A model generated the notes under the pieces. It saw only the letters and a program-made list of their open reading frames with translations, did no database searches and was not told where the DNA came from. DNA of 64,000 bases from Gemmiger sp. An194 (lineage in GTDB: Bacteria > Bacillota > Clostridia > Oscillospirales > Ruminococcaceae): the NCBI RefSeq assembly GCF_002160145.1, contig NZ_NFKA01000004.1:62001-126000 (forward strand). Reading direction: 5' to 3'. Positions 1 through 64,000 of the stretch are shown here, piece by piece. The position numbers and the translations under genes are program-made. The number at the start of each line of letters is the position of its first letter. The stretch's first letter is position 1.

Positions 1-1681
1 CGCCGGTTTGCTGATACAGCACACCACACCAGGCACCTTGCTCCTGTGCAGTCTGTGCCACGGTCAGGAAAGTCTCCTCCTGCCCGGTGAAGAAGATGCT
101 GTCCGCAGGCAGCTCGCCGCTGGTAATGGCCTGCAGAAACTCCTCCCGCCGCTGCTGGGCCTGCGCCTCATCATAGCGAGCGGTGAAAGAGGTGTCGCTG
201 CTGGTCATTCCCGCATCAGCAGTGTAAATTGCCAGGCTCAGACCGCTGGTTTTCAGCGGGTCCAGCGCCACCAGATGCTGATATTTGCCCTCAGTCGCAT
301 CCAGCAAGGCGGCAAGGCTGCTGTCCTCCTGGTTCAGCAGATTAAAGCCCGCATCGGAATAAGGGCGGAAGGAGCGAGCCTTCTCCAGCAGTGCCGGGCT
401 CAGGTCCACCAGCTGCACCAGACAGAGAGCACCGATCACAGCGGTCTGTACCCACTGCTTTTGGTACTGCGTCAGTCGGATCAGCCCGACCACACAGCAC
501 AGGAAGATCAGGTAATATACCGGCCAGAACAGCCGCCCGCTGGAACGCAGGGTGGTTGCCAGCTGCACCACAAAGCCAGGCAGAGGCAGGCGGGCGAGTA
601 TGGCCCCGTTGGCGGTGATTACATTGCTGACCGCGAACACCGTCAGGCAAACCACAACAAACAGCAGGCCAAAACGGTTTTTCAGCCATCCGAACAGTCC
701 ATCGCGGCGCCAGCGCAGCATTGCCAACACCACCGCCACGCTGCACAAAAGTATGCCAAGGCCCAGATAATTGAAGCCGTCGTAGTTGCCCAGTGTCTGG
801 TTCTGTGCGGGAAGGAACAGACTCCAGTGGTCCATGCCCCGGCTAACCGGGTTCCAAAGCGCGTTCAGGTTCATGCAGAAATGCCCGTACTGCACGCCAC
901 TACCGCCGGATGCAGACCCGCCGCTGAACAGACCGAACAGCCAGCCTATCAGGGCAGTGCAGCCCAGGTTAGCTACCAGAAGCGCGGCCGGTTTCGCGAT
1001 CTGTTTCTGGAACACCGCATGCTCCACCAGCAGTGCAAAGGTGAGCGCGTAGGTCATGGGGGCAAAGTACGGATGGATTGCCAGCGTCACACAGTTTACA
1101 AGAAACAATCCGGGGTAGAAAAAGCGTTTCTCTCTGCGGCCGCGGATGTAATAGTACAGCGCGGCCAGAATCAGAAACTGCGCCGCAAGGGCAGTGTGAC
1201 GAAAGGCTCGCTCCAGCAAAATGGGACTGAACACAAAAGGGACTGCCCCCAGCAGTACGACGGGCAAACGGCGGGTGAATAACCCCACCAGCAGGCAGGC
1301 AAAGCCTCCCTGCAGCACAAAACAAAGCAGCGTGAACAACCCGAAGTACTGGAACGTGGCGGGCAGCAGCGGCTCCAGCAGGCGGAACAGCGCCGCGAAC
1401 AGAGGAATGGAGTCGGTAAACGCCACGCTCAGGCCAAAGGGCCAGTTGATGAGCTCAGAAAAGCAGAAGGGTACCGACAGCTCTGACTGCCGGTAAAACA
1501 GCCAGCCAGCGTAATGCTGCAGGATATCCGCCTCAATGTATCCGCCGCGCAGCCATGCGTCGTTGGTCACATCCAGCGGGGCAAAGCCGTACAGCAAAAA
1601 GAAAACCGCCGCTCCCAGCAGGCAGCCCAGAGCAAACAATTTCCGGCGTTCGATTTTTTCAAAAACAGGCATCTGAATCAA
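1..1681 (-). CDS. DUF6311-type multi-pass membrane protein, C-terminus off window
   Basis: An open minus-strand frame of about 560 codons runs off the left edge, so the C-terminus is missing. The translation has a short basic N-terminus (PVFEKIERRK), a first membrane segment near residues 15-30, a conserved-looking acidic stretch (TNDAWLRGGYIEADILQ), about ten hydrophobic segments and an HPYFAP motif. This matches my recollection of DUF6311 proteins, which resemble GT-C glycosyltransferase-like membrane proteins; the substrate is unknown. The start is taken as TTG at 1681 because AAAGGA sits 7 nt upstream; ATG at 1672 is the alternative but lies 16 nt from that site. A sigma-A-type promoter at 1754-1782 reads into it. 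Confidence 0.82.
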   Translation of the reverse strand, partial: MIQMPVFEKIERRKLFALGCLLGAAVFFLLYGFAPLDVTNDAWLRGGYIEADILQHYAGWLFYRQSELSVPFCFSELINWPFGLSVAFTDSIPLFAALFRLLEPLLPATFQYFGLFTLLCFVLQGGFACLLVGLFTRRLPVVLLGAVPFVFSPILLERAFRHTALAAQFLILAALYYYIRGRREKRFFYPGLFLVNCVTLAIHPYFAPMTYALTFALLVEHAVFQKQIAKPAALLVANLGCTALIGWLFGLFSGGSASGGSGVQYGHFCMNLNALWNPVSRGMDHWSLFLPAQNQTLGNYDGFNYLGLGILLCSVAVVLAMLRWRRDGLFGWLKNRFGLLFVVVCLTVFAVSNVITANGAILARLPLPGFVVQLATTLRSSGRLFWPVYYLIFLCCVVGLIRLTQYQKQWVQTAVIGALCLVQLVDLSPALLEKARSFRPYSDAGFNLLNQEDSSLAALLDATEGKYQHLVALDPLKTSGLSLAIYTADAGMTSSDTSFTARYDEAQAQQRREEFLQAITSGELPADSIFFTGQEETFLTVAQTAQEQGAWCGVLYQQTG

Positions 1682-1753
1682 AGCCACGTCCTTTCCGTCC
1701 GCGCGAAGGTGCGAAGAAGGGCCATGCCTTGCGCGGGTATGGTTGCTTTGTTT

Positions 1754-1782
1754 ATTATAAACGATCGCCTGCTTTCCTACAA
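1754..1782 (-). promoter_or_regulatory. Promoter for the DUF6311 gene
   Basis: On the minus strand TTGTAG (1782-1777) and a perfect TATAAT (1759-1754) are 17 bp apart. The -10 lies inside a 13-bp palindrome, GTTTAT-A-ATAAAC. The start codon is about 70 bp downstream. Confidence 0.7.
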
Positions 1783-1822
1783 TTCCCCAGTTTCGGTTTG
1801 CAGCCATTGTCGGGGGAAAACG

Positions 1823-1851
1823 TTGACAAACCGGCATATTTGATGTATTAT
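1823..1851 (+). promoter_or_regulatory. Promoter of tRNA-Leu
   Basis: A consensus TTGACA at 1823-1828 is followed after 17 bp by TATTAT (1846-1851); an overlapping TATAAT lies at 1849-1854. Transcription would start just before the mature tRNA 5' end at 1862. Confidence 0.8.
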
Positions 1852-1861
1852 AATTAGGCTT

Positions 1862-1949
1862 GCCGCTGTGGCGGAACTGGCAGACGCAAGGGACTTAAAA
1901 TCCCTCGCCCTAATAAGGCGTACCGGTTCGATCCCGGTCAGCGGCACCA
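1862..1949 (+). tRNA. tRNA-Leu (TAA)
   Basis: This is an 88-nt class II tRNA with a long variable arm and an encoded CCA (1947-1949). The acceptor pairs GCCGCTG with CAGCGGC. The anticodon loop CTTAAAA, inside the stem AGGGA/TCCCT, gives anticodon TAA. It has its own promoter and terminator. Confidence 0.95.
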
Positions 1950-1950
1950 A

Positions 1951-1984
1951 ACCGGAGCAAAGTTCGCTTTGCTCCGGTGTTTTT
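1951..1984 (+). terminator. Intrinsic terminator after tRNA-Leu
   Basis: A perfect 12-bp stem, ACCGGAGCAAAG/CTTTGCTCCGGT, closes on a TTCG tetraloop and is followed by GTTTTT. Confidence 0.9.
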
Positions 1985-2056
1985 ATGTCCGGCAATCAGG
2001 AAAAGTGTGTCTTATTGCCAGTGTGTGTTTTCCCGGATAAAACTCCCGATTTCGGG

Positions 2057-2085
2057 TTGTGCACTGTCCGGATTTATACTATAAT
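2057..2085 (+). promoter_or_regulatory. Promoter of the aminotransferase gene
   Basis: TTGTGC (2057-2062) and TATAAT (2080-2085) are 17 bp apart, about 90 bp upstream of the start codon. Confidence 0.7.
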
Positions 2086-2177
2086 AAGTTCGAAAATCAG
2101 GAGTCGTTCCACCCCGCGCCAGGTGCAGAATTGCGCCGGGTGCGCCGCTGGGAAGCTGCAAAAGAGGAGCGTTTGCA

Positions 2178-3449
2178 ATGAAAGAATACCAGAGCATGAC
2201 CAAACAGGAGCTGCAGGAGGAATACCAGGCAGTTCTGGCACAGTATCAGGAGTATCAGGCCAAGGGGCTGAAGCTGGATATGTCCCGCGGCAAGCCCTGC
2301 ACCGAACAGCTGGAGCTTTCCAACGGGCTGCTCAGCCAGAATCAATACATCGGAGAAAACGGTGAGGATTCCCGCAACTACGGCCTGCTGCCCGGCATGC
2401 CCCAGGCCCGCCGCTTCTTTGCCGAGCTGATGGGCGTGGAGGAGAACGAGGTCATCGTGGGCGGAAACGCCTCGCTCACACTGATGTACTACATGATCGA
2501 TATGGGCTGGCGTGTCGGCTTTGCGGACAGCGAGCATCCCTGGCGAATGGAAGAGAAGCTGAAATTCTTGTGCCCGGTGCCCGGCTACGACCGGCATTTT
2601 GCCATCACCGAATATTTCGGCTTCGAGATGATCCCGGTGCCGATGCATGAGGATGGCCCCGATATGGACCTGGTGGAGCAGCTCGCCGCCGATCCCAGCG
2701 TGAAGGGCATCTGGTGCGTGCCGCTGTATTCCAACCCGGACGGCTACATCTACAGCGCTGAGACCGTGCGCCGCCTGGCCAGTATGAAAACCGGCGCGCC
2801 GGATTTCAAGATCATCTGGGACGATGCCTACTGTGTACACCACCTGACCGATGAGCTGTGCTCGGTTCCCGGCATCCTGACCGAGTGTAAAAAATACGGC
2901 ACCCCGAACCGGCCGCTGCTGGTATGCTCCACCAGCAAGGTGACCTTCCCGGGCGCGGGCGTTGCAGCGCTGGCCGCCAGCGAGGCCAACATCCGCCACA
3001 TTCTCACCCAGATGGCACCCATGGCCATCAGCTTTGACAAGATGAACCAGATGCGTCATGTGAGCTTTTTGAAGAACAAGGCGGGCGTGCTGGAGCATAT
3101 GAAAAAGCACCGGGCCATTCTGGAGCCCAAATTTGAACTGGTCAAGCAGGCCTTTGCCCAGCAGCTGGCTCCCTGCGGCAGCATCGCCCGCTGGACCGAT
3201 CCCAAGGGCGGTTATTTCATCAGCCTGTATGTGATGGACGGCTGTGCCAAGCGTGTGGTTCAGCTGTGCAAGGAGGCCGGTGTGGTGCTCACCCCGGCGG
3301 GCTCTGCCTATCCGTACGGCAACGACTCCCAGGACCATCACCTGCGCATCGCTCCCTCGTACCCCACGGTGGCCGAGCTGGAGCAGGCAAGCCAGCTGCT
3401 CTGCATCAGTGTCCGTCTTGCCTGTCTGGAAAAGCTGCTGCAGGCCTGA
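2178..3449 (+). CDS. PLP-dependent aspartate-type aminotransferase (PF12897-like)
   Basis: A 423-residue fold-type I aminotransferase. Visible landmarks are an SRGKPC motif near residue 36, N186 in NPDGY, D215 in DDAY (the aspartate expected to pair with the PLP pyridine nitrogen) and K254 in TSKVTFPG, the expected Schiff-base lysine. Length and motifs fit the PF12897 aspartate aminotransferase group rather than the common AspC/PatA lineages. It would convert aspartate and 2-oxoglutarate to oxaloacetate and glutamate in the cytosol; the exact substrate is inferred from family. GAGGAG lies 8 nt before ATG 2178. It is monocistronic with its own promoter; the nrdR promoter follows at once. Confidence 0.85.
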   Translation: MKEYQSMTKQELQEEYQAVLAQYQEYQAKGLKLDMSRGKPCTEQLELSNGLLSQNQYIGENGEDSRNYGLLPGMPQARRFFAELMGVEENEVIVGGNASLTLMYYMIDMGWRVGFADSEHPWRMEEKLKFLCPVPGYDRHFAITEYFGFEMIPVPMHEDGPDMDLVEQLAADPSVKGIWCVPLYSNPDGYIYSAETVRRLASMKTGAPDFKIIWDDAYCVHHLTDELCSVPGILTECKKYGTPNRPLLVCSTSKVTFPGAGVAALAASEANIRHILTQMAPMAISFDKMNQMRHVSFLKNKAGVLEHMKKHRAILEPKFELVKQAFAQQLAPCGSIARWTDPKGGYFISLYVMDGCAKRVVQLCKEAGVVLTPAGSAYPYGNDSQDHHLRIAPSYPTVAELEQASQLLCISVRLACLEKLLQA

Positions 3450-3459
3450 AAAAACCGGA

Positions 3460-3489
3460 TTGCAACAGCAGGTGCATCTGTGTTATAAT
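3460..3489 (+). promoter_or_regulatory. Promoter of nrdR (extended -10)
   Basis: TTGCAA (3460-3465) and TATAAT (3484-3489) are 18 bp apart, with TG one base before the -10 (TGTTATAAT). Confidence 0.75.
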
Positions 3490-3554
3490 AACGGAATCTT
3501 AAACCGCGGCACGGGGACAAGCGTAACCCGGCCGCCATCAAAGGAGGACCCCAT

Positions 3555-4028
3555 ATGAAGTGCCCTTACTGCGGCGAACTGGAATCCAAGGTAATTGATT
3601 CCCGCCCCACAGAGGACGGCGAAAAGATTCGCCGCCGCCGGGAATGCCTGCGCTGCGGCAAGCGGTTTACCACCTACGAAATCGTGGAAACCGTTCCTTT
3701 GATGGTCATTAAAAAGGACCGGTCCCGCCAGGTGTTCGACCGTCAGAAGCTGTTGGGCGGTATGCTGCGCGCCTGCGAAAAGCGTCCGGTCAGCTACGAG
3801 ATGTTGGAGCGCGCGGTGGACAACATTGAGCAGTCTCTTCTGAACAGCTACGAGCGTGAGGTTACCTCCATCCACATCGGTGAGCTGGCGATGAAAGAGC
3901 TGAAGAAAATCGATGAGGTCGCCTATGTGCGGTTTGCCTCGGTCTACCGTCAGTTCTCCGATCTGAACACCTTCATGAACGAGCTGAAGGAGATGCTCAG
4001 CAAGCGCTCAGAGCAGACCGAAGAATAA
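3555..4028 (+). CDS. nrdR: Transcriptional repressor NrdR
   Basis: A 157-residue protein of normal NrdR length. The N-terminal zinc ribbon has C3, C6, C31 and C34 (CPYC and CLRCG), a basic RRRRE stretch lies between them, and an ATP-cone domain follows (FTTYEIVE, then VIKKDR). NrdR senses ATP/dATP and represses ribonucleotide reductase operons by binding NrdR boxes; no such box or nrd gene is visible here. AAGGAGG lies 7 nt before ATG 3555. The 3' end overlaps the convergent DUF4363 gene by 21 bp. Confidence 0.97.
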
Positions 4029-4376
4029 CCGGCGAATGCCGTTCAGCTGTGCCTTCAGTCTGCCGGTCTCACAGAAAAGATCCTGCCGGTAGTCCGGGTG
4101 CACATAGGCCGTCAGGCTGTAAAGCGAGGTCTCCAACTCACTGAGTTTATCCCGGCGGATGAAAAGTGCCAGAACGGCCTGTTTTTTCTGGTAAGCCTGC
4201 GTTATATTGTAAAGCCGCTCTTTTGCGGTCTGGTATGCACCATCGGCGCACAGCCGCTCTACCTGTGTCAGTCCGGTCTCCAGGGAATCCAGAGAGTCGG
4301 ATACCAGACGCTGGCTGGCCAGTGTGAGCAGCAGCAGCGTCGCCAGAATCACCGCAGCTGCCCGCAGCCGGTTCAT
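4008..4376 (-). CDS. DUF4363 family protein
   Basis: A small protein (122 residues from ATG 4376) with one N-terminal membrane segment (residues 5-22, [15 protein letters not shown]) and a helical extracytoplasmic remainder. Composition and length match DUF4363, a family of unknown function commonly paired with DUF421 in Clostridia. ATG 4376 is preferred to ATG 4391 because it overlaps the DUF421 stop as ATGA and has GGAAAGG just upstream, which suggests translational coupling. Its end overlaps nrdR tail-to-tail. Confidence 0.85.
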
Positions 4377-5047
4377 AAATGCCCTTTCCACAGCCCCTTG
4401 TTCCGCTTTTGCGGAGAGGGGCTGTTTTCTTTTTTGATCAATTGATATTCACCGCTTGTGCGCACCAGGAGCAGCATCACCTGTTCCCGGGTACAGTCCT
4501 CCTGTTTTAGAACCTGCGAAAGCCACGGATCATCCTTTTTACACAGCAGCAGCGCACCTTTCAACAGCTGACCGTCGGCAATAACCGGAACAAAAGGTTC
4601 TTCCTCTCCGGTCTTGCAGATGCTGATGCTTCCGTTTGTTTCCACCACAGCCCATCGCACCTGAGCCGGGTTGAACACCTCCTTGCCGCGCAGCGCTTCC
4701 AGCAGGTCACCGGTTCCGAAGCGCAGCGCCCGCAGGGTATCACAGCAGATCTTTCCGTTGCGAATTACCGTAACAGGGGAGCCAAACAGCAGCCTTGCCA
4801 CCCTGGGCCAGCAGAAGCACAGCCCGGACAACAGAAGCTCCAGCGCCACAATCAGGAATACAGGCACCAGGCTGGTACTAAGTGGCAGCTCCGGCGATTC
4901 GATGGAGATGGAGGCAAGATTGGAGATCAGTATGGTGGAAACAAGCTCGGCAGGCTGCAGCTCTCCCAGCTGCCGTTTTCCCATCAGCCGCATGGCCAGC
5001 AGGATGAGCAGATAGACCAGCAGTGTACGCAGCATGAGGATCAGCAT
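4373..5047 (-). CDS. DUF421 (YetF/YcaP-like) membrane protein
   Basis: 224 residues: an N-terminal block of about three membrane segments (residues 1-75) containing the family-like MRLMGKRQLGELQPAELV stretch, then a soluble domain with VIRNGKIC and KEVFNPAQVRWAV. The length is typical for DUF421. In Bacillus some members are sporulation-associated; here the gene is divergent from the gerA operon across an ~80-bp gap. It leads a two-gene unit with the DUF4363 gene. The biochemical role is unknown. Confidence 0.9.
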   Translation of the reverse strand: MLILMLRTLLVYLLILLAMRLMGKRQLGELQPAELVSTILISNLASISIESPELPLSTSLVPVFLIVALELLLSGLCFCWPRVARLLFGSPVTVIRNGKICCDTLRALRFGTGDLLEALRGKEVFNPAQVRWAVVETNGSISICKTGEEEPFVPVIADGQLLKGALLLCKKDDPWLSQVLKQEDCTREQVMLLLVRTSGEYQLIKKENSPSPQKRNKGLWKGHL

Positions 5048-5126
5048 ATCCGGTCCGCCTCTCTTTCAAAAGTTATGGTTTGCCGCGTCCGCTTTCCGGG
5101 TATACTAATGGCCGGAGGTGACGCAG

Positions 5127-6596
5127 ATGCAAACGGAAGAATCGTTGTTGCCGCAGCTGCAGCAAAACATTCAGCTGCTGAAACAAAGATTTGGCAATTC
5201 AATCGACCTGTATACAAAGCCGGTGCAGATTCTGGGCATTCCATGCTGCCTGTGCATGTTTGAGGGCCTTTCCACCATTGAGCGATTGTGGGTGGTGGTG
5301 CTGGACATGCTCAGCAAAAGCGACTTTTGCCCCCGAAACGGGGAAGAGCTGTTCGATTATCTGCAGACACAAACCGACCTGCCGCTGGAAAACTCTTATG
5401 TGGAAACCGTAGATCAGCTGCGTACCCAGCTGACCGCCGGAACCACTGTGATTCTGATTGAGGGCTGTTGCAAGGCTGTGGTGCTTTCCACTCAGAATAT
5501 GCAATTTCGGTCCATTCAGGAGCCCTCGGGAGAGGGAAATGTGCGCGGCTCCCGGGAGGGCTTCAGCGATCTGCTGCGCATCAACATCAGCCTGCTGCGC
5601 CGCCTGATCCGGACCGAAACCCTTACCGTGGAGATGATGATCTGCGGCGAGCGTACCGCCACCGAGGTTGCGCTGATCTATGACCGTGACCTGGCCCCGC
5701 CGGAGCTGGTGCGCCGGGTGCGTGACCGGCTCAATCGGGTTCGGATTCCGGTTCTGTTCGATTCCAGCTATCTGGCCCCGTTTTTGCAGCGGGGAGGCTT
5801 CAGCTTTTTTCAGCAGGCAGGCTACACCGAACGCCCGGCCACGGCCTGCGCCAAGCTGTGTGAGGGAAAGCTGGTAATTCTGGTGAACGGCAGCCCCTTC
5901 GCTATGGTGATCCCGTACTTCTTCAGCGAGCACTTTCAAAGCCTGGATGACTACTCCACCAAGGCCTATTTTGCCAGCTTCATCCGGATCATCAAATACG
6001 GCGCATTCTTTCTGGCCGTGCTGCTGCCCGGGGTGTTTGTTTCCATCGCAGAATATACGCCCGAGTTATTTCCGCCCCAGCTGCTCTATAAAATTGCAGC
6101 GGCGGAGGCCGCCACCCCGCTTCCGCTGTTTCTGGAAATGATTCTGGTCATCGTTTTGCTGGAAATCGTGCGGGAAGCAGGTCTGCGCCTGCCCAGACCC
6201 ATCGGTCACAGCGTAAGCCTTGTGGCCGCGATTATTGTGGGCGATGCGGCGGTAAAGGCGGGAATCCTGAGCACCCCCATTGTAATCACAGCGGCGCTCA
6301 CCACCATCTCCATGTTTGTGATCCCGTCGCTGTATGAACCGGCCACCGTGCTTCGTATCCTGTTCGTATTTGCCGGAGGATTGTTCGGACCGTTTGGCAT
6401 TCTTGCGCTTTTGTTTATCATGCTCACCAGCATCTGCGGCATGAATTCCTTTGGTCTGCCCTATACAGCGCCTCTCATCCCCTGGACAAACGGCGCCGTG
6501 CGTGACGGTGTACTGCGTACCAATTGGAAACAGCTGGCCCGCCGGCCCTTTTCTGTCAATGATCTGCCGGGAGGAGATGCCCATGGCACAGAATAA
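5127..6596 (+). CDS. gerAA: Spore germination receptor subunit A (GerA/SpoVAF family)
   Basis: 489 residues: a soluble N-terminal half containing the conserved-type RGSREGF segment near residue 150, then a C-terminal membrane domain with about five hydrophobic helices and conserved GHSVSLVAAIIVGDAAV. GerA-type A subunits sit in the spore inner membrane with B and C subunits and respond to nutrient germinants; the ligand cannot be read from sequence. ATG 5127 is chosen because GGAGGTG (5114-5120) lies 6 nt upstream; the in-frame GTG at 5118 is inside that site. The 3' end overlaps gerAB by 14 bp. In sporulating relatives this operon is expressed in the forespore. Confidence 0.92.
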   Translation: MQTEESLLPQLQQNIQLLKQRFGNSIDLYTKPVQILGIPCCLCMFEGLSTIERLWVVVLDMLSKSDFCPRNGEELFDYLQTQTDLPLENSYVETVDQLRTQLTAGTTVILIEGCCKAVVLSTQNMQFRSIQEPSGEGNVRGSREGFSDLLRINISLLRRLIRTETLTVEMMICGERTATEVALIYDRDLAPPELVRRVRDRLNRVRIPVLFDSSYLAPFLQRGGFSFFQQAGYTERPATACAKLCEGKLVILVNGSPFAMVIPYFFSEHFQSLDDYSTKAYFASFIRIIKYGAFFLAVLLPGVFVSIAEYTPELFPPQLLYKIAAAEAATPLPLFLEMILVIVLLEIVREAGLRLPRPIGHSVSLVAAIIVGDAAVKAGILSTPIVITAALTTISMFVIPSLYEPATVLRILFVFAGGLFGPFGILALLFIMLTSICGMNSFGLPYTAPLIPWTNGAVRDGVLRTNWKQLARRPFSVNDLPGGDAHGTE

Positions 6597-7605
6597 ATCA
6601 GCTTCTCCTGCACCCGCCCAGCTGGCCGTTCTTATGGCGGCAGCTTTGCTGGCGGATGTATTTCTGCAGCCCTTCGGGCGCAGAGCATCACTTTTAACCG
6701 CACAGCACGGGATTCTGTGCGCCGCCGGGCAGATGGCTGTGTTCGCTCTTCTGCTGGCTTTGCTGCGCAAAGGTGCCGGGCGCGCGCTCGGCAGCAAAAT
6801 CTTCTGCGTTCTGCTGAGCGCTGTAATGCTGCTGTCCGCCGCATTGGAAATCATCCAGGGTGAGCGGTTTTACAGCCAGTCCATGCACACCGGCCTGCCA
6901 GTGGAGATTTTTCTGGTCCTTCTGTTTGTGGCGGTGTTCTACGGCGTCTATTCCGGGCTGGACGCGCTCACCAGAACCGCTTCAGCGGTGCTTGCGCTTA
7001 CAGCTGTTTCCATGGGGTTGCTTCTGCTGTCCGTTTTGCCGCAGCTTCGGTTTGTCAACCTGCAGTCCGCGGCATTGAACGGCACAGAGCTTGCCCGTGA
7101 TTTTGCAGGTCAGTTCTACCTGGCCCCGGAATTAATTTTATGGGCGGTTTTGTGGAGGCCGGAGAATTCCAAGAGACCCGACCACCGACCGGTAGCAGTT
7201 TTTGTCTGGCTTTTCGCCGCTCAGGCCCTGTTCTGCCTGTTGGGTGAAATGACCCTGGGGCCTGCCTACGAACAGGAGGAACAGCCGCTGTTCACCATTG
7301 CCCGTCTGGGCGGCATCTCGGTATTTCGCCGGTTGGATGCGCTGCACGCCTGCGTGTGGCTGCTGCTCTTTTTTGTGAAAACCACGCTGTATTTTTCCGT
7401 GTTTACCCAAAGCATCCGGCAGGTATTTCCCGCACTGCGCGGCCACAGCGCCTACTATCTGGCGGTTGCCGGGGTGATCGGTGTCTTTCTGGCCTCCTGG
7501 GGGCAGGCAGAGCAAGCCGCATACCTGATCCAGCAGGGGGGATGCCTTGCACTGCTGCTCTGGCTGGGTATCGTTCGAATCACCACAGGGAGGAAACAAG
7601 AATGA
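6583..7605 (+). CDS. gerAB: Spore germination permease subunit B (GerAB family)
   Basis: 340 residues that are hydrophobic almost throughout, with roughly ten membrane segments, consistent with the GerAB branch of the APC transporter superfamily. ATG 6583 is preferred since GGGAGGAG ends 6 nt upstream; ATG 6577 would abut it. The sequence is divergent for a GerAB, so assignment leans on its place between clear A and C subunits. It would form the transmembrane germinant-sensing part of the receptor. The stop overlaps the gerAC start as ATGA. Confidence 0.8.
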   Translation: MAQNKSASPAPAQLAVLMAAALLADVFLQPFGRRASLLTAQHGILCAAGQMAVFALLLALLRKGAGRALGSKIFCVLLSAVMLLSAALEIIQGERFYSQSMHTGLPVEIFLVLLFVAVFYGVYSGLDALTRTASAVLALTAVSMGLLLLSVLPQLRFVNLQSAALNGTELARDFAGQFYLAPELILWAVLWRPENSKRPDHRPVAVFVWLFAAQALFCLLGEMTLGPAYEQEEQPLFTIARLGGISVFRRLDALHACVWLLLFFVKTTLYFSVFTQSIRQVFPALRGHSAYYLAVAGVIGVFLASWGQAEQAAYLIQQGGCLALLLWLGIVRITTGRKQE

Positions 7606-8642
7606 AGCTATTGAAACTGGCCGCGCCGCTGTTGATCGCGGCAGCTCTGTGCGGCTGTGCTTCCACCGGTCTTGGCGATAAGGTGATCGTGAAGGCTCTG
7701 CTGCTGGACTACCACCAGAATGAATACCTTGCCCAGGTCCTGGTTCTGGAGCCGCAGCCCAGTGCAGATGCCGGGGAGGCCGCGGAAACCATCCGATTGA
7801 TTGAAGGCAGCGGGAGCACCCTCGCTGAAGCAATTCAGGAAGCGGAATCCGCCCGGGCCGAGGAACTGTTTTACGGGCAGAACGAACTGCTGCTGCTCGG
7901 GCCCGGGCTGCAGGAGAAGGGAATGCCCGAGTGCTGCCGCTTTCTTTATGACAATTCCGCCGGACGGCCCAATATGGCAGTATGGGGAATCAACCGGCCC
8001 GCAAGTGAACAGCCGCTCAATGAAGAAAACGCCGGGGCCGTGCTGGATTCGATCCGCAGGCTGGGGGAACGGGGAGAGTACCGCACCTATCTGTATCAGC
8101 TTGCGTCGGCACAGGGCGGCGGTCTTTTGCCGCTGGTGCACTTGTCCGAAGAAATCAATGTGCAGATGGAGGGCCTCGCTCTGTATAAGGACGGTACTCC
8201 CGCAGCCCGATTCACCGGCAGTGAAACTGTGCTGGCCGCCCTGCTCAGCGGCCAGACCGGCACCGGGCAGCTCCGGGTGGAAGGGGAAAGCGGCCCGGTC
8301 ACTCTGACCATTCGCTCTCCCAAGCTGATTTACGAATGCGTGGAGCAGGAAAACTCCCTGCATCTTGCGATCCGGCTTTCCGGTCACGTGGAGCAGATGA
8401 CCGGAGAAAACCTGCCCGCTTCCCGGGAGCAGCGGCGGGAGCTGCTGAAGCAATTCAACACCCAGCTGGAACAAATGGCGCAGGAGGTAATCCGGCAAAG
8501 CTTTACTCCGGGTATTGACCCTTTCTGCTTTCTAAGCCGCTTTCGCAACCGAAACGAGCAGTTGGCGATTCGTCTGGAAGAGACAGAGACCCTTTATCAG
8601 CCCGGCAGCGTGGAATTCTCCAGCGCTCTGCAGCTGCTGTAA
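7602..8642 (+). CDS. gerAC: Spore germination lipoprotein subunit C (GerAC family)
   Basis: 346 residues with a lipoprotein signal: basic start MKLLK, hydrophobic segment, and lipobox LCGC with the acylated Cys near residue 17. The body contains AEELFYGQNELLLLG, comparable to the conserved start of GerAC proteins. The product would be lipid-anchored on the outer face of the spore inner membrane and complete the receptor. GGGAGG lies upstream of ATG 7602, and the overlap with gerAB indicates coupling. A terminator-like hairpin follows. Confidence 0.88.
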   Translation: MKLLKLAAPLLIAAALCGCASTGLGDKVIVKALLLDYHQNEYLAQVLVLEPQPSADAGEAAETIRLIEGSGSTLAEAIQEAESARAEELFYGQNELLLLGPGLQEKGMPECCRFLYDNSAGRPNMAVWGINRPASEQPLNEENAGAVLDSIRRLGERGEYRTYLYQLASAQGGGLLPLVHLSEEINVQMEGLALYKDGTPAARFTGSETVLAALLSGQTGTGQLRVEGESGPVTLTIRSPKLIYECVEQENSLHLAIRLSGHVEQMTGENLPASREQRRELLKQFNTQLEQMAQEVIRQSFTPGIDPFCFLSRFRNRNEQLAIRLEETETLYQPGSVEFSSALQLL

Positions 8643-8650
8643 ACATTTCA

Positions 8651-8697
8651 AAGGCCCCGCGATGAGAATCGTCTCCCGTCGCAGGGCTTTCTTTGTG
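8651..8697 (+). terminator. Imperfect terminator after the gerA operon
   Basis: AAAG, CCC and GCGA segments pair with TCGC, GGG and CTTT, with one bulge and one mismatch, and TTCTTT follows. The fold is weaker than the other terminators in this window. Confidence 0.55.
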
Positions 8698-8851
8698 TTA
8701 AGCGCCCTTCATAGCAAAAAAACACTCGTTGAAAACGGGACTGATCTGCAGCATTTGCTGCGATAGTTGCCCTTTTCCGGGCAAACCGGTAAAGCTGACC
8801 CCGGAGCATCTGCAGTTCATGCATTCCCTTTGGCTTTTCTTGCAAATCAAA

Positions 8852-8880
8852 TTGATAATCTTTACGCAATCATGTATAAT
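8852..8880 (+). promoter_or_regulatory. Promoter of hprK
   Basis: TTGATA (8852-8857) and TATAAT (8875-8880) are 17 bp apart, 43 bp before the start codon. Apart from this and the preceding hairpin I see nothing in the 280-bp gap upstream of hprK. Confidence 0.8.
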
Positions 8881-8923
8881 AAAAGCAACTCTGATATTTC
8901 ATCAAAAAGGAAGGGTGTTCTTT

Positions 8924-9856
8924 ATGCCGGCATTTTCCGTACCTCTGAGCAAAGTAGCGGAACAGCTGAATCTTGAAACAGTCTATGCGCCGAAGGAATT
9001 GAACGAGATCCCCATCTACACGGCGGATGTTAACCGTCCGGGTATCGTACTTGCGGGCTATTACCAGTACTTTGATGCCAACCGAATTCAGATTTTCGGC
9101 ATGGTCGAGATGTCTTATTTGCAGGAGCTGCCCGCAGCTACCCGACGCGCTCATCTGGAGCGTCTGTTCGAGCTCACACCCCCGGCGGTGCTCATCAGCC
9201 GCAGCCTGGAACCCCTGCCGGAAATGATCGATTTTGCCCGGATGTACTCTGTTCCCGTACTGTCCTCCGCAGAATCCACCTCCACCCTGATGAGTGCACT
9301 GATCAGCCTGCTGAATGTGGAGCTGGCGCCCCGTGTTACCCGCCACGGCGTTTTCATTGAGGTGTACGGCGAAGGCATTCTGATCCTGGGCGACAGCGGC
9401 GTGGGCAAGAGCGAAACCGCCGTGGAGCTGGTTAAGCGCGGCCACCGCCTGATCGCCGACGACGCGGTGGAGCTGCGCCGCACCTCCAGCCGCACCATCG
9501 TGGGCACCGCACCGGAAAACATCCGCCATTTCATCGAGCTGCGTGGCATCGGTATCGTAAATGTGGCCCGCATCTTTGGTATCGGTTCGGTTAAGGTCAG
9601 CGAGAAGGTGGACCTGGTGGTGGATCTGGAGCCCTGGGACAAGACCAAAAACTACAGCCGCACCGGCCTGGAAACCGATTTTTATGATATTCTGGGCGTG
9701 CAGATCCCCAAGACTGTGATCCCTGTAATGCCCGGCCGTAACCTGGCGGTAATCCTGGAAACGGCCGCCATCAACAACCGTCAGAAAAAGATGGGCTACA
9801 ACGCTGCCAAGGAGCTTCTTGCTCGCCTTGGTCTGGACGAAGACATCGGCATCTGA
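8924..9856 (+). CDS. hprK: HPr kinase/phosphorylase
   Basis: 310 residues, the usual HprK length. It has the N-terminal MurF-like domain, the catalytic P-loop GDSGVGKS at residues 156-163, the upstream RHGVF histidine, and the C-terminal signature region (LELRGIGIVNV, then VIPVMPGRN). HprK phosphorylates and dephosphorylates Ser46 of the PTS protein HPr according to fructose-1,6-bisphosphate and phosphate levels, and so drives CcpA-dependent catabolite repression. AAGGAAGGG precedes ATG 8924. It heads the hprK-PHP-ROK-murB-rapZ-whiA-dnaE run. Confidence 0.97.
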   Translation: MPAFSVPLSKVAEQLNLETVYAPKELNEIPIYTADVNRPGIVLAGYYQYFDANRIQIFGMVEMSYLQELPAATRRAHLERLFELTPPAVLISRSLEPLPEMIDFARMYSVPVLSSAESTSTLMSALISLLNVELAPRVTRHGVFIEVYGEGILILGDSGVGKSETAVELVKRGHRLIADDAVELRRTSSRTIVGTAPENIRHFIELRGIGIVNVARIFGIGSVKVSEKVDLVVDLEPWDKTKNYSRTGLETDFYDILGVQIPKTVIPVMPGRNLAVILETAAINNRQKKMGYNAAKELLARLGLDEDIGI

Positions 9857-9877
9857 CGCAGAAGGGGAGCATATACT

Positions 9878-10630
9878 TTGTATCAAATCGCAGCAGATCT
9901 GCACACCCATACGCTGGTATCCAACCACGCGTTCAACACCATCACCGAAATGGCTGCCAAGGCGGCATCCATGGGGTATAAAGCCATTGCGGTTACCGAC
10001 CACGGCTGCGCAATGCCGGACTCTCCCCACATCTGGTACTTCAACAATCTTGTTCGCTTGCCGGATGTGCTGGAAGGCATTCCCGTTCTGAAGGGTGTCG
10101 AGGCAAATGTGATGGACCTGAACGGAACACTGGATTTTTCGCAGGAGCAGCTGGCGCAGTTCGACTGGGTCATTGCCTCTATTCATGGGGATTGTTTGCC
10201 CGGAAAACTTACCGTTGAGCAGGCTACGGAACTATGGCTTAACGTGGCGAAAAAACCGTATGTAGATATGATCGGCCACTCGGAACAGGCCGATCATGTG
10301 TATGATTACGAGCGAGTCACCCGGGAATTTGCCGCTTATAACAAAGTGGTGGAACTGAACGGAAACTCCTTTTCTGTACGCCCGCAAGGTGCAGCGAACA
10401 TGAGAGCTCTTGCTCTTGCTTGCAAAAAAAGCGGTTGTAAGATTGCTTTAAACAGCGACGCACACTCCATTTATCATCTGGAGCGGGGTGTTTCTCATTT
10501 GTATACGATCTTGGAGGAAATCAATTTCCCCCAGGAGCTGATCATCAATGGTTCCGGTGAAAATCTTCGCCGCGAACTGGAAATACATAACAAAAAAATC
10601 GTAGATCGGATCGGAGAGTTGTTGAGATGA
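9878..10630 (+). CDS. PHP-domain phosphoesterase (YcdX-like)
   Basis: 250 residues with the PHP-superfamily metal ligands in order: HTHT near residue 9, TDHG near 45, a glutamate in KGVEANV, IASIHGD near 103, GHSEQ near 135 and NSDAH near 190. This fits the YcdX/YmxG-type trinuclear-zinc phosphoesterases. The substrate is unknown; its position before a sugar kinase suggests a sugar or nucleotide phosphate. The start is TTG 9878 with GAAGGGGAG 8 nt upstream. The stop overlaps the glucokinase start as ATGA. Confidence 0.88.
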   Translation: MYQIAADLHTHTLVSNHAFNTITEMAAKAASMGYKAIAVTDHGCAMPDSPHIWYFNNLVRLPDVLEGIPVLKGVEANVMDLNGTLDFSQEQLAQFDWVIASIHGDCLPGKLTVEQATELWLNVAKKPYVDMIGHSEQADHVYDYERVTREFAAYNKVVELNGNSFSVRPQGAANMRALALACKKSGCKIALNSDAHSIYHLERGVSHLYTILEEINFPQELIINGSGENLRRELEIHNKKIVDRIGELLR

Positions 10631-11592
10631 AGAAGTATACCATTGGCGTGGATCTGGGCGGTACTACCATTACTGCAGGTATTGTTGACGAAGACTTCAA
10701 GGTGCTGCATAAATGCACCTGCGACACCGATCTGCCTCAGCCTGAGGAGGTCATCGAAGAGAAGATCGCCAACCTGTGCCGTCAGGTGCTGGTAGAAAGC
10801 AATTTGACTCTGGATGACCTGCATTGGGTTGGCATCGGCACCCCGGGCAGTGTAAACAGCCGGACGGGTGTAGTAGACTTTAACGCCAATTTCGGTTATT
10901 ATGATTGGGAGCTGCGCGCACACATGGAGCAGCGTCTGGGCTGCAAGGTCTATATTGAAAACGACGCAAACGCGGCTGCTTACGGTGAGTTTATCGCTGG
11001 CGGCGCCCGCGGCGCAAAGTATGCTGTGGTCATTACCCTGGGCACCGGTATCGGCGGCGGCATCATCATCGACGGCAAGATTTTTGCCGGCTTCAACTAC
11101 GCGGGCGCCGAACTGGGCCACATGGTAATCCAGAAGGATGGTCGCCCCTGCATGTGCGGTCGAAACGGCTGCTGGGAAAAGTACGCTTCCGCCCGCGCTC
11201 TGGCCGAGGATACCAAAGCCGCGATGCTGTCCCACCCCAAGAACATGATGTGGGAGCTGGTAAACGGCGATATCACCAAGGTTGGCGCTAAGACTGCTTT
11301 TGACGGCATGGCTGCCGGCGACGAGCTGGCCACCCAGCTGATCAACAAGTTTGTGGAGTATGTGGCCTGCGGCCTGACCAACGTGGTCAACATCTTCCAG
11401 CCCGAGATTATCTGCATTGGCGGCGGCGTATCCAAGCAGGGCGAGGTTCTGCTGGCCCCTGTGCGCAAGCTGGTCAATTGGGAAGACTATGCCCGGGACG
11501 GCAAACGCCGTGTAACCATCAAGCCCGCTGAGCTGTTCAACGATGCCGGCGTTGTGGGCGCTGCCTGGCTGGGCAACCAGGAAAAACTTTAA
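10627..11592 (+). CDS. glcK: ROK family glucokinase
   Basis: 321 residues. The N-terminal ATP-binding DLGGTT lies at residues 9-14, IENDANAAAYGE contains the catalytic aspartate, GTGIGGGI is the second phosphate loop, ELGHM follows, and the ROK zinc motif CMCGRNGCWE is intact. ROK proteins of this form are ATP-dependent glucokinases producing glucose-6-phosphate; no DNA-binding domain is present, so it is not a NagC/XylR repressor. It is translationally coupled to the PHP gene. Together with pfkA downstream it supplies entry to glycolysis. Confidence 0.93.
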   Translation: MKKYTIGVDLGGTTITAGIVDEDFKVLHKCTCDTDLPQPEEVIEEKIANLCRQVLVESNLTLDDLHWVGIGTPGSVNSRTGVVDFNANFGYYDWELRAHMEQRLGCKVYIENDANAAAYGEFIAGGARGAKYAVVITLGTGIGGGIIIDGKIFAGFNYAGAELGHMVIQKDGRPCMCGRNGCWEKYASARALAEDTKAAMLSHPKNMMWELVNGDITKVGAKTAFDGMAAGDELATQLINKFVEYVACGLTNVVNIFQPEIICIGGGVSKQGEVLLAPVRKLVNWEDYARDGKRRVTIKPAELFNDAGVVGAAWLGNQEKL

Positions 11593-11610
11593 TTTTTAGG
11601 AGGCCATATT

Positions 11611-12516
11611 ATGGCGTGCATGGAGCATTTAAAGCAAAAACTGGAGGAAGCAGCGATCCCTTATTCCTGCGGCGAGCCCCTTGCACGCCACACAAGCTTC
11701 CAGATCGGCGGTCCTGCCGCCCTGTTCTGCACCCCTCACACCACTCAGCAGCTGATTCAAGCGCTGGCGTTGTGCCGCACCGAGGGTGTGCGAACCTATA
11801 TTCTGGGCAACGGATCCAATCTTCTGTTCAGTGACAAGGGATTTGACGGTGTGGTTCTCTGCACCCGGTCGCTCCAGCCGGAAATCCGGGTAGAAGGGGA
11901 ACGCATTATCGCCGGTGCCGGCGTGTCGCTCAAACAGGTTTGCGAAGAGGCTGCCCGTCAGGGACTTACCGGGCTGGAATTCGCTTATGGCATACCGGGC
12001 AGCCTGGGCGGCGCTGTGTATATGAATGCAGGTGCCTATGGCGGCGAGACCCGTGATGTGCTGCTGAGCGTGGAGTTTGTGGACGAAGCCGGACAGGTAC
12101 GGTCCCTGCCCGCGGATCAGCTGGAACTGGGGTATCGTACCAGCGTGTTTGCGCGTACCGGTTGGTGTGTATTGCAGGCTACGCTGCAGCTGGCCAAAGG
12201 TAATCGGGAAGAGATTCTTGCCAAGATGGATGACCTGATGAACCGCAGAAAAGAAAAACAGCCGCTGGAATACCCCAGTGCGGGCAGTGCATTCAAGCGA
12301 CCGGAAGGTGCATTTGCAGGCAGCCTGATCGAACAATGCGGCCTGCGCGGGTACCGTGTAGGTGATGCTGCAATCAGCGAGAAGCATTGCGGTTTCATTG
12401 TGAATCTCGGCCATGCCAGCTGTGCGGATGTGCTGGAACTGGCTCGACAAGTAAGCGAGCGGGTACATCAGCAGACCGGCTTTGTGCTGGAAAAAGAGAT
12501 CCGCGTAGTGGAATAA
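11611..12516 (+). CDS. murB: UDP-N-acetylenolpyruvoylglucosamine reductase
   Basis: 301 residues, type II MurB. The FAD-binding region contains HTSFQIGGPA (residues 26-35), LGNGSNLL and GLEFAYGIPGSLGGAVYMNAGAYGG-like segments; the C-terminal part has YPSAGSAFKRP with the catalytic serine and the final SEKHCGFIVN. It reduces UDP-GlcNAc-enolpyruvate to UDP-MurNAc with NADPH, the second step of peptidoglycan precursor synthesis. TTAGGAGG precedes ATG 11611. A strong stem-loop separates it from rapZ. Confidence 0.97.
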   Translation: MACMEHLKQKLEEAAIPYSCGEPLARHTSFQIGGPAALFCTPHTTQQLIQALALCRTEGVRTYILGNGSNLLFSDKGFDGVVLCTRSLQPEIRVEGERIIAGAGVSLKQVCEEAARQGLTGLEFAYGIPGSLGGAVYMNAGAYGGETRDVLLSVEFVDEAGQVRSLPADQLELGYRTSVFARTGWCVLQATLQLAKGNREEILAKMDDLMNRRKEKQPLEYPSAGSAFKRPEGAFAGSLIEQCGLRGYRVGDAAISEKHCGFIVNLGHASCADVLELARQVSERVHQQTGFVLEKEIRVVE

Positions 12517-12521
12517 TTATG

Positions 12522-12560
12522 TGCATGACCGGCTGCTGGTGATCGGCAGCCGGTCATGCA
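12522..12560 (+). repeat. 15-bp perfect inverted repeat between murB and rapZ
   Basis: TGCATGACCGGCTGC (12522-12536) and its exact complement (12546-12560) enclose a 9-nt loop. GGTTATATTG follows rather than a T-tract, so it is not a classical intrinsic terminator; it may protect or process the mRNA. Confidence 0.85.
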
Positions 12561-12605
12561 GGTTATATTGGATGAAAAAATCAACAGGAAAAGGAGAGAC
12601 GCACT

Positions 12606-13469
12606 ATGGAGCTGCTGGTTGTAACCGGCCTTTCCGGAGCGGGAAAGTCCCTTGCGGTAAATGCATTGGAAGATATCGGCTATTTTTGTATCGACAACAT
12701 TCCGGCCGGGTTGATGCCCCGCCTGCTGGATTTTGCTCTGCAGGGCGAAACAATGCTGGAGAAAGTGGCTGTTGTTGTGGACATCCGCGGCTGCCGCACC
12801 AGAAGCGATGTGCAGGAGGCACTGACCAGCATGGACAGCCGCCAGGTTCCTTACCGTGTGCTGTTCCTGGACGCTTCCGATGATGTGCTTGCCCGCCGTT
12901 ACAAGGAGACCCGGCGTATCCATCCGCTCTGCGTGCAGGAAGGTGTCTCCATGACCGATGCCATTGAACAGGAGCGGAAGATCCTTCAGCCCTTCTTTGA
13001 GCGGGCCGATTTCGTGGTGGATACCTCACTGCTTTCAGCTGCCCAGAACAAGGAACGGATCTGCAAGCTGTTTTTGCACCAGAATCAGCAGCCAATGGTA
13101 TTGACCATTCTTTCCTTTGGCTTCAAATACGGTCTTCCCAAAGAGGCCGATGTGGCATTTGACGTACGTTGCCTGCCCAACCCCTTCTATATCCCGGAAC
13201 TGAAGGAGAAAACCGGCCTGGACAGGGAGGTTGTGGATTATGTAATGAAATTCGAACAATCGCAGGAGCTGCTCCAGCGTATTCTGGATCTCTTGGATTA
13301 CTCGCTGCCTCTGTATATCAAAGAAGGCAAAAGCCAGCTGACCATTGCTGTTGGCTGTACCGGCGGCAAGCATCGCTCCATTACCTTCGCGCGTAAGATC
13401 GCGGAGCACTGCCAGACCCTGGGCTATGGCCCAATTCTCTATCATCGCGATCAGAAACGCGTACTTTAA
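12606..13469 (+). CDS. rapZ: RNase adapter / nucleotide-binding protein RapZ (YvcJ)
   Basis: 287 residues. The N-terminal P-loop is GLSGAGKS (residues 8-15), followed by the family stretch GYFCIDNIP; the C-terminal domain carries FGFKYGLP near residue 170, DVRCLPNP and GCTGGKHRS near 252. RapZ/YvcJ binds ATP/GTP; in Proteobacteria it controls glmS through small RNAs, while in Firmicutes YvcJ has been linked to competence. AAAGGAGAG precedes ATG 12606. Firmicutes usually place yvcK between rapZ and whiA; here whiA starts 21 bp downstream. Confidence 0.96.
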   Translation: MELLVVTGLSGAGKSLAVNALEDIGYFCIDNIPAGLMPRLLDFALQGETMLEKVAVVVDIRGCRTRSDVQEALTSMDSRQVPYRVLFLDASDDVLARRYKETRRIHPLCVQEGVSMTDAIEQERKILQPFFERADFVVDTSLLSAAQNKERICKLFLHQNQQPMVLTILSFGFKYGLPKEADVAFDVRCLPNPFYIPELKEKTGLDREVVDYVMKFEQSQELLQRILDLLDYSLPLYIKEGKSQLTIAVGCTGGKHRSITFARKIAEHCQTLGYGPILYHRDQKRVL

Positions 13470-13490
13470 TGAAAGGGCATCGGAAACCGA

Positions 13491-14408
13491 ATGAGCTTTT
13501 CACAGGATGTTAAAACCGAGATCACCCAAAAGAAAATTGCCCGGCCCTGCTGCCTGCTGGCTGCCAGCTATGGCGCGGCCTGCTTCAGCCGCTATTTCGA
13601 CAGTCGGGGTGTTGTCTTCCAAACAGAGCTGGGCGGCGCTGCTCACTATGTCAAACGCATCTTTCATTTGTGCGGCATCGAAGGCAGTGTAACCAGCAAA
13701 CAGCGGCCCAGTGGCATGGTTTACGAATTCAAAGTGGACGAGCCGGAGCAGGTCCGGCTGATGCTGGAAAAATTTCACTGTGATCCGGACCAGATCAGCC
13801 TGCGCATCGATCCCACTCTGCTGCGCTGCCCTCAATGCAGTGCAGCTTTTCTGGCCGCTGCATTTGTTTGCTGCGGCACCATGACCGATCCCAAAAAGGA
13901 GTACAATCTGGAGTTTCTGTCCAACCGACACAATCTGGCACGGGATCTGGAGGGGATTCTGGCGGAGCATGAATTCCGCCCCCACCGCACCCTGCGCAAG
14001 GGAGTAAACGTGGTGTACATTAAAGCCAGCGAACAGATCGAGGAACTTCTGGCATTCATGGGTGCAGGCAATGCGGCCATGGAGATCATGAACCACAAGG
14101 TAATCAAGGAACTGCGCAACAAGACCAATCGCCTGACCAACTGCGAAACCGCCAACATGGACAAAACTGCAACCGCAAACGTTCAGGTAACGCGGGCCAT
14201 CGAATATCTCAAGCAGAACCACATGTTCGATGGTCTGAGCCAGCCTTTGCGGGAAGCGGCTGAGCTGCGGCTGGCCTGGCCGGATCTTTCGCTTTCCCAA
14301 TTGGCAGAAAAGAGCCCTCAGCCCATCAGCAAATCAGGGCTCAGCCACCGGCTGAAAAAGCTGGAACGTCTGGCATCTGAACTGCAGCAAAGGAGAACCA
14401 ATGGCTGA
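13491..14408 (+). CDS. whiA: Sporulation/division regulator WhiA
   Basis: 305 residues. Two degenerate LAGLIDADG-like domains occupy the first two thirds (starting SFSQDVKTEI), and a C-terminal helix-turn-helix spans about residues 240-300 (LAEKSPQPISKSGLSHRLKK). WhiA is a DNA-binding protein that affects chromosome segregation and division in Bacillus and sporulation in Streptomyces. The family's cysteines appear here as CPQC near residue 110. The gene overlaps dnaE by 8 bp, tying it to replication. Confidence 0.96.
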   Translation: MSFSQDVKTEITQKKIARPCCLLAASYGAACFSRYFDSRGVVFQTELGGAAHYVKRIFHLCGIEGSVTSKQRPSGMVYEFKVDEPEQVRLMLEKFHCDPDQISLRIDPTLLRCPQCSAAFLAAAFVCCGTMTDPKKEYNLEFLSNRHNLARDLEGILAEHEFRPHRTLRKGVNVVYIKASEQIEELLAFMGAGNAAMEIMNHKVIKELRNKTNRLTNCETANMDKTATANVQVTRAIEYLKQNHMFDGLSQPLREAAELRLAWPDLSLSQLAEKSPQPISKSGLSHRLKKLERLASELQQRRTNG

Positions 14409-17400
14409 TACCAACAAGCAATTTACTCATCTGCATGTCCACACGGAATACAGTCTTCTGGATGGTGCCTGCCGGATCGATCGGATCTTTGAGCGGGTCA
14501 AGGAACTGGGGCAGACCTCCATTGCCATCACCGACCACGGCGTGATGTACGGCTGTGTGGATTTTTACAAGGCTGCAAAAAAGGCAGGCATCAAGCCCAT
14601 CATCGGCTGCGAGGTCTATGTGGCCAACCGCTCCCGCTTTGATAAGGTCAACCGGATCGACGGTTCCAACCATCTGGTCCTGCTGTGCAAAAATGAGACC
14701 GGCTATAAAAATCTGATCAAGCTGGTTTCCGCCGGCTTTATTGAGGGCTTCTATTCCAAGCCCCGTGTGGACAAGGAACTGCTGGAACAGCACCACGAGG
14801 GACTGATCTGTCTTTCTGCCTGTCTGGCGGGTGAGGTGCCCCAGGCACTTCTGGCCGGCGATTACGAAAAAGCCCGCCAGGTCGCACTGTATTACAACAA
14901 TCTGTTCGGGCAGGGAAATTACTACATCGAGATTCAGGATCACGGCATCGAAGAGCAGCAGCAGGTCCTTCCGTTGTTGATTCGTCTTGCCCGTGAAACG
15001 GGAATCCCGCTTGTGGCCACCAACGACTCCCACTATTTACGCAGGGAAGACAGCAAGATGCAGAGCATTCTGATCTGCATCCAGACCGGCAAAACCATCC
15101 AGGATGACGATAAGCTGGAATTTGAGACCGATGAATTTTATCTGAAAAGCACCGACGAGATGTACGAGCTGTTTGCCATTGCGCCGGATGCCTGCGAAAA
15201 CACCAACCGTATCGCAGAACAATGCAACTTCGATTTTGAATTCGGTGTGACCAAACTGCCTTATTTTGAAGCGCCGGACGGAATGGACAACCAGGCCTAC
15301 TTTGAAAAGCTGTGCTACGAGGGTCTTACCCGCCGTTACGGAAATGATCCGGCGCCGGAAATCCGTGAGCGTCTGGATTACGAGATCGACGTAATCCGCC
15401 GCATGGGCTACACCAACTACTATCTGATTGTTTTCGATTTCATCAACTACGCAAAAACCCAGGGCATCCCGGTGGGCCCCGGCCGAGGAAGCGGTGCCGG
15501 CAGCCTGGCCGCCTATTGCGTGGGCATTACAAACATCGATCCCATCCGCTACAATCTGCTGTTCGAACGATTTTTGAACCCGGAACGGGTGAGCATGCCG
15601 GACTTTGACGTGGACTTCTGTTATGAACGCCGGCAGGAGGTGATCGACTATGTGAACAACAAGTACGGTCACGATCATGTGGCCCAGATCATCACCTTCG
15701 GAACTATGGCCGCCCGCGCTGCACTGCGTGACGTGGGCCGCGTCATGGACATGCCCTACGCCGCAGTGGACGCGGTGGCCAAACTGGTCCCCATGGAGCT
15801 GAAAATGACTCTGCACCGGGCGCTGGAGGTATCGCCGGAGCTGAAAGCCCGCTACGACTCCGACGAGCAGGTGAGGGAACTGGTGGACACCGCCATCAAG
15901 ATCGAGGGCATGCCCCGCCACGCCTCCACCCATGCGGCAGGTGTGGTAATTACCCGGGAAGCAGCCAACGAGTACGTCCCGCTTGCCTGCAACGACGGCG
16001 TTCCCGTGACCCAGTTTACCATGACCACCATCGAGGAGCTGGGCCTTTTAAAAATGGACTTTTTGGGCCTGCGCACCCTTACGGTAATTCGGGATGCGGA
16101 GCGGATGATTCAGCGTCGGGTGCCGGAGTTCTCGGTGGAAAAAATGCCTTATGATGATCCGGCCACCTACGAAATGCTGGGCCAGAGCGAAACGGAGGGT
16201 GTGTTCCAGCTGGAAAGCACCGGCATGAAGCAGGTGCTTCTGGGTCTTCGCCCCCAGAACCTGGAAGACATCATCGCTCTGATCTCGCTGTATCGCCCGG
16301 GTCCCATGGATTCCATCCCCACCTATCTGCGCAACCGCCATGAGCCGGGGAAGATTCACTACAAGGTTCCTCAGCTGGCGCATATTCTGGACGTAACCAA
16401 CGGCTGCATTGTGTATCAGGAGCAGGTCATGCAGATCTGCCGGGAGCTGGCGGGCTTCTCGCTCGGTCAGGCCGACCTGGTGCGCCGTGCCATGAGCAAG
16501 AAAAAGCACGATGTCATGGAACGGGAGCGTCAGAACTTTGTTTACGGCAGCAAGGAACCGGGCTCGGAATGTGTAGGCTGCATTGCCAACGGCATCGATG
16601 AAAAGACCTCCAACGAGATCTTTGACGATATGTCCAGCTTTGCCTCCTACGCCTTCAATAAATCCCATGCGGCCTGTTATGCCTATGTGGCGTATCAGAC
16701 AGCTTACCTGAAATGCCATTATCCCAATGAATTCATGGCCGCCCTGCTCACCAGTGTGCTGGACAACACCGACAAGGTGATCGAGTATTCCGGTGAGTGC
16801 CAGCGGCTGGGCATCAAGGTGCTGCCCCCTAACATCAATGTGAGTGACGGCGGCTTCACTGTGGACGGAGCAAACATCCGTTTTGGCCTGAATGCAGTCA
16901 AGAATGTGGGCCGGAACCTGATTGCCGCGGTGGTCCGCGAACGTCAGGACCAGCCCTTCCGCTCACTGTACGATTTCTGTCGCCGGATGTATGGCTGTGA
17001 AATCAACCGCCGGGCTGTGGAGAGCCTGATCAAGAGCGGCGCATTTGATAGCCTGGGTTCCACCCGCCGGGCCATGCTCCAGTGTATTGAGGGCATTCTG
17101 AAAAGCGTAGAGACCGACAGCCGCAAAAATCTGGAAGGTCAGCTTGACCTGTTCAGCCAGAGCGGTGATCAGGAATCGGTAAACGACTACGTGATTCCCG
17201 CACTGGAAGAATTCCCCACCGGAGAACTGCTGCAGATGGAAAAAGAGGTGAGCGGTCTGTATCTGAGCGGGCACCCGTTGGACGCTTATCGGGAAATCAT
17301 CAAAAATATATCCAGCTGCAAGATTAGTGAATTGACAGGGGAAGGCGCCAAAGCTTACGATAATAAAGTGGTCAACATTGTTTGCGCGGTAATTAAAAGC

Positions 17401-17904
17401 AAATTTATGACGACCCGCTCCAACACCATGATGGCCTTTACCAACGTGGAGGACCTGAGCGGTACCATGGAGATTCTGGTATTCCCGAAGATCCTGCTCA
17501 ACTGCAGGGACGCGCTGCAGGAAAATGCTGTTGTGGTCATTACCGGCCGCGTTTCGGTAAAGGAAGACGAAGCGGCCAAGCTGGTGGCGGAAACTATTGT
17601 TCCCATTGAACAACACCAGGCACGCCGTTCGGAAAATCCGGCAGCGGGTAGCATGGAAGAAAAGAAGACTCAAGCACCCAAGAAGGGATTGTATCTGAAG
17701 CTTCCCAGCCAGAACAGCATACAGTTCCGCAAGGTGACGAACCTGCTCAGCGGCATCTTTGATGGCAGTATGCCGGTCTACATGTATTTTGAAGATCGCA
17801 AGCAGCTGACACTGGCACCTCGCAGCCTGTGGGCATTGGACCATGAACTGCTTTATCCTGAATTACGCCGAATTTTAGGCGACAGGAATGTTGTTACAAA
17901 ATAG
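14401..17904 (+). CDS. dnaE: DNA polymerase III subunit alpha (DnaE1 type)
   Basis: 1167 residues. The order is N-terminal PHP domain (HLHVHTEYSLLDG, residues 10-22), palm with GPGRGSGAGSLAAYCVGI near 360 and the catalytic PDFDVDF near 400, fingers, tandem HhH region near 830, and an OB fold near 1000. This is the Gram-negative-type DnaE rather than PolC; Firmicutes generally carry both, with DnaE extending primers on the lagging strand. AAAGGAG precedes ATG 14401, which lies inside the whiA 3' end. Confidence 0.97.
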   Translation: MADTNKQFTHLHVHTEYSLLDGACRIDRIFERVKELGQTSIAITDHGVMYGCVDFYKAAKKAGIKPIIGCEVYVANRSRFDKVNRIDGSNHLVLLCKNETGYKNLIKLVSAGFIEGFYSKPRVDKELLEQHHEGLICLSACLAGEVPQALLAGDYEKARQVALYYNNLFGQGNYYIEIQDHGIEEQQQVLPLLIRLARETGIPLVATNDSHYLRREDSKMQSILICIQTGKTIQDDDKLEFETDEFYLKSTDEMYELFAIAPDACENTNRIAEQCNFDFEFGVTKLPYFEAPDGMDNQAYFEKLCYEGLTRRYGNDPAPEIRERLDYEIDVIRRMGYTNYYLIVFDFINYAKTQGIPVGPGRGSGAGSLAAYCVGITNIDPIRYNLLFERFLNPERVSMPDFDVDFCYERRQEVIDYVNNKYGHDHVAQIITFGTMAARAALRDVGRVMDMPYAAVDAVAKLVPMELKMTLHRALEVSPELKARYDSDEQVRELVDTAIKIEGMPRHASTHAAGVVITREAANEYVPLACNDGVPVTQFTMTTIEELGLLKMDFLGLRTLTVIRDAERMIQRRVPEFSVEKMPYDDPATYEMLGQSETEGVFQLESTGMKQVLLGLRPQNLEDIIALISLYRPGPMDSIPTYLRNRHEPGKIHYKVPQLAHILDVTNGCIVYQEQVMQICRELAGFSLGQADLVRRAMSKKKHDVMERERQNFVYGSKEPGSECVGCIANGIDEKTSNEIFDDMSSFASYAFNKSHAACYAYVAYQTAYLKCHYPNEFMAALLTSVLDNTDKVIEYSGECQRLGIKVLPPNINVSDGGFTVDGANIRFGLNAVKNVGRNLIAAVVRERQDQPFRSLYDFCRRMYGCEINRRAVESLIKSGAFDSLGSTRRAMLQCIEGILKSVETDSRKNLEGQLDLFSQSGDQESVNDYVIPALEEFPTGELLQMEKEVSGLYLSGHPLDAYREIIKNISSCKISELTGEGAKAYDNKVVNIVCAVIKSKFMTTRSNTMMAFTNVEDLSGTMEILVFPKILLNCRDALQENAVVVITGRVSVKEDEAAKLVAETIVPIEQHQARRSENPAAGSMEEKKTQAPKKGLYLKLPSQNSIQFRKVTNLLSGIFDGSMPVYMYFEDRKQLTLAPRSLWALDHELLYPELRRILGDRNVVTK

Positions 17905-17950
17905 TTGGTCAATCGGGCAAACTTTTTGGCGACAAATTACGCAGAAGGTT

Positions 17951-17979
17951 TTGCATTTATGTTGCCAGGGTGTTATAAT
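17951..17979 (+). promoter_or_regulatory. Promoter of pfkA (extended -10)
   Basis: TTGCAT (17951-17956) and TATAAT (17974-17979) are 17 bp apart, with TG one base before the -10. Confidence 0.82.
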
Positions 17980-18023
17980 TATAGCAATGTCAAATTTCGA
18001 TTTGATTTAGGAGGGGCATTATT

Positions 18024-18998
18024 ATGTATAAGGAAATCAAAACCATCGGTGTATTGACCAGCGGCGGCGACGCACCCGGCATGAACGCTGCGGTTCGTGC
18101 GGTTGTTCGTACCGCTCTGAGCAAGGGCATCAAGGTGATCGGTATTCAGCGCGGCTACAACGGCCTGCTGAACGGCGAGGTTCGCGAGATGGACCTGCGC
18201 AGCGTGTCCGAAATCATTCATCGCGGCGGTACTGTTCTGTACACCGCCCGTTGCCTCGAGTTCGTGACCGCCGAAGGTCAGAAGAAGGGCGCTGAGAAGT
18301 GCAAAGAGCTGGGCATCGACGCGATGGTTGTAATTGGCGGCGATGGTTCCTTCAAGGGTGCTCGCGCTCTGGCCAACCTGGGCATTCCCTGCATCGGTAT
18401 CCCCGGCACCATCGACAACGACATTGCCTGCAGCGAGTACACCATCGGCTATGACACCGCCATGAACACCGCTGTGGAAATGATCGATAAGCTGCGCGAC
18501 ACCACCCAGAGCCATGACCGCTGCAGTGTGGTTGAGGTTATGGGCCGCAATGCCGGCTATATTGCTCTGAACGTGGGCATCGCTACCGGCGCTCTGGCTA
18601 TCCTGATCCCCGAGCGTCCCTATGATCTGGAACACGACATTATCTCCCGTATGAACCAGACCCAGAAGACCGGCAAGAAGCACTTCATCGTAATCGTAGC
18701 CGAGGGTGTTGGTCATGCGCAGGAGCTGGCCAACGAAATTCAGGCCCGCACCGGCATCGATTCTCGTGCCACTGTTCTGGGTCACGTACAGCGTGGTGGT
18801 TCTCCCACTCTGCGTGACCGCGTGACTGCTTCTCAGATGGGCTACCATGCCGTCAATCTGCTGGAGAAGGGCATCTACAACCGTGTGGTTGCCGTTTCTG
18901 CCGACAAGATCGTCGACTATGATATCAGCGTTGCTCTGTCCATGCACAAGACCATCGACACCATGATGCTGGATGTAGCCAACACCATCTCCATCTGA
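18024..18998 (+). CDS. pfkA: ATP-dependent 6-phosphofructokinase
   Basis: 324 residues, the bacterial PfkA length. It has GVLTSGGDAPGMNAA at residues 9-23, GGDGSFKGA near 102 (glycine at the position diagnostic of ATP rather than PPi use), the catalytic PGTIDND near 127, and MGRNAGYIAL near 170. It phosphorylates fructose-6-phosphate to fructose-1,6-bisphosphate, the signal that activates HprK, whose gene is nine kilobases upstream. AGGAGGGG precedes ATG 18024. It stands alone between its own promoter and a strong terminator. Confidence 0.97.
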   Translation: MYKEIKTIGVLTSGGDAPGMNAAVRAVVRTALSKGIKVIGIQRGYNGLLNGEVREMDLRSVSEIIHRGGTVLYTARCLEFVTAEGQKKGAEKCKELGIDAMVVIGGDGSFKGARALANLGIPCIGIPGTIDNDIACSEYTIGYDTAMNTAVEMIDKLRDTTQSHDRCSVVEVMGRNAGYIALNVGIATGALAILIPERPYDLEHDIISRMNQTQKTGKKHFIVIVAEGVGHAQELANEIQARTGIDSRATVLGHVQRGGSPTLRDRVTASQMGYHAVNLLEKGIYNRVVAVSADKIVDYDISVALSMHKTIDTMMLDVANTISI

Positions 18999-19014
18999 TT
19001 TTTTCTGGCATTTC

Positions 19015-19049
19015 AAAAGGCATGCTGCGAACTGCAGCATGCCTTTTTT
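19015..19049 (+). terminator. Intrinsic terminator of pfkA
   Basis: AAAAGGCATGCTGC and GCAGCATGCCTTTT pair perfectly around a GAACT loop, and the T-run continues to 19049. Confidence 0.93.
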
Positions 19050-19134
19050 GTTTGAAAAATCCATAACTGCCTCACGATTCTTCTCTTTTACGAATATACT
19101 GGTTCAAAGAACGCCAACAATGGAGGAAGGATCC

Positions 19135-19803
19135 ATGCGCCGTACTTCATCATGTACCACCCGGCAACATTCCGCAAAGCGGAGAAAACGAGGTCTCTGG
19201 CTGGTAATCGGATTTTCTCTGGTCCTGTTTGCGCTGCAGCGGTTCGATCAATCCATCCGCCCGCTCACCAGGCAGGTAATCCAATACCAGTGTCGAGCGC
19301 AGGCAGTGCGTACCATTCAAACCGCCTGTAACTCCATTCTGGAGCAAAACAGCACTCTTTATGACAGCCTTTACACCATCCAGCGGGATAATACCGGCAG
19401 GGTACAGAGCGTAGCAATCAATTCTGCACGGATCAATGCTCTCGAGGATGCTCTGGTGGAACAGGTTAATCAGTCGCTGTGCCAGCAACTGCTGCCATTG
19501 CGCATTCCTTTGGGCACGTTGACCGGCATTCAGCTGTTCAGCAATCTGGGGCCGGAAATCGCCATACAGGCACAGCCTCTTTCTCTGGTATCCAGTCAGG
19601 TAAAAAGTGATTTTTCTCAGGCCGGTGTAAATCAGACTCTGCTGGAGATCACGGTTTGCTTTTCGGTGCAGATTGGCGCACTTTTGGCAGGTGAGGTGAT
19701 TCCGGTGGATGCTCAGACAGAGGTGCTTGCTGCACAGTTTCTGATTGTTGGCGAAGTGCCGCAGCTTTATGCGCAAACTGGGGGAAGTACCGAAAAAGCC
19801 TAG
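19135..19803 (+). CDS. yunB: Sporulation protein YunB
   Basis: 222 residues: a basic N-terminus, one membrane segment (about residues 18-36, LWLVIGFSLVLFAL) and an extracytoplasmic domain. The family-like features are AINSARINALEDALV near residue 102 and the segment PLRIPLGTLTGIQLFSNLGP. YunB is a mother-cell sporulation protein needed for full spore formation in Bacillus; its biochemical role is not settled. ATG 19135 is chosen because GGAGGAAGG lies 4 nt upstream; ATG 19111 lacks a good site. Confidence 0.88.
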   Translation: MRRTSSCTTRQHSAKRRKRGLWLVIGFSLVLFALQRFDQSIRPLTRQVIQYQCRAQAVRTIQTACNSILEQNSTLYDSLYTIQRDNTGRVQSVAINSARINALEDALVEQVNQSLCQQLLPLRIPLGTLTGIQLFSNLGPEIAIQAQPLSLVSSQVKSDFSQAGVNQTLLEITVCFSVQIGALLAGEVIPVDAQTEVLAAQFLIVGEVPQLYAQTGGSTEKA

Positions 19804-19821
19804 CCGCCGGATGGACTAATG

Positions 19822-21872
<2,051 letters not shown>

Positions 21873-21878
21873 TGCTTG

Positions 21879-21910
21879 ATCCCCTCGGCAACATGCCGGG
21901 GGGATTTTTT
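21879..21910 (+). terminator. Intrinsic terminator of ligA
   Basis: ATCCCCTCGGCA and TGCCGGGGGGAT pair around ACA (one T-G wobble) and are followed by TTTTT. Confidence 0.9.
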
Positions 21911-21967
21911 GTTCTAGCGCAGCCGATGTGCTCATATGCTTGTAGCACAAAGGAGCGTGAAACAAAA

Positions 21968-22870
21968 ATGGACGAGTATTACAGCGCCATCCAACGCCTG
22001 CCTGCCCCGGTGCGGGATGCCCTTGCGCAGCTGCCTCCGGCTTTTGCCGCACAGGTACATGAAATCCGGCTGCGCAGTGAGCGCCCCATCGTTTTTTCCA
22101 CCCCGCATGGTCCGATACTGGCGCCGAATCTTCTGCCCAAATGTGCCGGGGCCCTGCAGCTGAGCGCCCGCGGGCTTCAGGAATGCTTTTATTCGCTGTG
22201 TGAAAAATCGGTGCACAGCTATGAAAGCCAGCTTTCCCAGGGCTTTTTTACCATTCCCGGCGGGCACCGGGTCGGTGTGGCCGGGGTCTGCCGCACCACA
22301 GAAAACGGACGCAACAGCTTTCAGACCATCACCTCGCTGAACCTGCGGGTGGCGCGAATGCTGTTTGTTCCGCTGCCGCCGCTGCTGCAGAGCAGCCTTG
22401 CGGATTCCTTTCACGGGATGATCCTGGCAGGTTCTCCAGGAAGCGGAAAGACCACACTGCTGCGCAGCATCATCAAAGCTGCCAGCGATCAGGGCAAAAA
22501 GATCGCTGTTGTGGACGAGCGCCAGGAGCTCTGGCCCTGCGATCCCTGGGGGAATGTGCCCCACATTCCGCTGAACTGCGACGTTTTGTCCAACTGCCCC
22601 AAAGCAGGAGGGATCGAAATGGCCGTGCGCTGCCTGGGACCGCAGATTGTCGCCTGTGATGAGCTGGGCTCACACGAGGAATTTCGTCAGGTGGAGCATG
22701 GTATACAATCCGGTGTTGGCTTCATCTGCTCGGTTCACGCCGCCAGTATGGACGAGCTGGAGGCACGTCTGGAACGAAGCCGCTCCAAACTTCGTGCCTT
22801 CTTTTCCCTCTGCGCGTTTCTGGAAGGGGCGCAAAAGCCCGGCTGCATTCGCGAAGTGGTGGCGCTATGA
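21968..22870 (+). CDS. spoIIIAA: Stage III sporulation protein AA (ATPase)
   Basis: 300 residues with Walker A GSPGSGKTT at 155-163 and Walker B-like VVDERQE near 178. SpoIIIAA is related to type II/IV secretion ATPases and powers the SpoIIIA-SpoIIQ channel between mother cell and engulfed forespore. ATG 21968 follows AAAGGAG at 12 nt spacing. CATATGCT at 21933-21940 resembles a sigma-E -10 element, but the -35 is weak. The stop overlaps spoIIIAB as ATGA. Confidence 0.95.
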   Translation: MDEYYSAIQRLPAPVRDALAQLPPAFAAQVHEIRLRSERPIVFSTPHGPILAPNLLPKCAGALQLSARGLQECFYSLCEKSVHSYESQLSQGFFTIPGGHRVGVAGVCRTTENGRNSFQTITSLNLRVARMLFVPLPPLLQSSLADSFHGMILAGSPGSGKTTLLRSIIKAASDQGKKIAVVDERQELWPCDPWGNVPHIPLNCDVLSNCPKAGGIEMAVRCLGPQIVACDELGSHEEFRQVEHGIQSGVGFICSVHAASMDELEARLERSRSKLRAFFSLCAFLEGAQKPGCIREVVAL

Positions 22871-23337
22871 TCTGGGTCATCAAGCTCAGCGGTGCGGTGC
22901 TGGTGGGGACTGCCGGCTTCCTGTTCGGCGCAGAGCAGGCCGCCGTTTTGCGCCGGCGCGCCGTCTTCTGGTCAGAGCTAGCCGGTATGCTGACGCAGAT
23001 TCAAGATGCTGTGCGCTATCGAGCGCTCGCTACGCCTTGTCTCTTGGAAGAGCTGCAGGCGGGGGAGTATCCCCATCTGATGCTGGACAATTGTTTCGCT
23101 TTGGAGGCATATCAGTTCCCGACATACATTTCCCCGGGGGATGCAGCGCCATTTTGCCCTCTGTTCGAGCAAATCGGACAGGTAAGTGCGCAGGAGCTGT
23201 GCGGCCAGATGCCCTATTACATCGAGCTGGCCCGGCAAAACGGTGACCGCCAGGAAAAGGAATACAAAGCAGCTGCACGACTTTACCCCCAGGCCGGTGT
23301 TTGTGCCGGACTGATGGCTGCGCTGCTGCTCTTATGA
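22867..23337 (+). CDS. spoIIIAB: Stage III sporulation protein AB
   Basis: 156 residues with a membrane segment at each end (about residues 5-22 and 142-156) and a helical middle; SpoIIIAB resembles the GspF-type inner-membrane component of secretion systems. The middle contains the ELAGMLTQIQDAVRYRA stretch. Translational coupling to spoIIIAA by ATGA and the following AC-AH genes fix the identity. Confidence 0.92.
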   Translation: MIWVIKLSGAVLVGTAGFLFGAEQAAVLRRRAVFWSELAGMLTQIQDAVRYRALATPCLLEELQAGEYPHLMLDNCFALEAYQFPTYISPGDAAPFCPLFEQIGQVSAQELCGQMPYYIELARQNGDRQEKEYKAAARLYPQAGVCAGLMAALLLL

Positions 23338-23352
23338 AGGAAGGGTAGAACA

Positions 23353-23547
23353 ATGGACATTGACCTGGTATTCAAAATTGCCGCCATCGGCATCATTGTT
23401 GCGGTTCTGAACCAGCTTCTGATCCGTTCCGGACGGGAGGATCAGGCCATGATGACCACACTGGCGGGGCTGATCGTTGTGCTGTCCATGCTGGTGCAGC
23501 AGATCAGCGATCTGTTTGTGAACATAAAATCACTGTTCAATCTATGA
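23353..23547 (+). CDS. spoIIIAC: Stage III sporulation protein AC
   Basis: 64 residues, two membrane helices (about 3-19 and 33-56) with the conserved-type IIVAVLNQLL and GREDQAMMTTLAGL segments. It is a small membrane subunit of the SpoIIIA channel. AAGGAAGGG precedes ATG 23353. Confidence 0.95.
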   Translation: MDIDLVFKIAAIGIIVAVLNQLLIRSGREDQAMMTTLAGLIVVLSMLVQQISDLFVNIKSLFNL

Positions 23548-23556
23548 TGATGGAAT

Positions 23557-23937
23557 ATGGAAATTTTTCAAATTGCCGCCTTTGTGCTGGTGGCCGCCGT
23601 TCTCATCGGACTTGTTCGCGAGCACCTGCCCTCCTATGGAATCCTGTGTCTTCTGGGTTGTTCCGTGGTGCTGCTGCTCTATCTGCTGCGGCTGGCTGCT
23701 CCGTTGATCGAGCAGCTAAATGCTTATGCGGCTTATTGGGAGCAAACCGGTTTTTCCACGGTGATCAAAGCCGCCGGGATCGCGCTGGCCTCCCAGACAA
23801 CGCAGGATCTCTGCCGGGATGCCGGACTCAGCAGCCTTGCAGGCAAGGTGGAGTTCGCGGGCCGCTGCCTGATTCTGATGTGCGCACTGCCCCTGTTTCA
23901 AACCGCAGCCGAGTCACTGGCCGCTTTTCTGCAATGA
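23557..23937 (+). CDS. spoIIIAD: Stage III sporulation protein AD
   Basis: 126 residues with about four membrane helices, including the family-like VIKAAGIALASQTTQDLCRD segment near residue 70. It is thought to act with SpoIIIAC in the channel's inner-membrane complex. The site before ATG 23557 is weak, so expression may depend on coupling to spoIIIAC, which ends 9 bp earlier. The stop overlaps spoIIIAE as ATGA. Confidence 0.93.
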   Translation: MEIFQIAAFVLVAAVLIGLVREHLPSYGILCLLGCSVVLLLYLLRLAAPLIEQLNAYAAYWEQTGFSTVIKAAGIALASQTTQDLCRDAGLSSLAGKVEFAGRCLILMCALPLFQTAAESLAAFLQ

Positions 23938-24983
23938 AGCGTCTCGTGGCCCTTCTGTTTTTGCTGACCATCCTGCCCGGTGCTGCCTTCGCCCAGGAAT
24001 TGCCGGAGGCTGCGCAGGACATTCTGGACTCTCCGCCGGTTACTGCCGAGGAGTTTCAGAGTTTCTCCGCACCACAGCTTCTGGAAAAGCTATTGGGTAC
24101 CGCCAAAGAGCAGTTTGAGCAGCCCTTTCGCCTCTTGGCTTCTGTATCCGCCACTGTGCTGATCGCTGCTGCCGCGCTCAGCCTTCTGCCCGGCAGCGAC
24201 TGGCGCACACCGCTGGAAACCGTCTGTCTGCTGGGCATCAGTACTGCGGCCTTGCAGCCGATGCTGCCGCTGCTGGAGCAGCTGACGGAACGGATACAGG
24301 AATGCCAGACCTATCTCATCAGCTTTGTCCCGGTTTTTTCCGGTGTGATGATCAGCTGTGGCCAGCCCACACAAGCGGCTGTTTACAGCGGCATGTTCTT
24401 GACCATGGCTGCTTTTTGCGCTCAGATGATCAGTGTGGTGGCGCTTCCTCTTGTGCGTGCCTTTCTGGCGCTGACCGTTGCAGGTGGGCTTTGTGAACTG
24501 GGCGGCCTTTCCGACGGCTGCGCAGTCCTTCACCGGATTGTGAAGTGGATTCTCGGTCTTTTGTCCATTCTGTTCGGTGGCGTTCTGGGGCTGCAAAGTG
24601 TGCTGGCTCAGAACACCGATACCCTGGCCATGAAAACCGGGCAGTTCCTGCTCAGCAGCGGTGTTCCCGTGATCGGCAGTCTCGCTTCCGATGCCATGGG
24701 CAGTGTTCTCAGCGGGCTTCGGGTTTTGAAGGGAACTTTGGGTTTTGCCGCCATCGCGGTTCTGACCGTCACCTTTTTGCCGCTGCTGATCCGCTGCTTT
24801 TGCTTTTACCTGGCATATCTTCTGAGCGCCGCGCTGGCAAAGGCATTCGGTCTCAGCCGTGCAGGCCGTGTGTTGGAGGGAATGGGGCAGGCAACCGGGT
24901 TGTGCATCTCCTTTCTGGTGTTCTTTTTCATGCTCACGGTTCTTTCCACTGCACTGATGATCCTGCTGGGAGGGGGTGGCTGA
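23934..24983 (+). CDS. spoIIIAE: Stage III sporulation protein AE
   Basis: 349 residues with an N-terminal signal peptide (MKRLVALLFLLTILPGAAFA, likely cleavage after AFA) and about seven membrane helices in the rest. The SVLAQNTDTLAMKTGQF-type stretch near 220 is characteristic. SpoIIIAE is a polytopic component of the feeding channel. ATG 23934 overlaps the spoIIIAD stop. Confidence 0.95.
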   Translation: MKRLVALLFLLTILPGAAFAQELPEAAQDILDSPPVTAEEFQSFSAPQLLEKLLGTAKEQFEQPFRLLASVSATVLIAAAALSLLPGSDWRTPLETVCLLGISTAALQPMLPLLEQLTERIQECQTYLISFVPVFSGVMISCGQPTQAAVYSGMFLTMAAFCAQMISVVALPLVRAFLALTVAGGLCELGGLSDGCAVLHRIVKWILGLLSILFGGVLGLQSVLAQNTDTLAMKTGQFLLSSGVPVIGSLASDAMGSVLSGLRVLKGTLGFAAIAVLTVTFLPLLIRCFCFYLAYLLSAALAKAFGLSRAGRVLEGMGQATGLCISFLVFFFMLTVLSTALMILLGGGG

Positions 24984-24984
24984 A

Positions 24985-25416
24985 GTGAATGAATGGGCAC
25001 TCACCCTTTGCATGGCCTGTGTCCTGGCCGGAGTACTGGAACTTCTGATGCCACGCAAAGAATACGAAAAAAGCATAAAAGTGGTTGTGGCGCTGTATAT
25101 TTTAGTAACGGTCCTGCAGCCTGTACGGGCGGCGTTTTCCGACTGGGATACGCTCTGGCCGTCGGAGCAGACGGATACCGTGGATTTTTCCGGCTATCGC
25201 TCCGGGCTTGAGCAGCAGGCCTTGGAGGAACAGCTGGAGCAAGTTCTCGCTGCCCAGGGGATCGAAGGCCAGCTCCGGGTGGAGACCGGCCCGCCTTTGA
25301 TCGTAACCGCGATTGATTGCACCGAACCGGAGCGGGCCAAAGCAGCACTGCGGCAGGTACTGGGCGAGGGAGAGGAGATTGAGATCAGGGCGGAGGAACC
25401 GAGCGATGGGACGTGA
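24985..25416 (+). CDS. spoIIIAF: Stage III sporulation protein AF
   Basis: 143 residues: two N-terminal membrane segments (about 3-20 and 32-48) and a soluble C-terminal domain. GTG 24985 is preferred because GGGAGGGGG ends 8 nt upstream; GTG 24976 lies inside that site. SpoIIIAF is a channel component with a ring-building-motif-like soluble domain. It overlaps spoIIIAG by 11 bp. Confidence 0.9.
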   Translation: MNEWALTLCMACVLAGVLELLMPRKEYEKSIKVVVALYILVTVLQPVRAAFSDWDTLWPSEQTDTVDFSGYRSGLEQQALEEQLEQVLAAQGIEGQLRVETGPPLIVTAIDCTEPERAKAALRQVLGEGEEIEIRAEEPSDGT

Positions 25417-25948
25417 TTTTTTCAAGGAGCTTTTCAAAGCAAAAAACTGGAATCGAAGTAGCCTTCTTGTTTTTGCCGGTGCGTTGGGATTGTTTCTTCT
25501 TCTGGCCGGAAATGCATTTCCGGCCGAAAGCAGCAGCCGCGAAACTGACGAGCCGCAAAGCACTGCAGACGAGGCTGCGTATGTGCAGGAATACGCTTCC
25601 AACTTGGAACAAACACTTACCGGAGTCATTGAGAGTATCCAGGGTGCCGGGCACGTAAAGGTAGCTGTAACCCTGGAAGCCGGCCCACAAACGGTCTATG
25701 CACTGGACGAAACAGACCGGGGTGAAAACGGAAGCGAAGTCCAGCACATCTTGATGGAGGATTCTTCCGGGCAAAGTGCTCTGGTGGAGATGGTCTGGGA
25801 ACCGGAGATTCGTGGAATTGCCGTGGTATGCCAGGGCGCGGCCGATGTTCAGGTTCAAGCGCAGATCACCGAAGCGGTTTCGGTGCTTACCGGTGTTTCG
25901 AGCAACCGGATCAGCATTGCAAAAATGAATGAATCGGAGGGAACATAA
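25406..25948 (+). CDS. spoIIIAG: Stage III sporulation protein AG
   Basis: 180 residues: one membrane segment near residues 22-38 and a periplasm-like C-terminal domain. SpoIIIAG forms a large ring in the intermembrane space between mother cell and forespore. GGAGGA precedes ATG 25406 by 8 nt. A 22-bp perfect palindrome falls in the codons just after the membrane helix (NAFPAE region). The stop codon overlaps the next start (TAATG). Confidence 0.92.
   Translation: MGRDFFKELFKAKNWNRSSLLVFAGALGLFLLLAGNAFPAESSSRETDEPQSTADEAAYVQEYASNLEQTLTGVIESIQGAGHVKVAVTLEAGPQTVYALDETDRGENGSEVQHILMEDSSGQSALVEMVWEPEIRGIAVVCQGAADVQVQAQITEAVSVLTGVSSNRISIAKMNESEGT
25504..25525. repeat. 22-bp perfect palindrome inside spoIIIAG
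   Basis: GGCCGGAAATG is followed directly by its exact reverse complement, centred on the ATGCAT at 25512-25517. It lies wholly within coding sequence. Confidence 0.95.
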
Positions 25949-26556
25949 TGCAAGCAAAAAAGATCAACCAGAAAATGACGCTTCTCACCCTGGTGGTGGC
26001 TCTGGGCGTGGCTGTGTATCTGAACTGGGAGTACGCCAAAAGCACCGATCTGGTGATGGGCGACACCGTTCAGGCCAACGCCACGGCCAGCACTGGCATC
26101 ATCACGGATGAACTTGCCGTGGAGACCGCTGCCTCCACCCAGGAGACCGCCGACAAAAACTATGGTGAAGCCCAGCTGGTCAGCGTAGGGGACCCCACCG
26201 GAAGTGACTTTTTTGAACAGGCCCGTCTTTCCCGTACCAAAACCCGGGATGAGGCCCTGGACACCTTGCAGAAAAGCCTGAAAAACAGCGCGCTCACCCA
26301 GGCGGAAAAGGACACGCTCACCCAGGAGCTGACCGCTACCATCGAAAGCATTACCAAGGAGAGCGATCTGGAAAGTCGGATCAAGGCCAAAGGCTTCGTG
26401 GACTGTGTGGCCTTCATCGACGGGGATAAGGTCAACATCACGGTCATGACCACCAGCGACGGCCTGACCCAGACCGAAGTGGCACAGATCCGGGACATCG
26501 TGCTGAGTGAGTGCGCGGTGAGTGCACAGAATATTACCGTGGTAGAAATAAAATGA
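25948..26556 (+). CDS. spoIIIAH: Stage III sporulation protein AH
   Basis: 202 residues: N-terminal membrane anchor (about 9-25), a Thr/Ala-rich linker (residues 40-75), a coiled region (KTRDEALDTLQKSL) and a YscJ/FliF-like domain ending QNITVVEIK. SpoIIIAH in the mother-cell membrane binds SpoIIQ from the forespore. It is the last gene of the operon. Confidence 0.95.
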   Translation: MQAKKINQKMTLLTLVVALGVAVYLNWEYAKSTDLVMGDTVQANATASTGIITDELAVETAASTQETADKNYGEAQLVSVGDPTGSDFFEQARLSRTKTRDEALDTLQKSLKNSALTQAEKDTLTQELTATIESITKESDLESRIKAKGFVDCVAFIDGDKVNITVMTTSDGLTQTEVAQIRDIVLSECAVSAQNITVVEIK

Positions 26557-26558
26557 CC

Positions 26559-26587
26559 TTGTAGATTATGCAAAAAGATGGTATAAT
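26559..26587 (+). promoter_or_regulatory. Promoter of the Asp23 gene and downstream run
   Basis: TTGTAG (26559-26564) and TATAAT (26582-26587) are 17 bp apart. They mark the switch from the sporulation operon to housekeeping transcription. Confidence 0.78.
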
Positions 26588-26636
26588 ATCTTCAATTCAG
26601 ATGCCATGAAAATAATTACCTTTGGGAGGACCGGGT

Positions 26637-27011
26637 ATGGAAGTTTCAAATTCCAATGTTGTAAACGGCAGCTTGCAGATCTCCACCGATGTGATCGGTA
26701 AGATTGCAAAGCTTGCAGCCACCGAAATCGACGGCGTGGTGGACGTTTGTGCCGGTTCCGCTGGGATGCGCAGCTTTTTGGGCAAGGTAAACCTGCAAAA
26801 GCCTGTTTCGGTGGAGCTGCTGGAGAATGTGGCCGAGATCACTGTCAGCCTGACGGTGTGCTACGGCAGTCAGATCCCGGCGGTCTGCGAAAAAGTGCAG
26901 GAGAACGTGAAGTCTGCTGTGCAGAATATGACCAGCATCACGGTCGCCCGGGTAAACATTGTGGTGGTTGGCGTCCTGCAGGAGCCGGAACTGCCTGCTG
27001 AAGAAGAATAA
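26637..27011 (+). CDS. Asp23/Gls24 (YqhY-like) envelope stress protein
   Basis: 124 residues with the Asp23 pattern: GSLQISTDVIGKIAKLAATEIDGV at the start and VCEKVQENVKSAVQNMT near residue 85. YqhY-type members sit upstream of nusB in Bacillus, as here, and are connected to envelope or lipid homeostasis; the molecular function is not established. GGGAGGA lies 6 nt before ATG 26637. Confidence 0.93.
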   Translation: MEVSNSNVVNGSLQISTDVIGKIAKLAATEIDGVVDVCAGSAGMRSFLGKVNLQKPVSVELLENVAEITVSLTVCYGSQIPAVCEKVQENVKSAVQNMTSITVARVNIVVVGVLQEPELPAEEE

Positions 27012-27018
27012 CCAATCG

Positions 27019-27046
27019 GCCCTCCCGCGGTACGCAGGGGGGCTTT
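27019..27046 (+). terminator. GC-rich hairpin between Asp23 and nusB
   Basis: GCCCTCCCGCG pairs with CGCAGGGGGGC around GTA (one mismatch) and is followed by only TTT, so it is probably a leaky terminator or attenuator. Confidence 0.5.
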
Positions 27047-27070
27047 GGCTGTGAGAGGATACTTTATTTT

Positions 27071-27502
27071 ATGGAAAAACTGACACGCAGAACCGCACGT
27101 GAGAATGCCTTCCTGGCTGCTTTTGCATCCACCTTCGACAACGCCATGCCGGAGGATGTAATTGCTCTGAACAACGAGCTGGGCGAAAACCGGGTAGACG
27201 AGTTCGGCCGCAAGCTGATCGACGACTACTATGAGCACAGCGCTGAGATCAATGACATGATCCGTGATCACCTGAAGGGCTGGACCATTGACCGCATTCC
27301 CCGGGTAAGCCTCACCGTGCTGCGTCTGGCTTTGAGCGAGATCCTGTATGGCGAAGAGAAACTGCCCAGTGTTACCATCAATGAGGCAGTGGAACTGACC
27401 AAGAAATTCGGCGGAAACGAGGACTACCAGTTCGTGAATGGCCTGCTTGGCTCTGTGGTGCGTGAACTGGGTCTGGCGGATCAGGACTCCGCTTCGGAAT
27501 AA
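27071..27502 (+). CDS. nusB: Transcription antitermination factor NusB
   Basis: 143 residues, all-helical family; RRTARENAFLAAFAS at the start and the C-terminal LPSVTINEAVELTKKFG are typical. NusB with NusE supports antitermination on rRNA operons. Its stop overlaps the next start as TAATG. Confidence 0.95.
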   Translation: MEKLTRRTARENAFLAAFASTFDNAMPEDVIALNNELGENRVDEFGRKLIDDYYEHSAEINDMIRDHLKGWTIDRIPRVSLTVLRLALSEILYGEEKLPSVTINEAVELTKKFGGNEDYQFVNGLLGSVVRELGLADQDSASE

Positions 27503-28434
27503 TGCTCACACTGGGCATCGATACCAGCAACTATGCAACCTCTTTGGCCGTGTATGATTCCTGCGCCAAAGAGGTTGTTTGCGATAAAAAGCAATTTTTG
27601 CCCGTCAAGCAGGGGCAGCTTGGCCTGCGTCAGAGCGATGCGCTGTTTCACCACACAGCAGCTCTGCCGGAGCTTTTAAACCAGCTCGGCCAGCAGGTGG
27701 ATCTGCGCCAGATTCAGGCGGTGGGCGTTTCCACCCGCCCGCGGCCGGTGGATGGCTCTTACATGCCCTGCTTCCTTGCAGGCAAAAGCGCGGCCGTGGC
27801 GTTTGCTTCGGCTCGCGGCATCCCTCTGATTGAAACGACCCATCAGCAGGGACACATTGCTGCTGCGCTGTTTGCCACTGGCGAGGAGGATTTGTTTCGG
27901 CGCTCCAGCCTTGTGTTCCATGTTTCCGGCGGAACCACCGATCTTCTGCTTTGCAACGGCTACGACTCAATTCAATGCATCGGCACCAGCAGTGACCTTT
28001 ATGCAGGCCAGGCAGTGGATCGGATCGGGGTAAAGCTTGGATTTGACTTCCCGGCCGGTGCCATGGTCAGTGAGCTTGCCGCAAACTGCACCGAGACGGT
28101 TCGCCCGAAAGTAAGCGTAAAGGGGACAAGCTGCAGTCTGTCCGGCTTGGAAAATCAATGCAACCAGCTTCTGGCACAGGGCAAAACACCTGAATACGTT
28201 TGCCGCTACTGCTTGAACTGTGTAGCCGAAACTGCACTGCGCATGGTAAAGGCATCTCTTGAGGAGTACCCGGGATTGCCGGTGGTTTTTGCCGGAGGAG
28301 TAATGAGCAGCCAGATCATTCGGGAATACGTGACCCGCCGACTGTCCAGTGCGCATTTTGTACCCGGCAAGTTTTCCAGCGATAACGCCATTGGCGTGGC
28401 GTGTATCGTTGCACGGGAGGCAAACCATGGCTGA
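27502..28434 (+). CDS. TsaD/Kae1-like (M22 family) protein
   Basis: 310 residues in the ASKHA fold of TsaD. It keeps the metal-binding pair HQQGH (near residue 114), the glycine-rich VSGGTTDLLL and a C-terminal SDNAIGVAC with the third ligand. It is shorter than typical TsaD (about 340), and this nusB-xseA position in Clostridia usually holds a divergent TsaD paralog rather than the t6A enzyme itself. Function is unknown; a tRNA-modification or metallo-ATPase role is possible. There is no clear ribosome site, so it may rely on coupling to nusB. It overlaps xseA by 8 bp. Confidence 0.8.
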   Translation: MLTLGIDTSNYATSLAVYDSCAKEVVCDKKQFLPVKQGQLGLRQSDALFHHTAALPELLNQLGQQVDLRQIQAVGVSTRPRPVDGSYMPCFLAGKSAAVAFASARGIPLIETTHQQGHIAAALFATGEEDLFRRSSLVFHVSGGTTDLLLCNGYDSIQCIGTSSDLYAGQAVDRIGVKLGFDFPAGAMVSELAANCTETVRPKVSVKGTSCSLSGLENQCNQLLAQGKTPEYVCRYCLNCVAETALRMVKASLEEYPGLPVVFAGGVMSSQIIREYVTRRLSSAHFVPGKFSSDNAIGVACIVAREANHG

Positions 28435-29662
28435 GATGATCACCGTTTCCGGGTTGAACCGTTATGTTCGGTCGCTGCTGGACAGCGACCGTTTTTTGTC
28501 TGGAATCGCTATCAAAGGTGAGATTGCCAACTTTGTGCATCACTATAAGAGCGGACATTTTTATTTTTCGCTGAGGGATGATGCCGCCAGCGTGAAGGCA
28601 GTCATGTTCCGGCAGGACGCCCGGCGGCTTGCCTTTACTCCACAGGAAGGAATGCGGGTGATCGTGCGCTGCCGGGTCAGTCTTTACGAAACCACCGGTG
28701 CGTTCCAGATCTACGTACAGGATATGTTTCCGGATGGCATCGGCGCTGCCCAGATGGCCTTTGAGCAGTTGAAGGCCCGCCTGGAACAGGAAGGCCTGTT
28801 CCGTCCCGAGGTCAAGCAGCCCATTCCCACCTGCCCTCGCTGCATCGGCGTGGTCACCAGTGAGACCGGCGCGGCTTTGCAGGATATTCGTAATGTGCTC
28901 AGCCGGCGCTGGCCGCTGGTGAAGCTGCTGCTTGCTCCTGTTAATGTGCAGGGCGATCAGGCCGCGGCCCAGATCGCCCGTGGTATCCAGGTATTGGACC
29001 GTTCCGGAAAAGCCGATGTAATCATTGTGGCCCGTGGCGGCGGCAGCAGGGAAGACCTGTGGGTCTTCAACGATGAAGGCATCGCCCGTGCAGCTTACAG
29101 CTGCAAAACTCCTCTGATTTCCGCCGTCGGCCACGAGATCGATTTCACCATACTGGATTTCGTGGCAGATCTCCGGGCCCCCACTCCTTCGGTCGCAGCA
29201 GAGCTTGCTACCCCGGACCGGCGAGAAACCATGGCAAAACTCATGAATATTTCGGATAATATTCACAAAAATATTCAGTCGAAGCTTGAAATGTGTTATA
29301 ATAGGCTTGATCCACTGGCAGAAAAGTGGGAGTCTTTGACTCCTGCCGCACTCTGCGCCGCCCGCGCAGACAGACTGAATGAACAAGTGCAGTCTTTACA
29401 GACCGGCATGAAGCGGATCTATCAGGATCGACTTCTGGCTATGCGTCACGCGATGCAGCTTGCTCACTCGCTCAGCCCCTACACAGTTTTGGAGCGCGGC
29501 TACGCCATCCCGAAGACTGTAAAGGGAAAGAGCATTACACTTGAACAAGTAGCTCCTGGCGACCGAATTTTGCTGGTTGGCAGCAAAGTGTCGGTTGGCT
29601 GCCTTGTGGAACAAGTGCAAAAGATCGAGGTGCCTAAGAATGAGAAAACCGAAGAGCTTTGA
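28427..29662 (+). CDS. xseA: Exodeoxyribonuclease VII large subunit
   Basis: 411 residues: N-terminal OB fold (VSGLNRYVRSLLDSD, IKGEIANFVHH, GHFYFSLRD), catalytic region with GVVTSETGAALQDI near 140 and RGGGSREDLW near 205, SAVGHEIDFTI, then a long helical C-terminus. It binds XseB subunits to digest single-stranded DNA. CGGGAGG lies 6 nt before ATG 28427. It overlaps xseB by 23 bp. Confidence 0.97.
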   Translation: MAEMITVSGLNRYVRSLLDSDRFLSGIAIKGEIANFVHHYKSGHFYFSLRDDAASVKAVMFRQDARRLAFTPQEGMRVIVRCRVSLYETTGAFQIYVQDMFPDGIGAAQMAFEQLKARLEQEGLFRPEVKQPIPTCPRCIGVVTSETGAALQDIRNVLSRRWPLVKLLLAPVNVQGDQAAAQIARGIQVLDRSGKADVIIVARGGGSREDLWVFNDEGIARAAYSCKTPLISAVGHEIDFTILDFVADLRAPTPSVAAELATPDRRETMAKLMNISDNIHKNIQSKLEMCYNRLDPLAEKWESLTPAALCAARADRLNEQVQSLQTGMKRIYQDRLLAMRHAMQLAHSLSPYTVLERGYAIPKTVKGKSITLEQVAPGDRILLVGSKVSVGCLVEQVQKIEVPKNEKTEEL

Positions 29663-29873
29663 AGAGGGCAGCGCATCCCTGCAGGAGGTGCTGGATCAGC
29701 TTTCCGACCCGGCAACACCATTGGATAAAGCCATTAAGCTTTACAGCGATGCCGCCAGTCTGATTGCATATTGCAACGAAACCCTGGAGCACGCCAAGCT
29801 GGAAATGGAGCGCATCGACCTTTCGCTTTCTTCCAGCATCGGTCATACTGGAGAGGAGGATATTCTTGCATGA
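29640..29873 (+). CDS. xseB: Exodeoxyribonuclease VII small subunit
   Basis: 77 residues with the XseB pattern: KSFEEGSASLQEVLDQLSDP, then LDKAIKLYSDAASLIAYCNETL. The start ATG 29640 lies inside xseA with GAGGTG 7 nt upstream. The stop overlaps ispA as ATGA. Confidence 0.95.
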   Translation: MRKPKSFEEGSASLQEVLDQLSDPATPLDKAIKLYSDAASLIAYCNETLEHAKLEMERIDLSLSSSIGHTGEEDILA

Positions 29874-30754
29874 TGACCTATGAGCAACAGTATGATATGT
29901 ACCTAAATGAGATCCAGACTGCTCTCCAAAAGGCCTGTGACACATACCTGCCGGAGGAATCCAGAGTTTGCCAGGCTGCACGCTACAGTCTCCTTGCCGG
30001 TGGCAAACGAATTCGCGCAGTTCTCACCATGGCTTGCTGCGATATGCTGGGCGGGGATTGGCGAGCTTCTGCGTATTTTGCCGCAGCAGTAGAGATGCTG
30101 CACTGCTTCTCCCTAATCCATGACGATCTGCCTTGCATGGATGACGATGACTTCCGCCGGGGCAAGCCCTCCTGCCACAAGGCCTTCGATGAAGCGACTG
30201 CTCTGCTTGCAGGAGATGTGCTGCTCACTGAAGCATTTGAGGTGATTGCTGATACCCCGCTGCCGGAACGCGCCCGTGTGGAAGCTGCTCGTTTGCTGGC
30301 CATAGGCGGCGGCAGCAGGGGAATGATCTGGGGGCAGGAACTGGATGTGACCTTTGAAGGTCAGCCCTTAAATGAGGAGCTGCTCCGAAAGATCCACAAA
30401 AACAAGACCGGTGCACTGATCAATGCCGCAGTACAGATGGGTGTGTCTGCCGCTGGCGGAACCGCCGAGGACGCGGCAAGCCTGGAACGGTACGCATTTG
30501 ATCTTGGGCTTGTTTTCCAAATCGTAGACGATGTGCTGGATGTAATCTCCACACCGGAAGAGCTGGGCAAACCCATCGGGAGCGATCAGGAAAACGGAAA
30601 AGTCACTTTTGCAACGATCTATGCCCCACTGGGTGCACTGGAACTGGCGCAGCGGATCAACGACGAGAGCTGTCAGGCGCTGAGCCAGGCCTATGGTGAC
30701 CGGGCGCAGTTCCTGATTCGACTGGCCAGTCAGCTGGTCACTCGGCGCAAATGA
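29870..30754 (+). CDS. ispA: Polyprenyl (farnesyl) diphosphate synthase
   Basis: 294 residues with the first aspartate-rich motif DDLPCMDDDDFRRG near residue 84 and the second DDVLD near 220, plus GGKRIR near 44. It condenses isopentenyl diphosphate with allylic diphosphates, giving FPP or GPP for undecaprenyl and quinone pathways. ATG 29870 is chosen over the adjacent ATG 29873 by the ATGA overlap with xseB and by GAGAGGAGG 10 nt upstream. dxs, the first enzyme of the MEP pathway, lies two genes downstream. Confidence 0.95.
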   Translation: MMTYEQQYDMYLNEIQTALQKACDTYLPEESRVCQAARYSLLAGGKRIRAVLTMACCDMLGGDWRASAYFAAAVEMLHCFSLIHDDLPCMDDDDFRRGKPSCHKAFDEATALLAGDVLLTEAFEVIADTPLPERARVEAARLLAIGGGSRGMIWGQELDVTFEGQPLNEELLRKIHKNKTGALINAAVQMGVSAAGGTAEDAASLERYAFDLGLVFQIVDDVLDVISTPEELGKPIGSDQENGKVTFATIYAPLGALELAQRINDESCQALSQAYGDRAQFLIRLASQLVTRRK

Positions 30755-30773
30755 TTGAAATGGAGAGGATTCG

Positions 30774-31241
30774 ATGGACTGGATCAAAGAAATATATTGT
30801 TGGAACTACATGCTGTCGGTTTCACTCACAGCCTGGCTGATTGCACAGGTGCTGAAAACGATCATCAATTTCATCTTAATGGGCAAATTCCGGGTAGAGC
30901 GTATGTGGGGGTCCGGCGGTATGCCCAGCGCACACTCCGCCACTGTATGTGCGCTGGTGATTGCTGCCGGTCGTTCGCAGGGTACGCATTCGGAAGTTTT
31001 TGCCCTTGCAGCAGTTATGGCTGTGATCGTAATGTACGACGCCATGGGGGTACGTCGAGAAACCGGCGAACAGGCCAAGATCCTGAATCAACTGCTGTCT
31101 GACTGGCTGGATGAGGAAGCCAAACGCACCCCCATCCTTGGTGATAAAAAGCTGAAGGAAATGGTCGGTCACACTCCTTTTGAGGTGTTTGGTGGCGCGG
31201 CCGTAGGCATTGCAACCGGTTTGCTGATCCCAATGATGTGA
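30774..31241 (+). CDS. Divergent PAP2 (DUF212/YuiD) membrane protein
   Basis: 155 residues with about four hydrophobic segments, GGMPSAHSA near residue 47 and YDAMGVRRETGEQA near 85, the hallmarks of the divergent PAP2 family. Members are suspected phosphatidic-acid or isoprenyl-phosphate phosphatases, which would fit the ispA-dxs neighbours, but the activity is inferred. GGAGAGG precedes ATG 30774. Confidence 0.92.
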   Translation: MDWIKEIYCWNYMLSVSLTAWLIAQVLKTIINFILMGKFRVERMWGSGGMPSAHSATVCALVIAAGRSQGTHSEVFALAAVMAVIVMYDAMGVRRETGEQAKILNQLLSDWLDEEAKRTPILGDKKLKEMVGHTPFEVFGGAAVGIATGLLIPMM

Positions 31242-31273
31242 TGGAACCACTGTCTTTTTAGAAGGATTGTATC

Positions 31274-33133
31274 ATGGCATATTCATTATTGGAACAAATC
31301 AATAGCCCACAGGATCTGAAGCAGCTTCCTTCCGGGCAACTGACGCCTCTCTGCGAAGAGATTCGAGCGTTTCTGATCGAAAGTGTCTCCAAAACCGGAG
31401 GGCATCTTTCTTCCAACTTGGGTACCATTGAACTTACGGTTGCAATGCATCGTGCATTCACCACCCCCACAGATAAAATCGTATTTGATGTGGGACATCA
31501 ATGTTATACCCACAAACTTTTGACCGGCCGACGGCAGCAATTCGATGTGCTGCGCAAGCTGAACGGCCTTTCCGGTTTCCCTAGCCCCCGAGAGAGCGCC
31601 CATGACGCGTTTATTTCCGGGCATGGCAATACTGCTATTTCGGTAGCCATTGGCATGGCTAGGGCAAAAAAGCTGAAAAATGAACCCGGAAAAGTCATCG
31701 CTCTGGTTGGTGACGGTGCGTTTACGGGCGGCATGGTTTACGAGGGCATGAACAACATCGATACCCTCAATAACCTGATTGTGATTTTGAACGACAACAA
31801 GATGTCGATCTCCAAAAATGTAGGTTCTCTGTCCCGTTATCTCACTGTGCTGCGCACAAACCCGGAATACAATCGGGCCAAAGCCAGTACAGAAACCGTT
31901 CTATCAGCGATTCCGTTACTGGGCACCCCGCTGGTTCGAGCGCTGCAGAGTGGCAAAGCATTACTGCGCCGAGGCCTATACCATTCCACCATGTTTGAGG
32001 AAATGGGGTTCCAGTATCTTGGTCCTGTGGATGGTCACGATGTGATCAAGCTGACCGAACTGTTTCAGAATCTACACCATCAAACTGCACCGGTTTTTGT
32101 ACATGCAGTCACTGTAAAGGGGAAAGGCTTTAAACCTGCTGAGGAGAATCCCGGCGAGTTCCATGGCGTCTCTTCCTTTGATCCCTCCCATGCGCTGGAC
32201 CCGGATGTGGCCCCTGCTGCTTCCTTCTCCACCTGCTTCGGCCAGCATCTGGAAGCGCTGGCCGAGAGACGCACCAACGTGTGCGCAATTACCGCCGCCA
32301 TGAAGTACGGTACCGGGCTGCAGTATTTCTACCGGCGTTTCCCCGATCGATTCTTTGATGTGGGCATGGCTGAACAGCATGCGGTAACCTTTGCTGCCGG
32401 CCTGGCCAGTCAGGGAATGCTGCCGGTGGTAGCCATTTATTCCACCTTTCTGCAGCGCGCCTATGACCAGATGATTCACGACGTATGTCTGATGAATCTG
32501 AACGTAGTATTCGCTGTAGATCGGGCCGGTCTTGTTCCTGGAGACGGTGAAACTCATCAGGGTATTTATGACCCCGCCTTCTTCCGTCAGATCGGCATTC
32601 CGGTCTACTCGCCTTGTAACTATGCAGAGCTGACCTACTGGCTGGAGTATCTTCTGGACCAGGGGAAGGGCCCTCGTGCTATCCGTTATGCACGCGGCGG
32701 CGAGCCGGAAGCGCTTTCTGCACTGGGCTGCAGCAAACAGCCCTATGATGTATATGCAGCCGAAGGCCAGGCCAAGACCGCTCTGGTTACCTATGGTACT
32801 CTGACCGCTGAGGTTCTAAAAGCGGCACAGCTGCTCCGGCAACAGGGGACAGCCGTGGATGTGTATAAGCTTGTGCAGATCAATCCTCTCCCCGAAGGGT
32901 TGTGCGAGGCATTGACCCGATATGACCACATTCTCTTTGCAGAAGAATGCGTGGCACAAGGCGGAATCGGCGATTCCTTGGGTGCCGCACTTTCAGAATA
33001 CCGATGGCCAGGTCATCTGACTCTGCGCGGCGTGCACAGTGGTCGTGCAATTCCCCACGCTTCTGTAGCCGAACTTCGAGAGGTTCTTGGGCTGGATGCC
33101 GCCAGCCTTGCAAATGCAATAGAAAGGGACTAA
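31274..33133 (+). CDS. dxs: 1-deoxy-D-xylulose-5-phosphate synthase
   Basis: 619 residues. The thiamine diphosphate motif GDGAFTGGMVYEGMNN lies near residues 148-163, the DRAGLVPGDGETHQG signature near 415, and HGVS/DPSHALDP in between; a transketolase C-terminal domain follows. It condenses pyruvate and glyceraldehyde-3-phosphate to DXP. AGAAGGA precedes ATG 31274. Confidence 0.97.
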   Translation: MAYSLLEQINSPQDLKQLPSGQLTPLCEEIRAFLIESVSKTGGHLSSNLGTIELTVAMHRAFTTPTDKIVFDVGHQCYTHKLLTGRRQQFDVLRKLNGLSGFPSPRESAHDAFISGHGNTAISVAIGMARAKKLKNEPGKVIALVGDGAFTGGMVYEGMNNIDTLNNLIVILNDNKMSISKNVGSLSRYLTVLRTNPEYNRAKASTETVLSAIPLLGTPLVRALQSGKALLRRGLYHSTMFEEMGFQYLGPVDGHDVIKLTELFQNLHHQTAPVFVHAVTVKGKGFKPAEENPGEFHGVSSFDPSHALDPDVAPAASFSTCFGQHLEALAERRTNVCAITAAMKYGTGLQYFYRRFPDRFFDVGMAEQHAVTFAAGLASQGMLPVVAIYSTFLQRAYDQMIHDVCLMNLNVVFAVDRAGLVPGDGETHQGIYDPAFFRQIGIPVYSPCNYAELTYWLEYLLDQGKGPRAIRYARGGEPEALSALGCSKQPYDVYAAEGQAKTALVTYGTLTAEVLKAAQLLRQQGTAVDVYKLVQINPLPEGLCEALTRYDHILFAEECVAQGGIGDSLGAALSEYRWPGHLTLRGVHSGRAIPHASVAELREVLGLDAASLANAIERD

Positions 33134-33136
33134 GCA

Positions 33137-33943
33137 TTGAAAATTCGATTGGATCAATATCTGTGCCAGAATGGTCTGGTACAAAGCCGGGAACGGGCAA
33201 AGGCTCTGATCATGTCCGGCATCGTATTTGTGAACGAGCAAAAGGCCGATAAAGCAGGCGAAATGATCTCTCCGGATGCGAAGGTTGAAGTGCGCGGCCA
33301 CGACATCGGCTATGTGAGCCGTGGCGGCTTAAAACTGGAAAAAGCCATGCGCGCCTTCCCGCTGACCCCAAACGGAAAGGTCTGCATGGACATCGGTGCA
33401 TCCACCGGTGGTTTTACCGACTGCATGCTGCAGAACGGCGCCCGTAAGGTATACGCTGTGGATGTGGGCTATGGCCAGCTGGCCTGGAAGCTGCGTACCG
33501 ACGAGCGTGTCGTCAACATGGAGCGGACCAACATCCGCAACGTTACTCTGGACATGCTGGAGGAACCGGTTGAATTTTTCAGCGTGGATGTCTCGTTTAT
33601 TTCTTTGAAACATATTTTCCCGGTGGCTCAGGCGGTTACTGCTGACCACGCCACTGGCGTATGTCTGGTCAAGCCTCAGTTCGAAGCTGGCCGGGAAAAG
33701 GTGGGCAAAAAAGGTGTCGTGCGCGAACCTGAGACCCATCGGGAAGTAATCCTGCAGGCTGCCGGGTACGCGGCTGCCAACGGTTTTTCCGTGCTGGGAC
33801 TGGACTATTCTCCGATTAAAGGCCCGGAAGGGAACATCGAATTTCTGCTGTTCGTGGAAAAGGCAACGGATCAGCCTGTCCTTCTGCAGGAAGAATTGGC
33901 CGATCAGGTTGTCAGTGCCGCACACGGGGCTTTGGATCTGTAA
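33137..33943 (+). CDS. tlyA: TlyA family rRNA 2'-O-methyltransferase
   Basis: 268 residues: N-terminal S4 domain (RLDQYLCQNGLVQSRERAKALI), then a Rossmann methyltransferase domain with DIGASTGGFTD near residue 82 and KPQFEAGREKVGKKG near 178. TlyA methylates 16S and/or 23S rRNA riboses with SAM; in Firmicutes the target is less certain. The start is TTG 33137, 4 bp after the dxs stop, with AAAGGGA upstream. Confidence 0.93.
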   Translation: MKIRLDQYLCQNGLVQSRERAKALIMSGIVFVNEQKADKAGEMISPDAKVEVRGHDIGYVSRGGLKLEKAMRAFPLTPNGKVCMDIGASTGGFTDCMLQNGARKVYAVDVGYGQLAWKLRTDERVVNMERTNIRNVTLDMLEEPVEFFSVDVSFISLKHIFPVAQAVTADHATGVCLVKPQFEAGREKVGKKGVVREPETHREVILQAAGYAAANGFSVLGLDYSPIKGPEGNIEFLLFVEKATDQPVLLQEELADQVVSAAHGALDL

Positions 33944-33976
33944 CACCCCAGAAGGTCTGCGAAAGGAACGATCCGC

Positions 33977-34822
33977 ATGACTGTTTTTATTATTCCAAAC
34001 ACGACAAAACCGCGGGCTCGGACTGTAACCGCTCAGGCTGTACGAATTCTGCACAGTGCCGGCGCTGATGTGATCCTGGCCATCGGATCTGATGTGGAAA
34101 CTCTGCCCGGTGTACGCTACATGCCCAAAGATCAGGCATTCACCGAATGTGATGTGGTGATTACCGTGGGCGGCGATGGTACAATCCTTCACACCGCCAA
34201 GGATTGTCTGGAATACAACAAACCGATTCTGGGCATCAATCTGGGTCGAATGGGTTTTTTGGCCACCTGCGAAGTGAACGAGATGCAAGCCAAGCTTACT
34301 CGGCTTGCCAAGGGGCAGTTTCAATGCGATAAGCGCATGCTTTTGAACGCTATTGTGGATGATGATGTGTCCCACGCACAAACCGCTTTAAATGATGTGG
34401 TTATTTACAAAGGGCATCGGCTTCAGACCATTGATTTTAACATCTACTGCGATGCCATTCTGGTCAATCATTGTTCCGGTGATGGTGTGATTGTTTCTAC
34501 ACCAACCGGGTCTACTGCCTATTCGCTTTCCGCCGGGGGACCGATTTTGGACGCACATATCGAAGGTATCGTGGTCAGCATGATCTGCGCTCACAGTCTG
34601 CATCAGCCATCCATGGTTTTTGCAGCTGACCGTTGCATCCGCATTGAAGTGAATGCAAAAGGGCGAAACGAGATTTTCATCAGCACGGATGGGGAAGAGG
34701 AACGCTCTCTGCGGGACGGAGGTCATGTGGAAGTGGAGCTTTCCCGCCAAAGTATTCGTCTGGTCACCTTTAGCCTGGCTGATCAGTTTGACGCTATCGA
34801 CAGAAAATTACGAGGGAGGTAA
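33977..34822 (+). CDS. nadK: NAD kinase
   Basis: 281 residues with GGDGTILH near residue 66 (the GGDG motif), NLGRMGFLA near 88, and TPTGSTAYSLSAGGP near 176. It phosphorylates NAD to NADP. AAAGGA precedes ATG 33977; the stop lies 5 bp before argR. Confidence 0.96.
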   Translation: MTVFIIPNTTKPRARTVTAQAVRILHSAGADVILAIGSDVETLPGVRYMPKDQAFTECDVVITVGGDGTILHTAKDCLEYNKPILGINLGRMGFLATCEVNEMQAKLTRLAKGQFQCDKRMLLNAIVDDDVSHAQTALNDVVIYKGHRLQTIDFNIYCDAILVNHCSGDGVIVSTPTGSTAYSLSAGGPILDAHIEGIVVSMICAHSLHQPSMVFAADRCIRIEVNAKGRNEIFISTDGEEERSLRDGGHVEVELSRQSIRLVTFSLADQFDAIDRKLRGR

Positions 34823-34827
34823 CGCCG

Positions 34828-35295
34828 GTGAAAGGTGAACGCCATAATAAAATTCTTGAATTGATCCAGCAACATGCAATCGACCGGCAGGAGGATCTGC
34901 TGCGCTATTTGAAGGATGCCGGCTTCCAGGTCACGCAGGCCACGGTATCCCGAGATATCCGGGAACTGCATCTGGTTAAAGTTGCAGCAGGCGGCGGACA
35001 GTATCGTTATGTATCCGCAGCTGCAGCCAGCAGCCAGCAGGTGCATTCTCCTGGCCGGTTTGAAATGATCTTTCGGGAGTCTGTGCTTAAAATCGACTAT
35101 GCAGGTCACACCGTTCTGGTCAAATGCTTTTCGGGCATGGCCAACGCTGCCTGTGAGCTGTTTGATTCCATGAAATGGGAGGAAGAGGTTGTTGGCACCC
35201 TTTCCGGCGACGATACCTTCCTGATCTTGATGCGCACTGAGGCAGATGCTCAGCACCTGTGCCAGACCCTGAGTCAGTACGTGGCCAAACGCTGA
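34828..35295 (+). CDS. argR: Arginine repressor ArgR
   Basis: 155 residues: winged-helix DNA-binding domain (RHNKILELI, then QATVSRDIRELHLVKV near residue 37) and a C-terminal hexamerisation/arginine-binding domain with GTLSGDDTFLIL near 129. The start is GTG 34828 with GGGAGG 8 nt upstream. The nadK-argR-recN order is common in Firmicutes, where ArgR regulates arginine metabolism genes elsewhere. Confidence 0.95.
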   Translation: MKGERHNKILELIQQHAIDRQEDLLRYLKDAGFQVTQATVSRDIRELHLVKVAAGGGQYRYVSAAAASSQQVHSPGRFEMIFRESVLKIDYAGHTVLVKCFSGMANAACELFDSMKWEEEVVGTLSGDDTFLILMRTEADAQHLCQTLSQYVAKR

Positions 35296-35331
35296 GCAGA
35301 ACGCAATCACAGGAAGGATTGATCAGGCTCC

Positions 35332-36990
35332 ATGTTAACCTCATTACGAATCGAAAATGTTGCGGTAATTGAAAAAGTTCAGGTACAGTTCACCGCCGGA
35401 CTGAATGTTCTGACCGGCGAAACCGGTGCCGGTAAATCGATTCTGATCGATTCCATCAGCGCCATTCTGGGCAACCGGATTAGCCGTGATCTGGTGCGTA
35501 CCGGTGCGCCGAAAGCCTGTATCTGGGCCACCTTTGATCAGTTGCCCAAACAGGTGAAGATGCAGCTGGAGCAGGCCGGTTATGATGCAGGCGAAGAGCT
35601 GCTGATCTACCGCGAAATCACTGCGGAAGGGAAAAGCCATTGTCGCATCAATGGTATGCCCGCCACTGTATCGGTCCTTCGGGATATTACCGCCGGGTTG
35701 ATCAATATCCACGGCCAGCACGATAGCCAGGGGCTGACCGACCCCGCGAAGCATCTGGGAATTCTGGATGCTTTTGCACAGAACCAAAATGAATTCAACG
35801 CCTACCGTAAGGTGTATAAAGAGCTTATTGCGGTGAAGCGGCAGGCTGATGCACTGCAGTTGGATGAAGCCGAAAAGCAGCGAAAGATGGAGCTCTTGCG
35901 TTTTCAGTTGAATGAGATTGAGGATGCCGCCTTGCAGATTGGTGAAGAAGAGCGCCTTATTTCCCGACGCCAGATTGTTTCCCATGCGCAAACCATCCTG
36001 GAGCAGATTGCTTCGGCTCACAGTGCGCTTTCCGGTGGAGATGAATTCTCCGGTGCAGCCGACCTGTTGGGAGGCGCCAACGGTTCGCTGGAGCAGGCCG
36101 CTGTTCTGGACGAATCCCTGCAGCCTCTGCAGGAGCGTTTGGCAGACCTTTATTACAGCGCCCGGGAGCTTGCAGTAGATCTGGCTTCCCGGCTGGATGA
36201 CTATGGCTTTGACCCGGCTGAACTTGACCAGCTGGAGCAGCGTTTGGATACCATCTACCGGCTGAAGAACAAATATGGGGCCGATTCTGTGGAGGAACTT
36301 CTGCACATGGCAGAGAAATCCCGCGAGGAACTGGAACACATTGAGCGTGCAGACGAAACTCTGGAACAGCTGAACCAACAGAAGCAGGCTTTGTACAAGG
36401 AAGCCAAGCTTCTGGCTGAAAAACTCACCCAGACCCGTCTGAATTCGTTTGCGCGAATGGAACAACAGCTGGTGGAAGCCTGCACCTTCCTGAATATGCC
36501 CGGCACTCGTTTTGTATTGCAGCACAGTCGGGGACCTTTGGCCGGGTCCGGTCAGGATTCGGTGGAATTCTACATTTCCACCAACCTGGGCGAAGCGCCA
36601 AAGCCGCTGGCAAAAATCGCATCCGGTGGCGAGCTTTCCCGTATTATGCTGGCACTGAAGAGCGCACTGGCAGAAAAGGACGCCATCCCCACTGTTATTT
36701 ACGATGAGATCGACACCGGTGTTTCGGGTCTTGCCGCCGGACGAATCGGCGAAAAGCTTCGCCAGACCTCCAAGGGCCGGCAGGTGCTGTGCATCACCCA
36801 TACCGCACAGATCGCCGCACTGGCCACCAGCCATCTGCTGATCCAGAAAAACGTGGAAGGGCAGCGCACCTTTACCCAGATTCACCCGCTGGACCAGGCA
36901 GGTCGCGTACAGGAGCTGGCACGCATCATTTCCGGCGACCACATCACCGATCTGAGCCTGGCCAACGCCCGGGAAATGCTGTCGCTCTAA
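35332..36990 (+). CDS. recN: DNA repair protein RecN
   Basis: 552 residues, SMC-like: Walker A TGETGAGKS near residues 28-36, long coiled arms between about 150 and 370, ABC signature ASGGELSR near 430, Walker B VIYDEIDTGVSG near 456. It acts early at double-strand breaks. It closes the Asp23-recN run; the tyrS promoter begins 4 bp after its stop. Confidence 0.97.
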   Translation: MLTSLRIENVAVIEKVQVQFTAGLNVLTGETGAGKSILIDSISAILGNRISRDLVRTGAPKACIWATFDQLPKQVKMQLEQAGYDAGEELLIYREITAEGKSHCRINGMPATVSVLRDITAGLINIHGQHDSQGLTDPAKHLGILDAFAQNQNEFNAYRKVYKELIAVKRQADALQLDEAEKQRKMELLRFQLNEIEDAALQIGEEERLISRRQIVSHAQTILEQIASAHSALSGGDEFSGAADLLGGANGSLEQAAVLDESLQPLQERLADLYYSARELAVDLASRLDDYGFDPAELDQLEQRLDTIYRLKNKYGADSVEELLHMAEKSREELEHIERADETLEQLNQQKQALYKEAKLLAEKLTQTRLNSFARMEQQLVEACTFLNMPGTRFVLQHSRGPLAGSGQDSVEFYISTNLGEAPKPLAKIASGGELSRIMLALKSALAEKDAIPTVIYDEIDTGVSGLAAGRIGEKLRQTSKGRQVLCITHTAQIAALATSHLLIQKNVEGQRTFTQIHPLDQAGRVQELARIISGDHITDLSLANAREMLSL

Positions 36991-36993
36991 CCC

Positions 36994-37022
36994 TTGACAA
37001 CGCAAATGCTTTGCGCTATACT
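36994..37022 (+). promoter_or_regulatory. Promoter of the tyrS T-box transcript
   Basis: A perfect TTGACA (36994-36999) and TATACT (37017-37022) are 17 bp apart. Confidence 0.9.
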
Positions 37023-37023
37023 G

Positions 37024-37302
37024 CTAAATATCAAATGCAACGACGGGAAAAAGTAATTGCTCCGTTTGCGGCACAGAGAAGCTCTGGTTGGTGAAAAGGG
37101 CAGCGCAGCAAGCAATGAATACCTCCCTGAGCAGCAGGCTGAACGCCCTGTGGCAAGTAGGCTGTGCCGTGTGCGCCCGTTACCGCGCAGGAGTGTACTT
37201 TTGCACTCCGCAAGGCCCGTTTTCGCGAGAAGCGGGCGAACAGAGGTGGTACCGCGATTTTTCGCCCTCTGCCAAATTCAATTTTGGCAGAGGGCTTTTT
37301 CT
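37024..37302 (+). promoter_or_regulatory. T-box riboswitch, tyrosine specific
   Basis: The conserved T-box sequence AGAGGTGGTACCGCG lies at about 37242-37256. Stem I features include a start resembling ACGACGGGAAAAAGTA and a distal GGTTGGTGAAAA. The proposed specifier is TAC (37120-37122) in GAATACC, a tyrosine codon matching tyrS. The terminator pairs GCCCTCTGCCAAA (37264-37276) with TTTGGCAGAGGGC (37283-37295), followed by TTTTT. Uncharged tRNA-Tyr should stabilise the antiterminator and allow tyrS expression. Confidence 0.95.
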
Positions 37303-37339
37303 ATGCCTTTTGCCGCAAAGACACAGGAGGAGAATACAC

Positions 37340-38560
37340 ATGACTTTGTACGACGAGCTGGTTGCCCGCGGCCTGGTTGCTCAGGTGACCGACGAGGAAG
37401 AGATCAAGGACCTGATCAACAATGGTAAGGCCACCTTCTACATCGGCTTTGACCCCACTGCTGATTCTCTGCATGTGGGTCATTTTATGGCCCTGAACCT
37501 GATGCGCCGGATGCAGCGTGCAGGCAATCGCCCCATCGCCCTGATCGGCGGCGGCACCGCCATGGTTGGTGACCCTTCCGGCCGTACCGACATGCGCAGC
37601 ATGATGACCACCGAGACCATCCAGCACAACTGCGAATGCTTCAAAAAGCAGATGAGCAAGTTCATCGACTTCTCGGACGGCAAGGCGCTGATGCTGAACA
37701 ACGCCGACTGGCTGATGAAGCTGAACTACATCGAGCTGCTGCGGGAAGTAGGTCCCTGCTTCTCGGTCAATAACATGCTTCGTGCGGAATGCTACAAGCA
37801 GCGCATGGAGAAGGGCCTGTCCTTCCTGGAATTCAACTACATGATCATGCAGTCCTACGACTTCTATCACATGTTCCAAGAGCTGGGCTGCAATCTGCAG
37901 TGCGGTGGCGACGACCAGTGGTCCAACATGCTGGGCGGTACCGAACTGATCCGCCGCAAGCTGGGCAAGGATGCCTACGCCATGACCATCACTCTGCTGC
38001 TCACCTCGGAGGGCAAGAAGATGGGCAAAACCCAGAAGGGCGCTGTATGGCTTGATCCCGAGAAGACCAGCCCCTACGAATTCTATCAGTACTGGCGCAA
38101 TGTGGATGACGCCGATGTGATCAAGTGCCTGCGCATGCTCACCGATGTTCCCCTGGAAGAGATCGACGCAATGGCTGATTGGGAAGGCAGCCAGCTGAAC
38201 AAGGCGAAAGAGCTGCTGGCTTTCGAGCTGACCAAGCTGGTTCACAACGAAGAGGAAGCCACCAAGGCACAGGAGACCGCCCGCGGTCTGTTCAGTGGCG
38301 CTGCCGACATGGCCAACATGCCCAGCACCACTCTGACCGCCGATCAGCTGCAGGATGACCGCATTGGCATTCTGGACCTGATGATGGCTGCCAAGCTGGT
38401 TCCCAGCAAGCGTGAGGCCCGTCAGCTGATCCAGCAGGGCGGCATCCTGCTGGACGGCGAAAAGGTTTCTGATCCCACTCTGCCCGTTACTGCTGAGCAG
38501 CTGGAAAACGGCGTTGTGATCAAGAAGGGCAAAAAGACCTACCACAAGGTTCAGCTGTAA
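37340..38560 (+). CDS. tyrS: Tyrosyl-tRNA synthetase
   Basis: 406 residues of the TyrRS class I fold: HVGH (HIGH motif) near residue 45, YMIMQSYDF near 170, GGDDQWSNM near 190, KMGKT (KMSKS equivalent) near 230, and a C-terminal S4 domain (LVPSKREARQLIQQGG). AGGAGG lies 7-8 nt before ATG 37340. The T-box leader controls it. Confidence 0.97.
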   Translation: MTLYDELVARGLVAQVTDEEEIKDLINNGKATFYIGFDPTADSLHVGHFMALNLMRRMQRAGNRPIALIGGGTAMVGDPSGRTDMRSMMTTETIQHNCECFKKQMSKFIDFSDGKALMLNNADWLMKLNYIELLREVGPCFSVNNMLRAECYKQRMEKGLSFLEFNYMIMQSYDFYHMFQELGCNLQCGGDDQWSNMLGGTELIRRKLGKDAYAMTITLLLTSEGKKMGKTQKGAVWLDPEKTSPYEFYQYWRNVDDADVIKCLRMLTDVPLEEIDAMADWEGSQLNKAKELLAFELTKLVHNEEEATKAQETARGLFSGAADMANMPSTTLTADQLQDDRIGILDLMMAAKLVPSKREARQLIQQGGILLDGEKVSDPTLPVTAEQLENGVVIKKGKKTYHKVQL

Positions 38561-38593
38561 GCGCTGCCTCAGACAACGTAACTTTTTATTAAG

Positions 38594-38627
38594 AAAGGGC
38601 CGGAGCAAAATGCTCCGGCCCTTTCTG
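38594..38627. terminator. Terminator between tyrS and the convergent capA
   Basis: AAAGGGCCGGAGCA and its exact complement enclose AAA. Plus-strand reading ends in CCCTTTCTGT and minus-strand reading in CCCTTTCTTAAT, so it probably serves both genes. Confidence 0.85.
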
Positions 38628-38646
38628 TCATTCGCAAATTTTTGAT

Positions 38647-39867
38647 TTACTCGGGAAGCACCAGGAATTCCGAGTCTACATTTTCCTGAAGCATGGATGT
38701 AATATAGCTGAGCGAAAAGCCCGGGAAATTACCACGCACACCATGTGCGGAGGCAAGCTCATCGGTATAATCCCGGAGCAGATACATCCGGATATTGGCA
38801 TAATGTGCGTCATAGTGATTGACCGTCGGATAGAACAACGGCTCTCGAATCACCGTGCTGGCCGTGCCGTCCGGCTGGGTGGTTTTTTCTACTGTGAACG
38901 TGAGAATCATCCCCACCATTGTATCGGCCGTGGACTGTGCGTTCAAAAAATTCCCCAGGGAATAGGCCACAAAAGCCTGCCGCCCATCCGCTGCTGTAAG
39001 CCACTGCGCAGTCTGCACCACATGGGGATGGGTACCGATGATTACATCGGCACCCCAATCGGCCATTTTCTGCGCCAGATCTTTCTGCGCCTGTGTGACC
39101 GAGTGGCTGCCCTCCACACCCCAGTGCACGCTGACCACCACCAGATCCGCCTCGCTGCGGGCTTGCTCCAGAAGCTGCTGCATCACATCCAGCTCACTGG
39201 TATAGATCACATGGGAAGGTGCATTGGCAGGTGTATTGATTCCATTGGTATGTTCCGTAAATCCCAGGTAAGCGATTCTTACGCCATCCACTGTCTGAAT
39301 CACCGGTGCAGTGGCATCATCCGTATACAGCCCGGCGGTTGTCACATCCTCCGGCATAGCAGCCCAGAAGTCCGTGGTTGCCTGCAGGCCCTGCGCGCCT
39401 TTATCGTAGGTGTGGTTGTTGGACAGGTTGAACACCCGGAACCCCAGGTCATACAGCTGCCGTCCCATGTCTCCGGGCGTGGAGAAGCACGGATAGGTGC
39501 TGGGCTCCAGTGTATCGGTCACCAGTGTTTCCTGGTTGATCCAGTTCACATCAAAATCGCTGTAAAAGAACTTTACATTCTCGTAGCAATAGGAAAAATC
39601 ATAACCGTCCGCTCCATTTGCCTGTGCTCGCCGTTTTGCCTGCTCATAGATACCATTGTGAATCAGATTGTCACCAGTGGCGGAAAAACGAAGCGTCTGT
39701 ACCTGCGGGCCGGGCGTTGGGGTAGGGGAGGGAAGTGCTTCCTGCTCCAGCGTTGATTGGGCAAATGCAGGCTGTGCCTCCGTGCTGTTTTGGAAAAACC
39801 ATACCGCACAAATCAGCAGGCAGCATACAGAAAGCACCATCAGAACGGCAGCAATCGTACGTTTCAT
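38647..39867 (-). CDS. CapA/PgsA-family metallophosphatase-fold protein
   Basis: 406 residues: an N-terminal signal anchor (about residues 5-27), a Ser/Pro/Thr linker (PSPTPTPGP) and a CapA domain with SATGDNLIH near 63, INQETLV, FNLSNNHTYDKG near 148, VSVHWGVEG near 245 and GTHPHVVQ near 275. CapA-like proteins act in poly-gamma-glutamate or other envelope polymer synthesis; the substrate here is unknown. It starts 7 bp after dapB, so it is probably the last gene of the asd-dapA-dapB unit. Confidence 0.9.
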   Translation of the reverse strand: MKRTIAAVLMVLSVCCLLICAVWFFQNSTEAQPAFAQSTLEQEALPSPTPTPGPQVQTLRFSATGDNLIHNGIYEQAKRRAQANGADGYDFSYCYENVKFFYSDFDVNWINQETLVTDTLEPSTYPCFSTPGDMGRQLYDLGFRVFNLSNNHTYDKGAQGLQATTDFWAAMPEDVTTAGLYTDDATAPVIQTVDGVRIAYLGFTEHTNGINTPANAPSHVIYTSELDVMQQLLEQARSEADLVVVSVHWGVEGSHSVTQAQKDLAQKMADWGADVIIGTHPHVVQTAQWLTAADGRQAFVAYSLGNFLNAQSTADTMVGMILTFTVEKTTQPDGTASTVIREPLFYPTVNHYDAHYANIRMYLLRDYTDELASAHGVRGNFPGFSLSYITSMLQENVDSEFLVLPE

Positions 39868-39874
39868 AATAACC

Positions 39875-40633
39875 TCACAGCAGAGACCGCATCAAATCCT
39901 TCATATCGTAAAGACCATTTTTCTGACTGGTGAGAAAAACCGCCGCATTGATCGCGCCGTTGGCGAAGACCGCACGAGACCCGGCGCTGTGAGAGAGTGT
40001 GATGACCTCATCCGGACCGCAGAATAGAATGTCATGGTCACCCACAATGCTGCCGCCGCGAATCGTATGCAGACCCATCTCGTGGGGATCACGCTTCTGG
40101 CGCACGGAATGACGGTCATAAACATAGTGATATCGATTACCAGTGGCTTCATTGATCTCGTCTGCCAGAAGCAGGGCAGTTCCGCTGGGAGCATCCACCT
40201 TATTATGATGATGCTTTTCGATGATTTCAATGTCATAGTCCATCCCCAGTGCCTGCGCAGCCTTCTGCGCCAGCTCTGCCAGCAGGTTGATCCCCATGGA
40301 CATGTTGGCGCTCTTGAAAACCGGAGCTTTTTCTGCGGTCTGCTGAATCAGCTCACCGCATTCCCCATCCAGTCCGGTGGTGCATACCACACAGGCGGTA
40401 CCGGTGCTCTGGCAATAGCGCAGCATGGATTTGGTGGCCTCGGGGGTGGAGAAATCGATGATCACATCTGCCTTCACGTTCAGCTCCTCCAGGCTGGCCG
40501 CCACAGGAATCGGGCCGCTCTGTGCGGAAACATCCACACCGCCTACAATTCGGCAGTCATCCCGCTGAGCAATCAGCTCACACAGTACCTTGCCCATCCG
40601 TCCATTGATGCCTTGAATGATAATATCCGTCAT
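39875..40633 (-). CDS. dapB: 4-hydroxy-tetrahydrodipicolinate reductase
   Basis: 252 residues: N-terminal nucleotide-binding GINGRMGK near residue 8, IDFSTPEAT near 60, and the DapB signature EKHHHNKVDAPSGTA near 137-151. It reduces the DapA product in lysine/diaminopimelate synthesis, which also supplies dipicolinate for spores. AAAGGGAG lies 8 nt before ATG 40633. An unusual folded spacer separates it from dapA. Confidence 0.97.
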   Translation of the reverse strand: MTDIIIQGINGRMGKVLCELIAQRDDCRIVGGVDVSAQSGPIPVAASLEELNVKADVIIDFSTPEATKSMLRYCQSTGTACVVCTTGLDGECGELIQQTAEKAPVFKSANMSMGINLLAELAQKAAQALGMDYDIEIIEKHHHNKVDAPSGTALLLADEINEATGNRYHYVYDRHSVRQKRDPHEMGLHTIRGGSIVGDHDILFCGPDEVITLSHSAGSRAVFANGAINAAVFLTSQKNGLYDMKDLMRSLL

Positions 40634-40651
40634 TTTTCGTACTCCCTTTTG

Positions 40652-40722
40652 TAAAAATGCCCGGCGGAAGCGCAGGTGCGGCAAACAGCTTACGCCGTTG
40701 CTTCTGCGGCCAGCCGCCGGGC
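40652..40722 (-). terminator. Terminator-like folded spacer between dapA and dapB
   Basis: On the minus strand GCCCGGCGG (40722-40714) pairs with CCGCCGGGC (40667-40659); smaller helices including CGCAG/CTGCG fit in between. ATTTTTAC follows directly and then the dapB ribosome site, so partial termination or mRNA processing could set the dapA:dapB ratio. Confidence 0.6.
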
Positions 40723-40758
40723 AGAAAACTTATAAAGTTGTAGTAGGCTTGATCCGAA

Positions 40759-41646
40759 TCAAAGCAGACCGGTATCCCGCAATGCTTTTTCGATTCGGGC
40801 CAGATTTGCTTCGCTGGGCTCAACCAGGGGCAAACGGCAATCACCGGCATCCCAGCCCAGCATATTCATTGCAGCCTTCACGGGGATCGGGTTCACATCG
40901 CAGAACAGCGCACTGCACAGCTCACTGAACTCCAGCTGCATGGCCGCACTCTCTTTGATTTTGCCGTCAAACCAGAGCTGACACATCTGGTGCATCTGGG
41001 CGGGAGCCACATTGGCGGCCACCGAAATCACACCCTTGCCGCCAACCGAGAGCAGGGGAACCACTTGATCGTCATTGCCGGAATACAGGGGCAGCTCCTC
41101 GCCGCACAGCGCGGCGATCCGTACCACCTGGGCAATGTTGCCGCTGGCTTCCTTGAGGCCCCGGATCATGGGATGACGGGAAAGCTCCAGCGCGGTTTCC
41201 GGCTGAATGTTCACCCCGGTACGGGATGGTACATTGTAGATGATGGCAGGCAGATCGGTGGAATCCGCAATCGTGAAAAAGCTCTTTACAAGCCCGGCCT
41301 GACTGGTCTTGTTGTAGTAAGGGGTAACCAGCAGCAGCGCATCCGCACCCCGTGCAGCGGCTTCCTTGGACATCATCACTGCATGGGCAGTATTGTTGGA
41401 GCCGGTCCCGGCAATTACCGGAACCCGACCCTGGGCCGCCTCTACCACGCAGCGGATACATTCCAGATGCTCATCATCCTCCAGGGTTGCGGATTCACCC
41501 GTGGTCCCACACACGACCAGCGCGTCCGTGCCGCTTTCCACCTGAAATTCAGCCATCTTTTTCAATTCCGCAAAATTCACGGAGCCATCGGCGCACATCG
41601 GGGTAATCATGGCAACCGCACTTCCGGTGAAAATAAGCTCTTTCAT
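40759..41646 (-). CDS. dapA: 4-hydroxy-tetrahydrodipicolinate synthase
   Basis: 295 residues, TIM-barrel. GTTGESATLEDDEH lies near residue 46, YYNKTSQAGL near 105, YNVPSRTGVNI near 134 and KEASGN (Schiff-base lysine) near 163. It condenses pyruvate and aspartate semialdehyde. ATG 41646 is preferred since AAAGGAG lies 9 nt upstream; ATG 41655 would abut that site. Confidence 0.97.
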   Translation of the reverse strand: MKELIFTGSAVAMITPMCADGSVNFAELKKMAEFQVESGTDALVVCGTTGESATLEDDEHLECIRCVVEAAQGRVPVIAGTGSNNTAHAVMMSKEAAARGADALLLVTPYYNKTSQAGLVKSFFTIADSTDLPAIIYNVPSRTGVNIQPETALELSRHPMIRGLKEASGNIAQVVRIAALCGEELPLYSGNDDQVVPLLSVGGKGVISVAANVAPAQMHQMCQLWFDGKIKESAAMQLEFSELCSALFCDVNPIPVKAAMNMLGWDAGDCRLPLVEPSEANLARIEKALRDTGLL

Positions 41647-41684
41647 CGCTGTCATCTCCTTTGGTTCAAATCAAATTGGTTCAA

Positions 41685-42764
41685 TCAATCCAGATAGCCC
41701 TTGGCCGCCAGCAGCTCTGCCAGCAGCACGCCGCCGCCGGCAGCGCCCCGCAGGGTATTGTGGGAAAGGCATACAAACTTGTAATCGTACTGGGTATCTT
41801 CGCGCAGACGGCCGATAGATACCGCCATACCGTTTTCCAGGTTCCGGTCCAGCTTGGTCTGCGGGCGGTCGTTTTCCTCAAAATAGTGCAGGAACTGCTT
41901 GGGCGCACTGGGCAGCTCCAAACGCTGTGCCTCGCCCTGGAATGCAGCCCACCGCTCCAGAATCTGCTCCTTGGTAGGCTTCTTCTCGAAGCTCATGAAC
42001 ACGGCAGCCATATGGCCGTCGGAAACGGGGATGCGCAGGCACTGGGCAGTGATGGCAGGGGAGGCAGCCTTCACGATGCGGTCACCTTCCACATGGCCCC
42101 ACAGCTTCAGAGGCTCCTGTTCGCTCTTCTCCTCCTCGCCGCCGATGTAAGGGATGCAGTTATCCACCATCTCCGGCCAGGTCTCAAAGGTCTTGCCCGC
42201 ACCGGAAATCGCCTGATAGGTGCATACAAGCACGTTCTTCAGCCCGAACTCCTCCCGCAGGGGATGAAGCGCAGGAACATAGCTCTGCAGCGAGCAATTG
42301 GACTTCACGGCAATGAAACCACGGGTGGTGCCCAGGCGGCGGCGCTGGGCCTCGATGATCTGAGCGTGATCAGCGTTGATCTCCGGCACGATCATAGGCA
42401 CATCATCGGTAAACCGGTTGGCACTGTTGTTGGAAATCACCGGGCATTCTGCCTTGGCGTATGCTTCCTCCAGGGCCTTGATCTCATCCTTCTTCATGTC
42501 CACAGCGCAGAATACGAAGTCCACCTTCTGGGCAACTTCTTCCACGTGGGAAGCATCCATCACCACAAGCTTTGCAGCATTCTGCGGCATCGGAGTAGGC
42601 ATGGCCCAGCGGGCACCGACTGCTTCCTCGTAGGTCTTACCCGCAGAACGGGGAGAGGCAGCCACAACGACCAGCTCGAACCAAGGATGATTCTCCAACA
42701 AGGAAACAAACCGCTGACCGACCATTCCGGTGGCGCCAACCACACCAACTTGATACTTTTTCAT
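41685..42764 (-). CDS. asd: Aspartate-semialdehyde dehydrogenase
   Basis: 359 residues: NADP-binding GATGMVGQRF (residues 10-19), SNNSANRF near 112, the catalytic cysteine in KSNCSLQ near 154, ISGAGKT near 185 and SDGHMAAVF near 250. The form resembles the longer archaeal/fungal-type Asd seen in many Clostridia. It heads the asd-dapA-dapB-capA unit behind a ~174-nt structured leader. Confidence 0.95.
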   Translation of the reverse strand: MKKYQVGVVGATGMVGQRFVSLLENHPWFELVVVAASPRSAGKTYEEAVGARWAMPTPMPQNAAKLVVMDASHVEEVAQKVDFVFCAVDMKKDEIKALEEAYAKAECPVISNNSANRFTDDVPMIVPEINADHAQIIEAQRRRLGTTRGFIAVKSNCSLQSYVPALHPLREEFGLKNVLVCTYQAISGAGKTFETWPEMVDNCIPYIGGEEEKSEQEPLKLWGHVEGDRIVKAASPAITAQCLRIPVSDGHMAAVFMSFEKKPTKEQILERWAAFQGEAQRLELPSAPKQFLHYFEENDRPQTKLDRNLENGMAVSIGRLREDTQYDYKFVCLSHNTLRGAAGGGVLLAELLAAKGYLD

Positions 42765-42938
42765 CGCTTACATCATCCTTTCCGTTTCCCTCCCGGCATT
42801 TTCATTCTTATGCCGGCCCCCTTTGGGGTTATATCCGAGCAATTGTGCCGGATATAAAAAAAACCGGCTTGAAAACCGGCAACGTATGCAATATAATAAA
42901 TTAGATTGCATAACACATGCACAGCGTTTCTGTGCTTT
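42765..42938 (-). promoter_or_regulatory. Structured 5' leader of asd-dapA-dapB with internal terminator
   Basis: Read on the minus strand from the predicted start near 42938, the hairpins are GCACAG/CTGTGC (42935-42919), TATGCAAT/ATTGCATA (42912-42885), CCGGTT/AGCCGG followed by eight T (42879-42856, an intrinsic-terminator shape), TATATCCG/CGGATATA (42856-42830), CCCC/GGGG (42828-42818) and CCGGCAT/ATGCCGG (42816-42793). The last stands before the asd ribosome site. It does not show the lysine-riboswitch consensus elements I know. Attenuation is inferred. Confidence 0.7.
42869..42897 (+). promoter_or_regulatory. Promoter of queA-tgt
   Basis: TTGAAA (42869-42874) and TATAAT (42892-42897) are 17 bp apart. 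This promoter lies inside the divergent asd leader, so the two transcripts overlap. Confidence 0.75.
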
Positions 42939-42944
42939 GTTCTA

Positions 42945-42973
42945 ACTATAGCATTGCCGGCAGGTAATGTCAA
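42945..42973 (-). promoter_or_regulatory. Promoter of asd-dapA-dapB-capA
   Basis: On the minus strand TTGACA (42973-42968) and TATAGT (42950-42945) are 17 bp apart. Confidence 0.88.
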
Positions 42974-42995
42974 TGTAAGGAGAGGCAATATTTCT

Positions 42996-44024
42996 ATGCT
43001 GAAAAAAGATTTCTGGTTCGACCTGCCGCAGGAACTGATTGCGCAGGAACCCTGCAGCCCCCGCGATGCCGCCCGGCTGATGTGCCTGGACCGTTCCAAC
43101 GATCAGATCCAGCACCGTATTTTCCGGGATCTGGTGGATCTCCTGGAGCCTGGCGACCTTCTGGTGGTGAACAATTCCAAGGTGTTGCCCGCCCGTCTGA
43201 TCGGCCAAAAGGAGCACACCGGCGCAGTGTGTGAGCTGCTTCTGCTGCGGCAGGAAAGCAACGACGTTTGGGAGTGCCTGGCGCGCCCCGGTAAGCGTCT
43301 CAAACCCGGCATGCGCATCCTGTTTGGCGACGGCTCCCTGATTGCCACGATTCAGGAGACCAAAGAGGACGGCAACAAGCTGGTTTCCTTCGAGCATAAC
43401 ACCCAGACCCTTTACGAGAAGCTGGACGAGTTCGGCAAGATGCCGCTTCCTCCTTATATTACCAAGCAGCTGGAGGATCAAAGTCAGTACCAGACCGTAT
43501 ACGCCAAGGAACTGGGCAGTGCAGCGGCACCCACCGCAGGTCTGCATTTCACCCCGGAACTGATGCAGAAGCTGAAGGAGAAGGGGATCGGCATCACTGA
43601 GGTTACCCTGCATGTGGGCCTTGGTACCTTCCGCCCGGTCAAGGAGGACGAGATTGAGGATCACCTGATGCACTCGGAGTGGTACAGTGTGAGTGAGGAG
43701 ACCGCTCGACTCATCAATGAGACCAAGGAAGCCGGTCACCGAGTTATTGCCGTCGGCACCACCAGCTGCCGCACTCTGGAATCGGTGGCTGCCAAATACG
43801 GCAAAATCCAGGCCTGCAGCGGTGACACCAGCATCTTCCTGTATCCCGGCTGTAAGTTCCTGTGTCTGGATGGCCTGATTACCAATTTCCATCTGCCGGA
43901 AAGCACCCTGATCATGCTGGTCAGCGCCTTTTACGGCTACGACAAAACCATGGTAGCCTACAAGACCGCTGTGGAGCAGCGTTACCGCTTTTTCAGCTTT
44001 GGCGATGCCATGCTGATTCTTTGA
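42996..44024 (+). CDS. queA: S-adenosylmethionine:tRNA ribosyltransferase-isomerase
   Basis: 342 residues with DFWFDLPQELIAQEP at the start, NNSKVLPARL near 64, GKMPLPPYI near 150, APTAGLHFT near 178, and HVGLGTFRPV near 207. It adds the epoxycyclopentane to preQ1 in tRNA during queuosine synthesis. AAGGAG precedes ATG 42996. tgt follows. Confidence 0.97.
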   Translation: MLKKDFWFDLPQELIAQEPCSPRDAARLMCLDRSNDQIQHRIFRDLVDLLEPGDLLVVNNSKVLPARLIGQKEHTGAVCELLLLRQESNDVWECLARPGKRLKPGMRILFGDGSLIATIQETKEDGNKLVSFEHNTQTLYEKLDEFGKMPLPPYITKQLEDQSQYQTVYAKELGSAAAPTAGLHFTPELMQKLKEKGIGITEVTLHVGLGTFRPVKEDEIEDHLMHSEWYSVSEETARLINETKEAGHRVIAVGTTSCRTLESVAAKYGKIQACSGDTSIFLYPGCKFLCLDGLITNFHLPESTLIMLVSAFYGYDKTMVAYKTAVEQRYRFFSFGDAMLIL

Positions 44025-44032
44025 TTGTATAA

Positions 44033-45190
<1,158 letters not shown>

Positions 45191-45212
45191 CCAAATCTTC
45201 CCGCCCACAGGC

Positions 45213-45241
45213 TTGCATATCCGCTCGTTATCCGCTATAAT
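45213..45241 (+). promoter_or_regulatory. Promoter of yajC
   Basis: TTGCAT (45213-45218) and TATAAT (45236-45241) are 17 bp apart, 39 bp before the start codon. Confidence 0.82.
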
Positions 45242-45280
45242 AAACTTATTCGATTGAATTCGAGAGGAGTTTACAAACAC

Positions 45281-45610
45281 ATGGCACTGAATCTTTTGAG
45301 CACTTCCACCGACGCAATTTCCTTCTATAGCCCGTTCATCATGATCCTGGTCATGGTGCTGTTCATGTGGCTGTTCATCTACCGGCCCCAGAAAAAGCAG
45401 CAGCAGAAAGAGACCGAGATGCGCAATTCTCTGGAGATCGGCGATGAGGTTACCACCATCGGCGGTATTGTTGGCCGCGTGGTTGCCATCAAAGAGGACA
45501 CCTTCGTTCTGGAGACCGGCAGCGACCGCACTAAGATCCGTTTCCGCCGTGCTGCGATCCAGTCCATCGAGAAGCTGAACATGGAAGCTACTCAGACTTC
45601 TTCCAAGTAA
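45281..45610 (+). CDS. yajC: Preprotein translocase subunit YajC
   Basis: 109 residues: one membrane helix (about 16-36), then the signature YRPQKKQQQKETEMRNSL and GDEVTTIGGIVGRVV. YajC associates with SecDF in the Sec pathway. The queA-tgt-yajC order is widely conserved. GAGAGGAG precedes ATG 45281. Confidence 0.96.
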   Translation: MALNLLSTSTDAISFYSPFIMILVMVLFMWLFIYRPQKKQQQKETEMRNSLEIGDEVTTIGGIVGRVVAIKEDTFVLETGSDRTKIRFRRAAIQSIEKLNMEATQTSSK

Positions 45611-45621
45611 GCACGCATATA

Positions 45622-45662
45622 AAAACACCCTCTGCATAGAAATAGTGCAGGGGGTGTTTTTT
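45622..45662 (+). terminator. Terminator after yajC that overlaps the next ribosome site
   Basis: AAAACACCCTCTGCA pairs with TGCAGGGGGTGTTTT around a 9-nt loop (one wobble), and the T-run ends 2 bp before the next start codon. The 3' arm contains GGGGGTG, the only candidate ribosome site for the following gene. Confidence 0.85.
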
Positions 45663-45664
45663 CT

Positions 45665-46090
45665 ATGCAAAAACGGACATCTGCTGAACACGCAGGCAAA
45701 CAATTGCTGTTTTCCATCCTTTTTTCTGCAGGAACCGGTGCATTTGTCTGCGCCGGGACGCTTTGTCTTTTGGCCAAAATGATCGTTGCCGCGCAGCCAT
45801 CCGCCTGGTGGGCCATTCCCATGTCTGCCATTGCTGTTATGGCGGGCTGCTTTGTAAGCGGATACTTTCTGGCCCGGCGGATGGGACAGAACGGTCTTTT
45901 TTGCGGGCTGTGCTGTGGGCTTTTTTTCTTTTTGATCTTCCTTCTCGCTGCAATGTTAAACGGCAGCTATGAGTATACCGCTTTTGCTGCCATCAAATGC
46001 GTGTGCTACAGCCTTGCAGGTGCTTTGGGCGGATATGTCGGCTTACTTTCCAGCGAGCGCACAAAACGAAAAATGCATGCTGTGCGCTAA
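45665..46090 (+). CDS. TIGR04086 (YrzE-like) membrane protein
   Basis: 141 residues with four hydrophobic segments (about 15-38, 46-68, 75-95, 103-125), glycine-rich, and a basic C-terminus: the TIGR04086 pattern. Function unknown; it often neighbours yajC in Clostridia. ATG 45665 is the first usable start and no independent promoter is seen, so expression would need readthrough of the yajC terminator. Confidence 0.85.
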   Translation: MQKRTSAEHAGKQLLFSILFSAGTGAFVCAGTLCLLAKMIVAAQPSAWWAIPMSAIAVMAGCFVSGYFLARRMGQNGLFCGLCCGLFFFLIFLLAAMLNGSYEYTAFAAIKCVCYSLAGALGGYVGLLSSERTKRKMHAVR

Positions 46091-46091
46091 T

Positions 46092-46127
46092 AAAAAGAAC
46101 CAGGGTGATTGCCCTGGTTCTTTTTAT
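46092..46127. terminator. Strong terminator after the TIGR04086 gene
   Basis: AAAAAGAACCAGGG and its exact complement enclose TGATTG, with T-rich sequence after the plus-strand arm and a mirrored A-tract that would work on the minus strand too. Confidence 0.92.
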
Positions 46128-46179
46128 TGAATCCACCGCATAAAATAGTCCCAAAGAAATTGTAAAGAGGGACAAGCTT

Positions 46180-46929
46180 ATGTGGACGTATCGAAATGAA
46201 CAGGCATCCAATTCCGCAGCAATCGCAAATTCATCTGCACACACTTCTGCGAAAGCACCTTTCTCCGAAAAGGCATTCCAAAAAGGCTCTCACATCCCGG
46301 TAATGACCATCGAAAAAGCTTCACGTTCTCAACGTGCTATTCGTCCCCAAAAGCGATTCGGAGCGTTTGCGTTTGGGGCCCTGCTGTATCTGACAGGCGT
46401 GCTACTGGGCTCTCTCTGGCGCCCTGATCCAGACAGCTGGCTGTCGAACTATGCCCAGCACTATGTGGAGCTTCAAATCACCCGGCATCTGGAGCACCAG
46501 CTCACTCCGATCTTCTGTGCACAATTTCTAGCATTGCTTACTCAGCTTATGCTGGCCGCTCTGGCCGGCTTCTGTGCGTTCGGCGTCGCACTGCTGCCCG
46601 TACTCATCCTTTTAAAAGGAATTGGGGTAGGCTTTTTCACCGCCTGCCTGTATCTAGAATATGGTCTCGCGCAGGGAGCTGGCATGGAGTTCCTTCTTTT
46701 CTTTTTTCCGCAGCTTCTGGGGCTATTTCTGCTACTCAGTCAAAGTGTCGTTGCGTGGCGCCTTTCCCATGAGCTTCTGGCCGTGTGTATACATAACCGG
46801 GGTACTCGACCCTTAACGGAAAGCAAACGCGTTTTAAGCAGGCTTTTGCTTTGCTGCTGTGCCGCTTTGTTGCCCTGTATTCTTTCCTGTATATGCTCCG
46901 TTCTTTTTGCCGGATTATTCCTGGCCTGA
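46180..46929 (+). CDS. spoIIM: Stage II sporulation protein M-like membrane protein
   Basis: 249 residues: a hydrophilic N-terminus of about 65 residues, then five hydrophobic segments with FAFGALLYLTGVLLGSLW near 70 and LLKGIGVGFFTACLY near 150. SpoIIM forms the SpoIIDMP peptidoglycan-degrading complex that drives engulfment. Bacillus also carries spoIIM close to xerD, as here. The N-terminal extension is longer than usual. AGAGGGA lies 7 nt before ATG 46180. The end overlaps the convergent recombinase by 15 bp. Confidence 0.8.
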   Translation: MWTYRNEQASNSAAIANSSAHTSAKAPFSEKAFQKGSHIPVMTIEKASRSQRAIRPQKRFGAFAFGALLYLTGVLLGSLWRPDPDSWLSNYAQHYVELQITRHLEHQLTPIFCAQFLALLTQLMLAALAGFCAFGVALLPVLILLKGIGVGFFTACLYLEYGLAQGAGMEFLLFFFPQLLGLFLLLSQSVVAWRLSHELLAVCIHNRGTRPLTESKRVLSRLLLCCCAALLPCILSCICSVLFAGLFLA

Positions 46930-48027
46930 CAGCTCATCCTCCAGCTCTTCAAACAGCTCCGGAACCTCCGGCACGTCGGGCTCATCCTCAAGCTCTTCCT
47001 GCGGCATAGGCATATCCTTTTTCTGGGTAAATTCCACACGGGAAAGGGGAGTTGAGCTGGCAGCCGTGCGCAGCTTTTCCGTGTTGATGTGCGTGTAGAT
47101 TTCCGTGGTGGAAACATGCTCGTGGCCCAGAATCTCTTTCAACTCCAGCATATCCACATTACCATGACGGTACATCAGCGTTGCTGCGGTATGCCGTAGT
47201 TTATGCGGTGAATAGCCTTTACCGAAAAGCCCGGCCAGCTTCAGGCAGCGCTCCACGATCTGCTCCACACGCCGCGCACCAATGCGTTTTCCGGTTCTGC
47301 GGGATACAAAAAGCGCATCTTTATCCTGAAGATTCATCAATTTTGCCCGGGCGGCACAATATCGTTCCAGTGCATGAATGCACGCCTGATTCAGATACAC
47401 CAGCCGTTCTTTGTTGCCTTTGCCCACGATTCTGATGGTATCCTCCTGAAAATCACTCATGTTGATGCCCACCAGCTCCACCAAACGCATACCGCAATTG
47501 AGAAAAAGGGTGATGATGCAGTAATCCCGTTCATAAAAGTCGCTTTGTATATTTTTTAACAATTCCATACTTTCTTCCAGCGACAGATACTTCGGTAACG
47601 CGCGCTTGGTTGTGGGTACCGATACATCCTTCGCCGGATCATTGCTCAGCCGGTTGGCCTTAACCGTAAGGAAACGGTAAAGGCTCTTCACGGCGCTGAG
47701 CTTGCGCGCCCGGGCTGCTGGTTCGTTGAGCCGCTCATTTTTCAGAAAATACAGGTATTCATAGATGTCGCTGGTAGTAATGGAGCCGATGAAATCCAAA
47801 TCCAGGCCGGATATATTGATCTCGTCAAAATCCGTATCCGGGGCCAAACCGCGATAACGCATCATGAAACGGAAAAAGGTACGAAGATCAATGTAGTAGC
47901 CATTGACTGTGCGCGGCGAGCGATTCAGAATTGCGCCGAGATAATTCAAAAAGTCCCGAACATCCCGCGGAATATCATCATACGGCGCATGACGATTTGG
48001 ATGAAGCGGATTGATGTAAGTGCTCAT
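46915..48027 (-). CDS. XerC/XerD-type tyrosine recombinase with acidic tail
   Basis: 370 residues: a SAM-like core-binding domain (about 20-125), then a catalytic domain with Arg in NCGMRLVELVG near 186, Lys in VGKGNKERLVYL near 211, HKLRH near 280, and His/Tyr in LGHEHVSTTEIYTH near 305-315. All catalytic residues are present. It probably resolves chromosome dimers, as its spoIIM-side location resembles xerD. The last ~40 residues form an acidic tail (EELEDEPDVPEVPELFEELE) that normal XerC/D lack. ATG 48027 is favoured over upstream TTG 48045; both sites are weak. Confidence 0.88.
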   Translation of the reverse strand: MSTYINPLHPNRHAPYDDIPRDVRDFLNYLGAILNRSPRTVNGYYIDLRTFFRFMMRYRGLAPDTDFDEINISGLDLDFIGSITTSDIYEYLYFLKNERLNEPAARARKLSAVKSLYRFLTVKANRLSNDPAKDVSVPTTKRALPKYLSLEESMELLKNIQSDFYERDYCIITLFLNCGMRLVELVGINMSDFQEDTIRIVGKGNKERLVYLNQACIHALERYCAARAKLMNLQDKDALFVSRRTGKRIGARRVEQIVERCLKLAGLFGKGYSPHKLRHTAATLMYRHGNVDMLELKEILGHEHVSTTEIYTHINTEKLRTAASSTPLSRVEFTQKKDMPMPQEELEDEPDVPEVPELFEELEDELSGQE

Positions 48028-48062
48028 AAGATAATCACATCCCAAAGTAAACTGACCATATT

Positions 48063-48071
48063 ATTATAACA
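48063..48071 (-). promoter_or_regulatory. Extended -10 promoter of the recombinase gene
   Basis: On the minus strand TGTTATAAT, about 36 bp before the start; the -35 region (AAAACA at 17 bp) is poor. Confidence 0.6.
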
Positions 48072-48208
48072 GAAACATTTGAATTTGTTTTTCATAAAAA
48101 CAATGATTTTGCATCCAATTAATGCAACAGTCTGCAAACGGCCAATCTGAGCGTCGACGGCTCAGAACGGACCTAACCACAAGAAGCACCGCTTTTTCGC
48201 TCCCCTCT

Positions 48209-48236
48209 ATTTCGCTAAATTTGCATTTAGCGAAAT
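48209..48236. repeat. 12-bp inverted repeat in the left flanking repeat
   Basis: ATTTCGCTAAAT and ATTTAGCGAAAT are perfect complements around TTGC. The right arm runs into the 75-bp direct repeat that starts at 48230. Confidence 0.9.
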
Positions 48237-48304
48237 ACTATGTGAGCCAAAAATATGGGCCCCTGCCCTGCATCTCTCGCAAGCTCTGGCCCTTCGCTGG
48301 CTTT
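48230..48304. repeat. Left copy of the 75-bp direct repeat flanking the insertion
   Basis: The first 52 bp (GCGAAATACTATGTGAGCCA onward) are identical to 52157-52208; over 75 bp there are three mismatches. Both copies have the same orientation and sit next to a hairpin whose arms and loop differ. They may be attachment-site products or members of a dispersed repeat family. Confidence 0.9.
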
Positions 48305-48620
48305 GGCCGCCCCTATCGTCGGCCCCCTCATGGTTTCATAATACAGGCCCGTACAGCCGATTGCAACCGCATCCCAGGAAAGAGCGCGAATTGTCCATGA
48401 AATGAGACATTGCTCCATCACGGGCAGATTTTCATTTTTTGACAAACTGCGAAGGCAGCGGGCCGCACGCCTGGAGCCGGGCGGCCCGCGATCGCAGCCG
48501 CAAGCGGGCAGCGAACCGAAGGCAAAAGCCCCCACCCCCCGCCCGCCCCGTGGGGGCGGGTGCGCTGCTCTGGGGCCAGCGCTGGCGGCAGCCGGTGGCC
48601 CGGCGCGGCGGCAAGCCGAT

Positions 48621-48649
48621 TTGACAAACCGCAGCCGGTGCGGTATAAT
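48621..48649 (+). promoter_or_regulatory. Consensus promoter of the predicted short RNA
   Basis: A perfect TTGACA (48621-48626) and perfect TATAAT (48644-48649) are 17 bp apart, the strongest promoter in the window. No coding start with a ribosome site follows before the terminator. Confidence 0.88.
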
Positions 48650-48655
48650 GATGGT

Positions 48656-48722
48656 GCTGCGACGGGGCGGCGCAAGCTGCACCAATGGGAAAGACCCGGG
48701 GCCGAAAGGCTCCGGGTTTTTT
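48656..48722 (+). ncRNA. Predicted ~67-nt small RNA of the element
   Basis: The segment from the predicted start (about 48656) ends at an intrinsic terminator: ACCCGGGGCC (48694-48703), loop GAAA, GGCTCCGGGT (48708-48717), then a T-run to 48722. Upstream, GGTGCTGCG (48653-48661) can pair with CGCA and GCACC (48671-48674, 48679-48683) with an AGCT bulge, but the predicted start falls inside the first arm. The role is unknown; copy-number or rep control is possible. Confidence 0.65.
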
Positions 48723-49043
48723 CGTGTCCGTTTCGCGTAATCTCCCGCCAACTCAGCGCAAGACGGGGGGCCCCTTGCCGCTGCGCGGCAAGCCCTTTCC
48801 CCCCGGACCCCCTTCCCGCCCTGCGCGGGCGTGGCCGCCCGGCGTCGGCCCTTGCGGGCCGATCGGTAGCCCGGCCCACCATTTGGGCCGGGCATAAATG
48901 CTCCGCAGGCCCTGCGGGGCAAAGGTGGGTTGCTCACCGGCGGCCCGGCGCAAGGCCAAGCCGCGCAAAGCGCGGGGGCTGCGTCCGCCTTGCGCAGTGC
49001 CGCCAACTCGCCCGTTTATCTTTTGGGCGGTCGGTGCTCGGCC

Positions 49044-49079
49044 AAAAAAGGCCCCCCGTAGGGTGGTGGGGCCTTTTTT
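49044..49079. terminator. Bidirectional terminator in the element
   Basis: AAAAAAGGCCCC (49044-49055) pairs with GGGGCCTTTTTT (49068-49079). The A-tract and T-tract make it functional in both directions; it is the likely end of the minus-strand rep-int operon. Confidence 0.85.
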
Positions 49080-49254
49080 GCCCTCGGCCCAGCCAGCGCC
49101 CACCCGGTCCCCCGGGCGGGCACTGGCTGGCGTAGCCGCCCCCCGGCCCTGTGCTACGCACCGAGCCGGTCCGGGGGGCTGCGGGCGGCGGGGGCCCCCG
49201 GACCGCCCCACCGCCCTTGCGCTGCGGCGCGGCAATCGTAACCCCGCGCGCTAA

Positions 49255-49286
49255 GGCGGGTGTTTGGCTGCGCCAAGCCACCCGCC
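49255..49286. repeat. Two-tier inverted repeat in the element
   Basis: GGCGGGTG/CACCCGCC forms the outer stem and TTGGC/GCCAA the inner stem around TGC. No T-tract follows. Confidence 0.85.
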
Positions 49287-49551
49287 TGTCCCTCGCTTGC
49301 GCGCGGGTGGGCCGCATACGGCAACGAATGCCAATAAAGGGGGCAAGCCCCCTTTACCCCATCCAACGCCCCCGCAAGCCCCCGCGCGTGCGCTCTCCCA
49401 TTGTCCCCGCCCGTCCGGGGTCAAGGGGCGCGCCCTTTACGCAGCAAGGGCCAAGGCTTACGCCCTGGCCCTTGACCCCTGGTTCCATGCTGTCCGATGC
49501 TCCCGCGCTCGCACCCGAAGAAAACGCACGCGCGAAAGGAGCCCGGAAAAC

Positions 49552-49872
49552 ATGCTCATCCTACCAACCAACCGCCGTCAACTGCTCTGCTACGTGCTGG
49601 CCCTGGATGTGGCCCTCAAAGACCCCAACCTGCCCCCGCAGCGCCGCCAGCTGCTCCGCCGGTACTGCCGCGTCCTGGATGCTATGGCCGTCACCGGCGC
49701 TTTTTCCGGCCAGCCCCCGCCAGCTTGCGGCGGGTCAGCTCGTCCGCCAGCGCGTACAGCATGGTCACCTCGCGGTGGTCCCCGTCGTGGTTCAGCGCGG
49801 CAGCCACCTTGCCCAGGTCCCCGGTGCGCCGAAACTCCTCGACCGCGCCGATTTTCCGGGCGGTGTGCGTAG
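49552..49872 (+). CDS. Possible small protein, overlaps int antisense
   Basis: ATG 49552 has AAAGGAG 10 nt upstream. The first ~50 residues look protein-like (LPTNRRQLLCYVLALDVALK, then LPPQRRQLLRRYCRVLDAM), but beyond about residue 50 the frame lies antisense to the recombinase gene and becomes Pro/Arg-rich. Either a ~50-residue protein was once followed by other sequence, or the frame is fortuitous. I do not recognise it. Confidence 0.35.
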   Translation: MLILPTNRRQLLCYVLALDVALKDPNLPPQRRQLLRRYCRVLDAMAVTGAFSGQPPPACGGSARPPARTAWSPRGGPRRGSARQPPCPGPRCAETPRPRRFSGRCA

Positions 49873-50248
49873 TGATCTGAGCCCCCGCAGGCACTACCCC
49901 GCTGGCCCGGAACAGCCGCGCAGCCCGCACCAGGTCCTTGTAGACCGCGCTCCGGGTCCGGTGCCGCCGCCAGTCCAGCCGCCCCTCGAAGACCCAAACC
50001 CGGCCCGCCTGGGCCAGCATCCGCTCGTACAACTCACGCGGCCAATATACCCGCCTGGTTTTGCCGGTCTTCAGTTCGCGCACCGTCATGCGCTGGCCCC
50101 GCCGCAGCGGCTCGGTTTTCAGCTCCAGCACATCGCTGATGCGCAGCTTGCTTGCCATGCAGCACTCCAGCGCCAGGCGGTTCGGCGGCATCAATGCCGC
50201 GAGTACATGCTCCATGTTGGGCCGGTCAAGCCAGTCCGCACGCCCCAT
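49691..50248 (-). CDS. Minimal tyrosine recombinase (integrase) catalytic domain
   Basis: 185 residues. The order of motifs fits a phage-integrase catalytic domain: Arg in ASKLRISDVLELK near 36, Lys in ELKTGKTRRVYW near 62, the HxxR equivalent HTARK near 130, and His plus Tyr in LNHDGDHREVTMLYA near 153-167. The usual N-terminal core-binding domain is absent, so it is about half the normal length. It is the last gene of the element's operon. It could be a specialised resolvase or integrase, or a decayed one; the motifs look intact. Confidence 0.72.
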   Translation of the reverse strand: MGRADWLDRPNMEHVLAALMPPNRLALECCMASKLRISDVLELKTEPLRRGQRMTVRELKTGKTRRVYWPRELYERMLAQAGRVWVFEGRLDWRRHRTRSAVYKDLVRAARLFRASGVVPAGAQITTHTARKIGAVEEFRRTGDLGKVAAALNHDGDHREVTMLYALADELTRRKLAGAGRKKRR

Positions 50249-50311
50249 TCAGCCCTCGCTCTCCTTTCCTGCTTTTGGTGACTGGTCCAGTGAAACGCAC
50301 TGTTTGGCGCT

Positions 50312-50563
50312 TCATGCTGCGCTGTCCGGGTCCGGTGCCTTTTGACAGCTCGTCAGAAACCCGTGAAAACGCCCCTCGCAAATCGCCAAGGTTTCGCGGG
50401 CGACCCGTTCAGACTCGGGGTCTTTTCTCCACTCCGTAAAGTGCACCATGTAAGCCCAAAGGCAGCAATCCCCAAACAGGCGCAGCCCTTCCCCTCGCAC
50501 CCGGTCTTCCAAATCGTACACCTGGCCCAAAGCCGCAGCAGCATCAAAAATCGGTCGTTCCAT
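50312..50563 (-). CDS. Hypothetical protein (83 aa) of the element
   Basis: ATG 50563 is preceded by AAGGAG. The protein is charged and mostly helical with several aromatics (FGDCCLWAYMVHFTEWRK); no domain is recognised. It lies between two other element genes on the same strand with short gaps, so it probably belongs to the rep-int operon. Confidence 0.65.
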   Translation of the reverse strand: MERPIFDAAAALGQVYDLEDRVRGEGLRLFGDCCLWAYMVHFTEWRKDPESERVARETLAICEGRFHGFLTSCQKAPDPDSAA

Positions 50564-50597
50564 CGTCTTCTCCTTCCGGGGGCGTTGGCCCCCAATA

Positions 50598-50822
50598 TCA
50601 CACAATATCATCAACAAGAACCACCCTCGGGGCCGCCTGGCCCCTCTCCTCGTGGTGTTTCAGCAGCAGCTCCAGCGCGTGCATCCGCAGCGCGGGCGGC
50701 GGCAGCTGGTCCTGCCGCTGCCCGTCCTTGCCGTACACCGGCCAAACCACCTCACCGTCCGCAACGGCCAGCAGCCGCTTCTCAATCTCGGTCCACTCTT
50801 CCAGTTCCTTAACTTCATCCAT
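50598..50822 (-). CDS. Hypothetical acidic protein (74 aa) of the element
   Basis: ATG 50822 is preceded by AAGGAG and overlaps the rep gene's 3' end by 8 bp, indicating coupling. The sequence is helical and acidic at the start (MDEVKELEEWTEIEKRLL) with VVWPVYGKDGQ in the middle. I do not recognise it; a small auxiliary replication or regulatory protein is a guess from position. Confidence 0.65.
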   Translation of the reverse strand: MDEVKELEEWTEIEKRLLAVADGEVVWPVYGKDGQRQDQLPPPALRMHALELLLKHHEERGQAAPRVVLVDDIV

Positions 50823-51768
50823 TTTCTGGTATCTCCTTCCAGGTCCCAGGGCAGCCCGGCGCAGCCGTCTCCGGCCTGCGCTCGGTCCAGCGCCGCAGCT
50901 CCAGCAGCACCTCGCCGAAGGCAGCCCGGTCAAACTCCACCCGCCCGCAAGCCGCCAGCAGCGGCTCCAGCTTTGCACGCTTGCGGCGGCTCAGTTCGCC
51001 CAAGCGCTCCGGCTCCCGCCAGAGCGTGCGCAGGATGAAACGGTCCGTCTCGTTCAGCGCCGCCACCTCAAGGCTCAGCTGCTCCTCGCTGCGTACCCGG
51101 TAAACCGTGGGCCACTCACCGGCCACCCGGTCCGGGGCGCAGTCCGCCCCGTCCAGGGTCAGCTCCAGGCGCGTGAGCAGCTGCTCCAAGCCGCTCTCCC
51201 GGGTCTTGTTGTACAGCTTGTACCGGCCCGGCGCGTTGCGCTGTCCCAGGTACTGGGTCCGGTCCGAAGCGCTCCGGCGCATCTCCTCGTATTGCCGCCC
51301 GTCCTTCACAAGCTCGTACTCCTCGCGGCTCCCCGGAAGGTCCACCGCCAGGTCCCAGCGCTTCACCGTCACGCGCTCATGAGGGCCGCTTGCGTCCCAC
51401 AGCGCGTTGAAGACATACCACAGGGCCTGGCTATGCCCCACCTTGTTGGGGTTCAGCTCCAGCCGTGCCCGGCGCGTGTCCACGCCGCTGGGGCCGTTCA
51501 GCCCCATGCCCAGCCAGAAGGACCGGTCTCCGGGCAGCTCGAAGCTGAATTGCTCCCGAAAGGTCCCCATCTTGTAGCTGGTCCAATGCCGGTACTCCAC
51601 CCAAAGCAGACCGGCCAGCCGGTCAAGCACCCCCTGTCCCGCCCGGTACTTCACAGCGAAGTCCAGGAGTAGCTTGTCAATGCTGTAGGTGCTGCCGTCC
51701 TTCGCCGTGGTTTTCCAGGTGTAGACCAGCGCCCCCAAGGGGGCCTTTTTCTCTTCCTTGATGTACAT
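50815..51768 (-). CDS. Putative replication initiator (Rep_trans-like)
   Basis: 317 residues from ATG 51768. Features resembling the replication-initiation-factor family are KRWDLAVDLP (136-145), a YLGQRNAPGRYKLYNKTRE segment (173-191) and TRLELTL (199-205), which recall rolling-circle initiators of small Gram-positive plasmids. A C-terminal ~100-residue helical, basic region may bind DNA. The catalytic tyrosine cannot be assigned by eye. The start is uncertain: ATG 51768 and TTG 51783 both lack a good site, and a stem-loop overlaps the region. Confidence 0.65.
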   Translation of the reverse strand: MYIKEEKKAPLGALVYTWKTTAKDGSTYSIDKLLLDFAVKYRAGQGVLDRLAGLLWVEYRHWTSYKMGTFREQFSFELPGDRSFWLGMGLNGPSGVDTRRARLELNPNKVGHSQALWYVFNALWDASGPHERVTVKRWDLAVDLPGSREEYELVKDGRQYEEMRRSASDRTQYLGQRNAPGRYKLYNKTRESGLEQLLTRLELTLDGADCAPDRVAGEWPTVYRVRSEEQLSLEVAALNETDRFILRTLWREPERLGELSRRKRAKLEPLLAACGRVEFDRAAFGEVLLELRRWTERRPETAAPGCPGTWKEIPENG

Positions 51769-51778
51769 TTGTACACAA

Positions 51779-51807
51779 GACAAGCCCTATTAGATATTGG
51801 GCTTGTC
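51779..51807. repeat. 9-bp inverted repeat between the 76-aa gene and rep
   Basis: GACAAGCCC (51779-51787) and GGGCTTGTC (51799-51807) flank an 11-nt loop holding the upstream gene's stop codon. It ends 11 bp before the rep ATG, so it could couple or restrict rep translation. Confidence 0.85.
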
Positions 51808-52020
51808 CGGCCAAATCAGGCGGGGGCGGAGCCGTCCATCCCGCTCAGTGAGTCCCACCTGCACAACATCACCGGCAGCACACTCCCGGTTCGAATACAG
51901 GTAGCCCACGTGCCCCTGTTCATCGGCCATGTAGACCCGCCACATGACGGTATCTTTGCGGCCCGGCTCCTTTGCGCGGAACACCTCTCGGCTCACACTC
52001 AGCACAGTTTTCTCCATCAT
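51790..52020 (-). CDS. Hypothetical protein (76 aa), first gene of the element operon
   Basis: ATG 52020 has AAAGGTG 6 nt upstream. The predicted small beta-rich protein contains VMWRVYMADEQGHVGYLYS and ends RLRPRLIWPDKPNI. No domain is recognised. Its place ahead of rep suggests a replication-associated or regulatory role, but that is inference only. Confidence 0.65.
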   Translation of the reverse strand: MMEKTVLSVSREVFRAKEPGRKDTVMWRVYMADEQGHVGYLYSNRECAAGDVVQVGLTERDGRLRPRLIWPDKPNI

Positions 52021-52043
52021 AGCGATCACCTTTCTGGGGTATG

Positions 52044-52070
52044 AAAAAACCCCCTCAAATTCTGAGGGGG
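52044..52070 (-). terminator. Minus-strand terminator just upstream of the element operon
   Basis: CCCCCTCA/TGAGGGGG with a GAATT loop is followed on the minus strand by TTTTTT. It stands 24 bp upstream of the first operon start, so it either ends transcripts from the radA side or acts as an attenuator. Confidence 0.85.
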
Positions 52071-52156
52071 GTAACGCTATGGAGACTGGCGTACCGTATT
52101 TCCCTAAATCGTCCTTTTTGCAAAGCGCGGCGCGCTTCGCAAAAGTCCTGTATTTT

Positions 52157-52231
52157 GCGAAATACTATGTGAGCCAAAAATATGGGCCCCTGCCCTGCAT
52201 CTCTCGCAGGCTCTGGCCCGTCGCTGTCTTT
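52157..52231. repeat. Right copy of the 75-bp direct repeat
   Basis: It matches 48230-48304 at 72 of 75 positions. Next to it lies an imperfect inverted repeat, TTTTGCAAAGCGC/GCGCTTCGCAAAA (near 52117-52144), unlike the TTGC-loop palindrome of the left copy. The minus strand can encode a 60-residue frame containing PARDAGQGPIFLAHIVFR, truncated in the left copy; I do not treat it as a gene. Confidence 0.9.
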
Positions 52232-52280
52232 AACCATACTTGCTGTCAGTCCCTCAAGTTTCTAAATTGATTTTTGTTTC

Positions 52281-52319
52281 AGTGGCGCCGGCAATACATA
52301 TCTGCATTCCGGCGCCGCT
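52281..52319. terminator. Hairpin downstream of radA
   Basis: AGTGGCGCCGG pairs with CCGGCGCCGCT (one wobble) around 17 nt. On the minus strand AAACAAAAATC follows, a poor T-tract; it may be a weak radA terminator. Confidence 0.5.
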
Positions 52320-52330
52320 GATTCTTTTTG

Positions 52331-53734
52331 TTATTTAATTGCCTGAATGGCATCCCGGATATACGAAACGCCGACCAGCTCCATATCCGAAAACTCGCTG
52401 AGCTCCAGCTGCTTCAAGCTGTGCTTCGGCACGATGGCTTTTGTGAAGCCGATTCGCTGTGCCTCTCTCAGCCGGTTTTCCAGAAACGTTACGTTGCGGA
52501 TTTCTCCGGCCAGACCAACCTCGCCGATGGCGATGGTCTTGTCCCCGATGGGCTTGTCCATCAGCGCCGAAGCCATTGCCAGACAGACCGCAAGATCACA
52601 GGCCGTTTCATTCAGATCCAAACCGCCCACAATATTGATGTAGACGTCCAGATTCGCAAAGAAGTACCCTGCCCGCTTTTCCAGTACCGCAAGCAACAGA
52701 TTTGTCCGGTTGAAATCAAAGCCACTGGCGGCACGGCGCGGCGTGCCGAATCCGCTTTTCGTTACAAGGGCCTGTACCTCGCTCAGAATGGGCCTGGTGC
52801 CTTCCATGGTACAGGCAACGCAGTTTCCGCTGATGCCCAACGGACGGCCATCCAGAAGCAGCTGAGAGGGGTTCTCGATCTCAGTCAGACCGGTTCCCGT
52901 CATATCAAACATACCGATCTCGTTAGTGGAGCCATAGCGGTTTTTTACGCCCCGCAGAATTCGATACGGAAGGGTCTTATCCCCTTCGAAATATAGCACG
53001 GTATCCACGATGTGTTCCATGACCTTGGGGCCTGCAATTGCGCCATCCTTGTTTACGTGACCCACAATGAAAGTCGGGATCTCGCAGCTCTTTGCCACAG
53101 CCAGCAATCTGGCGGAGCATTCCTTCACCTGAGAAACACTGCCCGCAGACGAAGATACATCTGAGCAGTGCATTGTCTGGATGGAGTCGATCACCACCAG
53201 ATCCGGACGCATCTGTTCGATCAGCCCACAAATCTCATCAATCTCTGTCTCTGCCACCAGACTGATGTTTTCCTGGGCAACACGCAGCCGGTTGGCACGC
53301 AGCTTGATCTGGCGGGTGGATTCCTCGCCGGTCACATACAAAACATGGTGGCTGCCAGAAATCGCACCGCACAGCTGCAGGAGCAAAGTGGATTTACCCG
53401 CGCCGGGCTCACCGCCCAGCAGAACCACACTGCCCAGAACGATACCACCGCCCAGAACCCGGTCCAGCTCATGAATTCCGGTTACAATGCGGCTTTTTTC
53501 CTCATCGGTGCTGATATCCGCCAGGCGGTCCGCCTTGAGGGAGGTTTGTCCCTGCACACGGCCGGTCGCCACACTTGCGCTTCGCTTTGACGCTGTGGAT
53601 TTGCTTTCCACCATGACCACATCCTCGGTCATGGTATTCCATTCACCGCAGGAGGGGCAGCGCCCCATCCAGCGGGGACTGGTTTCCCCACAGTTGGAGC
53701 AGACATAAATGGATTTCAGTTTACCATCCTTCAT
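52331..53734 (-). CDS. radA: DNA repair protein RadA (Sms)
   Basis: 467 residues: N-terminal C4 zinc finger (CSNCGETSPRWMGRCPSC), Walker A GGEPGAGKST near 97, the RadA motif as KNRYGS near 257 (consensus KNRFGS), and a C-terminal Lon-protease-like domain ending near QLELSEF. RadA is a DnaB-like helicase that promotes branch migration in recombination. It follows comEB by 21 bp. Its 3' side faces the integrated element. Confidence 0.97.
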   Translation of the reverse strand: MKDGKLKSIYVCSNCGETSPRWMGRCPSCGEWNTMTEDVVMVESKSTASKRSASVATGRVQGQTSLKADRLADISTDEEKSRIVTGIHELDRVLGGGIVLGSVVLLGGEPGAGKSTLLLQLCGAISGSHHVLYVTGEESTRQIKLRANRLRVAQENISLVAETEIDEICGLIEQMRPDLVVIDSIQTMHCSDVSSSAGSVSQVKECSARLLAVAKSCEIPTFIVGHVNKDGAIAGPKVMEHIVDTVLYFEGDKTLPYRILRGVKNRYGSTNEIGMFDMTGTGLTEIENPSQLLLDGRPLGISGNCVACTMEGTRPILSEVQALVTKSGFGTPRRAASGFDFNRTNLLLAVLEKRAGYFFANLDVYINIVGGLDLNETACDLAVCLAMASALMDKPIGDKTIAIGEVGLAGEIRNVTFLENRLREAQRIGFTKAIVPKHSLKQLELSEFSDMELVGVSYIRDAIQAIK

Positions 53735-53755
53735 TTGCCGGTATTCCCTCTCTGC

Positions 53756-54244
53756 TTAATATCCGAACACACCTTCCAGGGATTCATCCTGATCGATCCA
53801 GTCCTGCACCTCAATCACCCGATATTCATCCTTGGTGTCACGAATATAGACCCGCTCAATGCCCGCGTTGATGATCATTCGCTTACACATGGAACAACTG
53901 TTAGCGCTTTGTACATAGTCTTTGGTGGCCATATCGATGCCCACCAGATACAGCTGACTGCCCAGCATCTTATCGCGAGGCGCACTGATGATCGCGTTCG
54001 CTTCCGCATGTACACTGCGGCAGACCTCATAGCGCTCTCCACGGGGAATCTGAAGCTTCTGGCGGATGCACACGTTCAGATCGCTGCAGTTCTTTCTGCC
54101 TCGGGGAGCACCCACATAACCGGTGGAGATCACCTCGTCGTTTTTTACGATCACTGCACCGTAATTCCGACGCAGGCAGGTCCCTCGCTGCAAAACGATC
54201 TCTGCAAGATCCAGATAGTAATTGATTTTATCGCGGCGCTCCAT
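53756..54244 (-). CDS. comEB: dCMP deaminase family protein (ComEB-like)
   Basis: 162 residues with the zinc-deaminase motifs VHAEANAI near 80 (catalytic Glu) and NSCSMCKRM near 117 (Cys pair), and ILQRGTCLRRNYGAVIV at the start. It should deaminate dCMP to dUMP for dTTP supply. ATG 54244 is selected by GGGGAGGGG 6 nt upstream. Confidence 0.92.
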   Translation of the reverse strand: MERRDKINYYLDLAEIVLQRGTCLRRNYGAVIVKNDEVISTGYVGAPRGRKNCSDLNVCIRQKLQIPRGERYEVCRSVHAEANAIISAPRDKMLGSQLYLVGIDMATKDYVQSANSCSMCKRMIINAGIERVYIRDTKDEYRVIEVQDWIDQDESLEGVFGY

Positions 54245-54277
54245 TGGCAACCCCTCCCCAATTTATTTAATAGTAGT

Positions 54278-54286
54278 ATTATAGCA
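54278..54286 (-). promoter_or_regulatory. Extended -10 promoter of comEB-radA
   Basis: On the minus strand TGCTATAAT about 35 bp before comEB; the -35 (TTTTAA at 17 bp) is weak. Confidence 0.6.
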
Positions 54287-54339
54287 TAGCTGCCAGTCGG
54301 TTAAAAGCACCGGCAGACCAAACCTCTTTTTGCAGGCAA

Positions 54340-54371
54340 CAAAAAATCCCGGCTGCAACTGCAACCGGGAT
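54340..54371 (-). terminator. Terminator of the six-tRNA operon
   Basis: On the minus strand ATCCCGGTTGCA pairs with TGCAGCCGGGAT around GT, followed by TTTTT. Confidence 0.88.
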
Positions 54372-54375
54372 CTCC

Positions 54376-54450
54376 TGGAGGTGCTGACCAGATTTGAACT
54401 GGTGAATGAAGGTTTTGCAGACCTTTGCCTTACCACTTGGCCACAGCACC
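54376..54450 (-). tRNA. tRNA-Cys (GCA)
   Basis: 75 nt with encoded CCA; acceptor GGTGCTG/CAGCACC; anticodon loop CTGCAAA gives GCA. Last gene of the cluster. Confidence 0.95.
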
Positions 54451-54457
54451 AAAAAAA

Positions 54458-54533
54458 TGGAGCGGCTTACGAGGCTCGAACTCGCTACCTCCACCTTGGC
54501 AAGGTGGCGCTCTACCAGATGAGCTAAAGCCGC
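54458..54533 (-). tRNA. tRNA-Gly (GCC), copy 1
   Basis: 76 nt with encoded CCA; acceptor GCGGCTT/AAGCCGC; anticodon loop TTGCCAA gives GCC. Identical to the copy at 54789-54864 within an 86-bp repeat. Confidence 0.95.
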
Positions 54534-54540
54534 TTATAAA

Positions 54541-54616
54541 TGGTGCCTCCGATCGGAATCGAACCAATGACACGGGGATTTTCAGTCCCCTGCTCTACCA
54601 ACTGAGCTACAGAGGC
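54541..54616 (-). tRNA. tRNA-Phe (GAA)
   Basis: 76 nt with encoded CCA; acceptor GCCTCTG/CGGAGGC with one wobble; loop CTGAAAA gives anticodon GAA. Confidence 0.95.
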
Positions 54617-54621
54617 AAAAT

Positions 54622-54698
54622 TGGCGACCCGGATGGGGCTCGAACCCACGACCTCTAGCGTGACAGGCTAGCGTTCTAACCAACTGAACTACCGGGCC
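54622..54698 (-). tRNA. tRNA-Asp (GTC)
   Basis: 77 nt with encoded CCA; acceptor GGCCCGG/CCGGGTC; loop CTGTCAC gives anticodon GTC; discriminator G73 is the aspartate identity base. Confidence 0.95.
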
Positions 54699-54701
54699 AC
54701 A

Positions 54702-54777
54702 TGGTGGAAGTTACAGGGCTCGAACCTGTGACCCTCTGCTTGTAAGGCAGATGCTCTCCCAGCTGAGCTAAACTTCC
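54702..54777 (-). tRNA. tRNA-Val (TAC)
   Basis: 76 nt with encoded CCA; acceptor GGAAGTT/AACTTCC; loop CTTACAA gives anticodon TAC. Confidence 0.95.
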
Positions 54778-54788
54778 AGACAAAAAAA

Positions 54789-54864
54789 TGGAGCGGCTTA
54801 CGAGGCTCGAACTCGCTACCTCCACCTTGGCAAGGTGGCGCTCTACCAGATGAGCTAAAGCCGC
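54789..54864 (-). tRNA. tRNA-Gly (GCC), copy 2
   Basis: Same sequence as 54458-54533. It is the first gene after the cluster promoter. Confidence 0.95.
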
Positions 54865-54909
54865 TTAACGATGTGGTTTTTGTGCCGCTGTCTCTCAGCG
54901 ACGTTGTTT

Positions 54910-54938
54910 ATTTTACCGCATCTTTCTTCTTTTGTCAA
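54910..54938 (-). promoter_or_regulatory. Promoter of the tRNA cluster
   Basis: On the minus strand TTGACA (54938-54933) and TAAAAT (54915-54910) are 17 bp apart. A small hairpin, CGCTG/CAGCG, lies in the leader before the first tRNA. Confidence 0.88.
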
Positions 54939-54963
54939 CAGGTTTTTGAAAAAATTTTTCGTA

Positions 54964-55010
54964 TTTTTATTATGCCCCGCCGGGCCTTTTCCGGTTGGCC
55001 TCGGCGGGGC
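54964..55010 (-). terminator. Hairpin terminator of hslO
   Basis: GCCCCGCCG-A-GGCC pairs with GGCC-CGGCGGGGC, followed on the minus strand by ATAATAAAAA; the T-tract is poor but the stem is very stable. Confidence 0.6.
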
Positions 55011-55045
55011 AATTCTACAATAGAAAACAGCTGTTGCAGCCTGAA

Positions 55046-55915
55046 TCAATCCAGGCTTTTCAGAAGCTTGTTCACATCCACATGATATTTCTTATCGCAG
55101 AACTGGCAGTTCACTTCCACCACAGGCTCCTCTGCCGCCAGCTTTTCCAGTTCGGCACGACCCATGCTGATCAGCGCGCGCTCAACACGTTGCTCAGTGC
55201 AGTCGCAGCGATATTCCACGTCATACTCATCCAGTACCTGCGGATCAAAGCCCTGCATGACCATTCCCATGATATCCTGCATGGTCTTCCCCTGCTGCAG
55301 CAGAGTAGTCACACTGGGAACATTGGCGATGTTCTTTTCCAGCATGGTGATCTCTTCCTCGGTGGCACCAGGCAGCAGCTGAAGCAGATAACCACCCGCG
55401 CAGGAAATGGACAGATCGGGATCTACCAGAACACCCAAGGCGCACACCGTGGGGATCTGCTCACTGGTTGCGTAATAGCTGGTGATATCCTCCGCAATCT
55501 CGCCGGATACCAGAGGAATCTGGCCCACATAAGGCTCTTTCAGTCCCAGATCGCGCACAATGCTCAGGGTACCATCCCGGCCCACTGCGCCGCCCACATT
55601 CAGCTTTCCGTCCGGGCGCAGAGGAATCTCCACCACGGGATTCTCCACATAGCCCTTTACGCAGCCCATGCCGTCTGCCACAGCCAGAACAGTACCCGCC
55701 GGGCCTCCGCCGTTTACCCGCAGGGTAATGGAATCCTTACTGTTTTTCAGCATGATTCCCATAATGGACGCTGCAGTCAGCAAACGGCCCAGAGCCGCAC
55801 TGGTTACCGCGCTGGTTTTGTGAATCTGTTCCATAGTGCGAACCAGATTGGTGGAATCTACACCACAGAAGATCACGCCGCCATTCTCCGAAATGCCGCG
55901 AATCATATTTCCCAT
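55046..55915 (-). CDS. hslO: Redox-regulated chaperone Hsp33
   Basis: 289 residues with the N-terminal chaperone domain and C-terminal zinc switch: CDC (near 234-236) and CQFC (near 266-269). Oxidation of these cysteines releases zinc and activates holdase activity. The ribosome site TGGAGA lies in the end of the methyltransferase gene 3 bp upstream. It sits at the end of the proteostasis block. Confidence 0.96.
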   Translation of the reverse strand: MGNMIRGISENGGVIFCGVDSTNLVRTMEQIHKTSAVTSAALGRLLTAASIMGIMLKNSKDSITLRVNGGGPAGTVLAVADGMGCVKGYVENPVVEIPLRPDGKLNVGGAVGRDGTLSIVRDLGLKEPYVGQIPLVSGEIAEDITSYYATSEQIPTVCALGVLVDPDLSISCAGGYLLQLLPGATEEEITMLEKNIANVPSVTTLLQQGKTMQDIMGMVMQGFDPQVLDEYDVEYRCDCTEQRVERALISMGRAELEKLAAEEPVVEVNCQFCDKKYHVDVNKLLKSLD

Positions 55916-55917
55916 AA

Positions 55918-56679
55918 TTATCGTTTCTCCATCTGTGTATATTCTTTGATTGCCGTGATGATATAGCGCTGGCTTTCCTCGGTAAGGGGCCCAAATGTCT
56001 CCCCGTCACACACGGTTTCCATCCGCAAGCCATAACGCCGGAGTACATCTTCCACATATTCCAGAGGATAGGTATACTCCTTGAAATGCTCCTCAAAGTG
56101 TTCGTCGGTATCCAGATAATGAATGCCGATCTGAATATCCACTGTCTGCTCTGTTTCGTCGTAATGGTTTTTCCAGCAACAGGTAGCATCCGGCCCCTCC
56201 AGATCGAACACATTGTCTGCCAGCACTTCCTTGTGCTTGTAAGGCGTATTCAGATCAAACAGGAAGATGCCGTCCTTTTCCATGAAAAAAGCCGCCTTTT
56301 CAATGGCCTTTTCAAAATTCTCCTTCGGACCAATGTGATTATAGGTATCAAAGGTGGAGATGGCCGCACGGATCGTGCCATACAGGTCCAGATTCAGGAT
56401 ATCCTGCCGCAGGAGCAGCAGACGCTCTGAAATTTCCAGCTCGTCTGCCTTTTCCCGCAAAACAGCCAGCATTTCCTCGGACTGGTCCACACCGATCATA
56501 TCGTAGCCTGCTTGGGTAAGCATCAAAGTCAACTCACCGGTACCGCAGCCCAGATCGACCACGATTCCGTCCAGGATGCCGTTCTTCTCCAGCTGGCTTT
56601 TCACATACAGATACAGCGCATCATAGTCCGCCGCGCCATTCAGCTCATCATAGAAGTAGGCAAACTCATTATACGCCAT
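55918..56679 (-). CDS. Class I SAM-dependent methyltransferase
   Basis: 253 residues. Motif I is VVDLGCGTGELTLML near 41-55, with GVDQSEEML (motif II) and ISTFDTYNHI (motif IV region) following. The start YNEFAYFYDELN is typical of a Firmicutes group of unknown substrate often found next to hslO or ysxC. It overlaps ysxC by 11 bp. Confidence 0.88.
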   Translation of the reverse strand: MAYNEFAYFYDELNGAADYDALYLYVKSQLEKNGILDGIVVDLGCGTGELTLMLTQAGYDMIGVDQSEEMLAVLREKADELEISERLLLLRQDILNLDLYGTIRAAISTFDTYNHIGPKENFEKAIEKAAFFMEKDGIFLFDLNTPYKHKEVLADNVFDLEGPDATCCWKNHYDETEQTVDIQIGIHYLDTDEHFEEHFKEYTYPLEYVEDVLRRYGLRMETVCDGETFGPLTEESQRYIITAIKEYTQMEKR

Positions 56680-57283
56680 CTTCCGCTTCCCCCTGCTGAA
56701 GGCATTGCTCGAACAGAGCCTGCAGCTCGGGGATTCCTGTTCCCTTTTCGCTGCTGGTCAGAATCACCGCACTGCAGCCATAGCCTTCACAAAGCTCTGC
56801 AAACCTCTGCTTTGTGGGCTCGATCTCACTTTTCTTCAGTTTATCCGCCTTGGTGAGCGCCACCACAAAAGGAATCTGCCGGTATTGCAGATACTCCAGC
56901 ATCTGCATATCATCCGCCGAGGGCATATGGCGGCTGTCCAGCAGCTGCACCAGCAGCATCCGATTGCGCTCTGCATCAAAATAGCTGTTGATCAGCTCAT
57001 CCCAGCGACGGCGGTCTGCATTGGATACCTTGGCGTAGCCGTATCCGGGCAGGTCCACAAAGTAGGCAGTATCCACCGTATAAAAATTGATGGTAGCTGT
57101 TTTGCCAGGGGTAGCACTTACCCGCGCCAGATTCTTCCGGTTGCACAGCTTGTTGATCAGGCTGGACTTGCCCACATTGGACCGGCCGGAAAACACAAAC
57201 TCCGGCCGGTCGCTGTCCGGCAGCTGGCTGGACAGACCGTAGGACGCCTGAAAGTCCGCCTTATTATAATTCAGCATTTGCAC
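56669..57283 (-). CDS. ysxC: Ribosome biogenesis GTPase YsxC/EngB
   Basis: 204 residues, TrmE-Era-like GTPase: G1 GRSNVGKSS near 33, G2 TPGKT near 58, G3 DLPGYGYAK near 76, G4 TKADK near 143. It acts in 50S subunit assembly. The start is GTG 57283 (AAGGAG 5 nt upstream) or ATG 57277. It lies directly after lon, an order shared with Bacillus. Confidence 0.96.
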   Translation of the reverse strand: MQMLNYNKADFQASYGLSSQLPDSDRPEFVFSGRSNVGKSSLINKLCNRKNLARVSATPGKTATINFYTVDTAYFVDLPGYGYAKVSNADRRRWDELINSYFDAERNRMLLVQLLDSRHMPSADDMQMLEYLQYRQIPFVVALTKADKLKKSEIEPTKQRFAELCEGYGCSAVILTSSEKGTGIPELQALFEQCLQQGEAEDGV

Positions 57284-57292
57284 ATTCTCTCC

Positions 57293-59734
57293 TTACTGCT
57301 GCACCACATTTTCCATCGGATCGTTTCGGTCTCCACCTGCAATGGGTGCCGCCGCTTTTTTCGAACGGCTCTTCTTTTCCGCAGCCTTCGGCCACACCAG
57401 CGCAGCCTTTAAAACCTGGCCCAGATTGCTCATGAGCAGGAACTCCACTGCCTTCTTCACTTCCTCATCCACTTCGTACAGATCACTCACATTGTCCTTG
57501 GGAATCAGAACCGTTTTGATTCCTTCCCGGTATGCGGCCATGCTCTTTTCCTTCAGACCGCCAATGGGGAGCACATTGCCGTGCAGGGTGATCTCACCGG
57601 TCATTGCCACATCCGCCCGTACCGGCATACCGGACAGGCAGGACACCAGAGCAGTGGTAAGGGTAACACCGGCAGAAGGGCCGTCCTTGGGAACCGCACC
57701 CTCCGGCGCATGAATATGGATATCCGCATTCTTGAGCACCGCCGGGTCAATGTGATATTCCGCACCGTGGACCCGCACATAGCTTACCGCCAGCTTGGCG
57801 CTTTCCTTCATTACATCGCCCAGAGAACCGGTCAGCTCGATTTTCCCGCTTCCGTCCGGAATCACCAGTACCTCAATGGGAAGAATCTCTCCGCCCACGC
57901 TGGTCCAGGCAAGGCCATTGGCAATGCCCACCGCATTGGTCCGGTTGTAGAAATCCGGCTTTACCCGGCGGGGACCCAGAAGTTCCTCCAGATCGGCAGC
58001 GCCGATGGAAATCTTTTCCGCGTCGCCGCTGGCAAGCTGCCGGGCGCATTTGCGCAAAACCTCTGCAATCCGGCGCTCCAGCCGGCGTACACCTGCTTCG
58101 CGGGTATAGCCGTCGATCAGGCCGTACAGGCCGCTGTTGGTGATGGTGACCATTCCCTCCATCCCGTTGCTTTTCAGCTGCTTGGGCAGCAGATGACGCT
58201 TGGCAATGTTGAACTTCTCCACCCGGGTATAGCTGGGCAGCTCGATCACATCCATACGGTCCAGAAGCGGTGCCGGGATGGTATCCAGACTGTTGGCCGT
58301 GGTGATGAACAGCACCTGGCTCAGATCAAAGGGAATATCCAGATAATGGTCCCGGAAGGTCTTGTTCTGCTCCGGGTCCAGAGCCTCCAGCAGCGCTGCT
58401 GCGGGGTCGCCCCGGAAATCGCTTGCCAGCTTGTCGATCTCATCCAGCAGCAGCAGGGGGTTCATGCTCTTGGCCGTATTGATCGCACTGATGATTTTAC
58501 CGGGCATGGCACCGATATAGGTTCTTCTGTGGCCGCGGATCTCTGCTTCATCCCGCACGCCGCCCAGGCTCATCCGGGCATATTTCCGCCCGATGCAGGT
58601 AGCGATGGAACGGGCAATAGATGTCTTGCCCACGCCCGGAGGGCCTACCAGGCAGATGATCTGCCCTTTCAGTTCCGGGTTCAGCTTGCGCACAGCCAGA
58701 ATCTCCAGAATGCGATCCTTGACCTTTTTCAGCCCGTAATGTTCTTTGTTGAGAATATTCTCTGCCCGGCGGATGTCCAGATCATCCACCGTATACTGGC
58801 CCCAGGGCAGGCCCAGGCAGGTATCCAGATAGGTGCGGATCACCGCCGCCTCCTGACTGTTGCCGGGCATACGGCTTAACCGATCCATTTCCTTACCCAG
58901 TTTTTCCACTGCCTCCTGCGGCAGATTCAGTGCCTCCATCTGCTGACGATAACGGTCCGCCTCAAAGCGGGTGTCCTCGTCTTCGTCCAGCTCCTGAGCA
59001 ATCACACGCATCTGCTCCCGCAGGTAGTAGTCCCGCTGGTTTTTATCCATCTGGTCATTCACACGCTCGTGGATGTCCTGTTCAATGGCCAAAACCTGAT
59101 TCTCCCGCTTGAGCAGATCCACCAGCTTCTGCAGGCGCCCCATCAGAGTGCCTTCGTCCAGAATGGCCTGCTTATCTTGGTACTTGAAGAGCAGATTTGC
59201 CGGAACGTATTCACTCAGGAATACCGGATCGTTATTTGTAACAATATTGTAGACCACATCCTTGGAAAGGCGGCTGTTCAAGCTGAGATACTGTTCAAAC
59301 AACCCCTTCAGGCTGCGAACCAGCGCCTCAGCCTCCACGCTTTTTTCCGCCTTTACACCGCGGACCGGCGCAGGCTTGATGGACGCTACCAGCATCTGGT
59401 CATTGCTTTCCACTGCCAGCAGACGGGCGCGGGTCTTGCCCTCCACCAGCACCTTAACCAGCTCATCGGATACCCGCAGAATCTGTTTGATCTCCGCCAC
59501 CACGCCATGCCGATACAAATCGTCCGTGGTAGGATCTTCCGTTTCCATATCGCGCTGGGCGATCAAAAAGATCGGGCTGCTGTTGGCCATGGCCCATTCG
59601 ATGGCCGCAATGCTCTTGGCACGGCCCACTTCAAAATGTACAACGTTATTGGGGAACAGCACCAACCCGCGCAGCGCAATGGCGGGAAGGCGCTCCACAT
59701 TGTGCTCCACTTTAATCTTCACACGCTCAGACAT
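57293..59734 (-). CDS. lon: ATP-dependent protease Lon (LonA)
   Basis: 813 residues: N-terminal LON domain (LPAIALRGLVLFPNNVVHFE), coiled region (about 190-290), AAA+ module with Walker A GPPGVGKTS near 366 and Walker B LLLLDEIDK, and a protease domain with catalytic Ser in PKDGPSAGVT near 690 and the partner Lys about 43 residues later. Cytosolic quality-control protease. A Lys/Arg/Ser/Ala-rich tail (KKSRSKKAAAP) follows the protease domain. AGGAGG precedes ATG 59734. Confidence 0.97.
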   Translation of the reverse strand: MSERVKIKVEHNVERLPAIALRGLVLFPNNVVHFEVGRAKSIAAIEWAMANSSPIFLIAQRDMETEDPTTDDLYRHGVVAEIKQILRVSDELVKVLVEGKTRARLLAVESNDQMLVASIKPAPVRGVKAEKSVEAEALVRSLKGLFEQYLSLNSRLSKDVVYNIVTNNDPVFLSEYVPANLLFKYQDKQAILDEGTLMGRLQKLVDLLKRENQVLAIEQDIHERVNDQMDKNQRDYYLREQMRVIAQELDEDEDTRFEADRYRQQMEALNLPQEAVEKLGKEMDRLSRMPGNSQEAAVIRTYLDTCLGLPWGQYTVDDLDIRRAENILNKEHYGLKKVKDRILEILAVRKLNPELKGQIICLVGPPGVGKTSIARSIATCIGRKYARMSLGGVRDEAEIRGHRRTYIGAMPGKIISAINTAKSMNPLLLLDEIDKLASDFRGDPAAALLEALDPEQNKTFRDHYLDIPFDLSQVLFITTANSLDTIPAPLLDRMDVIELPSYTRVEKFNIAKRHLLPKQLKSNGMEGMVTITNSGLYGLIDGYTREAGVRRLERRIAEVLRKCARQLASGDAEKISIGAADLEELLGPRRVKPDFYNRTNAVGIANGLAWTSVGGEILPIEVLVIPDGSGKIELTGSLGDVMKESAKLAVSYVRVHGAEYHIDPAVLKNADIHIHAPEGAVPKDGPSAGVTLTTALVSCLSGMPVRADVAMTGEITLHGNVLPIGGLKEKSMAAYREGIKTVLIPKDNVSDLYEVDEEVKKAVEFLLMSNLGQVLKAALVWPKAAEKKSRSKKAAAPIAGGDRNDPMENVVQQ

Positions 59735-59800
59735 ATCCAGGGAACCTCCTGCTGCCTCCTTGAAAAAAGAGACGGTTCAATATAGTGTATTTGACTTTAT

Positions 59801-59829
59801 ATTATACACAAAAAGTAGAGTTAATTCAA
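59801..59829 (-). promoter_or_regulatory. Promoter of lon-ysxC-methyltransferase-hslO
   Basis: On the minus strand TTGAAT (59829-59824) and TATAAT (59806-59801) are 17 bp apart. No CIRCE or CtsR-like heat-shock operator was seen. Confidence 0.8.
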
Positions 59830-59865
59830 GTAATGCCCGGTGAACATCTAAGGAATGAACGCACC

Positions 59866-59898
59866 AAAGGGGCCCTCTTACAAGCAGAGAGCCCCTTT
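59866..59898 (-). terminator. Hairpin after clpX
   Basis: AAAGGGGCTCTC pairs with GAGGGCCCCTTT (one wobble) on the minus strand. A T-run beyond the stem is lacking. Confidence 0.55.
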
Positions 59899-59913
59899 CG
59901 GCATTCCGGCCCA

Positions 59914-61239
59914 TTACAGGATCGGCATATTGTTCTTATAACGCTTGCGCACTGCGCCGTATTCCAGCTCCGGCTTGCCGCCATTCACCGTATCCTCGGT
60001 AATGGTCGCCCGGATGATGGTGGGATCGCTGGGGATCTCGTACATGATGGGAATCAGCATGTTCTCCATCACGCTGCGCAGACCACGTGCACCGCTCTTT
60101 CGCTCGATGGTCTTGCGGGCCACCATGCGTAGAGCGTCGTCGGTGAAGTCCAAATCCACATTATCCATCTTGAACAGCGCCTGGTACTGCTTCACGATGC
60201 TGTTCTTGGGCTCCTTCAGCACACGGACCAGGGCCTCCTCGTCCAGTGCTTCCAGAACGGTGATCACGGGAATACGGCCGATCAGCTCGGGAATCAGGCC
60301 GAACTTCACCAGATCATGAGGCTCCACCTTGCGCAGCAGGGCCTCCCGCTCCTTCTCCTCGCCGCTCTTCAGCTGGCTGCCAAAGCCCAGAACCGAGGTT
60401 TCGGTGCGGCGCTGGATGTACTTCTCCAGGCCGTCGAAGGCGCCACCGCAGATGAACAGGATGTTTTTGGTATTGATCTGAATGAACTCCTGCTGGGGAT
60501 GCTTGCGTCCGCCCTGGGGAGGAACGTTGCTCACGGTGCCCTCCAGGATCTTCAGCAGAGCCTGCTGAACGCCCTCACCGCCCACATCGCGGGTGATGGA
60601 GGGGTTCTCGCTCTTGCGGGTAATCTTGTCGATCTCGTCGATGTAAATGATGCCGATCTCGGCCTTCTGGATATCAAAATCCGCAGCCTGAATCAGCTTC
60701 AGGAGAATGTTCTCCACGTCCTCGCCCACATAACCAGCCTCAGTCAGAGTGGTGGCATCCGCGATTGCGAAGGGAACGCCCAGCATCTTGGCCAGGGTCT
60801 GCGCCAGCAGAGTCTTGCCCACACCGGAAGGGCCAAGCAGCAGAACATTGCTCTTCTGCAGCTCCACGTCCTTGTCATCGCCGCTGAGGATGCGCTTGTA
60901 GTGGTTGTAAACTGAAACCGCCAGCACACGCTTTGCGTCATCCTGCCCAATCACATACTGATCCAGACCCGCCTTGATCTCGGCGGGAGTCAGGATATTG
61001 ATGGATTCCGTGGCGGCCGGACGGCTCGCACTGCTCCGGGGCTTCGCGGACGGCTGCTGCTGACGAGGCGGCTCCGGCACGCCCTCCTCATCCAGCAGCG
61101 AGTGGCACAGTGTGATACACTCGTTGCAGATGTTTACGCCGGGGCCAATGATCATGCGCTCCACTTCGTCCTGGCTTTTGCCACAGAAACTGCAGTGGAG
61201 TGTTTTTTCCTTATCTTTTCCGGAATTGATATTTGCCAT
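59914..61239 (-). CDS. clpX: ClpXP unfoldase ClpX
   Basis: 441 residues: N-terminal zinc-binding domain ([11 protein letters not shown], then CNECITLC), an SR/PQ linker (about 55-80), Walker A GPSGVGKT near 133, Walker [10 protein letters not shown] near 195, and an IGF-type ClpP-binding loop represented by VLGFGS near 283. It unfolds substrates for ClpP. It lies 15 bp downstream of clpP. Confidence 0.97.
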
Positions 61240-61254
61240 ACAATCAGCTTTCCT

Positions 61255-61839
61255 TTATCGATGAGTGATCACTGCGTCGATCAGGCCGTAATCCGCAGCC
61301 TGCTGCGCAGACAGGAAGTTGTCGCGTTCGGTGTCCGCCACAATGGTCTCATAGGACTGGCCGGTGTACTCGCTGAGCATGCGGTTCATGCGCTCACGGG
61401 TACGTACCAGATGATCGGCATGGATCTTAATGTCGGTGGTCTGACCCTGCAGGCCGCTCATCAGCGGCTGGTGGATCATGATCTCGGCGTTGGGCAGCGC
61501 CAGGCGTTTGCCCTTGGTGCCGCTGGCCAGCAAAAACGCACCCATGGAGGCAGCCATACCCATGCAGATGGTGGAAACATCGCACTTGATGTATTTCATC
61601 GTATCATGGATGGCCATACCTGCACTGATGGAGCCACCGGGGCTGTTGATGTACAGGCTGATATCTTTGTCCGGGTCCTGGCCTTCCAGATACAACAGCT
61701 GCGCCACAACCAGGCTGGCGGTGGTATCGTTCACCTCATCGCACAGCATAATGATGCGGTCGTTCAGCAAACGGGAAAAAATGTCGTAAGAACGCTCTCC
61801 TCGAGCGGTTTGTTCAATGACGTAAGGAACCAAACTCAT
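61255..61839 (-). CDS. clpP: ATP-dependent Clp protease proteolytic subunit
   Basis: 194 residues with catalytic Ser in [11 protein letters not shown] near 97, His in IMIHQP near 122 and Asp near 171. The N-terminus [19 protein letters not shown] is typical. ATG 61839 has AGGAGG 9 nt upstream; an in-frame ATG farther upstream lacks a site. Confidence 0.97.
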
Positions 61840-61876
61840 GATTCGTCGCCTCCTGTTGATAAAATTAAGCGCCTGC

Positions 61877-61921
61877 AAAATGACCGATACGAGCAGTTAT
61901 ATTGCGCGTACCGGTCATTTT
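61877..61921. terminator. Long hairpin between tig and clpP
   Basis: AAAATGACCGATACG (61877-61891) pairs with CGTACCGGTCATTTT (61907-61921) with one wobble. The T-run is part of the stem. It may partly uncouple tig from clpPX. Confidence 0.65.
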
Positions 61922-61957
61922 GATTCCGCTTATGTAAGGGGAAGTGTGCCGAAAGGA

Positions 61958-63256
61958 TTACTCCTTGGTTACCTTCTCCTCGGTGATCTCAGCCTTCTCC
62001 TTGATGAAGTCGATGGCCTTGTTCACAGCCAGATCCTTCTTCACCTCGTCGGCATTGACCAGAGACTTCACCTTGTCGATCTCCATCTTGTACTGATCGG
62101 CAATGCGCTGCATCTCGTTCTCGTAGTCCTCGTCGCTGGCAGTGATGTTCTCAGCGGCGGCAACGGCCTCCAGAGCCAGGCGGATCTTAACCTGCTTCTC
62201 AGCCTGCTCCTTGAAGGAAGCACGGAAGCTGTCCATGGTCTGACCCATGTACTGCAGGTACATATCCAGCTTCAGGCCCTGCTGAGCCAGACGGTACTCG
62301 AAGTCACGAACCATCTCGTCCATGCGGTTCTCGTACATTACCTCGGGAATATCACCCTCGATGGTAGCGATCACCTGGTCAACCAGATCGTTCTCAACAG
62401 CCAGAGCAGCCTGCTTCTCGTTCTGCTCCTCCATACCCTTGCGGATGTTAGCCTTCAGCTCATCCAGGGTATCGAACTCGCTCACGTCCTTGGCGAACTC
62501 GTCGTCCAGCAGGGGCAGCTCCTTGGTCTTTACCTCGTGCAGCTTGATCTTGAAGACAGCAGCCTTACCAGCCAGCTCCTTGGCCTGGTACTCCTCGGGG
62601 AAGGTCACGTTCACGTCGAACTCCTCACCGGCAGCGTGGCCAACAACCTGCTCCTCGAAGCCGGGGATGAAGCTGCCGGAGCCCAGAACCAGGTTGTAGT
62701 GCTCGGCCTTGCCGCCCTCAAAGGCGACGCCATCCACAAAGCCCTCGAAATCGATATCGGCGGTGTCGCCGTTCTCAGCCTTGCCATCGCGGGTAACGAT
62801 GCGGCCGTTGCGGGCCTGCATGCGGGCCAGCTCGGCATCCACATCGGCGTCCTCAACAGTATTGACCTTCTTGGTGGCCTTTAAACCAGCGTACTGGCCA
62901 ACCTTGATCTCGGGTTTCACAGCCACAACTACCTTCAGCACAACGCCGTCCTCCAGGCTCTGGGAAACGATGTCGGCTTCGGGGCGGCCCACAGGCTCGA
63001 TGCCGGCTTCCTTCACCGCAGCCTCAAAAGCCTCGGGGAACAGATCGTTGATGGCATCGTAGTGGAAGATATCAGCGCCATACATCTTCTCGATCACAGC
63101 GCGGGGAGCGTGGCCCTTGCGGAAGCCGGGCACGTTGTACTTCTTGCCTTCGCGCTTGAACGCCTTGTCAATGGCAGCCTTAAAAGCCTCGGCATCCACC
63201 GAAAACTGTAACTCATGCATGCTCTTTTCGAGCTTTTCACTTTTTACGAGATTCAT
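61958..63256 (-). CDS. tig: Trigger factor
   Basis: 432 residues: ribosome-binding domain with GFRKGHAPRAVIEKMYG near 45-61, a PPIase-type domain (about 150-240, GDTADIDFEGFVDGVAF), and a helical C-terminal chaperone domain. It binds nascent chains at the ribosome exit. ATG 63256 has GGAGG 7 nt upstream. The tig-clpP-clpX-lon-ysxC order matches the Bacillus arrangement. Confidence 0.97.
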   Translation of the reverse strand: MNLVKSEKLEKSMHELQFSVDAEAFKAAIDKAFKREGKKYNVPGFRKGHAPRAVIEKMYGADIFHYDAINDLFPEAFEAAVKEAGIEPVGRPEADIVSQSLEDGVVLKVVVAVKPEIKVGQYAGLKATKKVNTVEDADVDAELARMQARNGRIVTRDGKAENGDTADIDFEGFVDGVAFEGGKAEHYNLVLGSGSFIPGFEEQVVGHAAGEEFDVNVTFPEEYQAKELAGKAAVFKIKLHEVKTKELPLLDDEFAKDVSEFDTLDELKANIRKGMEEQNEKQAALAVENDLVDQVIATIEGDIPEVMYENRMDEMVRDFEYRLAQQGLKLDMYLQYMGQTMDSFRASFKEQAEKQVKIRLALEAVAAAENITASDEDYENEMQRIADQYKMEIDKVKSLVNADEVKKDLAVNKAIDFIKEKAEITEEKVTKE

Positions 63257-63287
63257 TTTATTTCCTCCATACAAAGAAATTCAATTT

Positions 63288-63296
63288 ATTATACCA
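63288..63296 (-). promoter_or_regulatory. Extended -10 promoter of tig
   Basis: TGGTATAAT on the minus strand, about 30 bp before the start; a TGGAAA -35 lies 17 bp upstream with a CATGC/GCATG hairpin in the spacer. Confidence 0.65.
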
Positions 63297-63324
63297 TGCT
63301 GTGCATGGAATTTCCATACTTTCG

Positions 63325-64000
63325 TTAAATTTTATATGGGCAAAATGCCAGTGCATCCGCCGAAATCAGTCGGTATTCAATGCCATCCACCATTCCCTGC
63401 ACCGCAAAACGGATCGCATTCCCGTGCAGGTGCCCGTAAAAGCAGCGTTTTACATTGTATTCCTTCAGCAGGTCGATCACCTGCTGGGCGTTGGCATTGG
63501 GATATACCGGAGGGTAATGCAGAAAGGCAACCCGCTCGGCCCCCTCCGGTGCCGCCTCCAGGCTGGTACGCAAACGGCCCAGCTCACGGTTCATCACCTT
63601 TTCGTCGTGGGGCTCTCCCACATCGAACATCCAGCTGCGGGTGCCGCACACGGCCAGGCCCTCGGCCAGAATGGAATTGTTGTGCAGGATATGAAGGCTG
63701 TCAAAGCCTTTTTCCTGCAAAAAGCGCTCCATCTTCTTGACGGTGGTCCACCAATAGTCGTGGTTTCCCTTTAAAAGCAGTTTCTGACCGGGCAGGCGCT
63801 GCAAAAAGGAAAAGTCCTCAGCAGTATCCTCCAGCTTCATAGCCCAGCTGGTATCGCCCGCCAGCACAACCGTGTCCTCCGGGCGCACCAGCGTATTCCA
63901 GTGATGCTCCAGCTTTTCCATGTAGCCCTGCCAGCCCGGAAAAATATCCATGGGTTTTTCGCATCCCAGCGAAAGATGCAGATCCCCGATCGTATAAATT
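63325..64000 (-). CDS. Metallophosphoesterase, N-terminus off window
   Basis: The minus-strand frame stays open to the right edge, so the start is outside the window; ATG 63951 is internal. The edge residues give IYTIGDLHLS, the first metal motif of calcineurin-like phosphoesterases; it is followed by VLAGDTSW, LKGNHDYWW and a final FYGHLHGNA. Some 225 residues are visible. The substrate is unknown; such proteins are often cyclic-nucleotide or phosphoprotein phosphatases. Confidence 0.88.
   Translation of the reverse strand, partial: IYTIGDLHLSLGCEKPMDIFPGWQGYMEKLEHHWNTLVRPEDTVVLAGDTSWAMKLEDTAEDFSFLQRLPGQKLLLKGNHDYWWTTVKKMERFLQEKGFDSLHILHNNSILAEGLAVCGTRSWMFDVGEPHDEKVMNRELGRLRTSLEAAPEGAERVAFLHYPPVYPNANAQQVIDLLKEYNVKRCFYGHLHGNAIRFAVQGMVDGIEYRLISADALAFCPYKI

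Follow-up and report, generated by a model that had tools for sequence, protein, structure and literature searches.

A rolling-circle mini-plasmid encoding its own small recombinase, integrated at the probable dif site of a gut bacterium

Mobile elements that integrate at the chromosomal dif site by exploiting Xer recombination (integrative mobile elements exploiting Xer, IMEX) are known from Vibrio cholerae, where CTX-phi, TLC-phi and RS1 are rolling-circle replicons integrated at dif, carry paired inverted attP copies that can fold as single-stranded DNA, and form arrays of satellites and filamentous phages at this site (PMC5357621). The host in that case uses two recombinases, XerCD, and most such vibriophages lack an integrase (PMC4246890). 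Single-recombinase systems include XerS/difSL of streptococci and XerH/difH of epsilonproteobacteria, in which one Xer gene acts with its dif-like site and, for XerS, the gene is linked to the site. In Legionella pneumophila, which has the single-recombinase XerL/dif system, the element LME-1 carries a dif mimic and its integration leaves an intact dif on one side and a modified dif on the other, which lowers excision (PMC9765430). Finally, small circular plasmids from rat caecum (pRGI/pRGF, records HG796xxx; the set matches PMC3913684) and the pT181-family rolling-circle plasmids (RepC/RepD/RepE) provide points of comparison for the recombinase and initiator genes described below.

We analysed a 64,000-nucleotide window of the Gemmiger sp. 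An194 genome (contig NZ_NFKA01000004.1, positions 62,001 to 126,000), in which a preliminary description had noted a GC-rich block of about 4 kb, containing a Rep_trans-like initiator and a half-length tyrosine recombinase, between a XerC/D-like gene and radA. This observation is confirmed. The block is bounded by 83-nt direct repeats that are 94% identical and spaced by 3927 nt, and the 75-bp core of the repeat is 96% identical and has only these two copies in the 3.07-Mb assembly. GC content is 0.60-0.76 inside the block against 0.43-0.59 in the flanks. We add a further small ORF on the plus strand, conserved in relatives, and a longer palindrome in which the left repeat begins, which had gone unnoticed and proved to be the key to the locus. 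The features are as follows.

46915-48045, minus strand: host single Xer tyrosine recombinase (376 aa), next to its dif site and not part of the element
48208-48237: probable chromosomal dif (attL), a perfect 30-nt palindrome, TATTTCGCTAAATTTGCATTTAGCGAAATA
48222-48304: left direct repeat (right dif arm plus flank)
48305-49551: structured GC-rich region without conserved ORFs
48526-48562: GC-rich hairpin conserved among elements with different Rep families (candidate single-strand origin or packaging signal)
49552-49872, plus strand: small ORF (MLILPTNRRQLLCYVLALDVALK...), N-terminal ~50 aa conserved in two Candidatus Fournierella genomes (G225 and G321)
49691-50248, minus strand: Int, a 185-aa catalytic-domain-only tyrosine recombinase
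50312-50563, minus strand: small ORF (83 aa from MERPIF), with a similar ORF at the same place in G321 (resemblance read by eye)
50598-50822, minus strand: small ORF (74 aa), no match in relatives
50815-51783, minus strand: Rep, a rolling-circle initiator of pT181/Rep_trans type with invariant Y191
51790-52029, minus strand: 79-aa conserved small protein (orf79) of unknown function, 62% identical in G225 and G321 and 53% in a further genome, G194
52097-52162: two inverted dif-like copies (52097-52127 and 52135-52162), the second of which, CTTCGCAAAA-GTCCTGTA-TTTTGCGAAA, is attR; predicted to fold as single strand
52149-52231: right direct repeat, followed by host sequence to radA
52331-53734, minus strand: radA

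The XerC/D-like neighbour is the host's single Xer. It matches PF00589 (8e-34), and gives the best hit to a XerD model in the genome at 175 bits, with the next recombinase at 92 bits. The XerC, XerD, XerS and XerA NCBIfam models all match below their cut-offs (XerS far below, at 150 of 267 bits), and orthologues were found in 45 of 61 family genomes. No palindrome like that at 48208-48237 is expected by chance in the window (0 expected), and it is conserved beside Xer, with compensatory arm changes, in nearly all family members examined. GC skew changes sign across it in two near-complete relatives, from +0.042 to -0.057 in G026 and from +0.073 to -0.052 in G056, although in the element's own contig the change is gradual and begins about 10 kb to the left. 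No B. subtilis-type dif was found with up to 3 mismatches in six genomes. On this basis, the palindrome is very probably the chromosomal dif. This supplies a candidate dif and single Xer for a large family of gut anaerobes, for which none is described in the papers we searched.

Comparison with related genomes supports the earlier proposal of an autonomously replicating, integrating minimal element, and identifies its target. The empty site is present in three species of the same genus (G001, G003 and G004) and in two genomes of the Fournierella genus (G157 and G063), whereas G225 and G321 carry homologous elements at the same Xer-dif-radA locus, with the same compact gene set, intact ORFs and 62-76% identity. 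The right end of the G321 element continues as the host flank of G063. The long repeat is partly host dif-flank sequence, since the G225 and G321 elements share only the ~14-bp dif arm at both ends, and in the window the flank of the left repeat resembles the host sequence that follows dif in the empty sites of G001 and G003. The host-like 75-bp extension of the repeat is, however, not explained by a simple dif crossover. The nearest tRNAs lie about 2 kb beyond the right end and none overlaps the repeats, such that ordinary tRNA-type integration was rejected.

Insertion leaves an intact dif on the Xer side and a defective dif-like site on the radA side, in which the centre is 8-10 nt in the window, G225 and G321 and 9 nt in G194, as opposed to 6 in dif. 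The two inverted dif-like copies at the right end are predicted to fold as single-stranded DNA with a mismatched centre, in the manner of the CTX-phi attP. The predicted folding energies are -24.9 kcal/mol (z -7.6) for G225, -24.4 (z -8.3) for G321 and -18.4 (z -4.2) for the bottom strand of the window, with a similar result for G194. The fold is weaker in the window than in its relatives, and the window's top strand prefers separate hairpins.

Rep falls below cut-off in a single-sequence Pfam scan, and searches of plasmids, genome contigs and viral contigs with the single sequence gave nothing. A profile found three genome loci but none in viral contigs, and the profile of the five-member Rep family matches RepDE, a pT181-type initiator (2.4e-12), in agreement with the Rep_trans-like assignment made previously. 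A single-sequence fold failed (pLDDT 38), but a further predicted model of modest confidence (pLDDT 59) yielded a Foldseek match to this type of initiator (1.6e-8). The YNK motif of the pT181 family is conserved, although Rep is highly divergent (17-18% identity by Foldseek) and, in contrast to those plasmids, the element is integrated. The closest Reps are those of two filamentous phages: an Angelakisella inovirus at the same Xer/dif (42-43% identical) and a 5.3-kb inovirus contig with 121-bp terminal repeats (about 33%). Int matches PF00589 (2e-9) and retains R36, K60, H128, R131, H154 and Y165, which are invariant in 11 aligned sequences, but lacks the N-terminal DNA-binding domain usual in integrases. 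A PDB sequence search with Int gave no match. Domain scans of the block found no relaxase or conjugation domain, although Rep_trans proteins may themselves act as MobT-type relaxases.

Int is one of a family of catalytic-only recombinases that occur with three Rep families in mini-elements. Relatives were found in 11 of 397 family genomes, in seven of which they are on the same contig as Xer and dif, but in G110, G333 and G356 the Int elements are not beside Xer. Relatives 40-52% identical to the window's Int are also encoded beside plasmid Reps (Rep_1, Rep_OBD and RepL) on seven free circular rat-caecum plasmids of 2.2-3.8 kb whose host is unknown, suggesting a chromosomal home for orphan circles seen in gut mobilomes. 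These plasmids contain no TTTCGCTAAA-type site recognisable by arm scan, and their Int may therefore serve another role, such as multimer resolution. Inoviruses (L068, L070/L092 and L103) use the same dif as the mini-elements, making it a shared docking site for filamentous phages and for minimal Rep-plus-Int plasmids.

Together, these data are best explained by a minimal, IMEX-like rolling-circle plasmid integrated at the dif of a single-Xer bacterium, a reading we hold with reasonable confidence although, without circular-junction reads for this strain, the evidence is comparative throughout. In this view, Rep copies the circle, and the paired dif-like attP, either double-stranded or folded as single-stranded DNA, recombines with dif beside the Xer gene. 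Restoration of an intact dif on the Xer side would allow the host to keep chromosome dimer resolution, while the defective site on the radA side would hold the element stably. We infer, but do not demonstrate, that the host Xer rather than Int alone catalyses the crossover, that single-stranded DNA is the substrate, and that Int assists integration, excision or multimer resolution. As for LME-1, a single-recombinase host is left with one intact and one altered dif; the present element, from a different phylum, also has its own Int and a fold-capable paired attP. Compared with the V. cholerae elements, it resides in a single-Xer host, encodes an integrase (unlike most such vibriophages), and has no virion genes or known helper.

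It remains possible, though less likely, that Int alone integrates the element and that dif is merely its attachment site. Int has the full catalytic set and accompanies dif-located elements with three Rep families, but inoviruses without this Int (L070, L103 and L068) occupy the same dif, the attP arms copy the Xer-conserved dif arms, and Int is missing its N-terminal domain. Slightly less likely again is a filamentous-phage satellite, replicating with its own Rep, integrating at dif and packaged by a helper inovirus as are TLC-phi or RS1. The element lacks virion genes (no Zot/pI ATPase or coat ORF is present in the block) and shares its integration site with filamentous phages, its Rep is inovirus-related, and Int mini-elements abut full inoviruses in the genomes G161, G333 and G110, the last as two tandem 2.5-kb units. 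The hairpin shared by elements with different Reps might then be a packaging signal, but could also be a single-strand origin. Moreover, no Zot-like gene was found in the window's genome or in G225 and G321 with the two queries used (the Pfam model also missed the known Zot-like gene of the genome G267), and a Zot-based search for helpers in 11 genomes gave none beyond G267's own prophage. Int relatives also occur on plasmids with ordinary plasmid Reps, and the sharing of a target site explains adjacency without packaging.

A decayed inovirus prophage, having lost its coat, Zot and adsorption genes, would account for the Rep and the site. This is nevertheless very unlikely given the recurrence of the same compact gene set in the two Fournierella genomes, the free circles of the same size, and the absence of any close Int relative from the IMG/VR viral contigs searched, inovirus contigs included. 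An assembly or rearrangement artefact is more remote still: nothing speaks for it beyond the draft status of the assembly, and independent assemblies in two genera show the same architecture. More speculatively, and with low probability, gut Oscillospirales might carry a previously undescribed class of minimal dif-docking elements in which one catalytic-only recombinase is paired with interchangeable rolling-circle Reps, integrating single-stranded DNA through a hybrid of host Xer and their own half-size recombinase and spreading as satellites of co-resident filamentous phages. The locus offers a place to look for such satellites outside Vibrio.

An Rfam search found no RNA family. Several viral contigs with a TTTCGCTAAA palindrome proved to be tailed phages with the motif near terminase genes, and were set aside.

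The block is present as set out in the preliminary description, which had placed a GC-rich segment between direct repeats. The repeats are 83 nt long and 94% identical, and only two copies are found in the 3.07-Mb genome. GC content rises to 0.60-0.76 inside the block, and the genes are an XerC/D-like gene, a 185-aa tyrosine recombinase (Int), small ORFs, a Rep and radA. The sites referred to below are as follows.

48208-48237, perfect 30-nt palindrome within which the left repeat begins
48222-48304, left direct repeat
48526-48562, GC-rich hairpin
52135-52162, attR
52149-52231, right direct repeat

We next asked what the target of insertion might be. Blast searches and inspection of the region upstream of the XerC-like gene in 28 family members revealed the same palindrome in nearly all of them, with compensated arm changes in several (for example AACCGCACTAAATTTTTATTTAGTGCGGTT at locus L029) and inverted orientation in others (loci L014, L021, and L022). 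A pattern search found it in 154 of 298 family genomes, usually once. A second, two-mismatch dif-like palindrome (TTTCGTCAAACAGCTATTTAGCGAAA) is identical in two genomes of the genus, at G000:C15:21966 (G000 being the window's own genome) and at G004:C45:18367. GC skew changes sign across the palindrome in two near-complete genomes, from +0.042 to -0.057 around 2.049 Mb in G026 and from +0.073 to -0.052 around 682.5 kb in G056; in the window's own contig the skew also goes from positive to negative, although the change begins about 10 kb to the left. The adjacent Xer is the strongest match in the genome to the XerD model (175 bits against 92 for the next) and matches the XerC, XerD, XerS, and XerA models only below cut-off. 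A B. subtilis-type dif was not found with up to 3 mismatches in six genomes. We conclude that the palindrome is very probably the dif of a single-recombinase Xer system, which resembles XerS/difSL, XerH/difH, and Legionella XerL/dif in arrangement (PMC5357621, PMC9765430).

Both empty and occupied versions of this site were found. Three genomes of the same genus (G001, G003, and G004) have Xer-dif-radA without the block, whereas G225 and G321, which share a genus that is different from that of the window, have homologous elements there, with Rep 63-65%, Int 76%, and orf79 (a small ORF product) 62% identical. Public titles name these two genomes Candidatus Fournierella merdavium and Ca. F. merdipullorum. 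Their genus-mates G157 and G063 are empty, while a further genome, G278, lacks Rep and Int but is rearranged on its radA side. Reading the junctions directly shows host CTCCCCTNAATTTCGCTAAATTTTTATTTAGCGAAA (N is T in G225; G321 has CTCTA here) followed by the element, and then element GTATTTCGCTAAACCAAGGATTATTTAGCGAAA followed, in G321, by the G063 host flank TTGCATCCAGTGAAATCAGTATACC. Insertion is therefore at dif, with an intact dif on the Xer side and a dif-like site with a longer, different centre on the radA side. The window shows the same, with attR reading CTTCGCAAAA-GTCCTGTA-TTTTGCGAAA. In LME-1, such a modified downstream dif lowers excision experimentally (PMC9765430). The repeats in the window run about 65 bp past the arm into sequence that resembles the host flank in G001/G003 and which is lacking in G225/G321; we infer that this is a captured host flank.

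At the right end of four elements (those of the window, G225, G321, and G194, another family genome) two inverted dif-like copies lie next to each other. The joined attP is predicted to fold as a single strand into a long hairpin with outer and inner dif arms and an unpaired centre (G225, -24.9 kcal/mol, z -7.6; G321, -24.4, z -8.3; window bottom strand, -18.4, z -4.2; G194, -21.4, folded as integrated attR). This is the layout of the CTX-phi attP (PMC5357621). Part of the fold energy comes from the palindromes themselves, and so the result is compatible with, but does not prove, single-strand integration.

The Rep protein gave no Pfam or PHROG match as a single sequence. However, a five-member profile matches RepDE, a pT181-type initiator, at 2.4e-12 over the catalytic region, and an AlphaFold model built from four sequences (pLDDT 59, pTM 0.60) has RepDE and the Geobacillus initiator 4cij as its only Foldseek hits below 0.001. 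The nearest non-element relatives are Reps of filamentous phages, namely an Angelakisella inovirus at the same Xer/dif (42-43%) and a 5347-bp contig with 121-bp terminal repeats carrying a Zot-like gene and membrane-protein genes (33%). The latter (locus L184, G430:C8) is a probable complete circular inovirus genome in a high-quality assembly of another family of the order. The inovirus prophage at Xer/dif in Angelakisella (loci L070/L071, G267:C191) has two large secreted-type proteins, one with MucBP domains, and a further dif-like site 16.6 kb away on the Xer side at 27710.

Relatives of Int at E<=1e-12 occur in 11 of 397 family genomes, and in an alignment of 11 sequences, one from each of these genomes, residues R36, K60, H128, R131, H154, and Y165 are invariant. 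In each of the gene neighbourhoods there is a Rep beside Int, which is of the window type (G000, G225, and G321), Rep_OBD (G194), or the G2P type PF23343 (G351, G293, G333, G356, G246, G161, and G110), and there are no virion genes inside the mini-element. Int is on the same contig as Xer and dif in G000, G225, G321, G194, G351, G293, and G161. G246 is split over contigs, while in G110, G333, and G356 Xer lies elsewhere and no dif-like palindrome was found next to it. In G161, G333, and G110 the mini-element abuts an inovirus with its own Rep and Zot-like gene. In G110 (locus L183, G110:C14:225000-244000) there are two tandem 2544-bp Rep+Int units directly followed by the inovirus in an RS1/CTX-like array; an assembly gap at the end suggests more units, and the palindrome at the unit junction is TTTAACTCAG-GTTCC-CTGAGTTATA. 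Inoviruses without this Int use the same dif (loci L068, L070, and L103).

The only plasmid records matching the window's Int at 1e-8 are seven circular uncultured-bacterium plasmids of 2.2-3.8 kb (40-52% identity). Five of their Reps tested by Pfam belong to Rep_1 (three), Rep_OBD, and RepL. The pRGI/pRGF names fit the rat-caecum mobilome of PMC3913684, which reports 83 phage-integrase genes among 616 circular sequences, although the link from accession to paper is our inference. No dif-like arm was recognised in these plasmids.

The GC-rich hairpin of the window recurs in G225, G321, G194, and G246, whose Reps are of three families, and in similar form in HG796380.1. In G246 (locus L181, G246:C161) it occurs at 1-20 and again at 1584-1603 around one int-Rep pair, suggesting tandem units of only about 1.6 kb. 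Being independent of Rep type, the hairpin is unlikely to be the Rep nick site, and a single-strand origin or a packaging signal are the candidates.

The most likely mechanism is Rep-driven rolling-circle replication followed by recombination of attP with dif, with host Xer taking part, leaving the host a functional dif. Int may provide the second catalytic partner, excision, or multimer resolution. A satellite reading is attractive, but no helper was found in this genome with the two queries used. Each ingredient has a precedent (IMEX, single Xer, RCR plasmids), whereas the combination of a half-size recombinase with exchangeable Reps at a single-Xer dif was not met in the papers searched, which were limited to open-licence full texts.

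Several tailed-phage contigs from IMG/VR (loci L094-L109) carry a TTTCGCTAAA..TTTAGCGAAA palindrome near terminase genes, which is a possible dif mimic or packaging site. In the flanks of the block, the Xer gene overlaps, tail to tail, a membrane-protein ORF (46180-46929), and a similar ORF follows Xer in L068, so the pair may be conserved. A cluster of six tRNA genes (Cys, Gly, Phe, Asp, Val, and Gly) lies beyond radA at 54376-54864.
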